A stretch of DNA of 64,000 nucleotides, taken from the NCBI RefSeq assembly GCF_023347235.1, contig NZ_CP094467.1, positions 1,178,001-1,242,000 of the forward strand, in the 5' to 3' direction. The position numbers and the translations under genes are program-made. The DNA comes from Faecalibacterium sp. I4-1-79. GTDB lineage: Bacteria > Bacillota > Clostridia > Oscillospirales > Ruminococcaceae. The notes beneath the pieces were generated by a model. That model was not told the origin of the DNA, did no database searches, and saw only the letters and a list, made by a program, of their open reading frames with translations. Positions 1-64,000 of the stretch are shown here, piece after piece (the first letter of the stretch is position 1; the number at the start of each line of letters is the position of its first letter).

Positions 1-48
1 TCTTCCATGATTTCAGGCTCTCACGGCAAAGAAACTGCCGTAAAATAA
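1..48 (+). CDS. C-terminal tail of an upstream gene, cut by the window edge
   Basis: Frame 1 is open from the first base and ends at TAA (46-48), giving only 15 residues (ending GKETAVK). The next gene starts 52 bases later on the same strand with its own ribosome site, so this is plausibly the end of a co-transcribed upstream gene. The tail is too short to name a family. Confidence 0.4.
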   Translation, partial: SSMISGSHGKETAVK

Positions 49-100
49 CGTATGCACAAGAGCATCCGGCAGCTTTGCCGCTGCTCTGAGGGAGGTAAAA

Positions 101-592
101 ATGAGCTACGCCATCGTATTCAGCAGCAAAACCGGCAACACCGCACTGCTGGCACAGACCCTGCAGGAGCAGCTGCCACAGGCAGACTGCTGCTATTTCG
201 GCGCACCGGACGCTGCCGCATTGGCAGCAGATACCCTGTATGTGGGTTTCTGGACGGACAAGGGCAAGGCCGATGCCGACACGCTGGATTTTTTGAAGCA
301 GCTGCGCGGCAAGCGGGTGTTTCTGTTTGGCACCGCAGGCTTTGGCGGCAGTGCGCCCTACTTTGAAAAGATCCTTGCCGCCACCCGGAAGGCGCTGGAC
401 GGGAGCAATACCGTCATCGGCAGTTTTATGTGTCAGGGCAAGATGCCGGTATCCGTCCGGCAGCGTTACGAGGCCATGAAGGCAAAGCCTTTGCACATCC
501 CCAATCTGGACGCCCTGATCGAAAACTTCGACAAGGCGCTCTCCCACCCGGATGCCGCAGATCTGGAACAGCTGAAACAGGCTGTAAAATAA
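101..592 (+). CDS. Flavodoxin family protein
   Basis: This 163-residue protein begins with the flavodoxin phosphate loop (FSSKTGNTALLAQ, residues about 7-19), which binds the FMN phosphate. It continues with the alternating beta/alpha pattern of the family, including the LFGTAGFGG segment around residue 75 that would contact the flavin ring. It is cytoplasmic, with no signal peptide or membrane segment. The start is set by gagggaggt eight bases upstream. It probably carries electrons for a reductase encoded just upstream, but only the tail of that gene is in view. Flavodoxin-like partners of bilirubin reductase (BilS) occur in gut Clostridia; that identity is possible but cannot be shown here. 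Confidence 0.8.
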   Translation: MSYAIVFSSKTGNTALLAQTLQEQLPQADCCYFGAPDAAALAADTLYVGFWTDKGKADADTLDFLKQLRGKRVFLFGTAGFGGSAPYFEKILAATRKALDGSNTVIGSFMCQGKMPVSVRQRYEAMKAKPLHIPNLDALIENFDKALSHPDAADLEQLKQAVK

Positions 593-602
593 GTGAAAAA
601 GA

Positions 603-635
603 GCGACCGCACATGGTTTTGTGCGGCCGCTTTTT
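603..635. terminator. Intrinsic terminator between convergent genes
   Basis: A 10-bp stem with one mismatch (gcgaccgcac / gtgcggccgc) is followed by five T residues. It lies after the flavodoxin stop and 17 bases from the stop of the convergent minus-strand gene, so it may serve both. Confidence 0.8.
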
Positions 636-651
636 CTGTATGGGACAAACG

Positions 652-1344
652 CTAGTCAATGGTGGTTTTGGTGCGTCCGATGCCGATGACGGCGGTGGAA
701 ATCTTTTTCCAGCTGTCGCAGCCGCACACGCCGTCCACCCGCAGGCTGGTGCGCTTCTGGTAGCCCCGCAGCGCCTGTTCGGTGCGGGCACCAAAGATGC
801 CGTCGATACGGCTGCCGGTCTGGTAGCCAAGGGTGGAAAGTGCGTCCTGCAAGATCATGACATAGCAGCCCCGGCTGCCCCGGCGCAGGGTGGGGTAACC
901 GGCGGTGGTGCCGCTGCATGCCGGGGTGCCGTAGCGGCGGTCAAAGTGCACCCATGTGGGGGTCTGGCTCAGCGGCTCCACATAGCCCCATGCGCCGGTA
1001 GCGCGGGCGGCGTTGTAAATGGCGGTGCGCTGGCGCTGGTCAAGGCTTTGCCCTACGTCAAACGCTACCCCTGCATAGTGCTGGCTGCGGGTGCCGTGAC
1101 CGCCCTCCCAGATGCGGCGGAAGGCATACCCCACCGGGATGCCCCTGCCGTATTTGCGGCGGGTCAGGTTCCACGCTTCCATAGCGGCAATGGTGGTCCA
1201 CAGGGTAGGGCTGGCCGATTTTCCCCGGAACTCCCGCAGCCGCAGGGTGGTCAGGGTGCTGTAAGGCATGGGGTCGTTCTCGTTCAGGTTTGCGTAGGTG
1301 TACACCTTGTTTTCGTAGGCGTCATAGATCAAAAGGCGTGCCAT
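652..1344 (-). CDS. M15-type peptidase with C-terminal peptidoglycan-binding domain
   Basis: The 230-residue protein has an M15/VanY-like zinc peptidase region at about residues 40-145. The metal-site pattern is visible as SQHYAGVAFDVG (His and Asp ligands) and WVHFD (third His). A PG_binding_1 repeat fills the C-terminus (about 150-220, DGIFGARTEQALRGYQ). Such enzymes trim peptide stems of peptidoglycan. No signal peptide is seen, which is common for enzymes made in the mother cell during sporulation. The start overlaps the stop of the upstream gene (gaaggaggaaTGAgggATG), so the two are translationally coupled. The sporulation role is an inference from domain pairing. Confidence 0.75.
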   Translation of the reverse strand: MARLLIYDAYENKVYTYANLNENDPMPYSTLTTLRLREFRGKSASPTLWTTIAAMEAWNLTRRKYGRGIPVGYAFRRIWEGGHGTRSQHYAGVAFDVGQSLDQRQRTAIYNAARATGAWGYVEPLSQTPTWVHFDRRYGTPACSGTTAGYPTLRRGSRGCYVMILQDALSTLGYQTGSRIDGIFGARTEQALRGYQKRTSLRVDGVCGCDSWKKISTAVIGIGRTKTTID

Positions 1345-1347
1345 CCC

Positions 1348-3960
1348 TCATTCCTCCTTCTCGCAGCCGTAGGGGTCGGTGCACTGAGCTTGCAAAGCGT
1401 GCCATGTTTCCCGGTACACGATGCCGTTTACCGGGTGCAGCCCCGCCTGCTGCTGGACAGCCCGCACGGCGGCAGCGTCTGCCGCGCCAAAGCGGTTGTT
1501 ATCGGCCACATAGCCCTCGCCGCAGGAAAGTTGCGCCCGGCGGTTGAGCCAGTACTCCACCTGCCCCACTTCTTGCCCGGCGCTGCCCTCAGCGATAGCA
1601 CGCCCCGGGTAAGCAGTGCTGGGCGTGGTGCCCCGGTCGGGGTTCGGGGCATGAGCGGCCAGCTGCAAGCTCAGCGCTTCCACCGCCGTCCATGTGTCAG
1701 CATCTGCAATGCCGGTCTGCTCCAGCCCTAATAGCTGCTGGGCGCTGCGGGTGGCGGCGGCAGTCTCGTCGGTATAACGGTCGGCAAGGGGCGGAGCTTC
1801 CACGCTGGAAAAATAATAGGCGATGCGCTGCAAAAGCAGATTGTAGTACAGCACGGTCTCGCCGCTGCTGCCCACTGTCAGCGGCGTGCCGGGGTAGGGC
1901 AGACGCTTTAAGGTGACCACCGGGCCGGAGGAGCGCAGCTGGCTGGCGCGGCCGTAGAGGGAGTTCCATGTGGTGCGCCCCACTATGCCGTCCACGGTAA
2001 GCCCCGCAAACCGCTGGTACGCCCGCACCGCCCGCTCGGTGTCCGCGCCAAACTTTCCGTCAATGCTTACCGGCGGGATGCTGCTCTCGTAGGCGCTCAT
2101 GAGGTAGAGGTAAAATTGCAGTTCCCGCACCGCTGTGCCGGCAGAGCCGGTGCGCAGCACGCCCGGGTACTCGCCGGGGCGCAGGGAAGAGGAGAGCAGC
2201 CGGTTGGCGATATCGTTGTACACCTCGTACAGCTTTTGCCATGTGGTGCGCCCCACCACCCCGTCTGCCGTCAGCCCGAAATAGCGCTGGAACCGCCGCA
2301 CAGCCGCTGCCGTATCCGCGCCGAATTTTCCGTCCACGGTCACGCTTTCAAGGCTTGTGTACACGGTGCGAGCGATCTTCAGCCAGAACTGCACCAGCCG
2401 CACATTCTGCCCGGAGGCACCCTCCCGCAGCGGCGTGCCGGGGTAGGCGTTGGGGGTGCCGTTGTCGGACTGGATGCTCAAAAATTCGTCGTACAACTCC
2501 TTCCAGGTAGTCTGCCCCACTATGCCGTCTACGGTAAGGCCGTATTTGCGCTGGAAAGCGCGCACCGCATTGGCGGTGGCAGTGCCGTATACGCCGTCTA
2601 CCGTTACGGAGGGGATGGCACTGTCGTACTGCGCCAGCGTGTTCAGCCAGAACTGTACCTGCTCCACAGCGCTGCCGGAAGCACCGGTGCTCAGCACCGT
2701 GCCGTTCCATGTGCCGTTGGACAGGGTGCCGGTGGAAGTCTCGCCCTCGCTGGTCAACTCGGCGAGGTCCTTTACCGATACATAGATGTAGCTGATCTTG
2801 TACCATGTCTGCCGCCCAACCACACCGTCGGCGGTCAGGTTGAACTGCTTCTGGAACGCCCGCACCGTGGCGGCCATCCGGCTGCCGAATACGCCATCCA
2901 CCGTCAGTTTGCCAAGGAAGGGATAGTCCTTGGCGATGCGGTTCAGCTGCCTTTGCAGGGTGAACACCGCCGCGCCGCGGCTGCCCTGTCGCAGCGGTGT
3001 ACCGGGGTAGCTCTGCGGGATGGAGCGGATATTCTTGGTGCGCACGATCTCGATGCTGCTGCCGTAGTAGTAGCGTAAGATCTGCAAGGCGCTGCGCCCG
3101 TTGTTGGCCAGTGTCACCGTGCCCCACTGCTTGAGCCCGGGGCAGGTGACCGACTTACCGTCGCAGTACTCGGAATAATAGGGGTTCACCGTACCGCTTT
3201 TGCGCAGATAGGTGTTGAAGATATCGTCTGTAATGCGCACCATCACCTCGAACACCGTGCGCCCGTGGACGTAGTACTGGTCGTAGCTGGTGGAGTTGGT
3301 AATGTTGAAGGTGTAGCCCTTGCTGGGGTACCATTCGGTGTAGATGCGGTTCAGCGCCAGCGAAATCTGGCAGTGGATGTTCGCCCGCAGTGCCTGCTCC
3401 GGCCAAGTAGGGTACACCTCGCTGGAGGCCACGTTTGCGATATAGTCCCGGAAGGACACCGTCACGTTGCGGGCGGCAGCCGCCGGTTTGCCCAGATGCA
3501 CTGTGATATTTTTGGGGATAATGACCTGTTCCAGCACCCGGGGCGTGCAGTTTTCCCGCGGCTGCGGGCCGCTGCCGCCGCTGCCCGCAAACAAAGCGTG
3601 CGGCGGGATGATGATGGGCGCGTTCGGGATGTCCCGGTCTTCCTCGGTGTCGGGCAGCATCTGGGGCTGTGCCAGCGTTACCTGTCCGGCAAAGATCTGG
3701 ATGCCCTCAATGCGCACGGTGCGGTAGCCGGGCTTTGCGGCGGTCAGACTGACAATGGCGTAGGGGCGGGTGGTGTTGTCCTCGTCCAGCGAGAGGGTGC
3801 AGGCGGGGGCTTCAACGGGAATATCGGCGGCGCTGCCGGTGGCATCAGTGATGCAGTGCAGGGTAAAGCCGTCCCCCTGCACCGCAACGGTCACCCCCTC
3901 CACGGGGGCAGACTGGCGTGCCGCAAAGGTCTGGATGCGGAGAGTTCCGGTGTTTTTCAT
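1348..3960 (-). CDS. SpoIID-like protein with six peptidoglycan-binding repeats
   Basis: The 870-residue protein has three parts. Residues about 1-110 look like a carboxypeptidase-regulatory-like beta fold (VEGVTVAVQGDG). Residues about 150-310 match the SpoIID/LytB pattern: a 'DYIANVASSEVYPTWPEQAL' block and a later TSYDQYY motif. The rest holds six PG_binding_1 units, each opening with YPG..L..GS.G..V and closing with VDGIVGRTTW; the fifth is the most degenerate. SpoIID proteins are peptidoglycan transglycosylases needed for engulfment, but here no signal peptide or membrane anchor is seen. Its start follows aaaggag nine bases upstream. It is co-transcribed with the M15 peptidase gene downstream, which suggests joint action on cell wall or spore cortex. 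Confidence 0.7.
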   Translation of the reverse strand: MKNTGTLRIQTFAARQSAPVEGVTVAVQGDGFTLHCITDATGSAADIPVEAPACTLSLDEDNTTRPYAIVSLTAAKPGYRTVRIEGIQIFAGQVTLAQPQMLPDTEEDRDIPNAPIIIPPHALFAGSGGSGPQPRENCTPRVLEQVIIPKNITVHLGKPAAAARNVTVSFRDYIANVASSEVYPTWPEQALRANIHCQISLALNRIYTEWYPSKGYTFNITNSTSYDQYYVHGRTVFEVMVRITDDIFNTYLRKSGTVNPYYSEYCDGKSVTCPGLKQWGTVTLANNGRSALQILRYYYGSSIEIVRTKNIRSIPQSYPGTPLRQGSRGAAVFTLQRQLNRIAKDYPFLGKLTVDGVFGSRMAATVRAFQKQFNLTADGVVGRQTWYKISYIYVSVKDLAELTSEGETSTGTLSNGTWNGTVLSTGASGSAVEQVQFWLNTLAQYDSAIPSVTVDGVYGTATANAVRAFQRKYGLTVDGIVGQTTWKELYDEFLSIQSDNGTPNAYPGTPLREGASGQNVRLVQFWLKIARTVYTSLESVTVDGKFGADTAAAVRRFQRYFGLTADGVVGRTTWQKLYEVYNDIANRLLSSSLRPGEYPGVLRTGSAGTAVRELQFYLYLMSAYESSIPPVSIDGKFGADTERAVRAYQRFAGLTVDGIVGRTTWNSLYGRASQLRSSGPVVTLKRLPYPGTPLTVGSSGETVLYYNLLLQRIAYYFSSVEAPPLADRYTDETAAATRSAQQLLGLEQTGIADADTWTAVEALSLQLAAHAPNPDRGTTPSTAYPGRAIAEGSAGQEVGQVEYWLNRRAQLSCGEGYVADNNRFGAADAAAVRAVQQQAGLHPVNGIVYRETWHALQAQCTDPYGCEKEE

Positions 3961-4051
3961 GGAGATACGCTCCTTTGCTGGTAAAAGTATGCTTCTGCCT
4001 CAGCGTATTCCGTCCGGCGCCCGGGCGTGCATGGCAATGCCCGCAGCAAAC

Positions 4052-4073
4052 AAAAAAGCCGCCCGTAGGCGGC
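4052..4073 (-). terminator. Intrinsic terminator of the redox operon
   Basis: On the minus strand a 6-bp GC stem (gccgcc / ggcggc, loop of four) is followed by six T residues. It lies 14 bases past the stop of the thioredoxin lipoprotein gene and separates it from the wall-protein operon. Confidence 0.8.
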
Positions 4074-4086
4074 AGGGGAGAATAGC

Positions 4087-4974
4087 TTATTTGGCGTTGT
4101 CCTTGGCAAGGGCGGCGTCAATATTTTTTTGCAGGGCGGCAAGGTTTTCTTCCTTGTCGATGCCGCCCAGCAGGGGCTGACCCACAACGTTGCCGTCCCG
4201 GTCAAAGACGTAGGTGGTGGGGAAGGCCATGATGTTCAGCGCGAACTTGCCGGCGTCGCTGCCGGAGGCAAAGTAGATGTTGCGGTAGCTTGCGCCCGTT
4301 GCAGCCAGCAGCTTTTTGGCGGTTTCAATGCCCTGCTGGTTGCCGTCCAGCGTCTCGGTGTTGATGCCAATCACCTCGCCGCCCTGTGCCTTGACCTTCT
4401 CGTTCAGGGCGTTCAGGTCGTCCAGTTCCTCTACGCAGGGCTTGCAGCCGTTGAACCAGAAGTTCACCACCGTAAAGGCGTTGCCCGCAAACAGGCTGTT
4501 GTCCACCGGGTTGCCCTCTAAATCGCTGCCCTCAAACTGGGGGAAGGCAGTGCCCTGTGCGGCAGCGCCGGAAGCAGAATCCTCTGCGGGGGCAAGGGCA
4601 GCGATCTGATTCTCGATATCCCGAATTTTTTCTGCATCGGCGGTCAGGGTCTTGTACTCCTCGTCCGAGAACTGATCCTTTGCCTTTTCCACGGCACTCA
4701 GCAGAAAATCGCCGTAGTTCGTGCTGAGGGTGGTTTCGGTCACGTTTTTGTCCATGGAGGAGAACACCTTCTCCCACAGGGCATCGTTTGCAGAAAGGAT
4801 TTCGTTCTCCTCTGCCAGCAGCTGCTCCTCGGTCTTGGTTTCCGCTGCCGCAGAGGAAGCGGAAGAAGATGCAGAGGATGCAGAGGATGCAGAGGATGCG
4901 CCCTGCCCGCAGGCGGCAAGGCTGAAGGCCAGCACAAGGCTGAGCGAAAGTGCAGTTACACGGTTGAATTTCAT
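4087..4974 (-). CDS. TlpA-type thioredoxin-fold lipoprotein
   Basis: A lipoprotein signal ends in LAAC (Cys at residue 21), followed by a Ser/Ala-rich linker (about 23-45), a helical region, and a C-terminal TlpA/AhpC-like thioredoxin domain (about 145-295). The active-site pair is visible in FNGCKPCVEE and the cis-Pro loop in AFPTTYVFDRDG. It should be tethered outside the membrane and act as a thiol-disulfide reductant. It is the last gene of a three-gene operon with a membrane ferredoxin and a small CXXC protein, five bases after the former. That arrangement suggests electrons pass through the membrane protein to this one; the direction and final acceptor are inferred. Confidence 0.85.
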   Translation of the reverse strand: MKFNRVTALSLSLVLAFSLAACGQGASSASSASSASSSASSAAAETKTEEQLLAEENEILSANDALWEKVFSSMDKNVTETTLSTNYGDFLLSAVEKAKDQFSDEEYKTLTADAEKIRDIENQIAALAPAEDSASGAAAQGTAFPQFEGSDLEGNPVDNSLFAGNAFTVVNFWFNGCKPCVEELDDLNALNEKVKAQGGEVIGINTETLDGNQQGIETAKKLLAATGASYRNIYFASGSDAGKFALNIMAFPTTYVFDRDGNVVGQPLLGGIDKEENLAALQKNIDAALAKDNAK

Positions 4975-4978
4975 GGTT

Positions 4979-5863
4979 TTACTCCTTTGTTGTTTCGGTG
5001 TTGGACTTGTCTCCCAGCCCGAACTTGTACTGGATGGCGTCCGTGGGGCAGGCTTTCATACACATCCCGCAGCGGATACATTCGGCGTGGTTGGGGGTCT
5101 TGGTAATGTCTACGTCCATCTTGCAAGCCTTTGCGCAGGCGCCGCAGGAGACGCATTTGTGGGTGTCTACGCGCATCTGGAACAGCGAGACCTTGTTCAG
5201 CAACGCATAGAACGCGCCCAGCGGGCACAGCCACTTGCAGAAGGGGCGGTAGAACACTACACTGCCCACAATGACTGCCAGCAGAATGCAGGCTTTCCAT
5301 GTAAACAGCTTGCCCAGCGCGGCGCGGATGCCGGCATTGGTCAGGGAGAGGGGGATAGCACCCTCCAGCACGCCCTGCGGGCAGAGATATTTGCAGAAGA
5401 ATGGGTCGCCCATGCCCAGCTCGTTGACTGCCAGCAATGGCAGCAGCACCACCATGACCAGCAGCACCGCATACTTTAAATAGCGCAGCGGCTTTAGCTT
5501 TTTGGTGGAAAGCTTGGGAGAGGGGATCTTGTGCAAAAGCTCTTGAAACCACCCGAACGGGCAGAGAAAGCCGCAGATAAAACGCCCCAGCAGCACCCCG
5601 AAAAGGATGAGGATGCCGGTGATGTAGTAGGAAAAGCGGAATTTGGAAGAGCCCACCACCGCTTGGAATGCTCCCACCGGGCAGGCACCGGCAGCGCCCG
5701 GGCAGGAATAGCAGTTCAGCCCAGGCACGCAGACGTATTTTCCGCTGCCCTGATACAGCGTCCCTTTGGCAAAGTTGGGCAGGTGGATGTTGGTCAAAAG
5801 GGTCGCCCCAGCCTGTATAAAGCCCCGGAAGCGAGCAAGGGGATTTAGTTTTTTCTTATCCAA
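4979..5863 (-). CDS. NapH/MauN-type membrane 4Fe-4S protein
   Basis: The 294-residue membrane protein carries Cys motifs of the NapH-like group: CYSCPGAAGACP near residue 50, CGFLCPFGW near 97 and CKWLCPLGA near 210. Two ferredoxin-type 4Fe-4S sites follow at the C-terminus (CVSCGACAKACKMD and CIRCGMCMKACPTD). Five or so hydrophobic segments lie between. Proteins of this type move electrons across the cytoplasmic membrane. Its start overlaps the end of the small CXXC gene by eight bases, and the TlpA lipoprotein gene follows after five bases, so all three are one transcript. A role in delivering electrons for extracellular disulfide reduction is inferred. Confidence 0.85.
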   Translation of the reverse strand: MDKKKLNPLARFRGFIQAGATLLTNIHLPNFAKGTLYQGSGKYVCVPGLNCYSCPGAAGACPVGAFQAVVGSSKFRFSYYITGILILFGVLLGRFICGFLCPFGWFQELLHKIPSPKLSTKKLKPLRYLKYAVLLVMVVLLPLLAVNELGMGDPFFCKYLCPQGVLEGAIPLSLTNAGIRAALGKLFTWKACILLAVIVGSVVFYRPFCKWLCPLGAFYALLNKVSLFQMRVDTHKCVSCGACAKACKMDVDITKTPNHAECIRCGMCMKACPTDAIQYKFGLGDKSNTETTKE

Positions 5864-5999
5864 TGCCTACACACTCCATACACAGCCGGATGGCTTTTGA
5901 AAATACGGTGTCTGCCTCGCCCCGCCATACGCCGAACAGCAGCATCAGCACCCCGGCGGCAAGCAAAAGCAGCTGCGCCTGTTTTTTTGTCATGAACAT
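5856..5999 (-). CDS. CD1871A-like small CXXC-motif membrane protein
   Basis: A short protein (47 residues from this start) with one transmembrane helix (LLLLAAGVLMLLFGVW) and a conserved tail, AIRLCMECVGIG. This matches the small CXXC proteins named after C. difficile CD1871A, which sit beside NapH-like ferredoxins. The ribosome site aggagg at 6005-6010 is five bases from the ATG at 5999 and eleven from an ATG at 5993; the ATG at 6002 is too close. The longer frame reaching 6038 has no ribosome site. It is the first gene of the redox operon. Confidence 0.75.
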   Translation of the reverse strand: MFMTKKQAQLLLLAAGVLMLLFGVWRGEADTVFSKAIRLCMECVGIG

Positions 6000-6062
6000 C
6001 ATAGCCTCCTGTTGTTTGATGGCACCAGTATACACCATGCGGGATAAAATTTCTGCTAAGAA

Positions 6063-6108
6063 AATCTTAACACGAATCTTAACACCGTCTGCTATAATCT
6101 GTTATAAT
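6063..6108 (+). promoter_or_regulatory. Promoter with PhoP-box-like direct repeats
   Basis: TTAACA occurs at 6067-6072 and 6079-6084, in a repeated 11-mer (aatcttaacac) with a 12-bp period. Two TATAAT boxes lie at 6093-6098 and 6103-6108; the second is 18 bp from the nearer TTAACA, which could serve as the -35 box. TTAACA repeats with a 4-6 bp gap are the classic site for PhoP-type OmpR-family regulators, so autoregulation by the next gene is likely. Confidence 0.65.
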
Positions 6109-6156
6109 GAAGAAAAACGCAAGAAACGAATTTTTACGGGAAGGGTGGAAAACAAA

Positions 6157-6834
6157 ATGCGCCTTTTGGTGGTAGAGGACGAGCACTCCCTGCGGGAGGA
6201 CATTGCCCGGAAGCTGCGGCTGTCCGGGTACGAGGTGGACGCCTGTGCAGACGGCGAAGCCGCGCTGGAAGCACTGGCGGCAGAGCGGTACGACCTTGTA
6301 CTGCTGGACCTCAACCTGCCCAAGGTGGACGGAATGCAGGTGCTGCGCAGCTTACGGCAGCACGACCTTGAGACCTGTGTGCTGATCTTATCGGCGCGCA
6401 GCGAAATCGCAGATAAGGTGGAGGGTCTGGATGCCGGGGCGAACGATTATCTTTCCAAGCCATTCCACCTTGCAGAGCTGGAAGCCCGGGTGCGCAGCCT
6501 GACCCGGCGCAAGTTCATCCAGCAGGATGTCTGCCTGTGCTGCGGGCGGCTCAACTTCAACACCTGCAGCCGCGTTGCCACGGTGGATGGTCAGACCCTT
6601 GCGCTGACGCGGAAGGAGAGCGGCGTGCTGGAATATCTGCTGCTGCATCAGGGACGCCCGGTCAGTCAGGAAGAGCTCATCGAGCACGTCTGGGACGGCA
6701 GCGTGGACAGCTTCAGCAACTCCATCCGGGTACATATCTCTGCCCTGCGCAAAAAGCTGCGGGCGGCGCTGGGCTACGACCCCATCCGCAACCGCATCGG
6801 GGAAGGCTATGAGATCGGAGGAGAGGTACAATGA
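6157..6834 (+). CDS. OmpR-family DNA-binding response regulator
   Basis: The 225-residue protein has a receiver domain (about 1-115) with the acidic pocket VVEDE, the phospho-acceptor Asp in LVLLDLNLPKVDG, and the Lys of SKPF. A winged-helix output domain follows (about 130-225, LTRKESGVLEYLLLHQGRPVS...GEGYEI). The ATG at 6157 follows agggtgg; the open frame extends further upstream but lacks a ribosome site and would begin inside the divergent operon's leader. It overlaps the histidine kinase gene by four bases (ATGA). Direct repeats over its own -35 suggest it binds there. Its target may include the divergent redox operon. Confidence 0.9.
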   Translation: MRLLVVEDEHSLREDIARKLRLSGYEVDACADGEAALEALAAERYDLVLLDLNLPKVDGMQVLRSLRQHDLETCVLILSARSEIADKVEGLDAGANDYLSKPFHLAELEARVRSLTRRKFIQQDVCLCCGRLNFNTCSRVATVDGQTLALTRKESGVLEYLLLHQGRPVSQEELIEHVWDGSVDSFSNSIRVHISALRKKLRAALGYDPIRNRIGEGYEIGGEVQ

Positions 6835-7979
6835 AGCGTTTGTCCCTGCAATGGCGCATCACCCTGCTGACGGCGCTGCTCATCGCCTGCGCCTGCGTGT
6901 GCATGAACCTGCTTTTATACCGCACCGGCGTTACCGGCATGGATGCCCTCAACGGCTTTATGATGCAGTATCAGCCCGGCAGCGCGGATTCCTTGACCAT
7001 CGAGATCCCGCAGGAGGAAATGTCCAGCCTGCTGGCGCATTTTTCGCAGGAAGTCTACGATGCAAAGGTGGTTTTTGGCCGCAAGGGCTGGTGCATCACC
7101 GCCGTGGTCACCATCCTCAGTGCCGCCATCGCTTATTTTGTCAGCGGCAGAGCGCTGAAACCGTTGCAGCAGCTTGCGCAGCAGGCGCAGCGGGTCGATC
7201 AGGACAGCATTGCCACCGCCCGTCTGGATGAAGATACCGTGCAGGAATTCAGGCAGCTGAGCCGGTCGGTGAACCGGATGCTGGATGGCCTGGCACAGTC
7301 CTTTGAATTACAACGGCAGTTTGCGGGCAACGCCGCCCACGAGCTGCGCACCCCGCTGGCTATTTTGCAGACGAAGCTGGAACTGTTTGCAGAGGAGCAC
7401 CCGGCCATGGATGCCGAGACTGCCGGGCTGGTCAGCTCTCTGCGGGAGCAGCTGGATCGCCTGACCGCCCTAGTGCGCACTTTATTAGAGATGAGCAATC
7501 TGCAATCGGTCTCCCGTACCGACCAGATCGCCCTTGCGCCGCTGGTGGAGGAAATTTTGACCGACCTGACCCCCCTTGCCCAGAAAAACAATATCTCCTT
7601 GCAGCAGGACTGCGCGGAACTGGGCATGGTGGGCAGCGATGCGCTGATCTACCGGCTGGTGTTCAATCTGGTGGAAAACGGTATCAAATATAACCGCCCC
7701 GGCGGTGCGGTGCGCGTCACCCTGCGGCGGGAAAAGCAAACTGCCGTGCTGCGCGTTGCAGATACCGGCCCCGGCATCCCCGTAGATTGCAGGGACAGCA
7801 TTTTCCAGCCCTTTTTCCGGGTGGATAAGTCCCGCAGCCGGGAGATGGGCGGCGTGGGGCTTGGCCTTGCCCTTGTGCGGGAGATCGCCGTGCTGCACGG
7901 CGGCAGTGTGACTGTGGAGAGCAGCAGCGAAAACGGCACCACCTTTGCCGTCACCCTGCCGCTGGCACAGCCCTGTTGA
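6831..7979 (+). CDS. Sensor histidine kinase
   Basis: The 382-residue kinase has a first membrane helix (about 10-28), a short sensor loop, a second helix (about 88-104), and a HAMP-like linker. The catalytic core is complete: H-box AHELRTPLA (phosphorylated His), N-box NLVENGIKYN, G1 DTGPGIP, F-box FQPFFRV and G2 GGVGLGLALV. The very short extracellular part (about 55 residues) suggests sensing at or in the membrane. It is coupled to the response regulator gene by a four-base overlap and is the last gene of the operon. Confidence 0.9.
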   Translation: MKRLSLQWRITLLTALLIACACVCMNLLLYRTGVTGMDALNGFMMQYQPGSADSLTIEIPQEEMSSLLAHFSQEVYDAKVVFGRKGWCITAVVTILSAAIAYFVSGRALKPLQQLAQQAQRVDQDSIATARLDEDTVQEFRQLSRSVNRMLDGLAQSFELQRQFAGNAAHELRTPLAILQTKLELFAEEHPAMDAETAGLVSSLREQLDRLTALVRTLLEMSNLQSVSRTDQIALAPLVEEILTDLTPLAQKNNISLQQDCAELGMVGSDALIYRLVFNLVENGIKYNRPGGAVRVTLRREKQTAVLRVADTGPGIPVDCRDSIFQPFFRVDKSRSREMGGVGLGLALVREIAVLHGGSVTVESSSENGTTFAVTLPLAQPC

Positions 7980-8014
7980 AGCAAGCAGAGTATGGAAATC
8001 GTGCTTCCGAATAA

Positions 8015-8073
8015 AGGCTTCCCCCGGCCGGGGGAAATCTGTCCCCAAGGGGTGAAGGCTTTTGCCCAGTGAC
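8015..8073. repeat. Palindromic intergenic repeat fragment
   Basis: The block cttcccccggccgggggaa, followed by tct.tcccc.aagggg, closely resembles the middle of the composite repeat near 45050. It sits in the 196-base gap between the kinase and epimerase genes and is flanked by imperfect aaaggctt arms. Confidence 0.5.
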
Positions 8074-8175
8074 GATTTGTGCAAGCATGGGAAGGGGCTT
8101 TATTTTTGGCACACAGGGGAGTATACTGGAAACAGCAGGCCCCGGAAAATAAGAAGGACAAAGGAGATACTGAAA

Positions 8176-9057
8176 ATGCAGGCAACCATTCGCAACGAAT
8201 TTCTGACCCTGACTGTGGACACTCACGGTGCAGAGGCCGTCAGCCTGAAGAACGCCGCAGGCGAAGAACTGCTCTGGCAGGCCGACCCCGCCATCTGGAA
8301 GCGCCACGCGCCCATTCTGTTCCCGTGGACGGGCAAGCTGGTGGACGGCACCTTTACCGCCAAGGGCAAAACATGGAAGGGCGGTCAGCACGGCTTTGCA
8401 CGGGATCTGGAGCACACCCTGCTGCGGGCAGAAGGGGATACCATCCAGCTGGAGCTGCGGGCGGACGATGCCATCAAGGCAGAGCGCTTCCCCTATGATT
8501 TTGTGCTTACCAGTACCTTCCGTCTGGAGGGCAAGACCGTGCACCACACCTTGCAGGTGACGAACCCCGGCACGGAGGAGCTGCGCTTCGGCATTGGTTT
8601 TCATCCGGCGTTCAACATCCCGTTCGATGCCAAGCATACCACCACTGACTACGAGTTCCGTTTTGACCGGCCGGAAAGCCCGGTCATCCTCGATGCCCGC
8701 CCCAACGGCCTGTTGAGCGGCAAGAGCTATTACCAGTGGAAGAACCAGCAGGCCATCCCACTGACCGATGACCTGTTTGCCAACGATAGCTTCTGCATGG
8801 CAGGCCTGCGCACCAAAACCATCGGCATCTGCGAGAAGGACACCGGACGCAATATCACCTGCCGGGTGGAGGGCTACCCCTATTCGCTTATCTGGTCGGC
8901 TCCCGCAAAACCGGTGCGGTTTGTGTGCATTGAGCCGTGGCATAGCCTGCCCGCTGCTGCCAACGACCCGCAGGACTGGGAGCAGCGCGCCGCAGCCGCC
9001 TGCCTTGCCCCCGGCGAAAGCTGGCAGACTACCCTCAGCACCACCTTTGAACGGTGA
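8176..9057 (+). CDS. Aldose 1-epimerase family protein (galactose mutarotase-like)
   Basis: The 293-residue protein has the LacX/YihR-type short aldose epimerase pattern: LFPWTGKL near residue 55, a histidine in QHGFARD near 75, and the FHPAFN motif near 145. The likely catalytic acid lies in the C-terminal CIEPWHSLP block. These enzymes interconvert alpha and beta anomers of hexoses in the cytoplasm. The start at 8176 follows aaggag nine bases upstream; the longer open frame to 8062 has no ribosome site. A -10 box (tatact, 8122-8127) lies just upstream, but no clear -35 is seen. Confidence 0.85.
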   Translation: MQATIRNEFLTLTVDTHGAEAVSLKNAAGEELLWQADPAIWKRHAPILFPWTGKLVDGTFTAKGKTWKGGQHGFARDLEHTLLRAEGDTIQLELRADDAIKAERFPYDFVLTSTFRLEGKTVHHTLQVTNPGTEELRFGIGFHPAFNIPFDAKHTTTDYEFRFDRPESPVILDARPNGLLSGKSYYQWKNQQAIPLTDDLFANDSFCMAGLRTKTIGICEKDTGRNITCRVEGYPYSLIWSAPAKPVRFVCIEPWHSLPAAANDPQDWEQRAAAACLAPGESWQTTLSTTFER

Positions 9058-9087
9058 AAAAACACGCAGAAACGAAACGGCGTGCTC

Positions 9088-9116
9088 TTGACAGAAACCT
9101 CAAAAGTGGGTATACT
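9088..9116 (+). promoter_or_regulatory. Strong sigma-A promoter of a small RNA
   Basis: TTGACA (9088-9093), a 17-bp spacer, and TATACT (9111-9116). No coding sequence follows on this strand; transcription would run into a terminator about 90 bases on. Confidence 0.8.
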
Positions 9117-9122
9117 GTAAAT

Positions 9123-9213
9123 AGAAAAGGCACTGCGACAAGCGGTCAGCCCTTTTGATGTAAGTTCTTAAAGACTAAGAACCGTCACCGGCCAGGGTGG
9201 CGGTTCTTTTTTT
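9123..9213 (+). ncRNA. Candidate small RNA of about 90 nt
   Basis: A near-consensus promoter starts transcription near 9123, and a 12-13 bp stem with an eight-T run (9177-9213) ends it. No open reading frame or ribosome site lies between. The 5' part can form a hairpin with aaaagg/ccctttt arms. A second hairpin (gttctta 9164-9170 with taagaac 9176-9182) overlaps the 5' arm of the terminator, so the two exclude each other, as in attenuators. There is no gene on this strand downstream. I do not recognise an RNA family. Confidence 0.6.
9177..9213 (+). terminator. Intrinsic terminator of the small RNA
   Basis: Stem aagaaccgtcacc / ggtggcggttctt with a six-base loop, followed by a run of eight T residues. 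Confidence 0.85.
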
Positions 9214-9296
9214 TGCTGAGAGTACCACAGCAGAGAATAAGCAGTTTATCGGCAATAGGGCGGCTGTTTCCCTCTGCGACCCCTCCTGTGGAAAAG

Positions 9297-9332
9297 GGGA
9301 CAGCGGAACGCCCGCAGGCGTTCCGCTGTCCC
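9297..9332. repeat. Perfect 16-bp stem-loop
   Basis: Arms 9297-9312 and 9317-9332 are perfectly complementary with a cgca loop. No T run follows on either strand, so it is not a standard terminator. It lies downstream of proS and may be an intergenic palindromic repeat or a 3' mRNA-protecting structure. The rest of the 9214-9425 gap shows nothing else. Confidence 0.6.
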
Positions 9333-9425
9333 GAACTATAAAATATTCTTTCCGCTGAAGATGGCCAGAGCGCACGCGGCGGCCATTTTAGATCGTCCTG
9401 CGCAAAGGCTCAGAAAAGCAGCTGC

Positions 9426-10865
9426 TTAGTAAGCAACGCCCCAGTAGACCATGGCCTTGGCGGGCTTGCCGCAGCAGGGGCACACATCGCTCAGCTGTTC
9501 CTGCTCAAAGGGCATGCAGCGGCTGGAAAGTCCGGCCTCTTCCTTCATCTTCATCTCGCAGGCCAGATCGCCGCACCACATGGTCTTGATGTAGCCGGTG
9601 TTGGCCTTTGCCAGCTCCTTCACCTCGTCCATAGTGGTGGCAGCCCAGGTGCGCTTTTCGCGGTTTTCCAGCGCACGCTGGTATAGATCCTTGCGCAGAG
9701 CCTCCAGCTGGGCGGGAATAGCGGTCTCCAGCTCGTCCAAGCTTACAAAGACCTTCTCGCGGGTGTCGCGGCGCACCAGAACGCACTGGTTCTTTTCCAG
9801 ATCCTTGGGGCCGATCTCAAGGCGCAGGGGCACGCCCTTCATCTCCCACTGGGCAAACTTCCAGCCGGGGGCATTGTCGCTGTCGTCCAGCTTCACGCGG
9901 GCGTACTTGCTGATCTTCTCGGCCAGCTCGGCAGCCTTCTCGGAGACGCCGGGCTTGTGGGCGGCAATGGGCACCACCACCACCTGAATGGGGGCAATGG
10001 CCGGGGGCAGGATCAGGCCGTCGTCATCGCCGTGGGTCATGATGATAGCACCCACCAGACGGGTGGAAACGCCCCAGCTGGTCTGGAACGGATGATGCAG
10101 CTGGTTGTCGCGGCCGGTAAAGGTGACATCGTAAGCCTTGCTGAACTTGTCGCCAAAGTAGTGGCTGGTACCGCTCTGCAAAGCCTTGCCGTCCTTCATC
10201 ATGGCTTCGATGGTGTAGGTGGCCTCTGCACCGGCAAACTTTTCCTTGTCGGTCTTGCGGCCCTTCACCACGGGGATCGCCAGATCCTGCTCGCAGGTGT
10301 CTGCGTAGCAGTTCAGCTGCTGCTGGGTCTCAGCCTCGGCTTCGGCAGCGGTCTCGTGGATGGTGTGGCCCTCCTGCCACCAGAACTCGCGGCTGCGCAG
10401 GAAGGGACGGGTGGTCTTTTCCCAGCGCACCACACTGCACCACTGGTTGTACTTCATGGGAAGCTCGCGGTAGCTGTGCAACACGCGGGACCAGTGGTCG
10501 CAGAACATGGTCTCGCTGGTGGGACGCACTGCCAGACGCTCCTCCAGCTTGTCGGAGCCGCCCATCGTGACCCACGCCACCTCCGGCGCGAAGCCATTGA
10601 CGAGCTCGCCTTCCTTCTGCAGCAGGCTCTCCGGAATCAGCACCGGCATAGCCACATTCTCATGGCCGGTAGCCTTGAACCGGGCGTCCAGATCCTTCTG
10701 GATCAGCTCCCAGATGGCCTGACCATAGGGGCGCAGGATGATAAAGCCCTTCACACTGGAATACTCCACCAGCTCTGCCTTTACGCAGATGTCGGTGTAC
10801 CACTGTGCAAAGTTTTCTTCCTGACTGGTGATCGCCTGCACGAGCTTCTTGTTGTCTTTTGCCAT
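9426..10865 (-). CDS. proS: Prolyl-tRNA synthetase (archaeal-type, short form)
   Basis: The 479-residue class II synthetase charges tRNA-Pro. Visible are the catalytic core blocks [14 protein letters not shown] (about 115) and [14 protein letters not shown] (about 155), the anticodon-binding domain in the C-terminal third ([13 protein letters not shown] onward), and the C-terminal extension ending MVYWGVAY with Cys pairs (CPCCGKPA), typical of the eukaryote/archaea-like ProS lacking an editing insertion. The length fits the short form. The ribosome site gggagg lies nine bases before the ATG. It follows acpP on the same strand, separated by 123 bases with a terminator. Confidence 0.95.
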
Positions 10866-10925
10866 TTTGTTTTATCCTCCCAAGGCCGTGCGCCAAACGC
10901 TGCGCGTTCCGCACGAACCATAATA

Positions 10926-10975
10926 AAGCCCCGTCTGCCTGCACGGCCGTGTGCCGCACTGCAAAGGCGGGGCTT
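10926..10975 (-). terminator. Terminator after acpP
   Basis: On the minus strand, aagccccg pairs with cggggctt around an inner palindromic hairpin, then tttatt. The T tract is weak, so partial read-through into proS is possible. Confidence 0.55.
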
Positions 10976-10988
10976 CTGCCTAAAAAAA

Positions 10989-11225
10989 TCAGTTCTGCGC
11001 GTGGCTGTCCACAAAGTTTACCACATCGCCTACGGTGCGCAGGGACTCGATGGCGTCGTCCGGCACCTCGATGCCAAACTCGTCCTCCAGCGTCATCACC
11101 ATATCCACGATATCCAGACTGTCAGCCTCGAAATCGCTCATGATATCGCTTTCCAGCGTGATCTTTGCCGGGTCAACGTCCAGCTGCTCAGCCAGCAATG
11201 CACGGATTTTTTCAAAAGTATCCAT
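10989..11225 (-). CDS. acpP: Acyl carrier protein
   Basis: This 78-residue acidic four-helix protein carries growing acyl chains on phosphopantetheine for fatty acid synthesis. The attachment Ser lies in the conserved DSLDIVDMVM motif (about residue 37). It starts MDTFEKIRALLAEQL, and the ATG at 11225 follows aaggag; a longer open frame upstream has no ribosome site. It stands alone, with no fab genes nearby, upstream of proS on the same strand. Confidence 0.95.
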   Translation of the reverse strand: MDTFEKIRALLAEQLDVDPAKITLESDIMSDFEADSLDIVDMVMTLEDEFGIEVPDDAIESLRTVGDVVNFVDSHAQN

Positions 11226-11417
11226 TCCTGTGGTCTCCTTTTTGCAGTTGTTTTGCATACGCGTACAGCCCGCCGTGCCCCGGAAAAAGCCTCCGGTATC
11301 CGGCACAGCCTTGCCTGCTGTACAAAGCGCTCTCTTTTTTTATATCCCATGCAGTGCGTAATGTCAAGCCCTGTTTTGCAGCAACTGAAGAAAATTGTCT
11401 GAAAGCTGCTTTTTCCC

Positions 11418-11446
11418 TTGACATCTCGTGCCGGTTTTTTTATCAT
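11418..11446 (+). promoter_or_regulatory. Promoter of dapF
   Basis: TTGACA (11418-11423), 17-bp spacer, TATCAT (11441-11446), about 55 bases before the dapF start. It is followed by ataaggagcg as ribosome site. Confidence 0.7.
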
Positions 11447-11502
11447 TATAAAGTAATGAGTTTACAGGGACTGACCAGTCTCTTTTATAAGGAGCGATAA
11501 GC

Positions 11503-12342
11503 ATGAAGCTTTCATTCACCAAAATGCAGGGCTGCGCCAACGACTATATCTATCTGGACTGCCGCACCTCCGGTGTGCCGGAGAATATCGCAGCGCTTTC
11601 AGAGCGCTTGTCCCGGCGGCACTTTTCCATCGGCGCGGACGGCATCATCTGCATCTGCGCACCGGTCACAGCCGGGGCAGACGCCATGATGCGCATCTTT
11701 AATGCGGACGGCAGCGAGGGCAAGATGTGCGGCAACGGCATCCGCTGCGTGGCCGAGTGGCTGTACACCCACGGCATGGCAAAGCCGAAGCTTGCCATCG
11801 ACACTCTCAGCGGCTTAAAGACCGTTACCCGCATGGGCGAAGGGCTGTGGCAGGTAGAGATGGGCACCTACACCGCCATGGCAGCGGCGCTGCCCGCCGT
11901 GAACATGGGCGAAGGCCCGCTGGTGGATCTGCCTTTGCAGGTGGAAGAGAACCTGTGGCGGGTGACCTGCATCAGCGTGGGCAACCCCCATTGCGTGACC
12001 ATTGTGCCGGAGGTGGACAGCCTGAAGCTGGAGCAGATCGGCCCGGGTTTTGAGCACCACGAAAACTTCCCGGAGCGCATCAACACCGAGTTTGTGCAGG
12101 TGGTGGATGCCACCCACCTGAAGATGCGTGTGTGGGAGCGCGGCAGCGGCGAGACATGGGCCTGCGGTACCGGCACCTGCGCCACCGTGGCAGCCCTGAC
12201 CGAGCTGGGCATCTGCCCCGCCGGGGAGGATGTCCATGTGCAGCTGCGCGGCGGCGAGCTGACCATCCGGGTGCTGCCCGGCAAGCAGCTGCTGATGACC
12301 GGCGCTGCCGAGACCGTGTGCGAGGGCACGACTGAAGTTTAA
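11503..12342 (+). CDS. dapF: Diaminopimelate epimerase
   Basis: The 279-residue cytoplasmic enzyme converts LL- to meso-diaminopimelate for lysine and peptidoglycan synthesis. Both catalytic cysteines are visible: Cys in GNGIRCVAEW (about residue 80) and in ACGTGTCA (about 225). The start MKLSFTKMQGCANDY is typical of the family and follows aaggagcg. The next gene, dapL, makes its substrate, so the two complete the aminotransferase variant of the DAP pathway. A palindromic repeat lies between them. Confidence 0.95.
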   Translation: MKLSFTKMQGCANDYIYLDCRTSGVPENIAALSERLSRRHFSIGADGIICICAPVTAGADAMMRIFNADGSEGKMCGNGIRCVAEWLYTHGMAKPKLAIDTLSGLKTVTRMGEGLWQVEMGTYTAMAAALPAVNMGEGPLVDLPLQVEENLWRVTCISVGNPHCVTIVPEVDSLKLEQIGPGFEHHENFPERINTEFVQVVDATHLKMRVWERGSGETWACGTGTCATVAALTELGICPAGEDVHVQLRGGELTIRVLPGKQLLMTGAAETVCEGTTEV

Positions 12343-12346
12343 ATAA

Positions 12347-12491
12347 GAACCCTCTCACTCGCCTGACGGCGACAGCTCTCCCGAAGGGCAAGCTTTTCTG
12401 CATCAAAAGGAAAAGTTTCCCTTCAAAGCGAAAAAGCTCCCCCTCTCGGGGGAGCTGGCATCGAGCGAATGCGAGATGACTGAGAGGGTTC
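12347..12491. repeat. Palindromic repeat element between dapF and dapL
   Basis: Terminal arms gaaccctctca (12347-12357) and tgagagggttc (12481-12491) are perfect inverted repeats. Inside are agctcccccgagag-type arms and an agctccccctctcgggggagct hairpin. Copies or parts occur at 42670, 44874 and 46851. No open reading frame is seen. In the transcript it would fold into a long hairpin between the two dap genes. Confidence 0.8.
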
Positions 12492-12518
12492 CACAATATA
12501 GAAGCGAGGGAAAGTATC

Positions 12519-13706
12519 ATGAAGATGAACAAGCATTACAACGAGCTGAAGGCCAGCTACCTGTTCGTGGACATTGCCCACAAGGTGGCTGCGTATCAGG
12601 AAGCACACCCGGAAAAGGAGATCATCCGTCTGGGCATCGGCGATGTGACCCAGCCGCTGGCAAAGTGCGTGGTGCAGGCCATGCGTGATGCCGCCGAGGA
12701 GATGGGCACCAAGGAGGGCTTCCACGGCTACGGCCCGGAGCAGGGCTACCCCTTCCTCAAGCAGGCTATTCAGGGCTACTACGCCAGCCGCGGTACCCAG
12801 CTTGCCGAGGATGAGATCTTTATTTCGGACGGCGCGAAGAGCGACCTTGCAAACCTGCTGGGTCTGTTCGATGTGGACAATACCGTGCTGGTACCGGACC
12901 CTGTGTACCCCACCTATGTGGACGATAACGTCACCGATGGTCGCAAGATCATTTACAGCCGCACCGGGCAGGAGAACGGCTTCCTTGGCATGCCGGACGA
13001 GAACGTGAAGGCGGATATCATCTATATCTGCAGCCCCAACAACCCCACCGGCGCTGCCTACACCCGCGCACAGTTGAAAGCATGGGTGGACTACGCCCGC
13101 AAGAATGATGCCATCATCCTGTACGATGCCGCCTACGAGTGCTTTATCTCGGATGGCGAGCTGGCCCGCAGCATCTTCGAGATCGAGGGGGCACGCGAGT
13201 GCGCTGTGGAAATCTGCTCCTTCTCCAAGATCGCAGGCTTTACCGGCACCCGCTGCGGCTACACCGTCGTGCCCAAGGAGCTGGAGCGCGAGGGCATGAG
13301 CATCAACAAGCTCTGGCTGCGCCGCCAGACCACCAAGTTCAACGGTGTGCCCTATGTGGTGCAGCGCGCCGCTGCTGCCGTGTTCACCGAGAGCGGCATG
13401 GCCGAAATCCAGTCCAATCTGGACTACTACCGCCGCAACGCAAGGGTCATTGCCGATGCACTGGACGAGTGCGGCGTGTGGTACTGCGGCGGCAAGAACA
13501 GCCCCTACATCTGGCTGCGCTGCCCCGGCAACATGAAGAGCTGGGAGTTCTTCGACTGGCTGCTGGAAAACTGCGGCGTGGTGGGCACCCCCGGCGTGGG
13601 CTTTGGCGAGTGCGGCGAGGGCTACTTCCGCCTGACCGCTTTCGGCGATGCGGAAAAGACCAAGCTTGCCGCCGAGCGCATCAAGACCGCTATTAAAGCA
13701 CTGTAA
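12519..13706 (+). CDS. dapL: LL-diaminopimelate aminotransferase
   Basis: The 395-residue class I/II PLP enzyme makes LL-diaminopimelate from tetrahydrodipicolinate and glutamate in one step. The PLP Lys is in SFSKIAGFTGTRCGY (about residue 239). The DapL hallmarks are FVDIAHKVAAY near the start, FHGYGPEQGYPFLKQAI, and SPNNPTGAAY. The first ATG follows gaggga; a second ATG two codons on is equally possible. With dapF just upstream it bypasses the succinylase/acetylase branches. A terminator follows. Confidence 0.93.
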   Translation: MKMNKHYNELKASYLFVDIAHKVAAYQEAHPEKEIIRLGIGDVTQPLAKCVVQAMRDAAEEMGTKEGFHGYGPEQGYPFLKQAIQGYYASRGTQLAEDEIFISDGAKSDLANLLGLFDVDNTVLVPDPVYPTYVDDNVTDGRKIIYSRTGQENGFLGMPDENVKADIIYICSPNNPTGAAYTRAQLKAWVDYARKNDAIILYDAAYECFISDGELARSIFEIEGARECAVEICSFSKIAGFTGTRCGYTVVPKELEREGMSINKLWLRRQTTKFNGVPYVVQRAAAAVFTESGMAEIQSNLDYYRRNARVIADALDECGVWYCGGKNSPYIWLRCPGNMKSWEFFDWLLENCGVVGTPGVGFGECGEGYFRLTAFGDAEKTKLAAERIKTAIKAL

Positions 13707-13721
13707 AACCTATAAAAATAG

Positions 13722-13758
13722 CACCCGCTGTCCGTTTTGGGCGGCGGGTGTATTTTTT
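13722..13758 (+). terminator. Intrinsic terminator after dapL
   Basis: Stem cacccgctgtcc / gggcggcgggtg (two mismatches) followed by a seven-T tract. Confidence 0.85.
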
Positions 13759-13769
13759 TGCGCACCCTC

Positions 13770-13810
13770 TTGACAAATCTGTATCTACTGTATATACTGT
13801 ACATATACAG
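13770..13810 (+). promoter_or_regulatory. Promoter and operator of the GntR-ABC operon
   Basis: TTGACA (13770-13775), 17-bp spacer, TATACT (13793-13798). A perfect inverted repeat, ctgtatat (13788-13795) and atatacag (13803-13810) with seven bases between, overlaps the -10 box. This is the expected kind of site for the YtrA-type repressor encoded next, implying autorepression. Confidence 0.75.
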
Positions 13811-13839
13811 ACGAAACGCAAGTATCAAAGGAGCAGCCG

Positions 13840-14211
13840 ATGGAACTGTTTATCAACAACAAAAGCGGCGCGCCCATCTATGACCAGATCTACAACCAGA
13901 TCAAGCAGCAGATCATCAGTGGGGCTTTGCAGCCGGACGAGGCCATGCCCTCCATCCGGGGGCTGGCACGGGATCTGCGCATCAGTGTCATTACCACCAA
14001 GCGCGCCTACGATGAACTGGAAAAAGAGGGCTTTCTTTACGCAGTACCGGCAAAGGGCTTTTTTGTAGCCCCGAAAAACACCGAGCTGCTGCGGGAAGAA
14101 AACCTGAAAAAGATTGAAGAACATCTTACCGAGGCCGTCCGCCTGTCCGCATCCTGCGGGCTGAGCAGGGAAGAACTGCGGGAGATGCTGGAACTGCTAT
14201 GGGAGGGCTGA
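13840..14211 (+). CDS. YtrA-subfamily GntR transcriptional regulator
   Basis: The 123-residue protein has an N-terminal GntR winged helix (about 10-75, GAPIYDQIYNQIKQQIISG...LPSIR-like, then the recognition helix around VITTKRAYDEL) and a short C-terminal helical tail, as in the YtrA group that controls small ABC transporters. It heads an operon with an ATPase, a permease and a small membrane protein, with two bases between its stop and the ATPase start. A 23-bp palindrome over the promoter -10 is the likely binding site. Confidence 0.88.
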   Translation: MELFINNKSGAPIYDQIYNQIKQQIISGALQPDEAMPSIRGLARDLRISVITTKRAYDELEKEGFLYAVPAKGFFVAPKNTELLREENLKKIEEHLTEAVRLSASCGLSREELREMLELLWEG

Positions 14212-14213
14212 AT

Positions 14214-15059
14214 ATGAACGCACTGGAACTGCAGGGGCTTACAAAGCACTATAAGGACTTTACCCTTGGGCCGCTGGACCTGACCTTGCCCGGCGGCACC
14301 ATCTGCGGCCTGATCGGCGAAAACGGAGCAGGCAAGAGTACCACTATCCGGCTGATCCTGGACATGGTGCAGCGGGACGGCGGCACCGTGACCATCCTTG
14401 GCAGGGACAGCCGCACCGTTTCTGTCCGCACTAAGGAGGAAATCGGCGTAGTGCTGGGCAGCGAGGGCATCCCTCTGTGCCTGAACGCCGTGCAGGCGGG
14501 CAAAGTGATGGCGGGCATCTACCGCAACTGGGACGCTGCCGCTTATACAGAGCTGTGCCAAAAATTCGGTCTGCCGGACAAAAAGCAGTACAAGGACTAC
14601 TCCACCGGCATGAAGATGAAGCTGTGCATCGCCGTGGCGCTGGCACACCACCCGAAGCTGCTGCTGTTGGACGAAGCCACCAACGGGCTGGACCCGGTGG
14701 TGCGGGATGAGGTGACCGACCTGCTGCTGGACTTTGCCCGGGACGAAAACCACTCCATCCTCATCTCCTCCCACATCGTCAGCGACTTGGAAAAGCTGTG
14801 CGATACCATCGCCTTTCTGCACAAGGGCAGGCTGCTGCTCTGTGAGGAAAAGGACGCCTTGCGGGAGGAATACGCCCTGTGGCACGGCACGGCGGCGCAG
14901 CTGGCGGCACTGGATGCACAGGTGTACGGCAAGCGGGTCACCCCCTACGGAGTCGAAGCGCTTGTGCGCCGGGACGCAATGCCCGCCGGGGCAGAGCTTA
15001 CCCCGGTAAGCATTGAGGAATTGTTTGTACTGATGGTGAAAGGGGAAGATGTGCAATGA
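14214..15059 (+). CDS. ABC transporter ATP-binding protein
   Basis: The 281-residue ATPase has Walker [11 protein letters not shown] (about residue 36), Walker B LLLLDEATNGLDP (about 150) and the switch His in SSHIVSD. The signature is YSTGMKMKL, a departure from LSGGQ often seen in bacitracin/PSM-type exporters. The start at 14214 is preferred because gggaggg lies seven bases upstream; the frame opens five codons earlier. It overlaps the permease gene by four bases. Substrate unknown. Confidence 0.9.
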   Translation: MNALELQGLTKHYKDFTLGPLDLTLPGGTICGLIGENGAGKSTTIRLILDMVQRDGGTVTILGRDSRTVSVRTKEEIGVVLGSEGIPLCLNAVQAGKVMAGIYRNWDAAAYTELCQKFGLPDKKQYKDYSTGMKMKLCIAVALAHHPKLLLLDEATNGLDPVVRDEVTDLLLDFARDENHSILISSHIVSDLEKLCDTIAFLHKGRLLLCEEKDALREEYALWHGTAAQLAALDAQVYGKRVTPYGVEALVRRDAMPAGAELTPVSIEELFVLMVKGEDVQ

Positions 15060-15697
15060 AAGGTCTGCTATTAAAGGATGCCTATCAGATGTGGTGCTAT
15101 ATCAGATGGATCATTCTGGTGTCGGTAGCCATGATGCTGATGGGGACGTTTTTCATGAAGGATGGCTCTAATTTCTTTATGCTGTACGGCGGGCTTATGC
15201 TGGGGATGTCGCCCATGACATTGCTGGCGTACGACCAGAACAGCCGGTTCAGCGCTTACAGCGCCGCCCTGCCGGTGACAAAAGGACAGATCGTGGGCGG
15301 CAAATACCTCATCGGCTTGTGCGGTATGGTGCTGGCGGAGCTGCTGAGTATGGCAGCGCTGGCAGCAGCACAGCTGCTCTGGGGCACGGTGACGGTGCAG
15401 CTCACCGTGGCGACCCTGCTTCAGGTGGCGATGCTGACCCTGCTGGGCAACATTATTTTGCTGCCGCTGATCTACCGCTTTGGCTACCAGAAAGCCCGGT
15501 ATGTGTACTACCTGTGCATCGGTCTGCTTGCAAGCGTTATGGGCTATTTCGTTTCTTCGGGGGACAATGCTTTAAACAGCCTCTTGCCTGCGCAGGGCTC
15601 GCTGCTGGTGCTGGTGGTCGTGCTGGCGGCAGCGCTGGCGCTGTATGCTCTCTCGTGGCGGCTGTCCGTTGCATGGTACGGAAAGGCAGAGCAGTAA
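15056..15697 (+). CDS. ABC-2 type permease
   Basis: This 213-residue protein has six hydrophobic segments (about 18-38, 42-58, 78-102, 112-132, 145-165, 178-200), matching the ABC2_membrane group paired with small ATPases. The N-terminus MKGLLLKDAYQM is typical of the family. It is translationally coupled to the ATPase (ATGA overlap). Together with the YtrA-type regulator this looks like an exporter for a peptide or membrane-active compound; the cargo cannot be told from sequence. Confidence 0.85.
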   Translation: MKGLLLKDAYQMWCYIRWIILVSVAMMLMGTFFMKDGSNFFMLYGGLMLGMSPMTLLAYDQNSRFSAYSAALPVTKGQIVGGKYLIGLCGMVLAELLSMAALAAAQLLWGTVTVQLTVATLLQVAMLTLLGNIILLPLIYRFGYQKARYVYYLCIGLLASVMGYFVSSGDNALNSLLPAQGSLLVLVVVLAAALALYALSWRLSVAWYGKAEQ

Positions 15698-15698
15698 A

Positions 15699-15857
15699 AT
15701 GAAGAAAAGTCAGGTCGCAGGCATCCTGTTCGGTGTTGCCATGGGCGCTGCGTTCAGTGTGTCGCTGGGAACAGTGGGTTTTGTGCTGGGTGCCAGTTTT
15801 GCAAGTCTGGGCATAGTGATGTTCAAAGGGCTGGATGACCCGCCGGATAAAAAGTGA
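15699..15857 (+). CDS. Small glycine-rich membrane protein
   Basis: A 52-residue protein starting one base after the permease stop, with two short hydrophobic stretches (VAGILFGVAMGAAFSVSLG and FVLGASFASLGIVMF) and a charged tail DDPPDKK. No family is recognised. Position as last gene of the GntR-ABC operon suggests an accessory subunit. The ribosome site lies within the permease end (aaaggcagag). Confidence 0.65.
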   Translation: MKKSQVAGILFGVAMGAAFSVSLGTVGFVLGASFASLGIVMFKGLDDPPDKK

Positions 15858-15859
15858 TA

Positions 15860-15926
15860 AAAAAGCAAGTGCACCACCTCTACACCAAAAGCGTTGGCTT
15901 TTGACGGGGTGGTGCACTTGCTTTTT
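15860..15926. terminator. Bidirectional terminator, perfect 19-bp stem
   Basis: Arms 15860-15878 and 15908-15926 pair perfectly (aaaaagcaagtgcaccacc and its complement). A-rich and T-rich ends on both sides allow it to stop both the ABC operon (+) and the convergent hydrolase gene (-). Confidence 0.9.
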
Positions 15927-15931
15927 GCTTT

Positions 15932-16948
15932 TTATTCTGCGCTGTACGCGCTGCCCATGATCCACGGGTTGCTTGCGGAATATTTTGCGTGGTTGCGCAG
16001 GTATGTGACCCATGCACCGTAGCCGTTGCCGGCCGAGAGGTGCACGCCGTCCGGTGCGGCAATCATCTCTTTCAGGTTGCCCTCGCCGTCAGCCAGCGCC
16101 TCCCACAGGTCCAGATAAACGCAGCCCTTGCTTGCAGCCAGCTGTGCCAGCTGCTCGTTCACGCCGCGCAGCACGTCCGAGGCAAGCCCCGGCTTCTTTT
16201 CCGCTGCCGCAGGCCGTACCGGCGGAATGGACTGTACATAAATAATGCAGTCGTCCCCCAGCGTCTGGCGCAGCTCGTCCAGCATCTGGCCGTAGTAGGC
16301 CAGAAAACGGTCAGATGCGCCCAAGGTGGTCAAGGTATTGGTGCCCAGCAGGATATACAGCTTTTTGGGCTGCGCCGCTGCCAGCACATCCAGTGCCACC
16401 TCCTGCCCGCGGGTGGGGCTCTTGACGGCGGCGCGGTTGACGATGGCGTCCGGCCCTACACCCGTATAGCCGCAGATGAGTGCGCCGCTCAGATTGATCT
16501 GATAGTCCGAGAAGCCCACCGTCAGACTGTCGCCCAGAAAAGCGGCGTCCGAAAAGTAGCTCAGGTCTACCTGACCGCAGGTCGGCTGCCGGATGACACT
16601 GGCGTCATACGCCTTAATGGTATAGGCCCCGTCGGTCTGCCGGGCGGGGCCGAAGTTCTCCAGCTGCACCGCCTGCGCCGTGCTGCTGCCGTCGGCTGTA
16701 CTTTCGCTGCCGCTGCCGGAAGCCGCCTCGCCCTGCATGGGCAGCGGTGCCAGAATGTTCTGCGCAATACCGCCTGCGCCGGTCTGCGGGGTACTGTCCT
16801 CTTCAACGGTTCCTTTTTCCAAGATGGCGGTCACCGCATAGGCGACCAGCAGAATGGCCACAATGACCCCCGCCAGCCGCAGCTTGCCGCCGATGCCCCC
16901 GCGCGTGCGCCGCCGGGGTGCCGAATGATACTCGTGTGAAATGCCCAT
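15932..16948 (-). CDS. Membrane-anchored SGNH/GDSL hydrolase
   Basis: The 338-residue protein has an N-terminal membrane anchor (about 22-44, LAGVIVAILLVAYAVTAI) after an Arg-rich cytoplasmic start, a low-complexity linker, and an extracellular SGNH domain. The catalytic Ser is in FLGDSLTVG (about 145), block III in LLGTNTL, and the Asp/His pair in DGVHLSAGN. Such enzymes often remove acyl groups from cell-surface glycans. Several upstream ATGs are in frame (17023, 17089); 16948 is chosen because it gives a normal signal-anchor length, though the ribosome site is weak. It is a single-gene unit. Confidence 0.75.
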   Translation of the reverse strand: MGISHEYHSAPRRRTRGGIGGKLRLAGVIVAILLVAYAVTAILEKGTVEEDSTPQTGAGGIAQNILAPLPMQGEAASGSGSESTADGSSTAQAVQLENFGPARQTDGAYTIKAYDASVIRQPTCGQVDLSYFSDAAFLGDSLTVGFSDYQINLSGALICGYTGVGPDAIVNRAAVKSPTRGQEVALDVLAAAQPKKLYILLGTNTLTTLGASDRFLAYYGQMLDELRQTLGDDCIIYVQSIPPVRPAAAEKKPGLASDVLRGVNEQLAQLAASKGCVYLDLWEALADGEGNLKEMIAAPDGVHLSAGNGYGAWVTYLRNHAKYSASNPWIMGSAYSAE

Positions 16949-17061
16949 ATTCTCTGTCCAGCTTTCTGCATTTATCCCAACAGGCAGGTGCTTCTGCCCG
17001 GTATTTTTGGAGTGCGCACCCATTTTATCATATTTTTTTTGCCTGCGCAACCAATTGGGTC

Positions 17062-17090
17062 TTGCATACAACAGGCAAAACGGGTACAAT
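17062..17090 (+). promoter_or_regulatory. Promoter of the first phosphofructokinase gene
   Basis: TTGCAT (17062-17067), 17-bp spacer, TACAAT (17085-17090). This gives a leader of about 190 bases before the gene. The leader is GC-rich in its second half but shows no recognised riboswitch. Confidence 0.6.
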
Positions 17091-17288
17091 AGGATTGCAG
17101 CTTATTTTGCACATTTTACAAAAAGCGAATACACAAGCTGCAAATATTTTTGTGTCAGTTGCGGCAGGCGGCTGTTTTGCCGTCCCGGTCCGTTGGCAGT
17201 GCAGGGCCGACAGACCACTTTACCGGACGGTGCGGAAAGCCGTTTGCCCGGCAGCGGACACATTTTATATGATCTGAAGGAGGTTTCC

Positions 17289-18512
17289 ATGGCCAAGAAT
17301 ATCATCATTGGTCAGAGCGGCGGCCCTACCGCCGTGATCAACTCCAGCCTTGCGGGCGTATACAAAGCTGCCCGCAGTCTGGGTGCAGACAAGGTGTACG
17401 GCATGAAGTACGGCATTGAGGGTCTGCTCAAGGAAGAGTTGCTGGAGCTCAACGTCCTGCTGGATGACCGCATGAGCATTGAACTGCTCAAGCGCACCCC
17501 GTCCAGCTATCTGGGCAGCTGCCGCTTCAAGCTGCCCGACCCGGACACCGATGCCACCCCGTTCGTCAAGCTGTTCACCCTGTTTGACAAGTACGACATC
17601 TGCGCCGTGTTCTACATCGGCGGCAACGACTCGATGGACACCATCGCAAAGTTGTCCCGCTACGGGCAGCGGGTGGACAGCAGTGTGCGGTTCATCGGTG
17701 TGCCCAAGACTATCGACAACGATCTGTGCCTCACCGACCATACCCCCGGCTACGGCTCTGCCGCAAAGTACATTGCCACCATCTTGAAGGAAGTCATCCG
17801 CGACTCTTCGGTGTACAACATCCGCAGCGTGACGGTGGCCGAGATCATGGGCCGCCACGCAGGCTGGCTGGCTGGTGCGGCCTGTCTGGCAGGCGGCGAG
17901 GACTGTGAAGGCCCCGACCTGATCCTGCTGCCGGAAGTGCCCTTTGATCAGGACAAGTTCCTTGCCCGGGTGGACGAGCTGCAGCGGGTGAAGTCCAACG
18001 TTATCATCGCAGCCAGCGAGGGCGTAAAGACCGCAGACGGCACCTACCTGTGCGATCTGGTTTCCACCGCCGGGCAGCTGGACGCCTTTGGTCACAAGGC
18101 CATCCTCAGCGGCACCAGCCGCTATCTTTCCGAGCTCATCCACGACAAGCTGCAGTGCAAGAGCCGCGCCATCGAGTTTTCCACCCTGCAGCGCTGCGCC
18201 AGCCATCTGGCCAGCCGCACGGATGTGAACGAGGCCTACGCCGTTGGCGGTGCCGCTGCCGCTGCTGCCTTTGCGGGCGAGAGCGGCCGCATGATCGCCC
18301 TCAAGCGGGTCTCTAACTACCCGTACCAGTGCATCACCGAGTCTGTGGATGTGCAGCAGGTGGCAAATCTGGAAAAGAAGGTCCCGCTGGAATGGATCAC
18401 CCCGGACGGGATGCAGGTGACCGAAGCCTTTGAGGAGTACGCCCGTCCGCTGATCCTGGACGAGGTGACCCCCGTGTATGTGAACGGTACCCCCCGCCAC
18501 ATCCGTCTGTGA
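17289..18512 (+). CDS. 6-phosphofructokinase, PPi-dependent type (copy 1)
   Basis: The 407-residue enzyme phosphorylates fructose-6-phosphate in glycolysis. It has GQSGGPTAVINSSL at the start, GGNDSMDT (about 111) and PKTIDNDL (about 139). The Lys of PKTIDND in place of Gly, and the lack of the ATP-type GGDGS, point to the pyrophosphate-using branch; the donor is inferred. The start follows aaggaggtttcc. A clear paralogue follows 84 bases downstream on the same strand, alike along its whole length. Confidence 0.88.
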   Translation: MAKNIIIGQSGGPTAVINSSLAGVYKAARSLGADKVYGMKYGIEGLLKEELLELNVLLDDRMSIELLKRTPSSYLGSCRFKLPDPDTDATPFVKLFTLFDKYDICAVFYIGGNDSMDTIAKLSRYGQRVDSSVRFIGVPKTIDNDLCLTDHTPGYGSAAKYIATILKEVIRDSSVYNIRSVTVAEIMGRHAGWLAGAACLAGGEDCEGPDLILLPEVPFDQDKFLARVDELQRVKSNVIIAASEGVKTADGTYLCDLVSTAGQLDAFGHKAILSGTSRYLSELIHDKLQCKSRAIEFSTLQRCASHLASRTDVNEAYAVGGAAAAAAFAGESGRMIALKRVSNYPYQCITESVDVQQVANLEKKVPLEWITPDGMQVTEAFEEYARPLILDEVTPVYVNGTPRHIRL

Positions 18513-18596
18513 TCCATTTTTCCCTTCCGCGTCTGTTTTCGTGCGACTGCACGTTTTTATAGCCGAAACAGAAAAAACAAAAAAGGAGAAATCATC

Positions 18597-19829
18597 ATGG
18601 GAAAAAACGCAATCGTCGGTCAGTCCGGCGGCCCCACCTCTGTCATCAATGCCAGTTTGGCGGGTGTCTTTGAAAGCTGCAAGAACCGCGGCGCAGACGT
18701 TGTGTACGGTATGTGCAACGGTGTTGCCGGTCTGCTGGAGGAGCGGGTGGTGGATCTTTCCACCCTGCTGACCGATGACTTGGACATCGAGCTGCTCAAG
18801 CGCACCCCGTCCAGCTTTCTGGGCAGCTGCCGCTACAAGCTGCCCGACTGGCGGGATGACGAGGCGGTGTACAAAAAGCTGTTCGCCATTCTGGAAAAGC
18901 TGAACATCGGCTACTTCTTCTACATCGGCGGCAACGACTCCATGGACACCATCGGCAAGCTGGCTGACTATGGCCAGCGCATTGGCAGCGACATCCGCTT
19001 TATGGGTGTGCCCAAGACCATCGACAACGACCTGATGGTCACCGACCACACCCCCGGCTACGGCTCTGCGGCCAAGTACATCGGCGTTGTGATGAAGGAG
19101 ATCATCCGCGACGCCACCGTGTACGGCACCAAGTACGTTACCGTGGTGGAAATCATGGGCCGCAATGCCGGCTGGCTGACCGCCGCCGCCGCACTGGCCA
19201 AGAGTGACGATTGCGAGGGCGTGGACATGATCTGCCTGCCCGAGGTTCCCTTCAATGTAGAGCGCTTTGTGGAAAAGGTGCGTGTGATGCAGGAAAAGAA
19301 GCCCAGCATCGTCATTGCCGTTTCCGAGGGCGTAAAGCTGGAGGATGGCCGCTATGTCTGTGAGCTGGCGGATGATGTGCACGCAGTGGATGCTTTCGGT
19401 CACAAGGCGCTGACCGGTACCGCACGGTATCTGGCCAACGTGGTGGCCCGCAATCTGGACACCAAGACCCGCTGCATCGAGCTTTCCACCCTGCAGCGCT
19501 GCGCCGGTCACCTGACCAGCCGCACCGATATCACCGAGGCTTATCAGGTGGGCGGTGCCGCCGCCAAGGCAGCCTTTGAGGGCGTTACCGGTCAGATGGT
19601 TGCCCTGAAGCGCATCTCCAACAACCCCTACCAGTGCACCACCGAGCTGCATCCCATCAGCGAGGTCGCCAATCTGGAAAAGAAGGTTCCCCTGAGCTGG
19701 ATGAACAACAACCACACCCAGATGACCGAGGACTTCTTGGACTACGCCCGTCCCCTGATTCAGGCCGAACTGACCCCGCTGTACATCGCCGGTCTGCCGC
19801 ACCACATCTACATGAAGAACCAGAAGTGA
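18597..19829 (+). CDS. 6-phosphofructokinase, PPi-dependent type (copy 2)
   Basis: This 410-residue paralogue keeps all the motifs of copy 1: GQSGGPTSVINASL, GGNDSMDT, PKTIDNDL and the EIMGR.AGWL block. It starts after aaaaggagaaatcatc. Only the loops and the surface differ much. The 84-base gap has no terminator, so one transcript may carry both, but the spacing leaves room for a separate promoter. A tandem pair suggests different regulation, donor preference, or a mixed oligomer. Confidence 0.88.
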   Translation: MGKNAIVGQSGGPTSVINASLAGVFESCKNRGADVVYGMCNGVAGLLEERVVDLSTLLTDDLDIELLKRTPSSFLGSCRYKLPDWRDDEAVYKKLFAILEKLNIGYFFYIGGNDSMDTIGKLADYGQRIGSDIRFMGVPKTIDNDLMVTDHTPGYGSAAKYIGVVMKEIIRDATVYGTKYVTVVEIMGRNAGWLTAAAALAKSDDCEGVDMICLPEVPFNVERFVEKVRVMQEKKPSIVIAVSEGVKLEDGRYVCELADDVHAVDAFGHKALTGTARYLANVVARNLDTKTRCIELSTLQRCAGHLTSRTDITEAYQVGGAAAKAAFEGVTGQMVALKRISNNPYQCTTELHPISEVANLEKKVPLSWMNNNHTQMTEDFLDYARPLIQAELTPLYIAGLPHHIYMKNQK

Positions 19830-19855
19830 TCTTCTCCTGATTTTTTGTCAGGCTG

Positions 19856-19907
19856 AAAAGCCCTCCTGCCCGGACGCTGTAAAGCATACCCGGATGGGAG
19901 GGCTTTT
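19856..19907 (+). terminator. Intrinsic terminator after the phosphofructokinases
   Basis: Stem aaaagccctcc (19856-19866) with ggagggctttt (19897-19907), with inner pairing. A and T tracts on both ends allow use in either direction. Confidence 0.8.
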
Positions 19908-19949
19908 GTGATTGTTGTATATATTTTTGCCCTCAGCCCAAATTATGGG

Positions 19950-19978
19950 TTGACAAACCGCGTTTTCAGTGGTAACAT
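19950..19978 (+). promoter_or_regulatory. Promoter of tRNA-Tyr
   Basis: TTGACA (19950-19955), 17-bp spacer, TAACAT (19973-19978), 36 bases before the tRNA 5' end. Confidence 0.75.
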
Positions 19979-20013
19979 ATACAGGCAGTCCACGCGACTG
20001 TGAAAATGAATAT

Positions 20014-20098
20014 GGGCGTGTTCCCGAGTGGCCAATGGGGACAGACTGTAAATCTGCTGCTTTCAGCTTCGGTGGTTCGAATCCACCCGCGCCCACCA
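20014..20098 (+). tRNA. tRNA-Tyr (GTA)
   Basis: An 85-base class II tRNA with a long variable arm. Acceptor gggcgtg pairs with cgcgccc (one G-U), the anticodon arm is cagactgtaaatctg with anticodon GTA, the T arm is ggtggttcgaatccacc, and CCA is encoded (20096-20098). Its 3' end forms the left boundary of the integrated element. Confidence 0.95.
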
Positions 20099-20099
20099 A
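20082..20099 (+). repeat. attL, 18-bp direct repeat in the tRNA-Tyr 3' end
   Basis: Identical to 31579-31596. It covers the T-arm 3' strand, acceptor 3' strand and CCA. Confidence 0.85.
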
Positions 20100-20104
20100 A
20101 CAAG

Positions 20105-20148
20105 AAAAATCCGAACCTGTTTCCGATTGGAGAAGGGTTCGGATTTTT
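20105..20148 (+). terminator. Terminator after tRNA-Tyr, supplied by the element
   Basis: Stem aaaaatccgaacc (20105-20117) with ggttcggattttt (20136-20148). It lies inside the element, just past attL, and replaces the host terminator now at 31599-31629. Confidence 0.85.
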
Positions 20149-20250
20149 CGTTTTCTTCGGGTACAACAACGAAGGCTCCCGTGGACGGCGTAAAACTCCG
20201 ATACCTTGTCATAGACCGTAAGCCAATAACAAGATTTGGAGGATGCGATT

Positions 20251-20502
20251 ATGAAGTACGATGCAAGAGCCTGCCATTTCAACATGGACACTGGATGTGT
20301 GGAGCTGCGGCTCCGGGATGGGAGAAAAATCTCCATCGACTGTACCGGGGTCGAGGATGCGCTGGATGTGACCATGGCCCAGCAGACTGAACTGGACTAC
20401 CTCATCTACAACGACCCACTGGGCTATGCGGATTTGATTCTGAACGGTGACCCGGAGGAGTATTTGAAAAACGTAGCCGGGAGCCATGGGTTAGAAGATT
20501 AA
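20251..20502 (+). CDS. Small conserved protein of mobile elements (DUF6061-like)
   Basis: An 83-residue cytoplasmic protein with a short beta-rich N-terminus (HFNMDTGCVELRLRDGRKI) and a C-terminal motif ELDYLIYNDPLGYADLIL. The start at 20251 follows ttggagg eight bases upstream. It resembles short proteins seen beside relaxase genes in Clostridial elements; I link it to DUF6061 from memory with moderate confidence. A truncated relative lies at 28212-28379 in this same element. Function unknown. Confidence 0.65.
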   Translation: MKYDARACHFNMDTGCVELRLRDGRKISIDCTGVEDALDVTMAQQTELDYLIYNDPLGYADLILNGDPEEYLKNVAGSHGLED

Positions 20503-20564
20503 GGGCAAAAAAAATAAGAGGTGCGCCCAACTGGACACACCTCGGCGAGATACATCTATGTAAG

Positions 20565-20603
20565 GCAGGGCGTTCCCTTTACCGGGAGCGTCCTGCTGTT
20601 TTT
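20565..20603 (+). terminator. Terminator after the small conserved gene
   Basis: Stem gcagg..cgttccc with gggagcg.cctgc and T-rich tail (tgttttt). It overlaps the end of the convergent 58-residue gene. Confidence 0.65.
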
Positions 20604-20778
20604 ATGCGGCAACAGGCAATGCTTGTAGAGCTTCCTGCTCTTTCAGCCATTCCTCATATTCACGCTGGCCTTCCTCGCTGTTGAAAAACTCAACCATGGA
20701 GGGATAAAAGCAACGTGCAAGGGTCTTGATTGCTTCATCCGGGTAGCCGGATTTGTTTGACTTCTTCTTTTTGTTCAA
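20602..20778 (-). CDS. Small acidic protein downstream of the relaxase
   Basis: The 58-residue protein uses a TTG start at 20778, chosen because ggagg lies seven bases upstream and the frame has no closer ATG. It is Lys-rich at the N-terminus (NKKKKSNKSG) and acidic in the middle (FFNSEEGQREYEEWLKEQ). It starts 18 bases past the relaxase stop and should be co-transcribed with it. No family is recognised; an accessory mobilization role is inferred from position. Confidence 0.55.
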   Translation of the reverse strand: MNKKKKSNKSGYPDEAIKTLARCFYPSMVEFFNSEEGQREYEEWLKEQEALQALPVAA

Positions 20779-20795
20779 ATAGTATCCTCCGAAAC

Positions 20796-22061
20796 TCAAA
20801 GTTCCATATCCTGACCACGCTTGCGGTTTCGCTGCGGCACATTCATGGTGTGCTCCTGCTTGGGGGCAAGAATCTTTTCCAGAAAGCCACGCACCAGTTC
20901 GGGCGCACGGTGGAGAGCATCCAGATAGGGTTTCACGTCGTACCACAGGTCGTGGTACTTGTTGCTCCAACGAACGGCCTCTTTCTTGGCGGTGGAAAGT
21001 TCTTCTTTCAGGCGGCGGTTCTCCACATCCATCATATAGCCGTGGTCGGCTTGCTTTTTCAGCTTGGAAAACTCTTCTTCGGTCAGCGAATAGTTGCCGA
21101 GAAAGGTGCGCTTACCAATATAATCCAGATCGCGCGCATGAATGAGGGCTTCTTTCGTGAGCGTGGCCTTTTTCTGCACAGCGGCAAGTTCCTTCTCCTT
21201 TTTGGAGAGGGCCTGACTGGTTTTAGCAAGCGATTGTGCCTGCTGGTCGGCTTGGGTGGTCAGGGTGTCCAGCCGTTCCTGCTCCCGCTGGACTTTGAAC
21301 TGCGTGACGGTCAGGTGTTCTTCGGTGCTGCCACGCTCGCCGCGCTCCACATCGGTGTACCCGGCAGTACGCATATAGTTGAAGAAATCGTCTTGCAGGA
21401 CGCTGTACGACTTCTTCAGGACTGGCTTGCCGTTCTTTTGCAGCACGGGCTTTCCAGCATCGTCCAGCAGGGGCTTGGAAGCCCACTTCTTGCTTCGGCT
21501 GACCTGCATGACGGTCTCCTTGACGGTGCCGACCAGTGCCTTATCCTTGCAGCGTTTCGACCAGAGGATCTGCTTTTCTACCACAGGTACATAGACCACG
21601 TGGAGATGGTAGTGGTAGACCTCCCGGCCCAGTGCTTCGGTCATGGCACGGTTGATCTCATCGGCGTGCATGACAGCCGAGAGGATATACTGCTCACCGC
21701 CCACGATCTGAACGGCTGCTTTGTAGGCATCCTCATAGAACTGCTTGGCGAACTCGTAGCCACCGTGATTGTCAAAATAGGCCGAGTTGACATCAAAAAT
21801 CAGCTCACAGTAGTGGGTGGCATCCGGCTTCAAACCACGGGTGGAGATCGTGCCGTTGGTTTCCATCTGGGCGAACAGGTCGGTATAACTGGCGGCAGGC
21901 TTCTTGAAATGGACGTTCCATGCAACGCGCTGGGGGATAATATCGGGGTTCCGATAGCTGTCCTTTTCACGCTCATTGTGCTGCTGGGTGTTGCCAACGG
22001 CCTTGTCCGAAACGGCGAGATTTCGGACACTGGTGCGGTCAATGCCATCGTTTCTTGCCAA
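20796..22061 (-). CDS. MobV-family relaxase (Pre/Mob)
   Basis: The 421-residue relaxase nicks the element's oriT to start mobilization. The MobV hallmarks are visible: HNEREK near residue 28 and the metal-binding HYHLHVVYVP near 150. The C-terminal half (about 250-400) is a long charged coiled coil, as is usual in this family. The start lies about 70 bases from a sequence that fits the MobV oriT consensus. The small gene at 20602 follows on the same transcript. Confidence 0.9.
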   Translation of the reverse strand: MARNDGIDRTSVRNLAVSDKAVGNTQQHNEREKDSYRNPDIIPQRVAWNVHFKKPAASYTDLFAQMETNGTISTRGLKPDATHYCELIFDVNSAYFDNHGGYEFAKQFYEDAYKAAVQIVGGEQYILSAVMHADEINRAMTEALGREVYHYHLHVVYVPVVEKQILWSKRCKDKALVGTVKETVMQVSRSKKWASKPLLDDAGKPVLQKNGKPVLKKSYSVLQDDFFNYMRTAGYTDVERGERGSTEEHLTVTQFKVQREQERLDTLTTQADQQAQSLAKTSQALSKKEKELAAVQKKATLTKEALIHARDLDYIGKRTFLGNYSLTEEEFSKLKKQADHGYMMDVENRRLKEELSTAKKEAVRWSNKYHDLWYDVKPYLDALHRAPELVRGFLEKILAPKQEHTMNVPQRNRKRGQDMEL

Positions 22062-22123
22062 AGGGCATCCCTCCTTTCAAGGTTCATCGGGAGGTGACGG
22101 GGAACGAAGATGCACTTCTTTGG

Positions 22124-22181
22124 AAGTGTAATAACCCACTATAACACTTTCATCCCTATGGGCTGCAAAGTGTAGTGGGCT
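22124..22181 (-). other. oriT of the mobilizable element
   Basis: On the minus strand, aagtgttatagtgggttat followed by tacactt forms the MobV-type core: inverted aagtgt/acactt arms around TAGTGGG-TTAT. In pMV158-like plasmids the nick falls after the last G of TAGTG.G, here between 22135 and 22134. A second inverted copy (aaagtgtagtggg, 22167-22179) can pair with 22135-22150 to form the adjacent hairpin. It lies just upstream of the relaxase start. Confidence 0.75.
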
Positions 22182-22251
22182 CTTCGAGGACTCTCCGAGG
22201 GGGAACGTCTCCTGCGGGAGAGCTAATCGAGTTCACGTTTGCGAAGCAATG

Positions 22252-22272
22252 AAAGCCCCAGTGGGGCTTTTA
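22252..22272. terminator. Short GC hairpin with T tract
   Basis: aaagcccc / ggggctttt with a three-base loop between oriT and the replication region; it could stop transcription in either direction. Confidence 0.5.
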
Positions 22273-22319
22273 AGTGACCGAACGGTCTTGCGCCAGCAAG
22301 ATGGAGGGGCCTCGCCCCG

Positions 22320-22505
22320 ACAAGTTCGCACAATGCGAACTTGATTGCTCCGTACGCATCTGAAAAAATTGCGTACGGAGTTCAAATAACCTGTACGGTT
22401 CGTACGGTGTACAGGCGAGCAAAATACAAGCGATAAAACGCTTGATTTTCTTAAAATCTACCGTACAGGTGCGTACAAGTACAGACCGTACAGGTTGTAC
22501 GAACT
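22320..22505. other. Repeat-rich region, candidate replication origin
   Basis: Two perfect hairpins stand at 22322-22344 (caagttcgca arms) and about 22349-22379 (ctccgtacgca arms). They are followed by a cluster of gtacgg / cgtacag words: accgtacaggt occurs twice on this strand, and cctgtacggt once inverted. The stretch lies between oriT and the SF3 helicase/primase genes, the usual place for a replication origin. No gene is seen here. The origin role is inferred. Confidence 0.5.
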
Positions 22506-22527
22506 TCTTCCGTAAAAAATGCACTTT

Positions 22528-23844
22528 TTACGGGCAGGGGTGGACAAGCGGTTCGATGCCGACAAAACCCCGCACCCTGCGGCCACCGGGCAGGTAGATG
22601 TTGTTGGTGGCTTCAAGGTTATAGCGGCGGTCATTCTGGCGCAGCTCTGCGCTGAAACGGATGGCCGATACGCTGTGACAGGCGTTGTCCTCACACCACT
22701 GCTTATAAATGTCGTAGAACTCCTTGGAGCTGATGGAGTAGTCCGCCTTGAAGCGGAAGTAGCCCTCGGACTCCATAAAGTCGATGACATTGTTGCTGCT
22801 GCGCTTGATGGTGTCCACGTTGGCGGCGGCTCGTTCGCTGACCGTGAAGCGGAAATCGTTCTGCACCAGCCGGTGCAGCCCTTCCAGACACCAGAGCAGG
22901 ATGCCCTCCAATTCGGCGCACATCTTTTCGACAAGGAAAGGGTCATCCGTGCGGTCGGCAGGCTTGTCCTTGGTGGTCAGGATGAGTTGGCGGCGAAAGA
23001 AACCGTCCGAATGGTCGTATAGCGAGGTCAGCGCACCGTTGCCGAAACAGAGGAACCGGGCGTAAATGTCCCGCTGGTAGCTCTGGACACCTTTGCGCTC
23101 CAAGTCCAGCTTGGCTTCGGCGGTCACGATGGTCTTAATATAATTCGTCTTGGGTAGGGCGTTCATATCCATATCATCGTCGATCATCAGCAGGCGGCGT
23201 TCCAGATCGGCACGGGCAAAGCGGTTGTTCTCCACTTTCTGGACGCTGCCGTTGCTGGCGGCATCTCCCATGAGCCGCTTGAGCACCAGCCCGATGCGGG
23301 ACTTTCCCTCGCCGCCTTTGCCAACAATGAGCATCATCTTCTGTCCCTTGGTGCTGGGGATCAGGCAGTAGCCCAGATATTCTTGTAAGGTGGGGATGTC
23401 GGCATCGTCCAGCAGCTCGTGCAGAAAGGTCAGCCAGCGGTCCGGGCTGGCGACTTTCGGGTCATACCTCACAGGCAGGCGGTTCTGGCAGAACAGGCGG
23501 CTCTCCTGAAAAGAGCCGTCCGGCAGATGGTACACGCCGTTCTGGAGGTGGATGCAGTCCTGCTCGATGGGGAACGGGTCGGAAAAGGCCAGCAGCTTGA
23601 TGGTCTCCAGAATGTTGGTGACCTTTTTGGACAGGCCGGAGGTGACATATTCCTCGATGTTCTCCAAGATGCGCTGCTTGATCTCACTTTCGTCCTCCAC
23701 CGGTCCGTCCAGCGTGTACAGTGTTCCGTTGACGCATTTCAGCGGCCACTGTTCCAGAAAGGCACGTCCAAACTGGACTTCGTCAATTTTCTTGCCGTTG
23801 TACCAGTCCGGCCATAAGGGGTTGCGGGAAATGTTTTTCTTCAT
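22528..23844 (-). CDS. SF3 (D5/P4-type) replication helicase
   Basis: The 438-residue protein has a D5-type N-terminal region and a superfamily 3 helicase domain (about 165-330). Walker A is VGKGGEGKSRIG (about 175), Walker B LLMIDDDMD (about 220), and the sensor-like motif is FLCFGNG. The C-terminal part resembles the winged-helix tail of phage P4-type primases. It lacks its own primase domain; the CHC2 zinc-finger gene just upstream on the same strand may supply it. It should unwind the element's origin, allowing replication during transfer or as a circle. Confidence 0.85.
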   Translation of the reverse strand: MKKNISRNPLWPDWYNGKKIDEVQFGRAFLEQWPLKCVNGTLYTLDGPVEDESEIKQRILENIEEYVTSGLSKKVTNILETIKLLAFSDPFPIEQDCIHLQNGVYHLPDGSFQESRLFCQNRLPVRYDPKVASPDRWLTFLHELLDDADIPTLQEYLGYCLIPSTKGQKMMLIVGKGGEGKSRIGLVLKRLMGDAASNGSVQKVENNRFARADLERRLLMIDDDMDMNALPKTNYIKTIVTAEAKLDLERKGVQSYQRDIYARFLCFGNGALTSLYDHSDGFFRRQLILTTKDKPADRTDDPFLVEKMCAELEGILLWCLEGLHRLVQNDFRFTVSERAAANVDTIKRSSNNVIDFMESEGYFRFKADYSISSKEFYDIYKQWCEDNACHSVSAIRFSAELRQNDRRYNLEATNNIYLPGGRRVRGFVGIEPLVHPCP

Positions 23845-23868
23845 GTGGTGGTTCTCCTTTAGAAAAGT

Positions 23869-23903
23869 GAAGTGGTGGGTCTCACGGTGAGACCCACCAC
23901 TTC
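23869..23903. repeat. Perfect 17-bp inverted repeat between helicase and primase genes
   Basis: Arms 23869-23885 and 23887-23903 (gaagtggtgggtctcac and complement) meet at a single base. In the transcript this makes a long hairpin between the two coding regions, with no T run after it. It could act as a processing site, an mRNA stabilizer or a protein-binding palindrome. Confidence 0.65.
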
Positions 23904-23917
23904 GGGTGAATAAACTA

Positions 23918-24520
23918 CTAGGCGCACTTTGCTAGAGCAAGGCGGTCGGTGCGCTCCTCTAGCATCAGCAGGTACGACCCGGACAGCAGCTGTGCGGCGG
24001 CAGCGGCCTTCTGCTGGGGCGTCCCAAATGCAACGCAGTCCGTCAGGTGCTCGATGGTCTCGGTCATGTGGAGGGCTTCCACGAACCGCTCGTCCAGCGG
24101 TTCTTCCGGGCTGGCGGGCTTGTAGCGCTTTTGCCAGTCGTGCAGCAGGTCAAGATAATCGGTCAGCACCCGCAGGCAGTAGGCGATGTCTGCCCACTGC
24201 TCGCCTGTCAAGCCGCGCTTGGGCGGCGGCAGGGCGATGGCATTGGCGGGCGGCTTATCCGGGTCAAGCCCGAAGTCACTTGCGAGCTTCTCGGCGGCTT
24301 GCTGGGGGTTCAGGTCGAACAGCTTGGCGGAAAGGTCGATGGCATCGCCGTTGGCTCCGCAGCCAAAGCAGTAATAATAGGTGTCGTTCAGCTTCATGCT
24401 GGGGTCGCTGTCAGAATGGAACGGACAGCACACCATGCCATGGCGGTCGGGCTCCATACCATACATTTCTCCCACCTGCCGAACGGTGATGGCGGACTTG
24501 ACAGTTTGATACAGGCTCAA
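23918..24520 (-). CDS. CHC2 zinc-finger primase-like protein
   Basis: The 200-residue protein has a CHC2 zinc finger near residues 31-55 (CCPFHSDSDPSMK ... YYCFGCGANGD), as in DnaG-type primases, followed by a helical region without a visible TOPRIM domain. It pairs with the SF3 helicase gene downstream, a split layout common in Clostridial elements. The start is uncertain: an ATG at 24526 is one base from aggagg, too close, so the TTG at 24520, seven bases away, is chosen. It is the first gene of its transcript. Confidence 0.75.
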   Translation of the reverse strand: MSLYQTVKSAITVRQVGEMYGMEPDRHGMVCCPFHSDSDPSMKLNDTYYYCFGCGANGDAIDLSAKLFDLNPQQAAEKLASDFGLDPDKPPANAIALPPPKRGLTGEQWADIAYCLRVLTDYLDLLHDWQKRYKPASPEEPLDERFVEALHMTETIEHLTDCVAFGTPQQKAAAAAQLLSGSYLLMLEERTDRLALAKCA

Positions 24521-24549
24521 GGGCATTCCTCCTTTGTTTCGTGCGTTGC

Positions 24550-24585
24550 ACCAGAGACCCCAAAGTGGGAACTCTGGTGTTTTTT
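24550..24585 (+). terminator. Terminator-like hairpin upstream of the XRE gene
   Basis: accagag / ctctggt arms followed by tgtttttt on the plus strand. No plus-strand gene lies before it, so it may end an antisense or leader transcript. Confidence 0.45.
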
Positions 24586-24671
24586 GTTTCCTGCCTGAAT
24601 ATACGGGGAATTTTGCAGGAAAGGCGAAAAAGTGGCAGAACTGCAACGGAAAAAGAAAAATGCCCTTACTG

Positions 24672-24742
24672 GTTGCAGGGCTGCAACAGCAAGGGCAGAG
24701 AGGAAACCGTATATTGAACAAAACGGCAGAGCGTATTATAAT
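24672..24742 (+). promoter_or_regulatory. Promoter and operator of the XRE-sigma operon
   Basis: TTGAAC (24714-24719), 17-bp spacer, TATAAT (24737-24742). A palindrome, gttgcag-gg-ctgcaac (24672-24687), lies just upstream and may be the XRE regulator's site. Confidence 0.7.
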
Positions 24743-24773
24743 GAGAAAAAACGCCAAAAGGAGGGCCGACCAC

Positions 24774-25604
24774 ATGGCACAGGAATATCTGCCCGCACCA
24801 TCCAACATTCGTCTTGCGGACTTGATGAAAGAACGCAACATCAGCCAACCAGAACTTGCCAAGGAACTCGGCTGCTCCAAGAGCACCATCAACCGCTTTA
24901 TCAGCGGTGCAAAGGGAACCCTGACCCATGAGCAGGTGCTGAAAATTGCAAGGCTGTTCAACGTATCCACGGATTTTCTGCTGGGAGAAACCAACATCCC
25001 CGACCGCAAGAACTATGATATTGCTGAACTGGGCTTGTCCGTAGAAGCCGCAAGGAATCTCTACACAGGGCGCGTCAATACAGAGGTAGTCAATCTGCTT
25101 CTGGAAAACGCTCGTTTCGCAGAGCTTACTTACCGCATAGCGCAGTATTTTGATGACACCTTTGCGTCTGGCATCGCGGCACAGAATGCCATGCTCACGA
25201 CATTGAGCACCCTGCTACGCACAAAGGTCAAGACCCCGGAAGCAGCCAAAGCCGCAAAGGACATCAGCCTTCGGAGAAAGCCAGTGTATCAAGGCGACCT
25301 TGATGACATTGAAATGTACTTCATGGCAGCGGTCAAGGAGATCAAAAAGGGTATCGGGAGCCACTACGCCGAACAGGAAGCCATGAGCAAGAAAGTGGCA
25401 GAGAAGATGTTCACCGAATTGACCAAAGGGCAGGATGTGCAACACCCAACGATCACGGCAGAACAGCTGACAGATGCAATGTTGGACAGTGTTTCGGGCA
25501 TGGAAGGAGCTACGCCGGAAGCACTGGAACAGCTGCGGAATGGTCTGCTGGGAATCTTGCAGTCTGCCGCAGAGCAGGAAAACGCCCATGAAGCAGACGA
25601 ATGA
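24774..25604 (+). CDS. XRE-family transcriptional regulator
   Basis: The 276-residue protein has an N-terminal Cro/CI-type helix-turn-helix (about 12-70, ADLMKERNISQPELAKELGCSKSTINRFISG) and a long helical C-terminal region rich in Ala and Glu. The ATG at 24774 follows ggaggg; an earlier in-frame ATG at 24741 overlaps the -10 box and is rejected. Its end overlaps the next gene by 17 bases, so the two are coupled. It likely controls element maintenance or excision. Confidence 0.85.
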   Translation: MAQEYLPAPSNIRLADLMKERNISQPELAKELGCSKSTINRFISGAKGTLTHEQVLKIARLFNVSTDFLLGETNIPDRKNYDIAELGLSVEAARNLYTGRVNTEVVNLLLENARFAELTYRIAQYFDDTFASGIAAQNAMLTTLSTLLRTKVKTPEAAKAAKDISLRRKPVYQGDLDDIEMYFMAAVKEIKKGIGSHYAEQEAMSKKVAEKMFTELTKGQDVQHPTITAEQLTDAMLDSVSGMEGATPEALEQLRNGLLGILQSAAEQENAHEADE

Positions 25605-26253
25605 ACGGCTTTGTGCGCTGGCACAGAAAGGCGATGCAACTGCGCTGGACAGCCTGATCGACAACAACAAGTCCTTTATTGGCAAGGTGGCAAATGACCT
25701 TTTCCGCAGCATGAATCTGGCACAGGCTGGCCTGAACCTTGACACGGACGATTTGAAACAGGCGGGCAATCTGGGCTTATGGAAAGCTGTGCCGAAGTTC
25801 GATGCAGCGCGCGGCATGAAGTTCCTGACCTATGCGGCTCCTGCCATCCGCAACGCCATGATGGATATGGTTCGGGATGCCTTTACCGCTTTTGAACAGC
25901 GGATGGTAACGGAGGACAAGGATGGTATCTGTTACCAGCGTGTTTCGCTGGACGATGTTCTGCCGGGAGAGGAACAACTACGGCGCATTGAAGCCATAGC
26001 CGACCCCTACGCCATGCAGCCGCAGCGCATCCTAGAAGAACAGGAATCGCGCCGGGAACTGTACAGCGGTCTGCAATGCTTGACCGACCGGGAGCAGACC
26101 TATCTGCTGTACCGCTATGGCTTCACGGACGGTGAGGAACATCCGCTGATCGGCACAGCGATATACTTCCACCTGACAAAGAGCCGCGCCAAAAAGACCG
26201 AGGAACAGGCCATGGATAACCTGTGGCTGGAACTGCCGTGGTGGTTTGACTGA
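25588..26253 (+). CDS. Sigma-70-like factor of the mobile element
   Basis: The 221-residue protein has a sigma region 2-like stretch (about 55-95, DLKQAGNLGLWKAVPKFDAARGMKFLTYAAPAIRNAM, read in pieces) with the -10 recognition residues. A weaker region 4-like part follows (LTDREQTYLLYRYGF). It overlaps the XRE gene, and the small downstream gene starts right at its stop. It probably directs transcription of element genes, or acts as an unconventional regulator. Confidence 0.75.
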   Translation: MKQTNERLCALAQKGDATALDSLIDNNKSFIGKVANDLFRSMNLAQAGLNLDTDDLKQAGNLGLWKAVPKFDAARGMKFLTYAAPAIRNAMMDMVRDAFTAFEQRMVTEDKDGICYQRVSLDDVLPGEEQLRRIEAIADPYAMQPQRILEEQESRRELYSGLQCLTDREQTYLLYRYGFTDGEEHPLIGTAIYFHLTKSRAKKTEEQAMDNLWLELPWWFD

Positions 26254-26418
26254 ATGAAAAGAAAAAATCGTGATTGTGCTACAAGCTTTATGGGAATTTA
26301 TGTGCAACTATACGATTTTGAGAAATTTTGTAGACGGATGAAACAAAATAGGATTAAATCTAAGTATCTAAGGAACGTTGATTTCACGGAGCCGCTGATT
26401 ACCGACTGTAGGATTTGA
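26254..26418 (+). CDS. Small protein encoded right after the sigma factor
   Basis: A 54-residue open frame starts at the base after the sigma stop (TGA ATG). It encodes a basic, aromatic-rich protein (YVQLYDFEKFCRRMKQNRIKSK). The first two-thirds lie in a repeat that recurs at 26965 and 28385, where the matching frames are broken (stops after MK, or inside). Only this copy is open to a natural end. Translation is probably coupled to the sigma gene. No family is recognised. Confidence 0.5.
   Translation: MKRKNRDCATSFMGIYVQLYDFEKFCRRMKQNRIKSKYLRNVDFTEPLITDCRI
26268..26373. repeat. Cassette repeat copy R1
   Basis: First of three copies of a roughly 100-bp sequence (core: gtgcaactatacgattttga, then aaattttgtagac). 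It overlaps the 54-residue gene and precedes the DUF3592-like gene. Confidence 0.75.
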
Positions 26419-26433
26419 GGAGGATGCCGTTTT

Positions 26434-26898
26434 ATGAAAATTACACGAGATAAAATGTTTTTTTCAAAAGATCTTATTCATACAATGGCATATGTCGGAA
26501 TGTTCGTGGCGGCAATTATATCGGTTGGAGCGTGTAAGTCTGGTATTTGGGTGGCTGCGATATTAGCATGGATTGTAGCAGGTATAATTATCGGATTGGC
26601 GATTATTTCTGACTATAAAAAGGCAGAACTTTTGAAAAATGGAACAAGAATCATCGGAAAGGTTACAGCAACAAAACGGGTACATATAAAATTTCATATG
26701 AGTACCTACCACCTTGCCGATGAGGATGTAATCTATCCATATGTGGTACATTATCAGTATAAAGTTAAAGGTGAAACCTATAATGGCAAGTCGCAGTGGT
26801 TTTGGTTCAATCCATATATTCCGAAAGGGGCACCAATAAAAATTCTAGTAGACCCAAAGAATCCGGCCCGAAGTACAGTTCTCAAACCAGAAAGCTAA
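26434..26898 (+). CDS. DUF3592-like membrane protein
   Basis: The 154-residue protein has two hydrophobic segments (about 17-36 and 40-60) and a C-terminal beta domain (VVHYQYKVKGETYNGKSQ) typical of DUF3592-type proteins. The start follows ggaggatgccgttttATG. It is AT-rich compared with the mobilization genes, which suggests separate origin. It lies alone between repeat copies R1 and R2. Function unknown. Confidence 0.6.
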   Translation: MKITRDKMFFSKDLIHTMAYVGMFVAAIISVGACKSGIWVAAILAWIVAGIIIGLAIISDYKKAELLKNGTRIIGKVTATKRVHIKFHMSTYHLADEDVIYPYVVHYQYKVKGETYNGKSQWFWFNPYIPKGAPIKILVDPKNPARSTVLKPES

Positions 26899-26964
26899 AG
26901 ATAGCTTTCAATCGAGGTAAAACAAAAAATTTGTCCTTATAGCGTGTTTATTTAAAAGAAGGTT

Positions 26965-27064
26965 GCGATTGTGCTACAAATTTTCAGGAAGTTTATGTGC
27001 ATCTATACGATTTTGAAAAAATTTGTGGACAGATGAAATAAAGCAGGCTTAAAATTCGTTATTC
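26965..27064. repeat. Cassette repeat copy R2
   Basis: Second copy; its frame matches the 54-residue gene up to DFEKICGQMK and then hits a stop. It precedes the pair at 27180 and 27584. Confidence 0.75.
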
Positions 27065-27179
27065 AAACAGAGAAGCCAATAATCATGATACCATTGATGT
27101 GATTCTTATAACTGCAATCGATCAGAAAAATGTGACGTTCGGATAATTCAAATAGAGCTCTGATGAAGAGGTGATTAAA

Positions 27180-27518
27180 ATGACGAAATCAAGTAAGAAA
27201 TTGACTGCCTTTGGTATGGCTTTGATCGTAGCGATTCTTATAGGCGGTTTCCTGTTGCATCCGTGGGGGAGGACAAAATCGGAACTTACTGTAACAAAGG
27301 TGGATTTAAGCAATAATTCTATCTATGCAACTGCTCCCAATCAACTGTACGGTACAAATAATTACTATCTCATTCAGGGAGCTTCGAAATACTTAAAAGG
27401 AAATATTCAGCTATCGCAAATTGAAGAAGGCGAAAAGATTGCGGTAGTTTCCAATGGAAAGGTTTTATTATCTGACCCCTATCAGTTTGATACGATATAC
27501 AGTATTCGATTACCATAA
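27180..27518 (+). CDS. Small membrane-anchored protein of unknown function
   Basis: The 112-residue protein has one N-terminal helix (LTAFGMALIVAILIGGFLL) acting as signal anchor and a beta-rich outside part. The ATG at 27180 follows gaagagg eight bases upstream; a GTG three codons earlier would overlap that site. AT-rich coding. It is 65 bases before the next cargo gene. The outside domain may be an OB-like fold (VTKVDLSNNSIYA), but this is only a guess. Confidence 0.55.
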   Translation: MTKSSKKLTAFGMALIVAILIGGFLLHPWGRTKSELTVTKVDLSNNSIYATAPNQLYGTNNYYLIQGASKYLKGNIQLSQIEEGEKIAVVSNGKVLLSDPYQFDTIYSIRLP

Positions 27519-27583
27519 TCCTATTTTCATGCCCTAAACAATGAAATGAATATAGATGCTTTTGAGAATATGAAGATATTATT

Positions 27584-28123
27584 ATGAAAGAGATAATTGT
27601 TGAACCGCATATTAGAATTGGACAATTAAAATTAGGCATGACGTCAGATGAGCTAGAAAATGCTCTTCTACAAATGAAGAAACAGTGGTCGAATTCTTCT
27701 GATAAAGCAATGCAAATGGAGCGTTGTGCTGAAACTGGTGATCCTAATTTGATAACAGGACGATATATGGATAATGATTCGTTCTTTCTGGTGCAGTATC
27801 GGAACGGAAAAGCTACTGAAATCGGCATCCAGAGAGATTTGTCTAAAGTGGCATCAATAAAATTGTTCGGGATAGATATGTTTAATACAACCGCCGAGTG
27901 TATTATTGATAGCTTAATGAAAAAGGACAACGTTATTTGCAACGAAAAGGACTTGCAACTGGGAACGGAATATATTTTTCCCAAAATTGGAGTCCGACTC
28001 TGGATAGAGCGAGCATTTCATCCCAAACTGTTGAAAGACCCGCTATACATGGAAGAAATGCAGGCGGTATTAGAAGATGAATACCAGTATCAGTATTTTC
28101 AGATGGTTACCATAATAGGTTGA
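27584..28123 (+). CDS. Hypothetical cytoplasmic cargo protein
   Basis: A 179-residue protein with no signal or membrane segment. The opening (IRIGQLKLGMTSDELENAL) looks like the SmpA/BamE or immunity-like beta-alpha start, where a beta strand is followed by GMT.DEV. The C-terminus is acidic and Tyr/Gln-rich. AT-rich like its neighbours. I do not recognise the family. A terminator follows at 28146. Confidence 0.5.
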   Translation: MKEIIVEPHIRIGQLKLGMTSDELENALLQMKKQWSNSSDKAMQMERCAETGDPNLITGRYMDNDSFFLVQYRNGKATEIGIQRDLSKVASIKLFGIDMFNTTAECIIDSLMKKDNVICNEKDLQLGTEYIFPKIGVRLWIERAFHPKLLKDPLYMEEMQAVLEDEYQYQYFQMVTIIG

Positions 28124-28145
28124 ACTACTAACTAACCATGACATG

Positions 28146-28188
28146 AGCCCTCTATTTGCAACGACTGCAAGTAGAGGGCTGTTGTTTT
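28146..28188 (+). terminator. Intrinsic terminator after the cargo pair
   Basis: Stem agccctctatttgca (28146-28160) with tgcaagtagagggct (28166-28180), then gttgtttt. Confidence 0.8.
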
Positions 28189-28211
28189 GCCTTGGATATT
28201 TTAATTAAAGG

Positions 28212-28379
28212 TCAATCTTCCAGTCTGCCATGGTCGCAGCCAAGTGAAAGGTAGTGCTCAATCTCACCACCCAGCACAAGCTGAGCATACTCCAAGGGCT
28301 TGTTGTAGAGCAGCCAGTCCAGTTCCGCCCGCTGCGTTGGAGTATTGCCGTATTCGTCCTCAATAGCGATGCAGATAAA
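28212..28379 (-). pseudogene. Truncated relative of the DUF6061-like gene
   Basis: Read on the minus strand, this frame gives ICIAIEDEYG... and AELDWLLYNKPLEYAQLVL, ending at TGA (28212-28214). It matches the C-terminal two-thirds of the small gene at 20251 (TELDYLIYNDPLGYADLIL). The 5' part is missing where repeat copy R3 begins, so it is a relic cut by that junction. Confidence 0.7.
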
Positions 28380-28384
28380 CAAAA

Positions 28385-28486
28385 CTGTGATTATGCAACA
28401 AATTTTCCATGAATTTATGTGCAGCTATACGATTTTGAAAAATTTTGTAGACAAACGAAATAAATTGGGCTTAAATTTCGTTATTC
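28385..28486. repeat. Cassette repeat copy R3
   Basis: Third copy; its frame is interrupted by TGA early on. It shares with R2 the extra end ggcttaaa.ttcgttattc and precedes the genes at 28538 and 28845. Confidence 0.75.
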
Positions 28487-28537
28487 CAGTAAGAAACGCA
28501 AGAGATTTCTTTTAGAGTGTATATAGGAGATCCTTTT

Positions 28538-28786
28538 ATGCTAGAGCAGTTTTTCAAATCACAAGTTGCAGCTGTTTCTGACCCCTGCCAGTGCAATCGC
28601 ATCACGGATGCGCTGGCAGCTGCTGGAATCAAATTCTATTGCAAAACCAAAGATGTCAATCGGCGTAATACATTTGATCAGGCAAGAATTGGAACTTTGG
28701 GCATAAAGCCAAAGTATGTCACAGAGATATTTGTAGATAAAGAAAATGCAGATATGGCACTGCATATTGTACACACGCTAAAGTAA
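28538..28786 (+). CDS. Small protein, DUF2007-like
   Basis: An 82-residue cytoplasmic protein. The pattern N.ITDALAAAGIKFYCKT near the start and VDKENADMALHIVHTL at the end resembles the DUF2007 fold, in which a ferredoxin-like beta-alpha-beta unit binds an unknown partner. The ATG at 28538 follows ataggagat six bases upstream. It sits right after repeat R3. Confidence 0.55.
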   Translation: MLEQFFKSQVAAVSDPCQCNRITDALAAAGIKFYCKTKDVNRRNTFDQARIGTLGIKPKYVTEIFVDKENADMALHIVHTLK

Positions 28787-28844
28787 AGTCTGCGATATCA
28801 TAGTTCTTACAGCGTGATATGTTTTCAGTTGACTGGAGAAAAAC

Positions 28845-29276
28845 ATGAAAAGAATTTGCATTGGACTTTTGACCGCACTAGGGTGTATTGCTGTAGCTAC
28901 GGCGTTGATTGTTCGGCCATTTAGCAAAAAATCCATCCAGTCTTATGTACTGCGAAATCAGGATGAGCTGACAAACTATGCGCGGAAAGTGATAGAAGAA
29001 CATCCAATGGGACCGCTAGAGTGGAATGGATGGAAAGTATATTATTACGCAGATGATATGGTGGAATTTTGTACAGGCTCTTTCGGGCTCATTCCGAGTA
29101 CTACATATAAGGGCTTTTACTATTCTGAAGATGATGAACCACATGGCTTTCAAGATGTTCCGGTTGAGTTTGTAAAAAGTGGAAATGGATGGTCGTGGGC
29201 AGAATCAGAAGGTGATAATACACAATATACTGAACGAATTGCAGCACATTGGTATTGGTATGAAGCAAAATTTTAG
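28845..29276 (+). CDS. Exported or membrane-anchored hypothetical protein
   Basis: A 143-residue protein with an N-terminal hydrophobic helix (CIGLLTALGCIAVATALIV) and an outside domain rich in Trp, Tyr and acidic residues (EWNGWKVYYYADDMVEF). No known motif is seen. It starts after tggagaaaaac. AT-rich cargo gene at the end of the R3 module. Confidence 0.5.
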   Translation: MKRICIGLLTALGCIAVATALIVRPFSKKSIQSYVLRNQDELTNYARKVIEEHPMGPLEWNGWKVYYYADDMVEFCTGSFGLIPSTTYKGFYYSEDDEPHGFQDVPVEFVKSGNGWSWAESEGDNTQYTERIAAHWYWYEAKF

Positions 29277-29340
29277 AAGTCGGAGAACCTGAAGTTATGT
29301 TGTGCAATATGGAGAAATTTAATTATAAGTTTGGGAGTTG

Positions 29341-29369
29341 TTGATTTGCAACGCAAAATACGTTACAAT
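29341..29369 (+). promoter_or_regulatory. Promoter and operator of the toxin-antitoxin operon
   Basis: TTGATT (29341-29346), 17-bp spacer, TACAAT (29364-29369). Inverted arms ttgcaacg (29346-29353) and cgttacaa (29361-29368), seven of eight matching, cover the spacer and -10, as expected for repression by the antitoxin. Confidence 0.65.
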
Positions 29370-29387
29370 AAGGCCGAGGTGATAACC

Positions 29388-29693
29388 ATGGAAAAAACGA
29401 TGACACTCAATCTTCGTGTCAACCCCACCGTTAAGCAGCAAGCCGAGGATGTGCTGAAGCAGCTCGGCATCCCGATGGCAACCGCCATTGATATGTACCT
29501 GCGCCAGATCACCCTGACTGGCGGCATTCCTTTCTCTCTATCCCTGCCGAAGGCTCCTGCGGCTCTGAACGCTGACACCATGACCGATGACCAGCTTCAT
29601 GCAGCCTTGCAGGTGGGCATCAAGGAAATTCAGAACGGCGATACCGTGGATGCTGTAAGCGCATTCGCACAGTTCAGGGAACAGCACAGATGA
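29388..29693 (+). CDS. RelB/DinJ-family antitoxin
   Basis: The 101-residue protein begins with a ribbon-helix-helix DNA-binding domain (KTMTLNLRVNPTVKQQAEDVLKQLG), followed by MATAIDMYLRQI as in DinJ. The C-terminal part should wrap the toxin. The ATG follows gaggtgataacc. It overlaps the toxin gene by four bases (ATGA). The upstream inverted repeat over the -10 box suggests autorepression. Confidence 0.9.
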   Translation: MEKTMTLNLRVNPTVKQQAEDVLKQLGIPMATAIDMYLRQITLTGGIPFSLSLPKAPAALNADTMTDDQLHAALQVGIKEIQNGDTVDAVSAFAQFREQHR

Positions 29694-30010
29694 AGCAGTA
29701 TGACGTGAAAATTTCTCGTGCAGCCCTCAGTGATATGGAGCAGATTTACAGCTACATTGCTGACCGTCTGCTTGAACCTGATACGGCTATGGGGCAGTAC
29801 AACCGCATTGCAGAAGCCATCCAGTCGCTGAACATCCTGCCGGAACGCTGTGCGCTGGTGGAAAGCGAGCCGGAGCGCACCCAAGGACTGCGGCAGATGC
29901 TGGTGGACAACTACTCGGTATTCTACATTGTGGGCGAGGATGCGGTGTCAGTGGCTCGTGTGCTGTACAGTGCATCTGACCTTGTGCGCCGCCTGCGGAG
30001 AATGAAGTGA
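29690..30010 (+). CDS. RelE/ParE-family toxin
   Basis: The 106-residue protein has the RelE/ParE fold pattern: an N-terminal strand and helix pair (YDVKISRAALSDMEQIYSYIADRL, read in pieces), the LRQMLVDNYSVFYIV strand block and a C-terminal VARVLYSASDLVRRLR. The latter resembles ParE-type ends (RILH.R.D). It is coupled to the antitoxin by a four-base overlap. As an addiction pair it would stabilise the element. Whether it cleaves mRNA or inhibits gyrase is not clear. Confidence 0.88.
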   Translation: MKQYDVKISRAALSDMEQIYSYIADRLLEPDTAMGQYNRIAEAIQSLNILPERCALVESEPERTQGLRQMLVDNYSVFYIVGEDAVSVARVLYSASDLVRRLRRMK

Positions 30011-30023
30011 AAGGGGTGTTTGC

Positions 30024-31547
30024 ATGACTGCCGTAATCTACGCCCGCTATTCCAGCGACAACCAGCGTGAAGAATCTATCGAGGGGCAGATTCGGGAATG
30101 CACTGCCTATGCGGAAAAGAACGGCATTACCGTGGTCAAGCACTACATCGACCGCGCCCTTTCCGCAAAAACCGACAACCGCCCGGATTTCCAGCAGATG
30201 ATCAAGGACAGCGAAAAGCGGTTGTTTGATATCGTGTTGGTCTGGAAGCTCGACCGCTTTGCCCGAAACCGTTACGATTCAGCGCACTATGAGTATCAGT
30301 TGGAACGAAATCATGTCAAGCTGGTATCTGCCACGGAGCCTATCTCTGACAGCCCTGCAGGTATCATGGTCAAGAGTATGCTCACGGGCATGGCTGAATA
30401 CTACTCGACAGAGCTTTCTGAAAAAGTTGTGCGCGGCATGACCGAGAATGTTCTGAAGGGCAAGTACAACGGCGGCACGATTCCCATTGGTTTTAAGGTG
30501 GATGAGGAGAAGTTCTTTCAAGTCGATCCGCTGAAAGCTCCCTTTGTGGTAGAAGCCTTCCAGCGGTACAACGATGGCGCGACCATGAAAGAATTGATGA
30601 ACTGGCTGAACGACAGCGGCGTGACCACCAACCGCAACCAGAAGTTTACCTACAACAGTGTTCAGACGCTGCTGACGAACAAACGGTACATCGGAGAAAA
30701 CCACTTCAAGGACATTGTGATGCCCGACAGCATCCCGGCCATCGTGGACAAGGACTTGTTTGAAGAAGTGCAGCAAAAAATCAAGAAGAACAGCCGCGCT
30801 CCTGCCCGTCACAAGGCCGAGGACGATTACTTGCTCACCACCAAGCTGTTCTGCGGAATGTGCGGCGCGATGATGTTCGGCGAGTGCGGCACAGGCCGAA
30901 ACAAAGTTGTCCATCATTATTATAAGTGTGCCACTGCGAAACGTTTCAAGACCTGCAAGAAAAAGACCGTCCGTAAGGAATGGCTGGAAGATTTGGTCGT
31001 GGCTGAAACCATGAAGCTGATTCAGGACGATGCCGTGATTGATGCCATCGTTGCGGAAGTGATGGAGTTGCAGGATCAGGAAAACACCACTCTCCCTTTG
31101 CTGGAAAAGCAGATGCGCGAGGTAGAGAATGGCATTGAAAATATGCTGAACGCCATTCAAGCAGGTGTGCTGACCAACTCCACCAAATCGCGTTTGGAAA
31201 AGCTGGAAGCCCAGCAGAAAGAACTTGAAGTTCGGATTGCCGAAGAAAAAATCGCTCGGCCTCGGTTGAGTGAAAATCAGGTTCGGTTCTGGCTGACCCG
31301 GTTCCGCAAGCTCGACCCGAACGTGAAAAGCCACCGGGAAACGCTTATCAATACATTCGTGAATGCTGTTTATCTCTATGATGAAAAAGTTTTGATTACA
31401 TTCAACTACAAAGACGGCACAAAAACCATCACTTTCGATGAGATCGCCGCGAAAGATGCCCCAGAGGGCAATGGTTCGGATTTAGGTTGCTTCGCTCCAC
31501 CAAAAAGCCTCAACGTATGCAAGTGCGCTGAGGTTTTTGTTTTGTAA
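30024..31547 (+). CDS. Large serine recombinase (integrase of the element)
   Basis: The 507-residue protein has a resolvase N-terminal domain (about 1-145), with the catalytic Ser in YARYSSDNQ (about residue 10) and VWKLDRFARN. A recombinase domain with zinc-ribbon Cys (LFCGMCGAMM ... YYKC ... CKKK) and a coiled coil (about 340-410) follow. It ends 31 bases before attR. Its last ten codons run into a terminator hairpin. It is the only integrase in the element, so it should catalyse insertion and excision at the tRNA. Confidence 0.92.
   Translation: MTAVIYARYSSDNQREESIEGQIRECTAYAEKNGITVVKHYIDRALSAKTDNRPDFQQMIKDSEKRLFDIVLVWKLDRFARNRYDSAHYEYQLERNHVKLVSATEPISDSPAGIMVKSMLTGMAEYYSTELSEKVVRGMTENVLKGKYNGGTIPIGFKVDEEKFFQVDPLKAPFVVEAFQRYNDGATMKELMNWLNDSGVTTNRNQKFTYNSVQTLLTNKRYIGENHFKDIVMPDSIPAIVDKDLFEEVQQKIKKNSRAPARHKAEDDYLLTTKLFCGMCGAMMFGECGTGRNKVVHHYYKCATAKRFKTCKKKTVRKEWLEDLVVAETMKLIQDDAVIDAIVAEVMELQDQENTTLPLLEKQMREVENGIENMLNAIQAGVLTNSTKSRLEKLEAQQKELEVRIAEEKIARPRLSENQVRFWLTRFRKLDPNVKSHRETLINTFVNAVYLYDEKVLITFNYKDGTKTITFDEIAAKDAPEGNGSDLGCFAPPKSLNVCKCAEVFVL
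31502..31538 (+). terminator. Terminator overlapping the recombinase 3' end
   Basis: aaaagcctca / tgaggttttt arms within the last codons, T tract at 31534-31538. Confidence 0.65.
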
Positions 31548-31578
31548 CAAGGCTAAACTCATAGCGCGGCTCGCGACG

Positions 31579-31596
31579 TCCACCCGCGCCCACCAA
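31579..31596 (+). repeat. attR, 18-bp direct repeat
   Basis: Identical to 20082-20099. It is followed by the host sequence that once followed tRNA-Tyr. Confidence 0.85.
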
Positions 31597-31598
31597 GG

Positions 31599-31629
31599 AC
31601 TCCAGTATCCGAACCGGGTACTGGAGTTT
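31599..31629 (+). terminator. Original tRNA-Tyr terminator, displaced by the element
   Basis: Stem actccagta (31599-31607) with tactggagt (31619-31627), then T residues, starting three bases past attR. In the empty site it would follow the tRNA directly. Confidence 0.75.
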
Positions 31630-31720
31630 CTGCTTTATCTGCCTTGAAAAAGGGACGCAAGGGTGGATTCGAACAGCAACAGCGACGATCGCTACCAGCC
31701 GCGACCCGGGTTCCTATTCT

Positions 31721-31742
31721 GCGCGGCTCGCGACATCCACCC
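31721..31742 (+). repeat. Second copy of the element right-end junction sequence
   Basis: gcgcggctcgcgac.tccaccc here matches 31564-31585 with one mismatch. It lies 157 bases from the first copy. An inverted 14-base piece of the tRNA-Tyr T arm (gggtggattcgaac) sits between at 31661-31674. Confidence 0.6.
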
Positions 31743-31751
31743 TCACACATA

Positions 31752-31786
31752 TTGCATCTGTCTCTGACCTGTGATACCATACAGGT
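31752..31786 (+). promoter_or_regulatory. Promoter and palindrome of the YhcH-family gene
   Basis: TTGCAT (31752-31757), 17-bp spacer, TACCAT (31775-31780). acctgt (31767-31772) and acaggt (31781-31786) form an inverted repeat around the -10 box, a likely operator. Confidence 0.6.
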
Positions 31787-31818
31787 AAGCAAAACGATAC
31801 AGACGGAGGACTTTTTCC

Positions 31819-32295
31819 ATGATCTACGATACCCTGAACAACCTGCCCAACTATCTGGGCGTAAGCGACAATCTGGACACCGTGATCGAGTACATCATGG
31901 CGCGGGATATCACCACCCTGCCTGCCGGGCGCACCCGCATCGATGGGGACAAGGCGGTGGTCACCGTGAGCACCGTCACGCCCCAGACGTCCGACAAGGC
32001 GCGGTTCCAGCGGCACGACAACCATATCACGTTGGAGACTGACTTGGACGGCAGTGAGCTGTTTGAGGTAAGCCTTGCGGAGCTGACCCCCACCAAGCCC
32101 ACCGATGAGGCCGCCGACACCACTGTAGGCACCGCCGGTACCAGCATTGCCGGGATGCTGTGCGAGGGACGCTTTGCCCTGTATCTGGCCGGGGAACCGT
32201 ATAAATCCGGTCTGAAGGCGCAGGGCTGCGGCAAGCTGAAAAAAGCCGTGTTCAGCATCGAGCTGGACCCGGATGAGGAAGAAACGGAAGAATAA
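31819..32295 (+). CDS. YhcH/YjgK/YiaL family protein
   Basis: The 158-residue protein has the family's cupin-like beta sandwich with the metal-binding stretch HDNHITLE and DLDGSELFEV. The usual E.H..Y.D pattern is only partly kept. Members occur in sialic acid and other sugar acid pathways and may act as anomerases. The N-terminus MIYDTLNNLPNYLGVSDNLD is typical. The start follows acggagga. It is followed 19 bases on by a small membrane protein gene. Confidence 0.8.
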   Translation: MIYDTLNNLPNYLGVSDNLDTVIEYIMARDITTLPAGRTRIDGDKAVVTVSTVTPQTSDKARFQRHDNHITLETDLDGSELFEVSLAELTPTKPTDEAADTTVGTAGTSIAGMLCEGRFALYLAGEPYKSGLKAQGCGKLKKAVFSIELDPDEEETEE

Positions 32296-32314
32296 CTGAA
32301 AGGAGACTTTCTGT

Positions 32315-32554
32315 ATGGGATTTTTTGCTGTACTGGCTGCAAGTCTGTTTGCCGTATTTATTTTTATTGTATTCGGCGGCTATTCGCTGCTGCTCTGGTG
32401 TCAGCAGTCCCTGTGGATGGTTGTTCCTCCCGCGCTGGTGCTGGCTGTTCTGGTCTGGACATTTTTGAAAATGGACGATAAGATCACCGCCCTGCAAAAG
32501 CGGGTGGATGAACTGGAAGCCGCACAAAAAAGCACGGAGAATCTTGAAAAATAA
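32315..32554 (+). CDS. Small membrane protein with C-terminal coiled coil
   Basis: A 79-residue protein with two hydrophobic helices (about 3-27 and 33-51) and a heptad-patterned tail (KITALQKRVDELEAAQKST). It starts after aaaggagac and shares the YhcH promoter. No family recognised. A strong terminator follows. Confidence 0.6.
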   Translation: MGFFAVLAASLFAVFIFIVFGGYSLLLWCQQSLWMVVPPALVLAVLVWTFLKMDDKITALQKRVDELEAAQKSTENLEK

Positions 32555-32555
32555 T

Positions 32556-32609
32556 ACAGCGCCGCCCTTCGCAGAAAAACCTCTCTGCAAAGGACGGCGC
32601 TGTTTTTTT
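32556..32609. terminator. Bidirectional terminator between convergent genes
   Basis: acagcgccg / cggcgctgt outer stem with inner cctt.gcaga / tctgc.aagg pairing, followed by seven T residues. Confidence 0.85.
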
Positions 32610-32637
32610 GAACGCTTTCACGTTAGTCTGCCGGTGG

Positions 32638-33954
32638 CTACAGATTCAGCAGGACATTCACCCGGAAGAGGTGTTCCTCTGTCTCCAAGTGCAGACTGCC
32701 GTTGTATTTGTGCACCACCGTCTCGGCGGATACCAGCCCGATGCCGGTGCCCTCGTGCTTGGTGGAGTGCAGGATGCCCTGCTGCTTTTTCAGCACGCCG
32801 TCGTAATGGTTCTCTACCACAAGCCCCAGCATGGCGGGGCTGAGCATCTGCGCCATCACCTGCACCCGGCGCTGCTCCGGCGGCAGCTTCTGGCTGGCGT
32901 GCAGGGCGTTTTCCAGCAGATTGCCCAGAATGGTGCACAGGTCGGCCTCCGGCATGGGCAGCTGCCGGGGCAGTGCCAGCTTCCACTCCACAGGGACACC
33001 CTGCTGCCCGGCCGCGTGGTCGTAATATCCGGCCAGCGCATCCACGGCGGCGTTGGCGCACAGGCTGGGGCGGTGCTCACTGAGTTCGCTTTCATACTGG
33101 CGCAGATAGCTTTTCAGCTCCTCCAGCTGCCCGGTCTCAGTCAGTCCGGCGATCACATGCAGGTGCTGCCGGAAGTCGTGCCGCAGACGGCGGGTGTTGT
33201 CCAGATAGGTCTGTAACTCCATATATCGGCGGGATTCCATGGCCAGCAGCTGGTTTTCCCGGTCCAGCCGGGCGTTGCGGGCGAACTCCCGGGCAACGCG
33301 GTACATCTCGTACAGCAGCAGAAAGATGCCGAACAGCGAGATGGACACCGCCAGCACCGAGATAATCTTCAGTCGCCCGACCAGCACCACGGCGGGGTTC
33401 AGCGGCATACAGTATACCAGAAAAACGGCATAGAGGGCGGGCAGCGGCCATGCGGACTGCCAGAAGGCTTCGCCGCTGTATTCCCGCAGCAGCCACCGGC
33501 TCCATTGCACGGCGGTGAACCAGAACAGCACGGTGAGTACCGCTGCCAAGCCCAGCCGCAGCAGCGCCGTGGAGGCAAGGCAGACGGTCTGTGGGTTGGA
33601 GATCTCGGCCTGGGCGTTGAGTACCGTCGACAGCAGGGAACACACCGCCATCATCACGGCAGAGATGGAAAATAAAAAGGCGGTCTGGCTTACGGTCACT
33701 TCCGGCGTTACCCGCCAGCGCAGCAGCCAGAAGGAGACCAGCACGATGGCGGGCAGAAGAGAATTGCTGTTCTGCCCGAACACGGTGCAGAGCGCGGCGC
33801 AGCCGATGCACAGCAGGGTGATGCACCCGGCGGCGATGCAGGCAGTGCGCCTGGGGGTGCGCAGCTTTTCCCACAGGGATGCCAGACACAGAAAAGCGCT
33901 GGGGTACAGCAGTGCAAAATCCAGAAAATAACGGCCGAACAGGGCAAGATCCAT
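32638..33954 (-). CDS. AgrC/CitA-type sensor kinase with GHKL ATPase domain
   Basis: The 438-residue protein has about six to seven membrane helices in the first 220 residues, then a linker, a dimerization stretch with the phospho-acceptor His (LRHDFRQHLHV, about 262), and a GHKL ATPase (NLLENALHAS N-box, GTGIGLVS G-box). This is the layout of kinases paired with LytTR regulators, often sensing peptides. The ATG at 33954 follows aaaggag; the longer frame to 34035 would overlap the regulator gene. It lies 17 bases downstream of its regulator. Confidence 0.85.
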   Translation of the reverse strand: MDLALFGRYFLDFALLYPSAFLCLASLWEKLRTPRRTACIAAGCITLLCIGCAALCTVFGQNSNSLLPAIVLVSFWLLRWRVTPEVTVSQTAFLFSISAVMMAVCSLLSTVLNAQAEISNPQTVCLASTALLRLGLAAVLTVLFWFTAVQWSRWLLREYSGEAFWQSAWPLPALYAVFLVYCMPLNPAVVLVGRLKIISVLAVSISLFGIFLLLYEMYRVAREFARNARLDRENQLLAMESRRYMELQTYLDNTRRLRHDFRQHLHVIAGLTETGQLEELKSYLRQYESELSEHRPSLCANAAVDALAGYYDHAAGQQGVPVEWKLALPRQLPMPEADLCTILGNLLENALHASQKLPPEQRRVQVMAQMLSPAMLGLVVENHYDGVLKKQQGILHSTKHEGTGIGLVSAETVVHKYNGSLHLETEEHLFRVNVLLNL

Positions 33955-33971
33955 GGCGGCTGCTCCTTTCC

Positions 33972-34694
33972 TCAATGCAGTTCCTGCCGCATGTGGCGGA
34001 ACTGGTACTGTGTAAAGTGGGCAAGCAGGGTGCATTTATCCTTTTGCCGTACCGGCAGGCAGGTGCCGTCCAAGATCTCGATACAGTCCTCCCCGAACCG
34101 CAGCACCTTGTCCATGTTGATGATAACGCCCCGGTTGCAGCTCATAAAGTTTTCCCGCGCGGTAAGCTTTTCTTCGATCTGCGCAAAGCTGCACATGGCG
34201 CGGTACTCACCATCTTCAGTGGTGATCAGGACGTAGTGGTTCCGGGCAATGGCATACAGCACCTTGCACAGCGGCAGCTGAATGCTCTGGCGGGCAATGC
34301 GGATCTCCAGCTCCGGCTCCTTACAACGCAGCGCCCGCCGCAGCTCGGCGGCAAGGTGCTCGAATTTTTCCTCCTGATAGGGCTTGAGCAGGTAATCGAA
34401 GGGATGCACCGGAAAGGCATCCCATACATATTCCGGCGAGGAGGTCACGAATACGATCAGCACCTCCGGGTCGGCCTGCCGCAGCCGGCGGGCAGTCTCG
34501 ATGCCGTTGGTGCCCGCCATGCAGATATCCAGAAACACCACGGCGTATAAGCCGGGCTCTGTTGCGGTGCGGAGAAAATCATCCCCGCAGGTAAACCATG
34601 TGCATTCGGCTTCGGGCAGTTGCTGTTGTAGCAGTTCCTCCAGCCGCTGGGCGTCTAGGGTCTGATCCTCTACGATGGCGATTGGCAGTGCCAT
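33972..34694 (-). CDS. LytTR-family response regulator
   Basis: The 240-residue protein has a receiver domain (about 1-120: acidic pair VEDQ, phospho-Asp in VVFLDICMAG, Lys in LLKPY) and a C-terminal LytTR DNA-binding domain (about 135-235, NHYVLITTEDGEY ... MSCNRGVIINMDKV). LytTR regulators bind paired short repeats. The start at 34694 follows aaagaggg seven bases upstream. First gene of a two-gene operon. No peptide precursor (AgrD-like) was found next to it. Confidence 0.88.
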   Translation of the reverse strand: MALPIAIVEDQTLDAQRLEELLQQQLPEAECTWFTCGDDFLRTATEPGLYAVVFLDICMAGTNGIETARRLRQADPEVLIVFVTSSPEYVWDAFPVHPFDYLLKPYQEEKFEHLAAELRRALRCKEPELEIRIARQSIQLPLCKVLYAIARNHYVLITTEDGEYRAMCSFAQIEEKLTARENFMSCNRGVIINMDKVLRFGEDCIEILDGTCLPVRQKDKCTLLAHFTQYQFRHMRQELH

Positions 34695-34841
34695 CCATAT
34701 ACCCTCTTTCTCCATTCATTGTTCCTTTATTATAGCATACTGCGGCGGGAAGGGCATCTGCTTTTTTGCACAAAACGCTCCATTTTGCGCGTCGAGCGCC
34801 GCCCTGCGCACCCGCAGCGGGCGACTGCCAAAAAGTTTTGG

Positions 34842-34870
34842 TTGACAGATACGGCGAATCATGTTATTCT
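34842..34870 (+). promoter_or_regulatory. Promoter of the polyamine operon leader
   Basis: TTGACA (34842-34847), 17-bp spacer, TATTCT (34865-34870). It gives a leader of about 410 bases before speA. Confidence 0.75.
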
Positions 34871-34877
34871 TTTGTTG

Positions 34878-35286
34878 ATTTTGAGAGACACCGCCTTGCA
34901 GAGTCTTTTCAAAGCAATTTACTCGGGACCGCCCAAACGGGGCTAAGGCCATACGGACAGCCGGGTCCACTGCCGACCGGCGGCGCAAGCTGCCATTATT
35001 GATTGAGTTTGAAGCTCAAATTTTATAAGTTGGTTCCTTTACAACCATGAAATTGCGCAGCCTATGCGCAGACTTGTGAAACGGTCAATAAGAGTAGTAA
35101 AAGTGTAGTTGCTATATAGACTCTCATCACCCCGTCTTTTTGGATCGCAAATAACGCGCAGCACCGGCACTTACGGCTGGGTGCTTTATCAGCGCGGAAA
35201 AAGCTTTTCCAAGCGCAGGTCTGCATATTTGTGCAGTGCCTGCGCTTTTTTGTTGTGCAAAAAGAAGAACAGGGACGGAGGAAAAG
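34878..35286 (+). promoter_or_regulatory. Long structured 5' leader of the polyamine operon
   Basis: The leader holds several hairpins: ggcggc-gcaa-gctgcc, ttgagtttgaagctcaa with a T-rich tail, gcgca.gccta.tgcgc, a cgcgcagcacc / ggtgct...gcgcg stem (about 35155-35195), ggaaaa-agc-ttttcc (35196-35210), and an intrinsic terminator (35211-35251). No open frame with a ribosome site of useful length is seen. The terminator 36 bases before the gene implies regulated read-through. I do not recognise a known riboswitch class. Confidence 0.6.
35211..35251 (+). terminator. Intrinsic terminator in the polyamine leader
   Basis: aagcgcagg (35211-35219) pairs with cctgcgctt (35239-35247), inner ctgca/tgcag stem, then six T residues. 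Confidence 0.8.
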
Positions 35287-36753
35287 ATGAACGAGAACAA
35301 AGCGCGTTCCCGGCTGGATCAGCGCCGTGCGCCTATCTATGAGGCGCTGGAGCGGTTCCGGCAGATGCGGGTGGTGCCCTTTGATGTGCCCGGCCACAAG
35401 CGGGGCCGTGGCAACCCGGAGCTGACCGCTTTTCTGGGTCAGCAGTGCGTGGGCGTGGACGTGAACAGTATGAAGCCGCTGGATAACCTCTGCCACCCGG
35501 TGTCGGTCATCCGGGAAGCTGAGGAGCTTGCCGCCGATGCCTTTGGCGCAGCACACGCCTTTTTAATGGTGGGCGGCACCACCAGCAGTGTGCAGAGCAT
35601 GGTGCTTACCGCCTGCAAGAGGGGCGATGAAATCATTCTGCCCCGCAATGTGCACCGCAGCGTGCTGAACGCGCTGGTGCTGTGCGGCGCTGTGCCGGTG
35701 TATGTGAACCCGGAGGTGGATAAGCGTCTGGGCATCTCGCTGGGCATGAAGAGGGAGCAGGTGGCAAAGGCCATCAAGGAGCACCCCAATGCCGTGGCCG
35801 TGCTGGTGAATAACCCCACCTACTACGGCATCTGCTCCGATCTGCGTGCCATCGTAAAAATGGCGCACGATGCCGGAATGCTCTGCCTTGCGGATGAAGC
35901 CCACGGCACCCACTTCTACTTTGGCGGCGGTCTGCCGGTGTCTGCCATGGCGGCAGGCGCGGATATGGCCTCGGTGTCCATGCACAAGAGCGGCGGCAGC
36001 TTGACCCAGTCCAGCCTGCTGCTCATCGGCCCCAATGTGCATCCGGGCTATGTGCGCCAGATCATCAACCTGACCCAGACCACCTCCGGCAGCTATCTGT
36101 TGATGTCCAGTCTGGATATTTCCCGCCGCAATCTGGCGCTGCGGGGACGGCAGGTGTTCCATCAGGTGGCAGACATGGCCGAGTACGCCCGCGAGGAGAT
36201 CAATGCCGTAGGCGGCTACTATGCCTTTGGCAAGGAGCTGTGCAACGGCGATTCCGTCTTTGATTTCGACACCACCAAGCTCAGCGTCCATACGCTGGAT
36301 ATCGGTCTGGCCGGCATCGAGGTCTACGACATCCTGCGGGACGAGTATGACATTCAGATCGAGTTCGGCGACATTGGCAACATCCTTGCCTACCTGTCCA
36401 TCGGCGACCGCCCGCAGGAGGTGGAGCGTCTGGTCAGTGCTCTGGCCGAGATCAAGCGCCGCTACCGCACCGATGGCTCGGGTCTGCTGAGCCAGGAATA
36501 CATCGACCCCGTGGTGGCTGCCAGCCCGCAGGAGGCCTTCTATGCCCCCAAAAAGAGCCTGCCCCTGCGGGAGACCGAGGGCATGGTGTGCAGCGAGTTC
36601 GTCATGTGCTATCCCCCGGGCATCCCCATCCTTGCACCTGGCGAGCGCATCACCAAGGAGATTTTGAACTACATCGAGTACGCCAAGGCCAAGGGCTGCA
36701 GCATGACCGGCCCGGAGGACCCCGAAATTTTGCACCTGAATGTTCTGGCATAA
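35287..36753 (+). CDS. speA: Arginine decarboxylase (Orn/Lys/Arg decarboxylase, fold type I)
   Basis: The 488-residue PLP enzyme has the family start VPFDVPGHKRGRG, the cofactor site DEAHGTHFYF, and the PLP Lys in SMHKSGGSLTQ (about 238). It is of the short SpeA/Cad type found in Bacillota, which makes agmatine from arginine; lysine or ornithine cannot be ruled out from sequence alone. A downstream agmatinase supports arginine. The start follows ggaggaaaag. It heads a five-gene polyamine operon behind an attenuator-like leader. Confidence 0.88.
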   Translation: MNENKARSRLDQRRAPIYEALERFRQMRVVPFDVPGHKRGRGNPELTAFLGQQCVGVDVNSMKPLDNLCHPVSVIREAEELAADAFGAAHAFLMVGGTTSSVQSMVLTACKRGDEIILPRNVHRSVLNALVLCGAVPVYVNPEVDKRLGISLGMKREQVAKAIKEHPNAVAVLVNNPTYYGICSDLRAIVKMAHDAGMLCLADEAHGTHFYFGGGLPVSAMAAGADMASVSMHKSGGSLTQSSLLLIGPNVHPGYVRQIINLTQTTSGSYLLMSSLDISRRNLALRGRQVFHQVADMAEYAREEINAVGGYYAFGKELCNGDSVFDFDTTKLSVHTLDIGLAGIEVYDILRDEYDIQIEFGDIGNILAYLSIGDRPQEVERLVSALAEIKRRYRTDGSGLLSQEYIDPVVAASPQEAFYAPKKSLPLRETEGMVCSEFVMCYPPGIPILAPGERITKEILNYIEYAKAKGCSMTGPEDPEILHLNVLA

Positions 36754-36765
36754 GGAGGGAAAGAG

Positions 36766-37623
36766 ATGGAATTTTGGTTTTCAGAGTTTCACACCCCGGA
36801 TGTGAAGCACAGCATCCGTGTGAATAAGCAGCTCTACTCCAAGCAGAGCGATTACCAGCGTATTGATATCTTTGAGACCCCGGAGTTCGGCCGAGTGCTC
36901 ACGCTGGACGGCAACGTGATGCTGACCGAGCGCGACGAATTCATCTACGACGAAATGATCGTCCATGTGCCCATGGCGGTGCACAAGGAGGCCAAGGATA
37001 TTCTGGTCATCGGCGCCGGAGACGGCGGCGTGGTGCGGGAGCTGACCCGCTATGATCGTGTGGAGCGCATCGACCTTGTGGAGATGGACCCGCAGGTGGT
37101 GGAAGCCTGCCGCGCCTACCTGCCCGGCAATGCCTGCCGTATGGATGACCGCCGGGTGCATATCTATTTTGAGAACGCCCTGAAGTATATCCGCCGCTGC
37201 GAGGAAGAGTACGACCTGATCATCGTGGACTCCTCTGACCCCTTCGGCCCTTCCGAGGGTCTGTTCACCCGCGAGTTCTACGGCAGCTGCTTCAACGCCC
37301 TGAAAGAGGATGGCATTATGGTCAACCAGCAGGGCAGTCCCTTCTACGCCGAGGACGCCAGCGCCATGCAGCGCAGCCATAAGCGCATCGCATCCACCTT
37401 CCCCATCAGCCGGGTGTATCAGGCACATATCCCTACCTTTGCGGCGGGCTACTGGCTGTTCGGCTTTGCAAGTAAAAAATATCATCCCATCGATGATCTG
37501 GACGCAGAGTCGTGGAAAACGCTGAATATGCGCACCCGCTACTACACCACAAAACTGCATATCGGAGCATTCTACCTGCCGGCTTTTCTGGAGGAGATGC
37601 TGCGGGAAGTGGAGGAACACTGA
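36766..37623 (+). CDS. speE: Spermidine synthase (polyamine aminopropyltransferase)
   Basis: The 285-residue enzyme transfers an aminopropyl group from decarboxylated AdoMet to a diamine. The nucleotide-binding loop is VIGAGDGGVVRE (about 83), with the acidic pair LVEMDPQV and the catalytic Asp in IIVDSSDPFGPSEGL. The N-terminal beta domain is normal. It is 12 bases after speA and its stop overlaps the speB start (TGATG). No AdoMet decarboxylase gene (speD) is in the window, so its donor must come from elsewhere, or its activity differs. Confidence 0.92.
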   Translation: MEFWFSEFHTPDVKHSIRVNKQLYSKQSDYQRIDIFETPEFGRVLTLDGNVMLTERDEFIYDEMIVHVPMAVHKEAKDILVIGAGDGGVVRELTRYDRVERIDLVEMDPQVVEACRAYLPGNACRMDDRRVHIYFENALKYIRRCEEEYDLIIVDSSDPFGPSEGLFTREFYGSCFNALKEDGIMVNQQGSPFYAEDASAMQRSHKRIASTFPISRVYQAHIPTFAAGYWLFGFASKKYHPIDDLDAESWKTLNMRTRYYTTKLHIGAFYLPAFLEEMLREVEEH

Positions 37624-38498
37624 TGCACCCCAACGTTGAGACCTTTATCGGCTGCGACAGCAGCTACCGCGCCGCCAGCATCGTGCTGTACGGTGCGCCT
37701 TACGATTCCACCACCAGCTACCGCCCCGGCGCACGGTTCGGCCCAGCGGCTATCCGGCACGAGAGCTACGGTCTGGAGACCTACAGCCCCTACCAGAACG
37801 CCGACTTGACCGATTTTGACGTGTTCGACAGCGGCGATCTGGAGCTCTGCTTCGGCTCCAGCGAGCTGGCACTGGCCGATATCGAGGCCCGGGCAGAGGA
37901 GATCTTGAAGGACGGCAAGTTCCCGCTGCTGCTGGGCGGCGAGCATCTGGTCACGCTGGGCGCGGTGCGGGCTGCGGTGAAGAAATACCCCGACCTGCAC
38001 ATCGTCCATTTTGACGCCCACGCCGACCTGCGGGACGACTATCTGGGCGCAAAGCTCAGCCATGCCTGCGTGCTGCGCCGCTGCCACGAGCTGGTAGGGG
38101 ATGGCCGCATCCATCAGTTCTGCATCCGCAGCGGCGACCGGGCAGAGTTCGAGTTTGCTGCCCAGCACACCGAGATGCACAAGTTCGATTTTACCGGCCT
38201 TGCCGAGCTGACCGCACAGCTGTGCGAGAGCAAGGTGCCGGTGTACCTGACCATCGATCTGGACTGCCTTGATCCTTCCTGCTTCCCGGGTACCGGTACC
38301 CCGGAGGCTGGTGGCGTAAGCTTTTTGCAGCTGCTGGATGCTATCCGCACCGTGACAAAAGCCAACATCATCGGCGCAGACCTGAACGAACTGGCTCCTA
38401 CGCTGGACACCACCGGCGTTTCCACCGCCACTGCCTGCAAGGTGCTGCGCGAGACCCTGATCGCGCTGGACAAGGGCTGGCCGGGATTTCAGGTATAA
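37623..38498 (+). CDS. speB: Agmatinase (ureohydrolase family)
   Basis: The 291-residue enzyme splits agmatine, or aminopropylagmatine, into a polyamine and urea. The two-manganese ligands are all present: GGEHLVT, DAHADLRDD and DLDCLDPS. It starts at the shared TGATG after speE. Together with speA it gives putrescine from arginine; together with SpeE it could act after aminopropyl transfer. Confidence 0.92.
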   Translation: MHPNVETFIGCDSSYRAASIVLYGAPYDSTTSYRPGARFGPAAIRHESYGLETYSPYQNADLTDFDVFDSGDLELCFGSSELALADIEARAEEILKDGKFPLLLGGEHLVTLGAVRAAVKKYPDLHIVHFDAHADLRDDYLGAKLSHACVLRRCHELVGDGRIHQFCIRSGDRAEFEFAAQHTEMHKFDFTGLAELTAQLCESKVPVYLTIDLDCLDPSCFPGTGTPEAGGVSFLQLLDAIRTVTKANIIGADLNELAPTLDTTGVSTATACKVLRETLIALDKGWPGFQV

Positions 38499-38537
38499 AT
38501 ACGAACCTACCATTTACAGATAAAGGAGTAAATCGAC

Positions 38538-39797
38538 ATGAGCAAAGTTCTGATCATCGGCTGCGGCGGCGTGGCCTCTGTTGCCATCCACAAGTGCTGC
38601 CAGGTGCCTGAAGTGTTCACCGAGATCTGCATCGCCAGCCGTACCAAGGCAAAGTGCGATAAGCTGGCTGCCGAGCTGGCTCCCACCACCGCCACCAAGA
38701 TCACCACCGCACAGGTGGACGCAGACAAGGTGGAAGAGGTCATCGCTCTCATCAAGGCGTACCAGCCCGATCTGGTAATGAACATCGCCCTGCCTTATCA
38801 GGATCTGACCATCATGGACGCCTGCCTTGCCTGCGGCGTCAACTACATGGACACCGCCAACTACGAGCCCGAGAACACCGACGACCCGGAGTGGCGCGCC
38901 ATCTACGAGAAGCGCTGCAAGGAGGCCGGCTTCTCTGCCTACTTTGATTACAGCTGGCAGTGGGCTTACGCCAAAAAGTTCGAGGAGGCCGGTCTGACCG
39001 CCCTGCTGGGCAGCGGCTTCGACCCGGGCGTGACCCAGGCTTACTGTGCCTACGCCAAAAAGCATGAGTTCGATACCATTGATACGATCGACATTCTGGA
39101 CTGCAACGGCGGTGACCACGGCTACGCCTTCGCCACCAACTTTAACCCCGAGATCAATCTGCGCGAGGTGTCCGCCCCCGGCAGCTACTGGGAGAACGGC
39201 CACTGGGTAGAAATCCCCGCTATGAGCATCAAGCGGGAGTACAACTTCGATCAGGTGGGCGACAAGGATATGTATCTGCTGCACCACGAGGAGATCGAGT
39301 CTCTGGCAAAGAACATCCCGGAGGCAAAGCGCATCCGCTTCTTCATGACCTTTGGCCAGAGCTATCTGGACCACATGCGCTGTCTGGAGGACGTGGGCAT
39401 GCTGTCCACCACCCCTGTCAACTTCAACGGACAGGAGATCGTGCCTATCCAGTTCCTCAAGGCTCTGCTGCCGGACCCCGCCAGCCTTGGCCCCCGTACC
39501 AAGGGCAAGACCAACATCGGCTGCATCTTTACCGGCAAAAAGGACGGCAAGGACAAGACTTACTACATCTACAACGTCTGCGACCATCAGGAGTGCTACA
39601 AAGAGGTGGGCTCTCAGGCCATCAGCTACACCACCGGCGTGCCGGCTATGTGCGGCGCCCTGATGCTGCTCACCGGCAAGTGGACCACCAAGGGCGTGCA
39701 CACTGTCGAGGAGTTTGATCCCGATCCGTATCTGGATGCACTGGACAAGTACGGCCTGCCCCGCTCCGAGAGCCACAACCCGGCTCTGGTGGACTGA
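38538..39797 (+). CDS. Carboxynorspermidine/carboxyspermidine dehydrogenase (saccharopine dehydrogenase family)
   Basis: The 419-residue NAD(P)H-dependent enzyme has an N-terminal Rossmann motif (LIIGCGGVASVAIHKC) and the saccharopine-dehydrogenase C-terminal fold (GSGFDPGVTQAY). It condenses aspartate semialdehyde with a diamine (putrescine, diaminopropane, or possibly agmatine) to a carboxylated triamine. It starts after aaaggag and overlaps the decarboxylase gene by one base. Its place after speB suggests the alternative, AdoMet-independent spermidine route. Confidence 0.9.
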   Translation: MSKVLIIGCGGVASVAIHKCCQVPEVFTEICIASRTKAKCDKLAAELAPTTATKITTAQVDADKVEEVIALIKAYQPDLVMNIALPYQDLTIMDACLACGVNYMDTANYEPENTDDPEWRAIYEKRCKEAGFSAYFDYSWQWAYAKKFEEAGLTALLGSGFDPGVTQAYCAYAKKHEFDTIDTIDILDCNGGDHGYAFATNFNPEINLREVSAPGSYWENGHWVEIPAMSIKREYNFDQVGDKDMYLLHHEEIESLAKNIPEAKRIRFFMTFGQSYLDHMRCLEDVGMLSTTPVNFNGQEIVPIQFLKALLPDPASLGPRTKGKTNIGCIFTGKKDGKDKTYYIYNVCDHQECYKEVGSQAISYTTGVPAMCGALMLLTGKWTTKGVHTVEEFDPDPYLDALDKYGLPRSESHNPALVD

Positions 39798-41008
39798 TGC
39801 GGGTGCGCGACAGCCGCCCGCCCTTTGCGGGGCTGGCAAACCTGTCCGAGGAGCAGCTGCACCGCCTGCCCACCCCCTGCTATCTGCTGGACGAAGCCCA
39901 ACTGTGCCGCAACGGTGAGATCCTGCTGGGCGTGCAGCAGCGCACCGGCTGCCGCATTCTGCTGGCGCAGAAGGCTTTTTCCAACTTTAACGTCTACCCG
40001 GTGCTGGCACCCTATCTGGCCGGTACCGAGGCCAGCGGCCTGTACGAGAGCCGTTTGGGCAGGGAAGAGCTGCCGGAGAAGGAAAACCATGTGTTCTGCG
40101 CGGCCTACCGGGCAGACGAGTTTGAGGAATTGCTGCAATACGCCGACCACATCGTGTTCAACTCGCCCAGCCAGCTGGCAAAGTTCGGCCCGGCGGCAAA
40201 GGCGGCAGGCAAAAGCATCGGTCTGCGCATCAACCCGGAGTGCTCCACGCAGGAGGGACACGAAATCTATGACCCCTGCGCTCCCGGCAGCCGTCTGGGC
40301 ACTACCCGCGTCCAGTGGGATGCCGCAGTAGCCGCGCACCCGGAGCTGCCCGCTCTGCTGGACGGTCTGCACTTCCACACCCTCTGCGAGCAGGACGCGG
40401 ACGCGCTGGCGGTGACGCTGGCAGCGGTGGAGGAAAAGTTTGCCGACCTGCTGCCCAGAATGCAGTGGCTCAATTTCGGCGGGGGACACCACATCACCCG
40501 CCCGGGCTATGCCCTTGCTACGCTGGAAAGCTGCATCCTGTCGGTGCGGCAGAAGTACGGCGTACAGGTGTATCTGGAGCCCGGCGAGGCTTGGGCGCTG
40601 AACGCGGGCTATCTGGTCACCACCGTGCTGGACACCCTGCGCAATGGGGACACCGACCTTGCCATTCTGGATATGTCCGCAGCCTGCCACACCCCGGACG
40701 TCATCGAGATGCCCTACCGCCCGCCGCTGCTGGATGCCGGTGAGGCAGGGGAGAAGGCACACACTGTCCGGCTGGGCGGTCCCACCTGCCTTGCGGGGGA
40801 TATCATCGGGGATTACAGCTTTGACGCACCCCTTGCCGAGGGGGATAAGCTCATCTTCGGCGATATGGCCATCTACACCACCTGCAAGAACAACACCTTC
40901 AACGGCATGCCCCTGCCGCCCATCTGGCTGCTGGGTGCAGACGGCAATTGCCGGGAGCTGGTGCACTTCGGCTATCAGGACTTCAAAATGCGCTTGGGCG
41001 CACAGTAA
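39797..41008 (+). CDS. nspC: Carboxynorspermidine decarboxylase
   Basis: The 403-residue PLP enzyme of the fold III (alanine racemase-like) decarboxylases removes the carboxyl group left by the preceding dehydrogenase. The PLP Lys lies in ILLAQKAFSN (about residue 57), with LNFGGGHHITRPGY for phosphate binding and a C-terminal CHTPDVIEMPYRP block carrying the catalytic Cys. It starts at the TGATG overlap. Last gene of the operon; a terminator follows four bases after its stop. Confidence 0.92.
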   Translation: MRVRDSRPPFAGLANLSEEQLHRLPTPCYLLDEAQLCRNGEILLGVQQRTGCRILLAQKAFSNFNVYPVLAPYLAGTEASGLYESRLGREELPEKENHVFCAAYRADEFEELLQYADHIVFNSPSQLAKFGPAAKAAGKSIGLRINPECSTQEGHEIYDPCAPGSRLGTTRVQWDAAVAAHPELPALLDGLHFHTLCEQDADALAVTLAAVEEKFADLLPRMQWLNFGGGHHITRPGYALATLESCILSVRQKYGVQVYLEPGEAWALNAGYLVTTVLDTLRNGDTDLAILDMSAACHTPDVIEMPYRPPLLDAGEAGEKAHTVRLGGPTCLAGDIIGDYSFDAPLAEGDKLIFGDMAIYTTCKNNTFNGMPLPPIWLLGADGNCRELVHFGYQDFKMRLGAQ

Positions 41009-41011
41009 AAT

Positions 41012-41056
41012 AAAAAGCGTTTGTCACAGCCTGCGGGCTGCGACAAACGCTTTTTT
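41012..41056 (+). terminator. Terminator of the polyamine operon
   Basis: aaaaagcgtttgtc (41012-41025) with gacaaacgcttttt (41042-41055), inner cagc/gctg pairing. Confidence 0.9.
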
Positions 41057-41093
41057 CATGAAAGGGGTCGTTAAGGTGAACGGCAGATAAAAC

Positions 41094-41126
41094 AAAAAGC
41101 ACCACACATCTCTGTGTAGTGCTTTT
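41094..41126 (-). terminator. Terminator of the decayed tRNA-Ala copy
   Basis: agcaccacaca / tgtgtagtgct stem with five T residues on the minus strand; nearly the same as the terminator at 41233-41265. Confidence 0.7.
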
Positions 41127-41131
41127 CTTTC

Positions 41132-41215
41132 TGGTGGAGATTACCGGGCTGTTGTAATCACGGTGACCCTCTTGCAGTCCATGCACGGCGCTCTCCCGGT
41201 TGAGCAAAACCCTCA
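41132..41215 (-). pseudogene. Decayed copy of tRNA-Ala
   Basis: It shares with the intact tRNA-Ala next door the 3' acceptor and CCA (minus-strand ggtaatctccacca), parts of the anticodon arm (gcatgg, gcaag) and the D arm. The T arm is broken by extra bases and the anticodon loop reads ATGGACT. It has its own terminator, so the pair arose by tandem duplication of the tRNA plus terminator. Confidence 0.75.
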
Positions 41216-41232
41216 CTCGGTTGGCCTTAACG

Positions 41233-41265
41233 AAAAAAGCACCACACGTTTCCGTGTAGTGCTTT
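41233..41265 (-). terminator. Terminator of tRNA-Ala
   Basis: agcactacacg / cgtgtggtgct stem followed by six T residues on the minus strand. Confidence 0.85.
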
Positions 41266-41270
41266 GGTTC

Positions 41271-41346
<76 letters not shown>

Positions 41347-41379
41347 AGATGTCTTGTTTTGTGCCTGACGACGTGTGTA

Positions 41380-41408
41380 ATTATACCAGCCACAGGGGCG
41401 CTTGTCAA
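41380..41408 (-). promoter_or_regulatory. Promoter of tRNA-Ala
   Basis: On the minus strand TTGACA (41408-41403), 17-bp spacer, TATAAT (41385-41380): full consensus. Confidence 0.88.
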
Positions 41409-41433
41409 CAGTTTTTTGAAAATTTTTTGCAGC

Positions 41434-41468
41434 AAAAAATCCCCGCAGGGCGTGTGCCCGGCGGGGAT
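41434..41468 (-). terminator. Terminator after thiT
   Basis: atccccg / cggggat with inner pairing, then six T residues on the minus strand. Confidence 0.8.
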
Positions 41469-41507
41469 CGGAAAGCGGGGGAATGCTCTTTTTGAAAAAA
41501 CTACGCC

Positions 41508-42074
41508 TTAGCGTGCCTGACGGTCAAAGATCTGCGGGGCCACGCGGCACAGCAGCACAGCAGCCACCATGGTGAGCAGGGTCTCGGGCAGCATATAACT
41601 GCCGTTGTAGGTCAGGCTGTAAGTCCATGCGGCCAGACCATCATTCAGGTTGCCCCACACCAGCACGCCGGACAAAAAGCTGCACATAAAGCGCAGGAAA
41701 CCGGCGGCAAAGGTGCCCACGGCTACGCCCACGGTGCGGTTCTTGAAGGGGCGGGCGAACAGCTCGGCCAGACCCAGTGCCATAAAGGCCAGCACATAGT
41801 CCAGCAGCACCTCGCCGAGGAAGTAGAGGAAGGTGGAAGCGGGAGGAGGGTAGAAGCCCATGATCATTTGCAGGCAGGAGTTCACGAAACCGGTGAACAG
41901 GCCCCACTTTGCGCCGTGGCGGAAGGACACCAGCACAAAGGGCAGCATGCTCAGCAGGGTAATGCTGCCGCCGTTGGGCATGGTGAAGAACTTGATGTTG
42001 GAAAGCACCGTGCCAATGGCGATCATCAGGGCGCATTCCACCAGAATACGGGTCTTGGAATAGGTTTTGGACAT
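41508..42074 (-). CDS. thiT: Thiamine ECF transporter substrate-binding subunit ThiT
   Basis: The 188-residue membrane protein has six helices, an opening ECALMIAIGTVLSNIKFF, and the ThiT-type sequence WGLFTGFVNSCLQMIMGFY. Late in the protein, YNGSYMLPETLL carries residues that in ThiT contact thiamine. It uses the shared EcfA/A'/T module encoded elsewhere. A TPP riboswitch with terminator lies upstream, confirming the substrate. The start follows gagaggaa. Confidence 0.92.
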   Translation of the reverse strand: MSKTYSKTRILVECALMIAIGTVLSNIKFFTMPNGGSITLLSMLPFVLVSFRHGAKWGLFTGFVNSCLQMIMGFYPPPASTFLYFLGEVLLDYVLAFMALGLAELFARPFKNRTVGVAVGTFAAGFLRFMCSFLSGVLVWGNLNDGLAAWTYSLTYNGSYMLPETLLTMVAAVLLCRVAPQIFDRQAR

Positions 42075-42107
42075 GATGAAAAGATTCCTCTCTCATAGTA
42101 GTACACA

Positions 42108-42140
42108 AAAACAAAATGCGCCTGCTGGCAGCAGACGCAT
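42108..42140 (-). terminator. Riboswitch-controlled terminator before thiT
   Basis: atgcgtctgctg / agcaggcgcat stem and T-rich tail on the minus strand, between the TPP aptamer and the gene. Confidence 0.8.
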
Positions 42141-42169
42141 GGAGGTTTGTTGAACGTACCGGACAGTTC

Positions 42170-42254
42170 CGCAAACTCCCTACGCCGGCATTGCCCGGAT
42201 CAGGTAAAGGGTACTCCGCGCGATGCGGATCTCAGCCTTACGGCACCCCTGTTT
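42170..42254 (-). promoter_or_regulatory. TPP riboswitch (THI element)
   Basis: The minus strand holds the conserved parts in order: ggggtgcc, gctgaga, acctgatccgg, and aatgccggcgtaggga. Thiamine pyrophosphate binding should favour the downstream terminator and turn off thiT. Confidence 0.95.
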
Positions 42255-42370
42255 TTATGTCCGCCCACAGTATACGCGCCGGGGGACAAAAAGTCAAGCC
42301 CGCAGACATATTCCGCCCCGGCAGCGCGTATGTTATACCATTGCAAAGCTGGAACGCAGGGAGGCGGGAT

Positions 42371-42619
42371 ATGAAAGCCGATCCAGAACAGCGCGCCGTG
42401 CAGCTGGGCGAATACATTGCTGCCCACAACGCCACGGTGCGGGCAGCGGCGGCTGCGTTCGGGTGCAGCAAGTCCACCGTGCACAAGGATGTTGCCGTGC
42501 GGCTGCGCAGCATCAGCCCTGCGCTGTACGGGCAGGTGCGTGCCGTGCTGGCCCGCAACAAGGCCGAGCGCCACCTGCGGGGCGGTGCTGCCACCCGGCG
42601 CAGATACAGCCACCGCTAA
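42371..42619 (+). CDS. spoIIID: Sporulation transcription factor SpoIIID
   Basis: The 82-residue protein has the helix-turn-helix typical of SpoIIID (ATVRAAAAAFGCSKSTVHKDV) and the conserved tail NKAERHLRGGAATRRRY that touches the DNA minor groove. In spore formers it acts in the mother cell after sigma-E. The start follows gggaggcgg. It sits beside sigG, sigE and spoIIGA. It is a single-gene unit. Confidence 0.92.
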   Translation: MKADPEQRAVQLGEYIAAHNATVRAAAAAFGCSKSTVHKDVAVRLRSISPALYGQVRAVLARNKAERHLRGGAATRRRYSHR

Positions 42620-42623
42620 AGCC

Positions 42624-42658
42624 AAAAAAGACCACTGCCCTGCGCAGCGGTCTTTTTT
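42624..42658 (+). terminator. Terminator after spoIIID
   Basis: aaaaaagaccactgc / gcagcggtctttttt, one mismatch; usable in both directions. Confidence 0.88.
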
Positions 42659-42669
42659 GACTGGGACGG

Positions 42670-42795
42670 AACCCTCTCAGGCGCTTGCGCGCCAGCTCCC
42701 CCGAAGGGGGAGCTTCATCAATGCAAACCGGAAGATGCAAAAAGCTCCCCCTTCGGGGGAGCTGGCAAAGCCGTAAGGCTTTGACTGAGAGGGTT
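42670..42795. repeat. Palindromic repeat element (complete copy)
   Basis: Perfect 11-bp terminal arms aaccctctcag (42670-42680) and ctgagagggtt (42785-42795). The inside holds two facing gccagctccccc / gggggagctggc blocks. No coding potential. It lies between spoIIID and the end of sigG. Confidence 0.85.
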
Positions 42796-42810
42796 TTCAA
42801 GCGGCTGCTT

Positions 42811-43578
42811 TCATCCCCCGGTGTGGAACTGCTGCAGCGCGCCCTTTTCCAGTCGGCTTACCTGTGCCTGACTGATGCCGATCTCCTGCGCTACCTCCAT
42901 CTGCGTTTTGCCGCGCAGATACCGCAGCTCCATGATGCGCTTTTCCCGGGGGGAGAGGGCGGCTACCGTATCGCGGAACTGCAACCCGCTGATCCAGCTC
43001 TCCTCGCTGTCCGGGTCGCGCACCTGATCAATAACATACATGGCATCGCCGCCATCGGTGTACACCGGCTCGTCAAGGCTGAGCGGTTCTACCACCGATT
43101 CCAGCGCGGCGGTCACCTCGCGCCGGGCAAGCCCCGCTGCGGCGGCGATCTCGTCCATGGTGGGCTCGCGCCCCAGCTGCTTTTCCAGCGTTTCCCGCGC
43201 CTGCATGGCACGGTAGGCGGTGTCCCGCAGGGTGCGGCTTACCCGCAGGGCGTTGTTGTCCCGCAGAAAACGCCGGATCTCCCCGATGATCATGGGCACG
43301 CCGTAGGTAGAGAACCGCACCGGCTGCGCGGGGTCAAAGTTGTCGATGGCCTTGATCAGCCCGATGCACCCCACCTGAAACAGATCGTCCAGATTCTCGC
43401 CCCGCTGGGCAAACCGCTGCACCACACTGAGCACCAGCCGCAAATTGCCCTCCACCATCCGCGCCCGGGCAGCCTTGTCCCCGGCGTGGGCAAGGGTGAG
43501 CAGCTGCCGCTTTTCCGCCTCGGTCAGCACAGGCAGCTGCCCCGTGTTCACACCGCATAGCTCCACCTTGTTGTACAT
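42811..43578 (-). CDS. sigG: RNA polymerase forespore sigma factor SigG
   Basis: The 255-residue sigma-70 factor begins with the SigG-specific KVELCGVNTGQLPVL. Region 2 is clear (LRLVLSVVQRF ... DDLFQVGCIGLIKAIDNFD), then region 3 (PTMDEIAAAAGL) and region 4 with a helix-turn-helix (TQMEVAQEIGISQAQVSRLEK). It would direct late forespore transcription. The start is at the end of the GTG/ATG-rich leader after an RBS-like gggggcg; weak. It is followed upstream by a small toxin locus and sigE on the same strand. Confidence 0.93.
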   Translation of the reverse strand: MYNKVELCGVNTGQLPVLTEAEKRQLLTLAHAGDKAARARMVEGNLRLVLSVVQRFAQRGENLDDLFQVGCIGLIKAIDNFDPAQPVRFSTYGVPMIIGEIRRFLRDNNALRVSRTLRDTAYRAMQARETLEKQLGREPTMDEIAAAAGLARREVTAALESVVEPLSLDEPVYTDGGDAMYVIDQVRDPDSEESWISGLQFRDTVAALSPREKRIMELRYLRGKTQMEVAQEIGISQAQVSRLEKGALQQFHTGG

Positions 43579-43652
43579 CCAAACGCCCCCGGTCTTTTAG
43601 CTTTACCGGAAGTATGGCTCTGTGCGCCGGGCGCTATGCGTGGAAAAAATTG

Positions 43653-43680
43653 AGCGCCCCTCCGCAAAAGAGGGGCGCTT
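43653..43680. terminator. Hairpin upstream of sigG
   Basis: agcgcccctc / gaggggcgct stem. On the minus strand it is followed by caattttttcc, so it could stop transcripts entering sigG from upstream. Confidence 0.6.
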
Positions 43681-43682
43681 TG

Positions 43683-43711
43683 TAGACAAAGCTGTAATTT
43701 TATGGTATGCT
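43683..43711 (+). promoter_or_regulatory. Promoter of the small toxin gene
   Basis: TAGACA (43683-43688), 17-bp spacer, TATGCT (43706-43711), giving a leader of about 170 bases. Confidence 0.55.
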
Positions 43712-43889
43712 GTGACTGGCGGCGCAAGCCGTCCATCAGGCGCTGTGCCCACAAACGCAGGCGGCTACCTTCTCTGTTGGCAAACTGACGCTCGTTTCCA
43801 TTGCGGAACGACCCAGAACGACCCGGGAGGAGGTTCAATCAGATTGAGCAGCACTTCCCGGAGTTTTAACGAAGGGGGGTGAGCAGGAC

Positions 43890-44003
43890 ATGACGATCTC
43901 CGAAATCATCGCAGCGTTGTCGCTTGCCGTCAACGTTGTCCGCGCAGTGTTCGACATTGCATGGAAGATTACCATGGAACGCAAGAATGCAAAAAAAGAT
44001 TGA
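43890..44003 (+). CDS. Candidate type I toxin, 37-residue membrane peptide
   Basis: The peptide MTISEIIAALSLAVNVVRAV.. has one hydrophobic helix and a charged end (MERKNAKKD), the pattern of holin-like/TxpA-type toxins. A strong ribosome site (aagggggg with gcagg) precedes the ATG. Its 3' end and terminator region are covered by an antisense RNA transcribed from a consensus promoter on the other strand. A short frame starting TTG (SSTSRSFNEGG) ends nine bases upstream and might couple translation. I do not know a named family match. Confidence 0.6.
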   Translation: MTISEIIAALSLAVNVVRAVFDIAWKITMERKNAKKD

Positions 44004-44083
44004 CCGCCAACGCTTCCCCAAGCAACGGTCAATCTTGACTCGTCAATGAGGAGCTAGCCGTTTGCAGGGCCAGCGCCTCTTGT
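43991..44083 (-). ncRNA. Candidate antisense antitoxin RNA, about 93 nt
   Basis: A full-consensus promoter at 44118-44090 on the minus strand starts it near 44083. A stem aagattgaccg / cggtcaatctt (44037-43997) followed by seven T residues ends it at 43991. It overlaps the toxin mRNA's last 13 bases of coding sequence and its 3' end, the convergent layout of txpA/RatA and bsrG/SR4 pairs. Confidence 0.65.
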
Positions 44084-44089
44084 GTTTTC

Positions 44090-44118
44090 ATTATACACGT
44101 TCCCACGCGGAATGTCAA
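44090..44118 (-). promoter_or_regulatory. Consensus promoter of the antisense RNA
   Basis: On the minus strand TTGACA (44118-44113), 17-bp spacer, TATAAT (44095-44090), seven bases past the sigE stop. Confidence 0.85.
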
Positions 44119-44124
44119 GCGCTG

Positions 44125-44829
44125 TTACTCGCTCTCCAGCCGGGCTTTCAGGGTGTGGATGATGCGCTTTTCCAGCCGGGAAATATAACTCTGGCTGATG
44201 CCAAGGGCATCGGCGGCTTCCTTCTGGGTGCGCTCCACGCCGTCGGTAAGGCCGAAACGCAGTTCCATGATCTGCCGCTCCCGTGCCGAGAGCGCCGCCA
44301 CGGCGCTGCGCAGTACCGCGCGCTCAGCGTCCTGCTCCAGCTGCTGGCTTACGGCGTTGGCATCGCTGCCAAGGATGTCCGAGAGCAGCAGCTCGTTGCC
44401 GTCGCCGTCCACGTTCAAAGGCTCGTCGATACTGGTTTCCTGCCGGCGGTTGGAGCTTTTGCGCAGGTACATCAAGATCTCGTTGCCGATGCAGCGGCTG
44501 GCGTAGGTGGCAAGCTTGATGCTGCGGGCAGGGGTGAAGGTGTTTACCGCCTTGATCAGCCCAATGGTACCGATGCTTACCAAGTCCTCGGCGGGCACCC
44601 CGCTGTTCTCGTACTTTTTTGCCAGATACACCACCAGCCGCAGGTTGTGGGTGATCAGCTCCTCGCGGGCGGCGGCGTCCCCGGCAGCCATGCGGTCAAG
44701 CAGGGCTTTTTCCTGCTCGGGGCTCAGGGGCGGGGGCAGGCTTGGCCCGCCCGCCAGATAATGCACCGCGCCGCAGTAGCGCAAACGCCCCCACAGCCGC
44801 CGCCAGACTTGCCGTAAAAACTGCAACAT
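44125..44829 (-). CDS. sigE: RNA polymerase mother-cell sigma factor SigE
   Basis: The 234-residue factor has a pro-sequence-like N-terminus (about 1-28, with [10 protein letters not shown]), region 2 ([41 protein letters not shown], read in pieces), [10 protein letters not shown] and region 4 ([21 protein letters not shown]). SpoIIGA, encoded upstream, would cut the pro-sequence. A 320-base composite repeat separates it from spoIIGA, unlike the tight operon in Bacillus. Confidence 0.93.
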
Positions 44830-44873
44830 GGAAATCCCTCCTGTGCACTGTTAATTATATGTATAATAGAGGA

Positions 44874-45197
44874 AACTCCCTCAGGCAAAGCCTAGGGGCT
44901 TTGCCAGCTCCTTTTGGGAGGGAGCCTCTGGCGCTGCCGGAAACTTGCTCTTTACACCTGATGCTTTAGCAATGGGGCTAACGGCGTGCGCTCTCTCAGT
45001 CAAGCCCTGTCGGGCTTGCCAGATTCCCCCTTTTGTCGCTGCGCGACATCTTCCCCCGGAGTGGGGGAAGTCTTTCCTCAAGGGGAGAGCCAAGAGCACT
45101 GCCGGAAACTTTTTCATTGCTCCTAAAGCTTTAGCAACGGACTTTAAAACTTGGCTCTCCCTCCGGGAGAGCTGGCGCGGGAGCGCCTGAGAGGGCG
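44874..45197. repeat. Composite palindromic repeat between spoIIGA and sigE
   Basis: Outer arms ctccctcaggc and gcctgagaggg enclose at least three units of the gccagctcc / ggagagctggc and cttcccccggagtgggggaag types. There is a repeated piece ctgccggaaactt at 44935 and 45098. No gene is seen in this 375-base gap. Confidence 0.75.
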
Positions 45198-45205
45198 GAA
45201 AACTC

Positions 45206-46042
45206 CTACACCCCCGCCTCCTCCGCTACGTCATCCCCCAACAGCAGCGTCCACGCGCCGGTGGGGGCATCCGGCGCGCAAAAGGCCGCCAGCAGGCCGG
45301 GCACACGGTGCTGCCCACAGCATAGCACAGCGGGTACGGCCGGCAGCAGGCAGTGGCCGGTAACGGCGGCGCAGGGCACAAACTGCACCCCCAGCCCCGG
45401 GGGCGGGGCAGCACCGGCGGCAAACCAGCTGTCTAAGGTTTCCCGCAGCGGCGCGGGCAACCGACTGCGCACCGGCGGATACTGCACCAGCACCACCCGC
45501 CGCCCGGCAAGAGGGTCTTGCAGGGTAAAGCCGGTGTCATGGTAGGCCTGCACGGGCACAGCCGCTCCCGCAAGGTGAAGCACGGCGGCAAAGCAGCCCC
45601 GCTGCGGGCGGCCAAACACCGCCAGCAGCCCGCGCAGCAGCGCATACACCCCGGCGCAGCACAGCAAAAGCCGCCCCGGGCGCACCGGCAGCAGCACGTT
45701 CAGGTTATTGGCCTGTACCCCGGGCAGCACCACCGCGCCGCACAGCAGGCCGTTCAGCGCCGCGTACCACCCGCACAGCCGGGCAAAGCTGCGCGCGCCG
45801 GGCACGCCGTAGCACACCGCCACCACCCCGCAGCAGCTGGCTATTTTATATAGTATCGCCAGCGGGGCGGGCCACGGCGGCGCCAGCAGGGCAAGGGTGC
45901 TTGCCGCAGCCGCTGCGCTGCCCACGCACAGCCGCAGCCCGGTGCAGCTGCGCCCGCACAAAAGCCCCGCGCCCAGCAGCAGCGCGGCGGCTGCAGCAAA
46001 GTTTACCAGCAGCAATTCGTCCACAAAAACAACTGTTTTCAT
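45206..46042 (-). CDS. spoIIGA: Sigma-E processing peptidase SpoIIGA
   Basis: The 278-residue protein starts TVVFVDELLLVNF as in the family and has five hydrophobic helices in the first 150 residues. The C-terminal aspartic-protease domain has the active-site DTG in AYHDTGFTLQDP (about residue 170). It activates pro-sigma-E during sporulation. The ATG at 46042 is chosen by family start; the frame opens earlier without a ribosome site. Residues are unusually Ala/Leu/Cys-rich. Confidence 0.85.
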   Translation of the reverse strand: MKTVVFVDELLLVNFAAAAALLLGAGLLCGRSCTGLRLCVGSAAAAASTLALLAPPWPAPLAILYKIASCCGVVAVCYGVPGARSFARLCGWYAALNGLLCGAVVLPGVQANNLNVLLPVRPGRLLLCCAGVYALLRGLLAVFGRPQRGCFAAVLHLAGAAVPVQAYHDTGFTLQDPLAGRRVVLVQYPPVRSRLPAPLRETLDSWFAAGAAPPPGLGVQFVPCAAVTGHCLLPAVPAVLCCGQHRVPGLLAAFCAPDAPTGAWTLLLGDDVAEEAGV

Positions 46043-46194
46043 TGTGCAGCACCGCCTTATGGTTCTGGTAATTCTATTTTTCACAAATTTGCGAAAAAAC
46101 TTGTCACACCAGAAAAACCCGCATGAACAGTGCACATTTGCTACAAAAGCGGGGACGAGGTTTCACAGTTTTTACACTTTTTTCAAAAAAGTAC

Positions 46195-46223
46195 TTGAAC
46201 ATTTCTGGAAAGTGTGGTATATT
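46195..46223 (+). promoter_or_regulatory. Promoter of the MAM-like gene
   Basis: TTGAAC (46195-46200), 17-bp spacer, TATATT (46218-46223), with A/T tracts upstream (ttttttcaaaaaa) that may act as an UP element. Confidence 0.75.
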
Positions 46224-46243
46224 ATTGCCATCCTAGCAAGGAT

Positions 46244-46264
46244 TGAACCGGAAACACCGGTTCG
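46244..46264 (+). other. 5' UTR stem-loop of the MAM-like mRNA
   Basis: gaaccgg / ccggttc stem with a five-base loop near the expected 5' end, followed by an A/T-rich stretch leading to the ribosome site aaggga. Confidence 0.6.
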
Positions 46265-46301
46265 AAAATATTTTTTCTATTTTTGAAGGGAGTAATTCAT
46301 T

Positions 46302-46745
46302 ATGATGATGCCTGCAAATTTCTCTGCTGTGTCTGAGAACGAGATGACCTACGTTATGGGCGGTAGCGTTGCTGACTACCTGGCACCCGCTATGGGCGCT
46401 GCTCAGTGGCAGAACTTCCACAAGAACCTGATTACCATCGTTGGTAACAAGTACGTTCAGGGCTTCCTGGACAACACCGTTGGCGCTGTGTTCAGCGGCA
46501 CCTGGACCCCCGGCAACGGCCTGACCGGCTTCGGCGGCCAGTTCAGCAACATCTGGAAGAAGAACTACACCGATAATGTGACCGGTGAGTCCACTGGCGC
46601 TCAGAAGTTCGGCTACGGCGCTCTGGGCGTTGTGAACAGCATCCTGAACGTTGCTGGCAACCTGGCTGCTATCTACAACCTGGGCTTCGGCACCGCTAAG
46701 AACATCGTCAACGAGGGCAAGTTCAACTTCCCCGCCGGTGTCTAA
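46302..46745 (+). CDS. MAM-like secreted protein with double-glycine leader
   Basis: The 147-residue protein opens MMMPANFSAVSENEMTYVMG, followed by a second Gly at position 21. This is a bacteriocin-type leader cut after GG by a peptidase-containing ABC exporter. The start closely matches the 15-kDa Faecalibacterium microbial anti-inflammatory molecule (MAM) as I remember it. The mature part (about 126 residues) is rich in Gly, Asn and aromatic residues, with possible amphipathic helices near both ends (LGVVNSILNVAGNLAAIYNLG). Codons are strongly biased, and the promoter, ribosome site and terminator are strong, so high expression is likely. No exporter gene lies nearby. Confidence 0.8.
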   Translation: MMMPANFSAVSENEMTYVMGGSVADYLAPAMGAAQWQNFHKNLITIVGNKYVQGFLDNTVGAVFSGTWTPGNGLTGFGGQFSNIWKKNYTDNVTGESTGAQKFGYGALGVVNSILNVAGNLAAIYNLGFGTAKNIVNEGKFNFPAGV

Positions 46746-46804
46746 TTCTCAGACAATGCTTGCGTGACTGTGCCCTAGAGGTGCAGGGAACATACTAGCA
46801 TAAT

Positions 46805-46843
46805 AACACCCCCGTGGGCTTATGCCTGCGGGGGTGTTTTTTT
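46805..46843 (+). terminator. Terminator of the MAM-like gene
   Basis: aacacccccg / cgggggtgtt stem with a long T run. Confidence 0.9.
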
Positions 46844-46850
46844 ACCCCTT

Positions 46851-46955
46851 CCGTCTCGCGGCGCTCGCCAGCTCCCCCAAGGGGGCGCCTTTTGACAATG
46901 CCGGAAAGTTTGCCATAACCGCAAAAGCTTCCCCCTGAGAGGGCGCATTTCCCAC
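46851..46955. repeat. Partial palindromic repeat element
   Basis: It contains cgccagctcccccaagggggc, tgccggaaagttt and, at the end, ccctgagagggcgc, all shared with the copies at 42670 and 44874, but the left arm is lost. Confidence 0.6.
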
Positions 46956-47069
46956 GTTCACACTTCTTTTACCAGTCTGTTACTTTCCGTTTTGTGCTGT
47001 TTGTGGTATACTATGGTCAACATGGGTCACCATGGCAACATTGAAACAGACAGGATGTGAAATCCTCTT

Positions 47070-48998
47070 ATGAAAGATGGTTTTTTAAAGGCAGCTGCCT
47101 TTTCGCCCGCGCTGCGGGTGGCAGACTGCACCTATAACGCGCAGCAGGTGCTGGCGCAGTTGCAAGCTGCCGCGCAGCGCGGGGTAAAGCTGGCGGTATT
47201 CCCGGAGTTTTGCCTTACCGGCTACACCTGCGGCGATTTGTTTTTGCAGCGCACCTTGCAGCAGGGCGCACTGGATGCGCTGGAGTGGCTGCTTGCGCAG
47301 ACCCGCACGCTGGATACCGTAGCGCTGGTGGGCTTGCCGCTGCTGGTGCACGGCAAGCTGTACAACTGCGCCGCCGTGCTGTGCCGGGGGCAGCTGCTGG
47401 GCATCGTGTCCAAGACCTACCTGCCAAACTACGGCGAGTTTTACGAAAAGCGGCAGTTCACCTCTGGCAGCACCGAGGTGCAGACGGTGACCGTCTGCGG
47501 GCAGCAGGTGCCCTTTGGCACGTCGCTGCTGTTCCGCTGCCGCCAGATGCCCAGCTTTGTGCTGGGTGTGGAGCTGTGCGAGGATTTGTGGAGCGCGCTG
47601 CCGCCTTCCACCTTCCATGCGCTGGCGGGCGCTACCGTCATCGCAAACCTTTCTGCCAGCGATGAGACCGTGGGCAAAGCCGAGTACCGCCGCGCACTGG
47701 TGGCAAACCAGTCTGCCCGGCTGCTGTGCGGCTACCTGTACGCCTCGGCAGGGCACGGCGAAAGCACCACCGACATGGTGTTTGCCGGGCACGACCTCAT
47801 CGCCGAGGACGGCAGCATCCTTGCCGAGACTGCGCCCTTTGCGGGCGACCACGCTGAGACCGAGCTGGATTGCCAGCGCATGGAAGCCGAGCGTGCCCGC
47901 AACACCAGCTTTGAGCACACTGCCGAGGGCTATGTCACGGTGGAATTTGACCTGACACCGGAGGAAACGGTGCTCACCCGCCGCATCGACCCCGCCCCCT
48001 TTGTGCCCGGCGACCCGCAGCGCCGCGCTGCCCGGTGCGAGCTGATTTTAAAAATGCAGGCCGACGGCCTTGCCAAGCGGCTGGAACATGCCCACGCAAA
48101 AACAGCGGTCATTGGTATTTCCGGCGGCTTGGACAGCTGCCTTGCCCTGCTGGTGGCAGTGCGCGCCATGAAGCAGCTGCACCGCCCCGCCGCCGATGTG
48201 CTGGCGGTGACCATGCCCTGCTTTGGCACTACCAAGCGCACCCGCAGCAACGCCGAGATTTTGTGCGAGGAGCTGGGCGTAAGCTTTCAGGAAATTCGCA
48301 TCGCCGACACCGTGCGCAGCCACTTTGCGGATATCGGACAGGACGAGACTGTGCTGGACGTTACCTTTGAAAACGGGCAGGCGCGTGTGCGCACGCTGGA
48401 GCTGATGGACCTTGCCAACCGCACCGGCGGTCTTGTGGTGGGCACGGGCGACCTTTCGGAGCTGGCGCTGGGCTGGGCAACCTACAACGGCGACCACATG
48501 AGCATGTACGGCGTGAATGCCGGTGTGCCCAAAACGCTGGTGCGCTATCTGGTGCAGTACGAAGCCGAAGCCGCCGCCACCGCCGCTTTGCACGATGTGC
48601 TGCTGGATATTCTGGCTACCCCGGTCTCGCCGGAGCTGCTGCCCGCCAAGGACGGCAAAATTGCACAGATCACCGAGGATTTAGTGGGTCCCTACGAGCT
48701 GCACGATTTTTACCTGTATTATGTGCTGCGTTGCGGCTTTGGCCCGGCAAAGATCTACCGGCTGGCAAAGGCTGCCTTTGCGGGCAGGGCAGAGTACACG
48801 GACGCAGTGCTGTACAAGTGGCTGCGCAACTTCTATTGGCGCTTTTTTGCCCAGCAGTTCAAGCGCAGCTGCCTGCCGGACGGCCCCAAGGTGGGCAGCG
48901 TGACCCTTTCGCCCCGGGGTGACTGGCGCATGCCCAGCGATGCCTGCGCCACCCTCTGGCTGGCTGAGCTGGAGCAGCTCAAGCCCGGGGAGCAGTAA
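47070..48998 (+). CDS. nadE: Glutamine-dependent NAD(+) synthetase
   Basis: The 642-residue two-domain enzyme makes NAD from deamido-NAD, ATP and glutamine. The N-terminal nitrilase-type glutaminase (about 1-290) shows its Glu (FPEFCLTGY), Lys (SKTYLPNYGEFYEKRQF) and Cys (GVELCEDLW). The C-terminal synthetase has the P-loop ISGGLDSCLALL (about 352) and GTGDLSELALGW. The start at 47070 has no strong ribosome site right before it: aggat sits about 15 bases upstream inside a small hairpin. Confidence 0.95.
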   Translation: MKDGFLKAAAFSPALRVADCTYNAQQVLAQLQAAAQRGVKLAVFPEFCLTGYTCGDLFLQRTLQQGALDALEWLLAQTRTLDTVALVGLPLLVHGKLYNCAAVLCRGQLLGIVSKTYLPNYGEFYEKRQFTSGSTEVQTVTVCGQQVPFGTSLLFRCRQMPSFVLGVELCEDLWSALPPSTFHALAGATVIANLSASDETVGKAEYRRALVANQSARLLCGYLYASAGHGESTTDMVFAGHDLIAEDGSILAETAPFAGDHAETELDCQRMEAERARNTSFEHTAEGYVTVEFDLTPEETVLTRRIDPAPFVPGDPQRRAARCELILKMQADGLAKRLEHAHAKTAVIGISGGLDSCLALLVAVRAMKQLHRPAADVLAVTMPCFGTTKRTRSNAEILCEELGVSFQEIRIADTVRSHFADIGQDETVLDVTFENGQARVRTLELMDLANRTGGLVVGTGDLSELALGWATYNGDHMSMYGVNAGVPKTLVRYLVQYEAEAAATAALHDVLLDILATPVSPELLPAKDGKIAQITEDLVGPYELHDFYLYYVLRCGFGPAKIYRLAKAAFAGRAEYTDAVLYKWLRNFYWRFFAQQFKRSCLPDGPKVGSVTLSPRGDWRMPSDACATLWLAELEQLKPGEQ

Positions 48999-49001
48999 GC
49001 C

Positions 49002-49355
49002 ATGAAGAAGAAAAAGCTTTTGACCAATATCCTGTTTGCGGTGGTGGTGCTGACCATAGCAGCGGTGCTGCTGGCCGTGCGCAGCCATAACGCCACAGGA
49101 GGAAAACTGACTGCCCAGCTGATCTACGGCGATAGCAACACCGTGCTGGACATTCCGCTGGAAAAGGACGAGACTTACAGTGTGGACACCGGTTATTATA
49201 CGGTGCATATAGAGGTAAAGGACGGCAGAGCGCGGTTTGTTGAATCGCCCTGCCCGGATCACATCTGCGAGGGCTTTGGCTGGCTGTCGGCGGAGGATCA
49301 GACCGCCACCTGCCTGCCCGCCCGCGCCGTGCTGACCATCGTTCCGGTGGGCTAA
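49002..49355 (+). CDS. NusG domain II-type membrane-anchored protein
   Basis: The 117-residue protein has an N-terminal membrane helix (about 5-25) and an extracellular beta domain of the NusG domain II type (AQLIYGDSNTVLDIPLEKD ... ESPCPDHICEGFGWL), with a conserved Cys pair. Such proteins are common beside FMN-binding or LCP genes in Clostridia; the role is unknown. It starts three bases after the nadE stop region and shortly precedes the LCP gene. Confidence 0.85.
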   Translation: MKKKKLLTNILFAVVVLTIAAVLLAVRSHNATGGKLTAQLIYGDSNTVLDIPLEKDETYSVDTGYYTVHIEVKDGRARFVESPCPDHICEGFGWLSAEDQTATCLPARAVLTIVPVG

Positions 49356-49370
49356 AAAAGGAGTATTCTC

Positions 49371-51047
49371 ATGTTGGACGAAAACGAGCATTCCCGCAAG
49401 GAGGACGGTCGTTCCCTGCACCGTCTTTTGCACAAGGCTGAGCAGCAGGACGCCACTGTGGTGGTGGACAGCGCCGCGTTTTTCTCGGAGCTGCCGCCGG
49501 AGCAATCCGCGCCGCCCCGCCGCCCGCAGCAAAACACCCCCCGCAGCACTGCTGGCGGGGAGAATGGGGCGTACCTGCCCCCGAAACGAGGGAAGATCTT
49601 GCTGACCGTACAGGCAATTTTAAGCGTTCTGGTGCTGGTGCAGCTCTGGCGCACCCAGATGCTGCCGGTGCTGTATCTGGTGGTGCTGGCGGCGCTGCTG
49701 GCGCTGCTGTGGCTGCTGGTCAAGCGCTGTCAGGAGTACAAAACTGCAGGCACCGTGTCCCGGGTGTTCTCGGTGGTGCTGTGCGCCGCCATGGCAATGG
49801 GCTGCGTGTGGGCGCAGCAGGGCCTTGCAGCGCTGGGCAATATGACCAATGGTTTTTTGAGCAACGCCGAGGCGAATAAGATCACAAAAGAGCCTTTTGT
49901 GGTGTACCTGAGCGGCGTGGATACCCGCGGTGATCTGACTGATAAAGCACGAAGCGATGTGAATATCATTGCCGCCGTGAACCCCGTTACCAAGCAGGTG
50001 GTGCTGATCAACACCCCGCGCGATTACTATGTGGACCTTGCCGGTACAAATAGCAAGGATAAGCTGACCCACGCCGGGCTTTACGGCGTGCAGACCAGCA
50101 TGGACACCCTTGGCAACCTGTACGGGGTGGACGTGCAGCACTACATTCGCATCAATTTTGCAGGGTTCATCAACGTTATTGATGCACTGGGCGGCGTGGA
50201 CGTGTACTCCGATCAGGCGTTCACCTCAGTAGGCAGCCCCGGCTACTACGACCCCACCACCTTTGTGGAGGGGTGGAACCATCTGGACGGCAAGGCTGCG
50301 CTGGCCTTTGCCCGCGAGCGCCACGCCTTTAAGACCGGCGATGTGCAGCGCGGCATCAACCAGATGAAGGTGATCGATGCCATGCTGAACAAGATCAAGT
50401 CCCCGGCGCTGCTGATGGGCTTTACCAAGATTCTGGATGCTGTTTCCGACAGCTTTGTTACCAGCCTTTCCCAGAACCAGATCAGCGCACTGGTGCGCAT
50501 GCAGCTGAGCGATTTTGCCGAGTGGAATATTGAAAGATATACCGTTACCGGCACCTCCGGCAGCAGTACCAAGTGCTACTCTGCCAAGGGGCAGAAGCTC
50601 TACGTCATGAAGCCGGATGAAAATTCTGTGGCAAAGGCCAAAGAGATGATCGCGGCTGTGCTGGGTGGCGAGGGCACGGTAAGCTCCACCACCCAGACCC
50701 CGGAAAAGACGGATGTGTACACCCCCACCACTGACCCCGATGCCGCTGTCTCGGTGCCCGAAACGCCTGCTGACAGCGTGATCGTGGAAGAACCTGCGGA
50801 AAGCGTGCCGGAGCAGCCCGCCGAACAACCGGCAGAGCAGCCCACCGAGCAGCCCGCGGAGACGCCCGCCGAGCAGCCTGCTGCTACCGAGATACCCCAG
50901 CCGGAGACCACCCCCGCCGAGGGCGGCAGCACCGAGACGCCCGCCGTCAGTCTGCCCACACAGGAGCAGGTAGAGCAGGCCGCAGGCTCGCTGTACAGCG
51001 CTGCCTCCACCGTACTGGACGCCATCCTTGGCGCAGGTGGGAACTGA
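49371..51047 (+). CDS. LytR-CpsA-Psr (LCP) family cell-wall glycopolymer ligase
   Basis: The 558-residue protein has a cytoplasmic N-terminus, three membrane helices (about 70-155), then the LCP domain (about 180-420). The key Asp/Arg residues are seen in SGVDTRGDLTDKARSDVN and VLINTPRDYYVDL, plus GGVDVYSDQAF and FARERHAFKTGDVQRGINQMK. A Pro/Glu/Gln-rich low-complexity tail follows (EQPAEQPTEQPAETP). LCP enzymes join anionic polymers to peptidoglycan. It starts after aaaaggag. Confidence 0.9.
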   Translation: MLDENEHSRKEDGRSLHRLLHKAEQQDATVVVDSAAFFSELPPEQSAPPRRPQQNTPRSTAGGENGAYLPPKRGKILLTVQAILSVLVLVQLWRTQMLPVLYLVVLAALLALLWLLVKRCQEYKTAGTVSRVFSVVLCAAMAMGCVWAQQGLAALGNMTNGFLSNAEANKITKEPFVVYLSGVDTRGDLTDKARSDVNIIAAVNPVTKQVVLINTPRDYYVDLAGTNSKDKLTHAGLYGVQTSMDTLGNLYGVDVQHYIRINFAGFINVIDALGGVDVYSDQAFTSVGSPGYYDPTTFVEGWNHLDGKAALAFARERHAFKTGDVQRGINQMKVIDAMLNKIKSPALLMGFTKILDAVSDSFVTSLSQNQISALVRMQLSDFAEWNIERYTVTGTSGSSTKCYSAKGQKLYVMKPDENSVAKAKEMIAAVLGGEGTVSSTTQTPEKTDVYTPTTDPDAAVSVPETPADSVIVEEPAESVPEQPAEQPAEQPTEQPAETPAEQPAATEIPQPETTPAEGGSTETPAVSLPTQEQVEQAAGSLYSAASTVLDAILGAGGN

Positions 51048-51069
51048 GCAGTCCCTTTTGCGTGAAAAG

Positions 51070-51105
51070 GCATCCCGGGAAAATCCGCAGATTTTCCCGG
51101 GATGC
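51070..51105 (+). terminator. Terminator after the LCP gene
   Basis: Perfect 16-bp stem (51070-51085 with 51090-51105), then aattta; the T tract is short. Confidence 0.7.
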
Positions 51106-51134
51106 AATTTAAAATAATTATTCCGCCAAGCAAC

Positions 51135-51173
51135 AAAAAGGCCACTGCACAAATACTGTGCGGTGGTCTTTTT
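51135..51173 (-). terminator. Terminator of RNase P RNA
   Basis: On the minus strand aaaaagaccaccgcac / gtgcagtggccttttt stem with T tract; usable in both directions. Confidence 0.8.
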
Positions 51174-51239
51174 GCGTTACAACAACAAAAAACGCTGCCT
51201 GCACGCAGCAGACAGCGCAAACACACAAAAGGGAAAACG

Positions 51240-51585
51240 AGATAGACCGTAAGCCGGGTTCTGTATTAAACGACGATCTGTCTAGGCCTGCCATTGCTGA
51301 CAGGCTCGTGCCGCCTTCGGGACACGCGAGCAGCGCTGTACGTCCCATATAGGCGTTGCTTCCGGTAGGGTTTACAAAGCCGCATGGTCACCCATGCGCT
51401 GGTGAGCTCTTACCTCGCCGTTTCATCCTTACCGCATTGCTGCGGCGGTTTGTTTTCTGTTGCACTTTCCCTAAGGTCACCCTCGGCTGCCGTTAGCAGT
51501 TACCGTGCTCTGTGAGGCCCGGACTTTCCTCAGAGCGGTCAAAGCCGCCCCGCCGCCGTATGTTCCACTCGTTTTCCGTTCCTCA
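51240..51585 (-). ncRNA. rnpB: RNase P RNA
   Basis: The minus strand holds the conserved cores: gaggaaagtccgggc near the 5' end, agggtgaccttagggaaagtgcaacagaaa in the middle (shown here in parts), and acagaacccggcttacggtc near the 3' end. These match the catalytic RNA that trims tRNA 5' ends. Ends are approximate within about ten bases. Confidence 0.93.
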
Positions 51586-51679
51586 TGATACCATAAAAAA
51601 GTAAGATTTGCAAGTGAAACGGATTTTTGTTATAATATCATTTGTATTTTTTGCGGATTTTGCAGGGGAGGGGCAGGCC

Positions 51680-52591
51680 ATGCAGCTGTATTTTGCCGTG
51701 CCAGATACGGCCACCACCCACGATGGGGTGCTGGTGCGCAGCTTTCTGCGCCAGTGTGCCGTCTCTACGGACCTTGCCCGGGCAGTCAAGTTCCGGGGCG
51801 GCGGCTTTTTTGCGGACGGCGAGCCCGTGCTGGCAAACCGGCGCATCTTCCCCGGGCAGGTGCTTTCCTTTGCCCTGCCGCCGGAGGGGGATGGCGTGAC
51901 CCCGCAGCCGGAAATTCCGGTCAAGGTGGTCTACGAGGACGCCTTTGCGGTGGTGCTGGAAAAGCCGCCGCAGCTGGCGGTGCACCCCACCCTGAACTAC
52001 CCCGGTGGTACGCTGGCAAACGGCTACGCCGCGTGGGCGGCAGAACACGGCCACAGCCCGGTGTTCCGTCCGGTGAACCGCATTGATAAGGACACCAGCG
52101 GCCTTGTGCTGGCGGCGAAAAACGCCTATGCAGCGCCACTCTTGGCGGGCGGAGTGGCAAAGCTGTACTATGCCATTGCGCAGGGTGCGCTGCCGCTGGG
52201 GGAAGGGGTCATCGATGCACCCATCGGCCGCCGGAGCGACAGCATCATCGGGCGCTGCGTTACCCCCGAGGGCAAGCCCAGCCGCACGGAGTATACTATT
52301 ATAAAGGAAGAAAACGGCCTTAGCCTTGCGGCCTGCGTGCCGGTGACCGGCCGTACCCACCAGATCCGGGTGCATTTTGCGTCTATTGGCCATCCGCTTG
52401 CCGGAGACGACCTTTACGGCGGCAGCCGGGAGCGCATTGGCCGGCAGGCGCTGCACTGCGCCAGACAAAGCTTTACGGTGCCTGTATACACCCCGCTGCC
52501 GGACGGTATCCGGGTAGAAATGCCCTTGCAGCTGCGCACCGTCACGGTGGAAAGCCCGCTGCCGCCGGATATGGAAGGACTTTTTTCGTGA
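51680..52591 (+). CDS. RluD-type pseudouridine synthase
   Basis: The 303-residue enzyme isomerises uridines in RNA. The catalytic Asp is in RPVNRIDKDTSGLVLAAK (about 137), followed by AKLYYAI and GRTHQIRVHFASIGHPLAGDD. An S4-like N-terminal part (about 15-60) is present but weak. The ATG at 51680 follows ggggaggggc; a longer frame to 51608 lacks a ribosome site. Which RNA position it modifies cannot be told. Confidence 0.88.
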   Translation: MQLYFAVPDTATTHDGVLVRSFLRQCAVSTDLARAVKFRGGGFFADGEPVLANRRIFPGQVLSFALPPEGDGVTPQPEIPVKVVYEDAFAVVLEKPPQLAVHPTLNYPGGTLANGYAAWAAEHGHSPVFRPVNRIDKDTSGLVLAAKNAYAAPLLAGGVAKLYYAIAQGALPLGEGVIDAPIGRRSDSIIGRCVTPEGKPSRTEYTIIKEENGLSLAACVPVTGRTHQIRVHFASIGHPLAGDDLYGGSRERIGRQALHCARQSFTVPVYTPLPDGIRVEMPLQLRTVTVESPLPPDMEGLFS

Positions 52592-52780
52592 AAACTGCGT
52601 GAAAAAGTAGCCAAATTTTATGTAAGCGCTTGTTTCAAACCGTGCAAAGTGTATAATAAAAAGAGAGCGTATTGTGTACAGGCCCTGTTGGCCTTTTGAA
52701 CAGGGGAACGTACACCATCTAGCTGCTGTGTTCCGGGCCGAAAAAATGCCCTGCAGCGGCGCAGGAAGGAGAAAATCCCG

Positions 52781-54676
52781 TTGACTGAAGATAAAACAAA
52801 GGAGCAGCAGCCCGCTGTGCAGCCGGTACGGCAGCCCCGCCGCCAGAAGCTGCGCTCGCTGTGGGCGCAGTTCCAGTGCCGGGGTGTGCTGCGGCGGCAC
52901 AGGCTGCGGCGCAAGCGCCAGCACCGCCGGGAAACGTTGTGGCGTAAGCTGCTGCATAACCCCGTAGCGCCCATAGTGGGCGAGACGCTGTACGCCGTAG
53001 GCTTTTCTGCCGAGTATGCCGTGGTCCGCACAGGACGCCGCTTGCAGCACGGCTTGCAGCGTCTGCTGCGGGCGGGCAAAGATTTGCTGAAAAATATCGC
53101 ATCCATGGCCTTTCCAGGGGCGGCGCAGCTGCTGCGGGATCTGTTCGGCCCGGTAGTGCTTGCCCTGCGGGGCACCGGGGCGCTGCTGCGCCACGCACAT
53201 CGGGTGCGCAAGGAAAATGGCTTTGGCGCTGCGCTGCGCGCAAGCGGGCATTTCCTTGCCCATGGTATCGCTGATAACATCCGTCTTGTGCCCCGCATGG
53301 CTATGTATGTGCTGCCGGTGGCAGCGCTGGCTGTTATGGTGACTGTGTTCCAGACTACCATCCGCCAGCCCTACGCCTTGCAGGTACAGGTGGATGACAA
53401 GACCGTGGGCTATGTGGCCAACGAAGAGGTGTTTAACTCTGCGCTGGAGGCCGTGCAGCAGCGTATCAATTATTCCGGTGCAGAACAGGCGCGCTTTACC
53501 GTGGAGCCTACTTATTCCGTGACCATCGCCCATGACGTGATGGACGAAAATGACGTGGCTGATGCTATCCTCAAAACCTCCAGCGACCAGATCAGCGAGG
53601 GCACGGCTTTGTATCTGGACGGTGAGCTGACCGCCGTGTGTGCGGACGGCAGCAGCCTGCAACGATATATCAGCAGCCTGCTGGAACCCTACGAGAACCC
53701 CGATGACCCCAACACCACCGTGGGCTTCAACAAGGATGTCACGCTGGAAAACGGCATCTACTTCAACGAGAGCTTCCAGGAGGAAGCCGAGGTGGAGCAG
53801 CTGCTCTCCGGTGTGCAGCAGGCACAAAAATCCTATACGGTGCAGAACGGCGACACCATCTGGTCTATCGCTCAGAAAAACGGCCTGACCGTGAAGGAAC
53901 TGTGCGAAATGAACACCGGCTTTACCGCCAACGGCGAAAACGGCCTGACACAGGATTCCAAGATCCTGCCCGGCGATGCACTGACCGTGGTGCGGGAGGA
54001 GGAAACGCTGGAGGTGCGCATCACCAAGGTGGAAAGCTGGGAGGAAGAGATCGCCTACACCACCGAGACCACCAAATCCAAGGAGCTGAACTCCGGTACC
54101 AAGCGCGTTACCCAGAAGGGTGAGAACGGCATCCGCACCGTGACGGCACAGCGGGTGTACGATGCAAACGGCAATCAGCTTTCCCAGCAGATTCTGAGCA
54201 CCGTAGTGACCAAGGAGCCTGTGACCGAAAAAGTTACGGTGGGCACCAAAAAGGTGTCCTCCGGTGCATCCTATATCACCGGTAGAGGTCAGTTCATCTG
54301 GCCGGTGCCCGGCTACCGGAATTGTTCCCGCTGGTACGGCGGCAGCCACAAGGGCGTGGATATCTGCGCCGCCGCCGGTACGCCTATCTATGCTTCGGCA
54401 GGCGGTACGGTGACCAAGGCCGGCTACAACCGCGCCGGTGCAGGCAACGGCTACGGCAACTCCATCATCATCAGCCACGGCAACGGCTACACCACCTTGT
54501 ACGCCCACTGCCTGTCGCTGGTGGTGCACGCCGGTCAGTCGGTCAAGCAGGGTCAGCTCATCGGCTATGTGGGCAGCACCGGACGTTCCAGCGGCAACCA
54601 CTGTCACTTCGAGATCCGGCGCAACGGCTCTTACATCGCACCGCAGAACGTGTTCAACCGCAGCAAATATCGGTAA
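52781..54676 (+). CDS. Membrane-anchored LysM-G5-M23 peptidase
   Basis: The 631-residue protein starts with TTG (52781), chosen because aaggag lies nine bases upstream. An Arg-rich cytoplasmic region (1-165) is followed by one membrane helix (about 170-190, MYVLPVAALAVMVTVF). Outside are a LysM domain (about 345-395, YTVQNGDTIWSIAQKNGLTV), a G5 domain (about 400-480), and a C-terminal M23 metallopeptidase with zinc ligands HKGVDICA and HCHFEI. Such enzymes cut peptidoglycan cross-bridges; SpoIIQ-like roles are possible. It has its own promoter with tataat near 52652. Confidence 0.9.
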   Translation: MTEDKTKEQQPAVQPVRQPRRQKLRSLWAQFQCRGVLRRHRLRRKRQHRRETLWRKLLHNPVAPIVGETLYAVGFSAEYAVVRTGRRLQHGLQRLLRAGKDLLKNIASMAFPGAAQLLRDLFGPVVLALRGTGALLRHAHRVRKENGFGAALRASGHFLAHGIADNIRLVPRMAMYVLPVAALAVMVTVFQTTIRQPYALQVQVDDKTVGYVANEEVFNSALEAVQQRINYSGAEQARFTVEPTYSVTIAHDVMDENDVADAILKTSSDQISEGTALYLDGELTAVCADGSSLQRYISSLLEPYENPDDPNTTVGFNKDVTLENGIYFNESFQEEAEVEQLLSGVQQAQKSYTVQNGDTIWSIAQKNGLTVKELCEMNTGFTANGENGLTQDSKILPGDALTVVREEETLEVRITKVESWEEEIAYTTETTKSKELNSGTKRVTQKGENGIRTVTAQRVYDANGNQLSQQILSTVVTKEPVTEKVTVGTKKVSSGASYITGRGQFIWPVPGYRNCSRWYGGSHKGVDICAAAGTPIYASAGGTVTKAGYNRAGAGNGYGNSIIISHGNGYTTLYAHCLSLVVHAGQSVKQGQLIGYVGSTGRSSGNHCHFEIRRNGSYIAPQNVFNRSKYR

Positions 54677-54746
54677 ATAGCAGCAAGGGCTTTTCCACAG
54701 GGGAAAGCCCCTCTGCTGTATCATGAATAAAAAGGAGAGATCATCT

Positions 54747-55466
54747 ATGTCTACCCCTCACATCAGCGCAGAAATGGGCGATTTCGCCAAGACAGTCCTT
54801 ATGCCGGGTGACCCCCTGCGTGCCAAGTTTATTGCCGACACCTTTTTGCAGGATGTCCGGCAGGTGACCGGCGTGCGCGGGATGCTGGGCTTTACCGGCA
54901 CCTACGAAGGCCGTCCCATCAGCGTGATGGGCAGCGGTATGGGTATGCCCTCCATCGGCATCTACTCCTACGAGCTGTTCAGCTTCTACGGCGTGGAGAA
55001 CATTATCCGCATTGGTTCTGCCGGCAGCTATACCGAAAAGGCTAAGCTGTTTGACACCGTGTTGGCTACCGGTGCTGTGAGCGAGAGCAACTACGCCCGG
55101 GTGCAGAGCGGCTTTACCGGCAACATCACCCTGCCCAGTGCAGCTTTGAACGAAAAGCTGCGTGTCTCCGCTGCAAAGCAGGGCATCCCCCTGATCGAGG
55201 GCAACATCCACTCCTCGGATGTGTTCTACCGCCAGCCCTCGGACGCAAAGCCCACCTACTGGGAAAAGCTGCGGGACGAGGACGGCTGCCTGTGCGTGGA
55301 GATGGAAAGCTTTGCCCTGTTTGCCAACGCGCAGGTACTGGGCAAGAACGCCGCCTGCCTGCTGACCATCTCGGACAGCTTTGTGGCCCCCGGCATCACC
55401 ACCGCCGAGGAGCGCCAGAAGAGCTTTACCGATATGATGAAGGTCGCTCTGGGCGCAGAGTACTGA
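54747..55466 (+). CDS. deoD: Purine nucleoside phosphorylase DeoD type
   Basis: The 239-residue hexameric-type enzyme splits purine nucleosides with phosphate. Family landmarks are MPGDPLRAKFIA, GMGMPSIGIYSYEL, RIGSAGS, VEMESFAL, and SDSFVAPG, which carries the catalytic Asp-equivalent. The ATG at 54747 follows aaaggagag; the frame opens eight codons earlier. Near cdd and a nucleoside importer, it fits a salvage group. Confidence 0.95.
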   Translation: MSTPHISAEMGDFAKTVLMPGDPLRAKFIADTFLQDVRQVTGVRGMLGFTGTYEGRPISVMGSGMGMPSIGIYSYELFSFYGVENIIRIGSAGSYTEKAKLFDTVLATGAVSESNYARVQSGFTGNITLPSAALNEKLRVSAAKQGIPLIEGNIHSSDVFYRQPSDAKPTYWEKLRDEDGCLCVEMESFALFANAQVLGKNAACLLTISDSFVAPGITTAEERQKSFTDMMKVALGAEY

Positions 55467-55480
55467 TCGCATAATTTTCC

Positions 55481-55520
55481 AGCGCGGCTGCCGCCCCAAG
55501 GCACAGCCGCGCTGTTTTTG
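55481..55520 (+). terminator. Terminator after deoD
   Basis: cagcgcggctg / cagccgcgctg stem followed by five T residues, 21 bases before the cdd start. Confidence 0.88.
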
Positions 55521-55541
55521 CCCATAAAAGGAGGAAACAGC

Positions 55542-55994
55542 ATGACAAAACTGACCATGGAAGAAAAGCAGCAGCTGATTCGCATGGCACTGGCCGCGCG
55601 GGAAAAAGCCTATGCGCCTTACAGTGATTTTATGGTGGGCGCTGCACTGCGCGCTGCGGATGGCCGCATCTTTACCGGCTGCAACGTGGAGAACGCCGCC
55701 TTTACCCCCACCAGCTGCGCCGAGCGCACCGCCCTGTTCAAGGCAGTGGCGGAGGGCGTGACCGAGTTTACGGATATCGCCGTGGTGGGCAGCCGTCGGG
55801 GCGAAGTGAACCGGCAGATCACCTCGCCCTGCGGGGTGTGCCGTCAGGCATTGTTCGAGTTCGGCGGGCCGGAACTGAACGTCATTATGGCAAAGACCCC
55901 GGAGGATTTCATTGAGCGCAGCATGGACGAACTGCTGCCCTTCGGCTTTGGCCCCTCCAACGTGGCGGGCAACAGCGCCGTGGAAGGGGAGTAA
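55542..55994 (+). CDS. cdd: Cytidine deaminase
   Basis: The 150-residue zinc enzyme converts cytidine and deoxycytidine to uridine forms. Zinc and catalytic residues are in TSCAERTALFKA (Cys, Glu) and PCGVCRQALFEF (two Cys), with CNVENAAF for substrate. The ATG at 55542 follows aaaggagg. It belongs with deoD and the BMP-type importer in nucleoside salvage. Confidence 0.95.
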   Translation: MTKLTMEEKQQLIRMALAAREKAYAPYSDFMVGAALRAADGRIFTGCNVENAAFTPTSCAERTALFKAVAEGVTEFTDIAVVGSRRGEVNRQITSPCGVCRQALFEFGGPELNVIMAKTPEDFIERSMDELLPFGFGPSNVAGNSAVEGE

Positions 55995-56101
55995 GTGTTC
56001 TTCTTTGAAAAACAGCGCAAGCAGGGATAAATTGGTGAATAAGCATTGCTTTTTTATAAATTATACAAGGGATTTGTAAAGAATTTGTAATCGGAAATTG
56101 C

Positions 56102-56130
56102 TTGCATCTGTCACTTCCACCCGCTATACT
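56102..56130 (+). promoter_or_regulatory. Promoter of the nucleoside importer operon
   Basis: TTGCAT (56102-56107), 17-bp spacer, TATACT (56125-56130), about 70 bases before the start codon. Confidence 0.75.
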
Positions 56131-56203
56131 TGAGCCAGTAAATGTGCCAGAGCGCACATTCCATTCATTTGACGCAATTTTTTAAATAAAAGGAGAGTTT
56201 CTT

Positions 56204-57385
56204 ATGAAGATTTCTCGTCGTAACTTTCTGGCTGTGGCCGGTGCTGCTGCCGCTGCCGCTGCTCTGACCGCCTGCGGCGGTTCTTCCGCTTCTTCTACCA
56301 GCACTGCTTCTTCCGCAGCTGCCAGCTCTGCCGCCGCTTCCGGCGCAGCAGACGGCGCTGAGAAGATCGCCAAGGTCGCTCTGACCTGCGATACTGGCAC
56401 GATCGATGATGAGAGCTTCAACCAGGCTTGCTGGGCTGCTGTTTCCAGCTACATGGGCGACAACTGCCAGTACTACATCCCCGATTCTGATGCTTCCGAT
56501 GAGGATCGCGAGACCATGATCCGTCAGGCTGTCAACGATGGCGCTGATGTTATCGTCTGCGTGGGCTACCTGTACGGTGCCTCTCTGGCATGGGCTGCTG
56601 AGCAGTACCCCGACGTCAAGCTCATCGCTATCGATGTGACCCAGGGCGATATCGGTACCGACAGCATCCCCGCCAACTGCTACTGCATCACCTTCAAGGA
56701 GGAGCAGGCAGGCTATCTGGCAGGCTACGCCGTTGTTAAGGACGGCTACACCAAGCTGGGCTTCCTGGGCGGCATGGCTGTGCCCGCCGTTATCCGTTAC
56801 GGCTACGGCTATGTGCAGGGCGCTGACGCTGCTGCAAAGGAGCTGGGCACCAACATTGACATCAACTACTTCTACGGCGGCCAGTTCTACGGCGATGCCA
56901 ACATCACCTCCCGTATGGAGGGCTGGTATGCCAACGGCACTCAGATCGTCTTTGCCTGCGGCGGCGGCATCTACACCTCCGCTGTCGAGGCTGCTCTGAA
57001 GAACAACGGCTACGTTGTGGGCGTTGACGTTGACCAGAACTACATCGGCGCGAACGGCGTGGAAAAGGACGGCTACGCTTACAACCCGTTCATCACCTCC
57101 GCTATGAAGGGTCTGTCTGAGTCTGTCAGCACCGCTCTGGGTGACATCGAGGCCGGCGAGTGGAGCAACATCGCTGCTACCAACGGCAACTTCGGTCTGG
57201 AGGACGGCGACTACATCGGCCTGCCCACTGCTGATGACAGCTGGAACTTCAAGACCTTCACCAAGGACGAGTACGAGGCTGTGAAGGACAAGATCGCTTC
57301 CGGCGAGATCGTTGTGGACAACAGCTCCGATGACGCTACCAAGCCCACCGTCAGCGAGTTCACCAAGGTCAACTACATCCAGTAA
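56204..57385 (+). CDS. BMP-family nucleoside-binding lipoprotein
   Basis: The 393-residue substrate-binding protein has a lipobox LTACGG (Cys at residue 25) and a Ser/Ala linker. The body is a periplasmic-binding fold of the BMP/PnrA type (IDDESFNQACWAAV, GVDVDQNYIGANG). Its signal begins ISRRNFLAVAG, a twin-arginine pattern. Ribosome site aaaaggag. Codon use is strongly biased, as for an abundant protein. The ATPase and two permease genes follow after a terminator-like hairpin, which would keep the binding protein in excess. Confidence 0.92.
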   Translation: MKISRRNFLAVAGAAAAAAALTACGGSSASSTSTASSAAASSAAASGAADGAEKIAKVALTCDTGTIDDESFNQACWAAVSSYMGDNCQYYIPDSDASDEDRETMIRQAVNDGADVIVCVGYLYGASLAWAAEQYPDVKLIAIDVTQGDIGTDSIPANCYCITFKEEQAGYLAGYAVVKDGYTKLGFLGGMAVPAVIRYGYGYVQGADAAAKELGTNIDINYFYGGQFYGDANITSRMEGWYANGTQIVFACGGGIYTSAVEAALKNNGYVVGVDVDQNYIGANGVEKDGYAYNPFITSAMKGLSESVSTALGDIEAGEWSNIAATNGNFGLEDGDYIGLPTADDSWNFKTFTKDEYEAVKDKIASGEIVVDNSSDDATKPTVSEFTKVNYIQ

Positions 57386-57414
57386 TCGCTATCCCGGAAT
57401 TACTCCCGTAATAG

Positions 57415-57451
57415 GGGCGGGGTGCTCATGCAGGGGCACCCCGCCCTTTTT
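57415..57451 (+). terminator. Partial terminator between binding protein and ATPase genes
   Basis: gggcggggtgc / gcaccccgccc stem and five T residues. Read-through likely feeds the downstream genes. Confidence 0.85.
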
Positions 57452-57626
57452 GTATGTCTGTGTAAGAGAAACAGGGAGCAAATCATGCAGATCGTACAAA
57501 AGTAACACTTTTGCTTGTGCTTTTTGACAAAAAATCAAAAAGCCGTGTGCAAACCGCAAAAAATCAGGTATAATGGTTTGTAGTATAGAAAAGGTGTCGT
57601 TACGGCACGAAAGGAGAGTGAGCAGA

Positions 57627-59165
57627 TTGGCAGAGGATTATGTGATCGAGATGCTCCACATTACCAAGGAATTCCCCGGTATCAAGGCAAACGATGATAT
57701 CACCCTGCAACTGCGCAAGGGCGAGGTACACGCCCTTCTGGGCGAGAACGGCGCGGGCAAAAGTACGCTGATGAGCGTGCTGTTCGGCCTGTATCAGCCG
57801 GAGCAGGGCAAGATCCTGAAAAACGGCAAGGAGGTTGCCATCCGCAACCCCAACGATGCCAACGCACTGGGCATCGGCATGGTGCACCAGCACTTCAAGC
57901 TGGTGGAATGCTTCAGCGTGCTGGACAACATCATTCTGGGCGTGGAGCCCAACAAGATGGGCTTTTTGCAGAAGGCCGAGGCACGCAAAAAGGTGATGGC
58001 GCTGAGTGAAAAGTACGGCCTGCGGGTGGACCCGGATGCACTCATCAGCGATATCTCGGTGGGCATGCAGCAGCGCGTAGAGATTTTGAAGATGCTGTAC
58101 CGCGACAACGAGATCCTGATCTTTGACGAGCCCACCGCTGTGCTGACCCCGCAGGAGATCGACGAACTGATGGAGATCATGCGCGGGTTCAAGAAGGAGG
58201 GCAAGTCCATCCTGTTCATCACCCATAAGCTCAACGAGATCATGGCTGTGGCCGACCGCTGCACCGTGCTGCGCAAGGGCAAATATATGGGCACGGTGGA
58301 TATCAAGGACACTACCAAGGAAGATCTTTCCCGCCGCATGGTGGGCCGCGACGTGCAGCTGCAGGTAGAAAAGCAGCCCGCGCACCCCGGCGAGACCGTG
58401 CTGGACGTGGAGAACGTTACCATTCACAACGACCAGCGCAAGAAGGACGTGGTGAAGGACGTGTCCTTTAAGGTGCACGCAGGCGAGATCGTCTGTCTGG
58501 CGGGCATCGAGGGCAACGGCCAGACCGAGTTCATCTACGGCCTGACCGGCCTGAGCAAGGTGAACGGTGGCAAGCTGGTGTTGGACGGCAAGGATATCAC
58601 CCACGAGAGCATCCGCCAGCGCTCCAAGGACGGCATGGGTCACATCCCGGAGGACCGCCACAAGCACGGTCTGGTGCTGGATTTCAGTCTGGAAAACAAC
58701 ATCGTGCTGCAGCGCTACTGGCAGCCGGAGTTCCAGAAGGGCGGCTTTATCCGTGCCGATAAGGTGCGCGAGTACTCCGACCGGCTGATCAAACAGTACG
58801 ACGTGCGCAGCGGTCAGGGCAGTGTGACCACCGTGCGCAGTATGTCCGGCGGCAACCAGCAGAAGGCGATCATCGCCCGCGAGATCGACCGCGACCCCAA
58901 GCTGCTGGTGGCAGTGCAGCCCACCCGTGGCCTGGATGTGGGTGCTATTGAGTACATCCACCGTCAGATCGTGGCCGAGCGCGACAGGGGCAAGGCCGTG
59001 CTGCTGGTCAGCTTGGAGCTGGACGAGGTGATGAACCTTTCTGACCGCATCCTTGTAATGTACGAGGGCGAGATCGTGGGCGAGTTTGACCCCAAGACCA
59101 CCACCGTGCAGGAGCTGGGTCTGTATATGGCAGGCGCCCGCAAGCAGGGAAAGGAGGAGCAGTAA
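57627..59165 (+). CDS. Nucleoside ABC importer ATPase (two ATP domains)
   Basis: The 512-residue protein has two fused ATPase halves. The first has Walker [11 protein letters not shown], signature SVGMQQR and Walker [12 protein letters not shown]. The second has a degenerate P-loop region ([10 protein letters not shown]) and signature MSGGNQQK, as in the sugar/nucleoside importer class. The TTG at 57627 is chosen: aaaggag is about nine bases upstream, and there is no ATG near. It works with the permeases downstream and the BMP lipoprotein upstream. Confidence 0.92.
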
Positions 59166-59168
59166 CAC

Positions 59169-60338
59169 ATGAATAAGAAAAAACTTTCCCACAGCGGCAG
59201 CCTGCAAAGTTCTGTTACCAGCGTGCTGGCTGCACTGCTGTGCATCCTGATTGGTTTGCTGGTGGGCTTTCTGGTGCTGGTGGCCATCAACCCCGCACAC
59301 GCATGGGGCGATGGTTTTGTGCGCATCATCAAGGGCGGCTTCCACGATGCCCCCTACGGCGTGGGCAAGGAGCTGGCCAATGCCGCACCCCTGATCATGA
59401 CCGGCTTGTCCGTGGCGTTTGCCTTCAAGACCGGCCTGTTCAACATCGGTGCAGCCGGTCAGTATACGCTGGGCGCTTACGGCGCACTGTACTGCGCCAT
59501 TATGCTCAAGCTGCCTTGGTTCGTCTGCCTGCTGGCAGCAGCCGTGCTGGGCGGCCTGTGGGGTGCGATCCCCGGCTTTTTCAAGGCCTATTTCAACATC
59601 AACGAGGTCATTACCTCCATCATGTTCAACTGGATCGGCCTGTATCTGGTAAATGAGCTCATCTACCAGAACGGCACCGGCCCCATGTACGACGTGCGAA
59701 ACACCCGTACCTTGAACCTGAGCAAGAATGCCGATTTTGCCCAGTCCCTGATCCCGGACTTCGGCCTGAACAAGCTGTTCCAGACCAACAGCACCACCAT
59801 TGCTATCTTCTTGGCGGCAGCGGTGGCCGTGCTGATCTGGGTGGTGCTGAACAAGACTACCTTCGGCTACGAGCTCAAGGCCGTTGGCCTGAACAAGAAC
59901 GCCGCCCGCTATGCCGGTATCAACGAGAAGAAGAACATCATCCTCTCCATGGCCATTGCCGGTGCGCTGGCGGGCTTCGGCGCGGGTCTGTTCTTTCTGT
60001 CCAACGTGTCCCAGTGGAACCCGCTGAACTCCACCAGCCTGCCGGGCATGGGCTTCAACGGTATCTCGGTGGCACTGCTGGCAAGCTCCAACCCCATCGG
60101 TACCGTGTTCTCTGCGCTGTTCATCTCCCATATCTCGGTCGGCGGCTCCTTCCTGTCCACCAAATTTTACCCCACTGAGATCTCGGATCTGATCAGCGGC
60201 ATCATCATCTACCTGTGCGCATTCTCCATGCTGTTCCGCGGCAAGATCCAGAGCCTGCTGTTCCGGAATGCCGAAAAGACCAACGTGAACGCAGAGCCTG
60301 CGCCTGCCGCAGAAAAGACCAAAAAGGAGGGCAAGTAA
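59169..60338 (+). CDS. Nucleoside ABC importer permease 1
   Basis: The 389-residue permease has eight to ten helices of the BPD_transp_2 type, with [27 protein letters not shown] as hallmark (in parts) and [13 protein letters not shown] as the loop that meets the ATPase. It starts after aaaggaggagcag and is followed one base later by the second permease. The Ala/Glu/Lys-rich C-terminal tail is cytoplasmic. Confidence 0.92.
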
Positions 60339-60339
60339 T

Positions 60340-61257
60340 ATGCTGCTTCTGATTAAATATACCCTGCTGTACGGTATCGTGCTGATGCTGGTGGCACTGG
60401 GCGGTATGTTCAGCGAACACTCCGGCATCATCAACATTGCGCTGGAGGGCATCATGGTCATCGGCGGTGTGGCCGGTGTGCTTACCCTGACTATGCTGCC
60501 TGCAAGCCTGTCGCCCTTCCTTGTGGTGCTCATTTCCATTCTGGTGGCGGCACTGGCGGGCGTGGTTTACAGTCTGCTGCTGGCCTTTGCCTCCATCAAC
60601 CTGAAGGCAGACCAGACCATCGGCGGCACGGCACTAAACCTGCTGGCCACCGCCATTGCCGTGGTCATCTCCAAGTACTTCAGCGAGAGCGGCAGCGCCA
60701 AGCTGAACTACTCCAACAAGCCCTTCCTGTTCAGCATCGGCGGGCTGGAGCTCAGCGTGTTCGTGCCGTTGGGGCTGATTTTGCTGGTAGTCAGCTACAT
60801 CGTGCTGTATAAGACCCGCTTCGGCCTGCGTCTGCGTGCCTGCGGCGAGCATCCGCAGGCTGCGGACTCGGTGGGCATCAACGTCTACAAAATGCGTTAC
60901 GCCGGTGTCATCCTTTCCGGTGCGCTGGGCGCCATCGGCGGTCTGGCCTATATCGTGCCCCCGGTGCAGACCTGGAACTTTGAAGTCGGCGTGGCCGGTG
61001 CAGGCTTTCTGGCACTGGCAGTTATGATCTTTGGTCAGTGGAAGCCCTTCCACATCTTTGGCGCGGCCATGTTCTTTGCCGTGTTCAAGAGCCTTGCCAA
61101 CATCGCAGACTCCACCTTCCTCGCACAGCTGCACTGGTCCAGCAACATCTATAATATGATGCCCTTCGTGGCCTCCATGGTCATTCTGGCCTTTACCTCA
61201 AAGAACAGCATGGCACCCAAGGCCGAGGGTATCCCCTACGACAAGGGCTCCCGTTAA
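60340..61257 (+). CDS. Nucleoside ABC importer permease 2
   Basis: The 305-residue partner permease has the family's LGGMFSEHSGIINIALEG start block and the cytoplasmic loop GEHPQAADSVGINV. Eight helices are visible. It is the last gene of the operon, followed by a strong terminator. Confidence 0.92.
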   Translation: MLLLIKYTLLYGIVLMLVALGGMFSEHSGIINIALEGIMVIGGVAGVLTLTMLPASLSPFLVVLISILVAALAGVVYSLLLAFASINLKADQTIGGTALNLLATAIAVVISKYFSESGSAKLNYSNKPFLFSIGGLELSVFVPLGLILLVVSYIVLYKTRFGLRLRACGEHPQAADSVGINVYKMRYAGVILSGALGAIGGLAYIVPPVQTWNFEVGVAGAGFLALAVMIFGQWKPFHIFGAAMFFAVFKSLANIADSTFLAQLHWSSNIYNMMPFVASMVILAFTSKNSMAPKAEGIPYDKGSR

Positions 61258-61286
61258 GCGCTTTTGCTAAAAATCCATAAAATCAG

Positions 61287-61325
61287 GGCATCCGCAGCCA
61301 TCAACGTGCTGCGGATGCCTTTTTT
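61287..61325 (+). terminator. Terminator of the nucleoside importer operon
   Basis: ggcatccgcag / ctgcggatgcc stem and six T residues. Confidence 0.9.
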
Positions 61326-61492
61326 GTACGGGAGATGGCACATTTTATCCATGTATTTGCCGGTAGAAAATAGCATTTTTGCTTGTAAAATACAACGAGA
61401 TATGTTATCATTAAAGAACAAATGTGTATCTATAGGAACCCGGTGTACATTTCTTGCACTGCGGAAAAACAAGAAAGGTGAGTTTCTCTATT

Positions 61493-62203
61493 ATGGACGA
61501 AAAAACAACTATGGGACAGTCGCTCCGGAACATGGAGGACGAAGAGACCATTGATCTGATGGAACTGGCGCGCCTGCTGTGGGCGCATGCTGTGCAGATC
61601 GTGGCAGCAGCTGTTGCGGCAGCGCTGATCTGCCTGCTGGTGTGTATGTTTGCGCTTACACCCAAGTATCAGGCTTCCATCAACATGATCGTGAACACCC
61701 GGCAGGACACGACCACTACTTTCACCAGTGATAACTTCAACTCGGCTAAGAACCTGATCAGCACCTATGCGGTCATCATCAAGGGCAACACCGTGCTGAA
61801 CGAGGTCATTGATGAGCTGGATCTGGACATGACCTACGCCGAGCTGTACGACATGGTGGATGTTGCCGATGTGGACGCTACCCAGATCATGAAGATCACG
61901 GTCACCGATACGGATGCAGAGCGTGCGGGCGAGATCGCCCAGACGATCTCCGAAATCGTGCCCGACGTGCTGGTGGAAAAGGTGGAAGCCGGTTCCTGCA
62001 AGACGGTGAGCGATGTGTCTATCAACCCCAACAAGGTGTTCCCCCAGACCAAGAAGTACGTTGTGCTGGCCGGTCTGCTGGGCGCTGTGGTGGTGTGCGG
62101 CGTGCTGGTGCTGGCACACCTGCTGCACGATACCATTGTGGATGACGAAGATGTTCAGAAGAAGCTCGGCCTGCCCGTGCTGGGCCTGATCCCGGAGGTG
62201 TAA
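61493..62203 (+). CDS. Wzz/CpsC-type polysaccharide chain-length protein
   Basis: The 236-residue protein has two membrane helices (about 35-58 and 195-215) flanking an extracellular coiled region, the Wzz layout. The conserved start DLMELARLLW and the Pro-rich PNKVFPQTKK before the second helix are visible. It activates the tyrosine kinase encoded next. The ATG at 61493 is preceded by aagaaaggtg at about 14 bases; spacing is long. Confidence 0.88.
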   Translation: MDEKTTMGQSLRNMEDEETIDLMELARLLWAHAVQIVAAAVAAALICLLVCMFALTPKYQASINMIVNTRQDTTTTFTSDNFNSAKNLISTYAVIIKGNTVLNEVIDELDLDMTYAELYDMVDVADVDATQIMKITVTDTDAERAGEIAQTISEIVPDVLVEKVEAGSCKTVSDVSINPNKVFPQTKKYVVLAGLLGAVVVCGVLVLAHLLHDTIVDDEDVQKKLGLPVLGLIPEV

Positions 62204-62207
62204 GACG

Positions 62208-62975
62208 ATGTGGAATCTGTTTAACAAAAAGAACAAAACTGACGGCGAGCACCGTACCCTGCAGCTGATCACCGATAAGGGGATGCCCTTTGGCTATGTG
62301 GAGGCCTACAAGTCTCTGCGCACCAATCTGGACTTTATGGCGGGCTCCATGGACGTGCACACGCTGGTCATCACCAGTACCGTGCCGGAGGAATCCAAGA
62401 GCAATGTGGCGGTCAATCTGGCGATGACGATGGCCGAAAGCGGCAAAAAGGTGGCTCTGGTGGATTGCGACCTGCGCAAGCCGGTGCTGCACCGCTATCT
62501 GAAGGCCGGTCACAACGTAAAGGGCGTTTCCAACGTGCTGTCCAACCAGTGCACGCTGGACGAGGCTTTGCAGGAGCTGAAGGAAATGAACATGACCTTC
62601 CTGCCCGCAGGCACCCCGCCGCCGAACCCCTCCGAGATGCTGAGCCAGCCGCAGATGCAGGCTATGGTGGATACTCTGCGCCAGAAGTTCGATTTTGTCA
62701 TCTTTGATGCACCCCCGGTGTCGGTGGTCACCGATGCAGCCGTCATCGGCCGCTATGTGGATGGCTCCATCTTTGTAGTGCGCTCCGACTACGCCCCCAC
62801 CGATGCGGTGCGCGGCGCAGTGAAAAAGCTGCAGGATGCCGGTGTCCGGGTGCTGGGCAGCGTGCTGACCCGATACGACATGAAGAAGGCACTCAAGGGC
62901 TCCAGCTACGCATACAGCTATGCTTACAACTACAACTATGCCTACGGCAAGCAGGATGCCACTGCCGGTAAATAA
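62208..62975 (+). CDS. CpsD/CapB-type tyrosine-protein kinase
   Basis: The 255-residue BY-kinase has Walker A-like TSTVPEESKSNVAVN (about 65), A' motif ALVDCDLRKP and B motif FVIFDAPPV. The tail is Tyr-rich (SYAYSYAYNYNYAYG), the autophosphorylation cluster. With the Wzz-type protein it controls polymer export length. The gene starts four bases after the Wzz stop. Confidence 0.93.
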   Translation: MWNLFNKKNKTDGEHRTLQLITDKGMPFGYVEAYKSLRTNLDFMAGSMDVHTLVITSTVPEESKSNVAVNLAMTMAESGKKVALVDCDLRKPVLHRYLKAGHNVKGVSNVLSNQCTLDEALQELKEMNMTFLPAGTPPPNPSEMLSQPQMQAMVDTLRQKFDFVIFDAPPVSVVTDAAVIGRYVDGSIFVVRSDYAPTDAVRGAVKKLQDAGVRVLGSVLTRYDMKKALKGSSYAYSYAYNYNYAYGKQDATAGK

Positions 62976-62990
62976 TAAGGAAGCATTGTT

Positions 62991-63743
62991 ATGACCGATC
63001 TGCATTGTCACATTCTGCCCGGCATGGATGACGGCGCAAAGGATACGGCAGTCTCGCTGGAGCTGCTGCGCAGGGAATATGAGGATGGTGTGCGCAACAT
63101 CGCGTTCACCAGCCACTTCAACAGCGAACGCACCACGGTAGAAGCCTTTACGGAAAAGCGGCAGACTGCCTTTGAACAGCTGACCGCCGCACTGGAAGGG
63201 CAGCCTATGCAGTTTGATTTCAAGCTGGGAGCAGAGGTGTTCTTCTCTCCCGGTCTGTGCGAGCTGGACACCCGGGCGCTGTGCATGGGGGACACCGCCT
63301 ATCTGCTGCTGGAGTTTCCCACCACCCACAAGCCGCATTTTATTCGGCAGACCCTGTACAATTTGCAGCAGCAGGGCATCGTGCCGTTGATCGCGCATAT
63401 CGAGCGCTACCCCTATGTGCTGGAGGATCCCACTCTATTGTACGACTGGGTAGCCGCCGGTGCCTATGCACAGATCAACGTGGGCACCCTGCTGGAACCC
63501 AAGCTCTGCAAAAAGCTGTGCAAGTTCATCCAGTGGGGACTGGTTCATGTCATCTCCACCGATACCCATTCCCCGGACAAGCGCCCGCCACACATGGCAC
63601 AGGGCGTGCAGCAGCTGGAAAAGCTGCTGGGTAAGGAAACTGCCGCCCGCATCGTGCACAACGGCGATGAGTTGTTCCACGATCAGGAGCTGGACGCTGT
63701 GACCCTGCATCAGCCCAAAAAGTTTTTGGGTAGATGGGTCTGA
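62991..63743 (+). CDS. CpsB/CapC-type PHP tyrosine phosphatase
   Basis: The 250-residue manganese-dependent phosphatase has PHP-domain ligands in DLHCHILPGMDDG, the TSHFN block and HVISTDTHSPDKRPP. It reverses kinase phosphorylation to cycle polysaccharide synthesis. It starts after aaggaagc. Third gene of the exopolysaccharide module. Confidence 0.93.
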   Translation: MTDLHCHILPGMDDGAKDTAVSLELLRREYEDGVRNIAFTSHFNSERTTVEAFTEKRQTAFEQLTAALEGQPMQFDFKLGAEVFFSPGLCELDTRALCMGDTAYLLLEFPTTHKPHFIRQTLYNLQQQGIVPLIAHIERYPYVLEDPTLLYDWVAAGAYAQINVGTLLEPKLCKKLCKFIQWGLVHVISTDTHSPDKRPPHMAQGVQQLEKLLGKETAARIVHNGDELFHDQELDAVTLHQPKKFLGRWV

Positions 63744-63760
63744 TCCTATTACAAGGAGAA

Positions 63761-63797
63761 AACTGCCCGGGCGGAGGAGTACTCTGCCCGGGCAGCG
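63761..63797 (+). other. Hairpin between ribosome site and start of the last gene
   Basis: ctgcccgggc (63763-63772) pairs with gcccgggcag (63786-63795). The best ribosome site (aaggag, 63753-63758) lies before the hairpin and the ATG after it. Confidence 0.5.
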
Positions 63798-63806
63798 GAT
63801 TTTGGT

Positions 63807-64000
63807 ATGAAGAAAAATAAGGTCCTGAAAATCGTATTGATCGTGCTGGGTGCGCTGGTGGTTCTGCTGGCAGCAGCAGTCCTTGGGGTGCTGTTCTATC
63901 TCCACAGTATGGCAGCCGGTCTGCCGGAAACCCTGCCGGATGCCCCGGCGGACAGTACACAGCTCACCCTAACGGATGAAGATCTGGATAAGCTGCTCAG
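63807..64000 (+). CDS. Membrane-anchored protein, 5' part only
   Basis: The first 64 residues are in view: a charged start (MKKNKVLKIVL), one membrane helix (about 8-30) and an outside segment (PETLPDAPADSTQLTLTDEDL). It is cut by the window edge. As part of the exopolysaccharide module it may be an LCP-type or a chain-processing protein, but nothing in this piece decides it. Confidence 0.65.
   Translation, partial: MKKNKVLKIVLIVLGALVVLLAAAVLGVLFYLHSMAAGLPETLPDAPADSTQLTLTDEDLDKLL

What the first reader, a model, noticed from the sequence alone, without database searches (positions are those of the whole stretch)
46195..46843. MAM-like secreted protein next to spoIIGA
The opening MMMPANFSAVSENEMTYVMG plus G matches the leader of the Faecalibacterium anti-inflammatory protein MAM. 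The gene has a strong promoter, an A/T-rich upstream region, biased codons and a robust terminator. The mature part differs in length from the MAM I recall (147 vs about 134 residues in total), so this may be a distinct variant.
Basis: partly seen in the sequence, partly recalled or inferred. Interest (0 to 1): 0.75.

Follow-up and report, generated by a model that had tools for sequence, protein, structure and literature searches.

The report
Faecalibacterium MAM protein gene
This is a real but ordinary copy of MAM, the abundant anti-inflammatory surface protein of the gut bacterium Faecalibacterium; what may be new is that other, unrelated small proteins in the same genome carry the same export tag.

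Summary
A 147-residue ORF (46302-46745, +) opens with MMMPANFSAVSENEMTYVMGG and has a sigma-A-type promoter (46195-46223), biased codons and a terminator (46805-46843), beside divergent spoIIGA. It is a true MAM orthologue, not only a MAM-like leader: its mature part scores 107.8 bits against a MAM profile built without it and its sister (best of 1000 shuffles 10.6). The genome is a Faecalibacterium near F. prausnitzii ATCC 27768 (MAM 94% identical). 147 residues is normal (120-156 in the 34-member cluster). MAM clans, the double-glycine leader, the PCAT exporter, the sporulation neighbourhood and the envelope location are published. Best mechanism: the genome's single PCAT, about 750 kb away, cuts the leader and exports MAM to the envelope. 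Two points I did not find in print in the searches made: (1) the EMTYxxGG leader is shared by at least three further cargo families of the genus, while MAM and a full two-part PCAT peptidase match occur in the same 26 of 31 genomes; (2) a covarying 5'-UTR hairpin in the nine spoIIGA-side mam genes. Ordinary member, modest interest.

The parts
46195..46223 (+). sigma-A-type promoter TTGAAC-17-TATATT (TG before the -10); fits the 'short promoter' of the literature (TATA box about 80 nt before the start codon)
   Evidence: the same promoter is seen in nine mam genes at eight loci; compared with PMC8836110 section 2.2
46245..46263 (+). 5'-UTR hairpin GAACCGG-AAACA-CCGGTTC (two more pairs outside it, 46243-46265)
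   Evidence: 98.2% of cells paired, 4 of 7 pairs changed on both sides, covariation score reached by 0 of 500 shuffles, 8 distinct sequences
46282..46301 (+). conserved ribosome-binding stretch TTTGAAGGGAGTAATTCATT, shared by mam genes of both promoter types
   Evidence: the only place in the own genome within 3 mismatches
46302..46745 (+). mam gene, 147 aa (stop codon included in coordinates)
46302..46364 (+). 21-residue double-glycine leader MMMPANFSAVSENEMTYVMGG
   Evidence: alignment; leader statistics; cleavage inferred, not shown
46365..46742 (+). mature cargo, 126 residues starting SVADYL
   Evidence: profile match; low-confidence all-helical models
46805..46843 (+). intrinsic terminator
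45206..46042 (-). spoIIGA, divergent neighbour (start codon at 46042 is my choice; 278 aa)
   Evidence: PF03419 E 1.4e-23
44125..44829 (-). sigma factor, sigE position next to spoIIGA
   Evidence: Sigma70 regions 2 and 4; the name sigE is inferred from position
42811..43578 (-). sigma factor, sigG position
   Evidence: Sigma70 regions 2, 3 and 4; the name sigG is inferred from position
47070..48998 (+). NAD synthase, downstream neighbour
   Evidence: PF02540, PF00795

Best explanation
The gene encodes the MAM orthologue of a Faecalibacterium close to F. prausnitzii ATCC 27768. It is transcribed from its own strong sigma-A promoter, its mRNA is probably stabilised by a 5' hairpin, and it is translated at high level. 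The 21-residue double-glycine leader is recognised and cut by the C39 domain of the genome's single peptidase-containing ABC transporter (PCAT; genome C1:1972859-1975195), which exports the cargo. Mature MAM then sits on the cell envelope as an abundant, probably self-assembling coat, and fragments reach the host. Shown here: orthology, leader, regulatory parts, one C39 transporter in the genome with the catalytic Q8, C14 and H92, and matching presence and absence of MAM and PCAT in the genus. Inferred: cleavage, export, envelope location and anti-inflammatory action of this particular protein.
For: Mature-part profile match; 16 invariant columns in 27 aligned MAMs, six of them in the cargo; tree pairing it with the ATCC 27768 MAM (100/96); synteny with named Faecalibacterium genomes; one C39 transporter in the own genome, above the cut-off of TIGR01193, peptide cleavage/export ABC transporter, with 151-aa, HlyD and Ig-domain ORFs behind it; Q8, C14, H92; MAM at E<=1e-10 (my count from the table) and a two-part C39 match in the same 26 of 31 genus genomes; promoter, codon bias, terminator; published envelope proteomics of F. 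duncaniae MAM (PMC12184118: abstract, sections 19 and 20, discussion part 1 of 3 read).
Against: No processing or localisation data for this protein. The PCAT lies about 750 kb away, so there is no operon link here. The aspartate that the paper numbers 136 is an isoleucine at that number in the own PCAT; a GDPG aspartate three residues on (139 in the printed sequence) is the likely counterpart, but this was not aligned. One genome without MAM (G081) does hold a C39 match over the family cut-off (E 7.5e-8). Both AlphaFold models are poor (mean pLDDT 49.2 and 47.8). Only 36% identity to the A2-165-type MAM, and published clans differ widely in anti-inflammatory activity, one with none detected (PMC8836110).
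Confidence: 0.88

Rival explanations
1. MAM is one cargo of a shared PCAT secretome: the EMTYxxGG leader is a common address tag for several unrelated small cargo families, and MAM's own role is that of one coat or effector component among them. (This extends the best explanation rather than excluding it.)
For: EMTYxxGG DNA pattern: 5 places in the own genome, 85 (my sum of the table) in 26 of 31 genus genomes, 0 for the reversed pattern. 118 distinct leader ORFs fall into four main mature-part clusters (56, 34 MAM, 13, 10) plus a pair and three singles, while the two-part C39 match occurs once per genome in 26 of 31. In the family sample the motif is in 7 of 297 genomes and the 151-aa companion of the PCAT in those 7 plus one; in G295 and G181, of two other genera, leaders sit directly behind a PCAT gene.
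Against: Expression and export of the other cargos are not shown. Exporters without a C39 domain were not surveyed. The motif genomes and the PCAT genomes of the genus are not quite the same sets: G300 has PCAT and MAM but no EMTY match (its MAM leaders read ELTY), G318 (77% complete) has an EMTY match but no C39 match. One of the eight motif matches outside the genus (G246 contig 52) lies in a lipoprotein-like ORF and is probably chance, and the reversed control pattern matched once in the 297 genomes. The ORFs were gathered by leader pattern, so the counts are not a census; two of the three singles are from other genera.
Confidence: 0.75
2. The gene is a bacteriocin or signalling-peptide precursor that merely shares a double-glycine leader; the MAM label is misleading.
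For: Double-glycine leaders and PCATs are typical of bacteriocins and peptide pheromones; the own PCAT passes TIGR01193 bacteriocin_ABC, and its nearest solved relatives are bacteriocin and competence-peptide exporters.
Against: The mature part is a clear MAM homologue; 126 residues is long for a class II bacteriocin (recalled); none of six neighbours tested looks like an immunity protein; no bacteriocin family matched MAM; published MAM is the most abundant envelope protein of F. duncaniae (PMC12184118 abstract).
Confidence: 0.05
3. The spoIIGA neighbourhood is functional: mam is controlled with sporulation genes or acts in a remnant spore programme.
For: In 16 of 22 loci examined a spoIIGA match lies divergent from mam or from the PCAT-mam block; of the other six, L062 holds a different leader gene and L056, L059, L061, L147 and L148 end close to the genes on that side (a shorter stretch of the same genome as L147, L033, does show spoIIGA). 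All eight promoter-I loci have spoIIGA within 1.5 kb. PMC8836110 reports a sporulation cluster near mam in all its genomes.
Against: The promoter is sigma-A type, and mam expression is reported high across growth phases (PMC12184118 discussion). A conserved neighbourhood of divergent genes needs no common function.
Confidence: 0.07

Closest known systems
   Same: Leader motif MMMPANx(8,11)VxGG, cargo with the N...GN and G..A.IY.LG motifs, spoIIGA nearby, PCAT in the genome
   Different: 36% identical overall; 147 against 135 aa; short-type promoter with a hairpin; PCAT gene not adjacent (L029 has it directly upstream)
MAM of F. prausnitzii ATCC 27768 (L044, same place as L014)
   Same: 94% identical over residues 1-141, neighbours 92-100% identical, same promoter and hairpin
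   Different: 143 against 147 aa with a different C-terminal tail, and a few substitutions
PCAT1 (4RY2, 6V9Z, 8VP3; of Acetivibrio thermocellus according to PMC12184118) and ComA (8HF4), as exporters
   Same: Same type of C39-ABC exporter as the PCAT inferred to carry MAM (phmmer E 8.2e-159 for 4RY2 and 4.4e-139 for 8HF4)
   Different: Cargo unrelated; the own PCAT comes with a 151-aa protein of no Pfam or NCBIfam family and an HlyD-type protein

Membership tests
MAM | leader MMMPANx(8,11)VxGG (motif as printed in PMC12184118) | tested here: met
   MMMPAN + FSAVSENEMTY + VMGG, 11 residues between (paper section 19)
MAM | homology of the mature part | tested here: met
   E 1.5e-32 with window and sister left out; E 2.1e-24 with all nine promoter-I members left out
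MAM | genus Faecalibacterium | tested here: met
   All 19 loci of the named scan bear the name Faecalibacterium (18 MAM, one leader-only match, L062); nearest is ATCC 27768
MAM | PCAT in the same genome | tested here: met
MAM | sporulation genes nearby | tested here: met
MAM | leader cleavage and envelope location | not testable with these tools
   needs proteomics
MAM | NF-kB inhibition or anti-inflammatory effect | not testable with these tools
   varies between clans in print (PMC8836110)
class II bacteriocin | match to a described bacteriocin family | tested here: not met
   one unrelated weak match each in Pfam and NCBIfam up to E 1

The most novel reading that the evidence does not exclude
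Faecalibacterium uses one PCAT and one leader code (P-A-x-Y/F ... E-M-T-Y-x-x-G-G) to put a whole set of unrelated small proteins on its surface: MAM, a set of 107-132 aa that lies beside dnaJ in the own genome, a family of 135-150 aa and one of 73-80 aa. MAM would then be the best-known piece of a multi-component, PCAT-built surface coat, and part of the activity ascribed to MAM or to culture supernatant could belong to the sister cargos.
Probability: 0.35. Interest if true: 0.65.

Novelty: new member of a known kind. Interest (0 to 1): 0.37.

Why it matters
MAM is a leading candidate effector of a major health-associated gut bacterium, and its clans differ in activity, so a correctly placed orthologue close to the F. 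prausnitzii strain ATCC 27768 is useful. The wider point would matter more: if several other cargos share the leader and the single PCAT, removing the PCAT should strip a whole surface or secreted set, and experiments that credit MAM alone would need the sister cargos as controls.

Tried and rejected
Structure: two AlphaFold jobs (full length with 27 sequences, mature part with 34) gave mean pLDDT 49.2 and 47.8, pTM 0.31 and 0.34; three main helices in the same order as the published AF3 description, but too weak for a fold search, so none was run. Profile search of the PDB with the MAM alignment: two weak matches, E 0.28.

Common origin of MAM and the 135-150-aa family: hhalign of mature parts gave probability 13.6%, E 0.0021; inconclusive and not claimed. 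The other five cluster pairs gave probabilities of 0.1-3.8%.

Rfam: two matches below their gathering scores in 45900-47100, best E 0.061.

Pfam and NCBIfam: nothing relevant for MAM or for the other cargos; the best weak match was a lantibiotic model on one dnaJ-side cargo, 18.5 bits against a cut-off of 32.95.

Clan letter: not assigned, because the clan reference sequences were not at hand and supplements could not be read.

Limits of counts: in the leader statistics P at -18, the aromatic residue at -15 and GG were required by my pattern, so their invariance says nothing; E at -8 in 118 of 118 is informative because D, N, Q and S were allowed. The 34-member MAM cluster leaves out three MAMs with aberrant leaders (L028, L033 and the first gene of L034), and several leader ORFs of the other genera escaped the pattern. 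Named loci L044-L062 repeat species already seen as G handles; identical proteins were counted once. The named scan may leave out records of, or very near, the window's own genome.

Full report
What is there. The ORF at 46302-46745 (+) encodes 147 residues beginning MMMPANFSAVSENEMTYVMGG|SVADYL. Upstream is TTGAAC-17-TATATT (46195-46223, TG before the -10), downstream a 15-pair terminator stem with a T tail (46805-46843). In that scan of 1.2 kb, 4 promoter-like sites were found against 0.8 in shuffles (three are readings of the same promoter) and 4 terminator-like sites against 1.8. Codon bias is strong: effective number of codons 26.7 against a mean of 41.1, range 27.4-52.5, for 30 long ORFs picked mechanically; with 147 codons the figure is rough. 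The divergent neighbour is spoIIGA (PF03419, E 1.4e-23), followed by two sigma-factor genes; NAD synthase lies downstream.

Is it MAM? Yes. In an alignment of 27 family members 16 columns are invariant, six of them (N42, G48, F64, G119, Y125, G128) in the cargo. A profile of MAM mature parts built without the window and its nearest relative gives the window's mature part 107.8 bits, E 1.5e-32; the best of 1000 shuffles reached 10.6 bits. A profile without any of the nine promoter-I members still gives 81.4 bits, E 2.1e-24. Mature-to-mature BLASTP against the 135-aa protein of L029 gives E 5e-14 at 32% identity.

Whose genome? The scan of named genomes confirmed 19 loci, all named Faecalibacterium, of which L062 matches in the leader only; the best is F. 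prausnitzii ATCC 27768 at 94%. Seven neighbouring genes are 92-100% identical to that strain. The 34-member MAM cluster runs from 120 to 156 aa, so 147 is unremarkable.

Distribution. In the genus set 26 of 31 genomes have a MAM match at E<=1e-10 (my count from the table), and the same 26 have the two-part C39 match of a PCAT. Of the five without, two (G313, 93%; G081, 99%) are more than 90% complete; G081 has one C39 match over the cut-off, E 7.5e-8, in a 293-aa frame, so the tool's own tally is 27 of 31. In a sample of 297 family genomes 4 matched at E<=0.001, all in the same genus, which had five members in the sample.

Exporter. The own genome has one C39 transporter, 778 aa, above the cut-off of TIGR01193, with Q8, C14 and H92 in place, but isoleucine at 136, where PMC12184118 numbers an aspartate; a GDPG aspartate lies three residues on (paper section 20). 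It is followed by a 151-aa protein of no Pfam or NCBIfam family, an HlyD-type protein and an Ig-domain protein, about 750 kb from mam. In many other loci PCAT lies between spoIIGA and mam, with the 151-aa, HlyD and Ig ORFs behind mam; some have a mam on each side of PCAT. All eight promoter-I loci (nine mam genes) have spoIIGA divergent and no PCAT match within the stretch held, about 1.5 kb on each side. So PCAT has been separated from mam in this clade; that separation, and short versus large promoters, are already described in PMC8836110 (sections 2.1 and 2.2 read). The nine promoter-I genes are one clade in the tree (96/90; L046 in it has a flagged long branch), which fits a single event.

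New detail 1, the 5' hairpin. The nine promoter-I mam genes share a hairpin in the untranslated leader (window 46245-46263). In 8 distinct sequences 98.2% of cells pair, 4 of 7 pairs change on both sides, and the covariation score of 0.592 was reached by 0 of 500 shuffles; sliding the partner by 1-3 columns drops pairing to 20-50%. Against this, the number of pairs with two-sided change and the number of pair types were not unusual in the shuffles (108 of 500 and 433 of 500), and I derived the structure from these same sequences. A role in mRNA stability is inferred. The main text of PMC8836110 does not contain the words stem, hairpin or secondary structure. The stretch TTTGAAGGGAGTAATTCATT before the start codon is common to mam genes of both promoter types and occurs once in the own genome at up to 3 mismatches; the paper reports conservation from -20 to -1.

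New detail 2, a shared leader. The DNA pattern for EMTYxxGG occurs at 5 places in the own genome and, by my sum of the table, 85 times in 26 of 31 genus genomes; the reversed pattern 0 times. These 26 differ from the MAM/PCAT set by one genome each way (G300 lacks the motif, its MAM leaders reading ELTY; G318 has it without a C39 match). Leader ORFs (118 distinct, found by pattern in the loci held) cluster by mature part into a family of 107-132 aa, often in tandem (56; beside dnaJ in the own genome), MAM (34), a family of 135-150 aa (13), one of 73-80 aa (10), one pair, and three singles, two of them from other genera. In the family sample the motif is in 7 of 297 genomes (reversed control: one match in 297), and the 151-aa PCAT companion is in 8 of 297: those 7 plus G056. 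In G295 and G181, of two other genera, the leaders lie directly behind a PCAT homologue (64% and 70% identical over 433 and 266 residues held); in G246 they lie about 3 kb from the companion gene. One of the eight matches outside the genus, G246 contig 52, is in a lipoprotein-like ORF and probably chance. So leader type and export block travel together, and reach beyond the genus to which MAM is confined here.

Literature. Searches that could have shown this in print: 2 papers each; 454, 142 and 990 papers, of which 15, 15 and 12 were listed. In those lists only PMC8836110 and PMC12184118 looked relevant. Neither, in the parts I saw, mentions other cargos of the PCAT. Seen of PMC8836110: abstract, results 2.1-2.5, discussion, legends, word finds. 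Seen of PMC12184118: abstract, sections 19 and 20, discussion part 1 of 3, word finds. Of PMC12797504, PMC6295017, PMC9674144 and PMC4573289 I saw found passages only. Supplements were not available, and most subscription papers are not in the library.

Mechanism. Most likely MAM is made at high level, its leader is cut by the C39 domain of the single PCAT, and the cargo is exported and held at the envelope. For F. duncaniae, mass spectrometry and immunogold labelling support the envelope location, while the PCAT step rests on modelling and the hexameric lattice on modelling with microscopy (PMC12184118 abstract and sections named above). For the present protein, orthology, leader and a candidate exporter are shown; cleavage, export, location and effect on the host are inferred.

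Verdict. A confirmed, well-recognised feature: a new member of a known family, close to F. prausnitzii ATCC 27768. Its interest lies mainly in the shared-leader context.

Noticed in passing
L042:6204-6530 and 6609-6959 (-); L041:7227-7670 (-); L043:5803-6033 (+) (own genome): Other ORFs with the same EMTYxxGG leader but unrelated cargos: a tandem pair beside dnaJ, a 148-aa protein and a 77-aa protein.
   Followed up: partly
L041:6830-7189 (-): Second ORF behind the 148-aa cargo with a decayed leader (PSSYAALSPEEQRAAFGG); a relative exists in L079.
   Followed up: no
L040:12356-12811 (+): 151-aa protein of no Pfam or NCBIfam family behind the PCAT; present in 8 of 297 family genomes, which include all 7 that carry the leader motif.
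   Followed up: partly
L114:1495-3293: The PCAT reading frame in one relative (G321, one contig) breaks near residue 191 and goes on in another frame; could be a sequencing error or a real loss.
   Followed up: no
L034, first mam gene: MAM whose leader runs into the cargo without the GG site (MMMPANYSVIAENEMTYVLMTASNWK), next to an intact second mam; possibly an assembly artefact.
   Followed up: no
L028 and L033: MAM genes with an altered leader (MMMPANFSAVNAEVVYGG), in genomes with a second mam on the other side of the PCAT (L147, L148).
   Followed up: no
stretches before mam in L007-L010, L021-L027, L029-L032 and L035: Two conserved stretches around TGCGCA, partly palindromic, lie upstream of the mam genes of the second promoter type, most of which have PCAT directly upstream; possibly hairpins linked to the published 5' end 110 nt before mam.
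   Followed up: no
window 42811-46042 (-): Open, unbroken spoIIGA and two sigma-factor genes of the sporulation cluster, although a Faecalibacterium species is described as asporogenous (start of the abstract of PMC11261667 seen in the listing).
   Followed up: no
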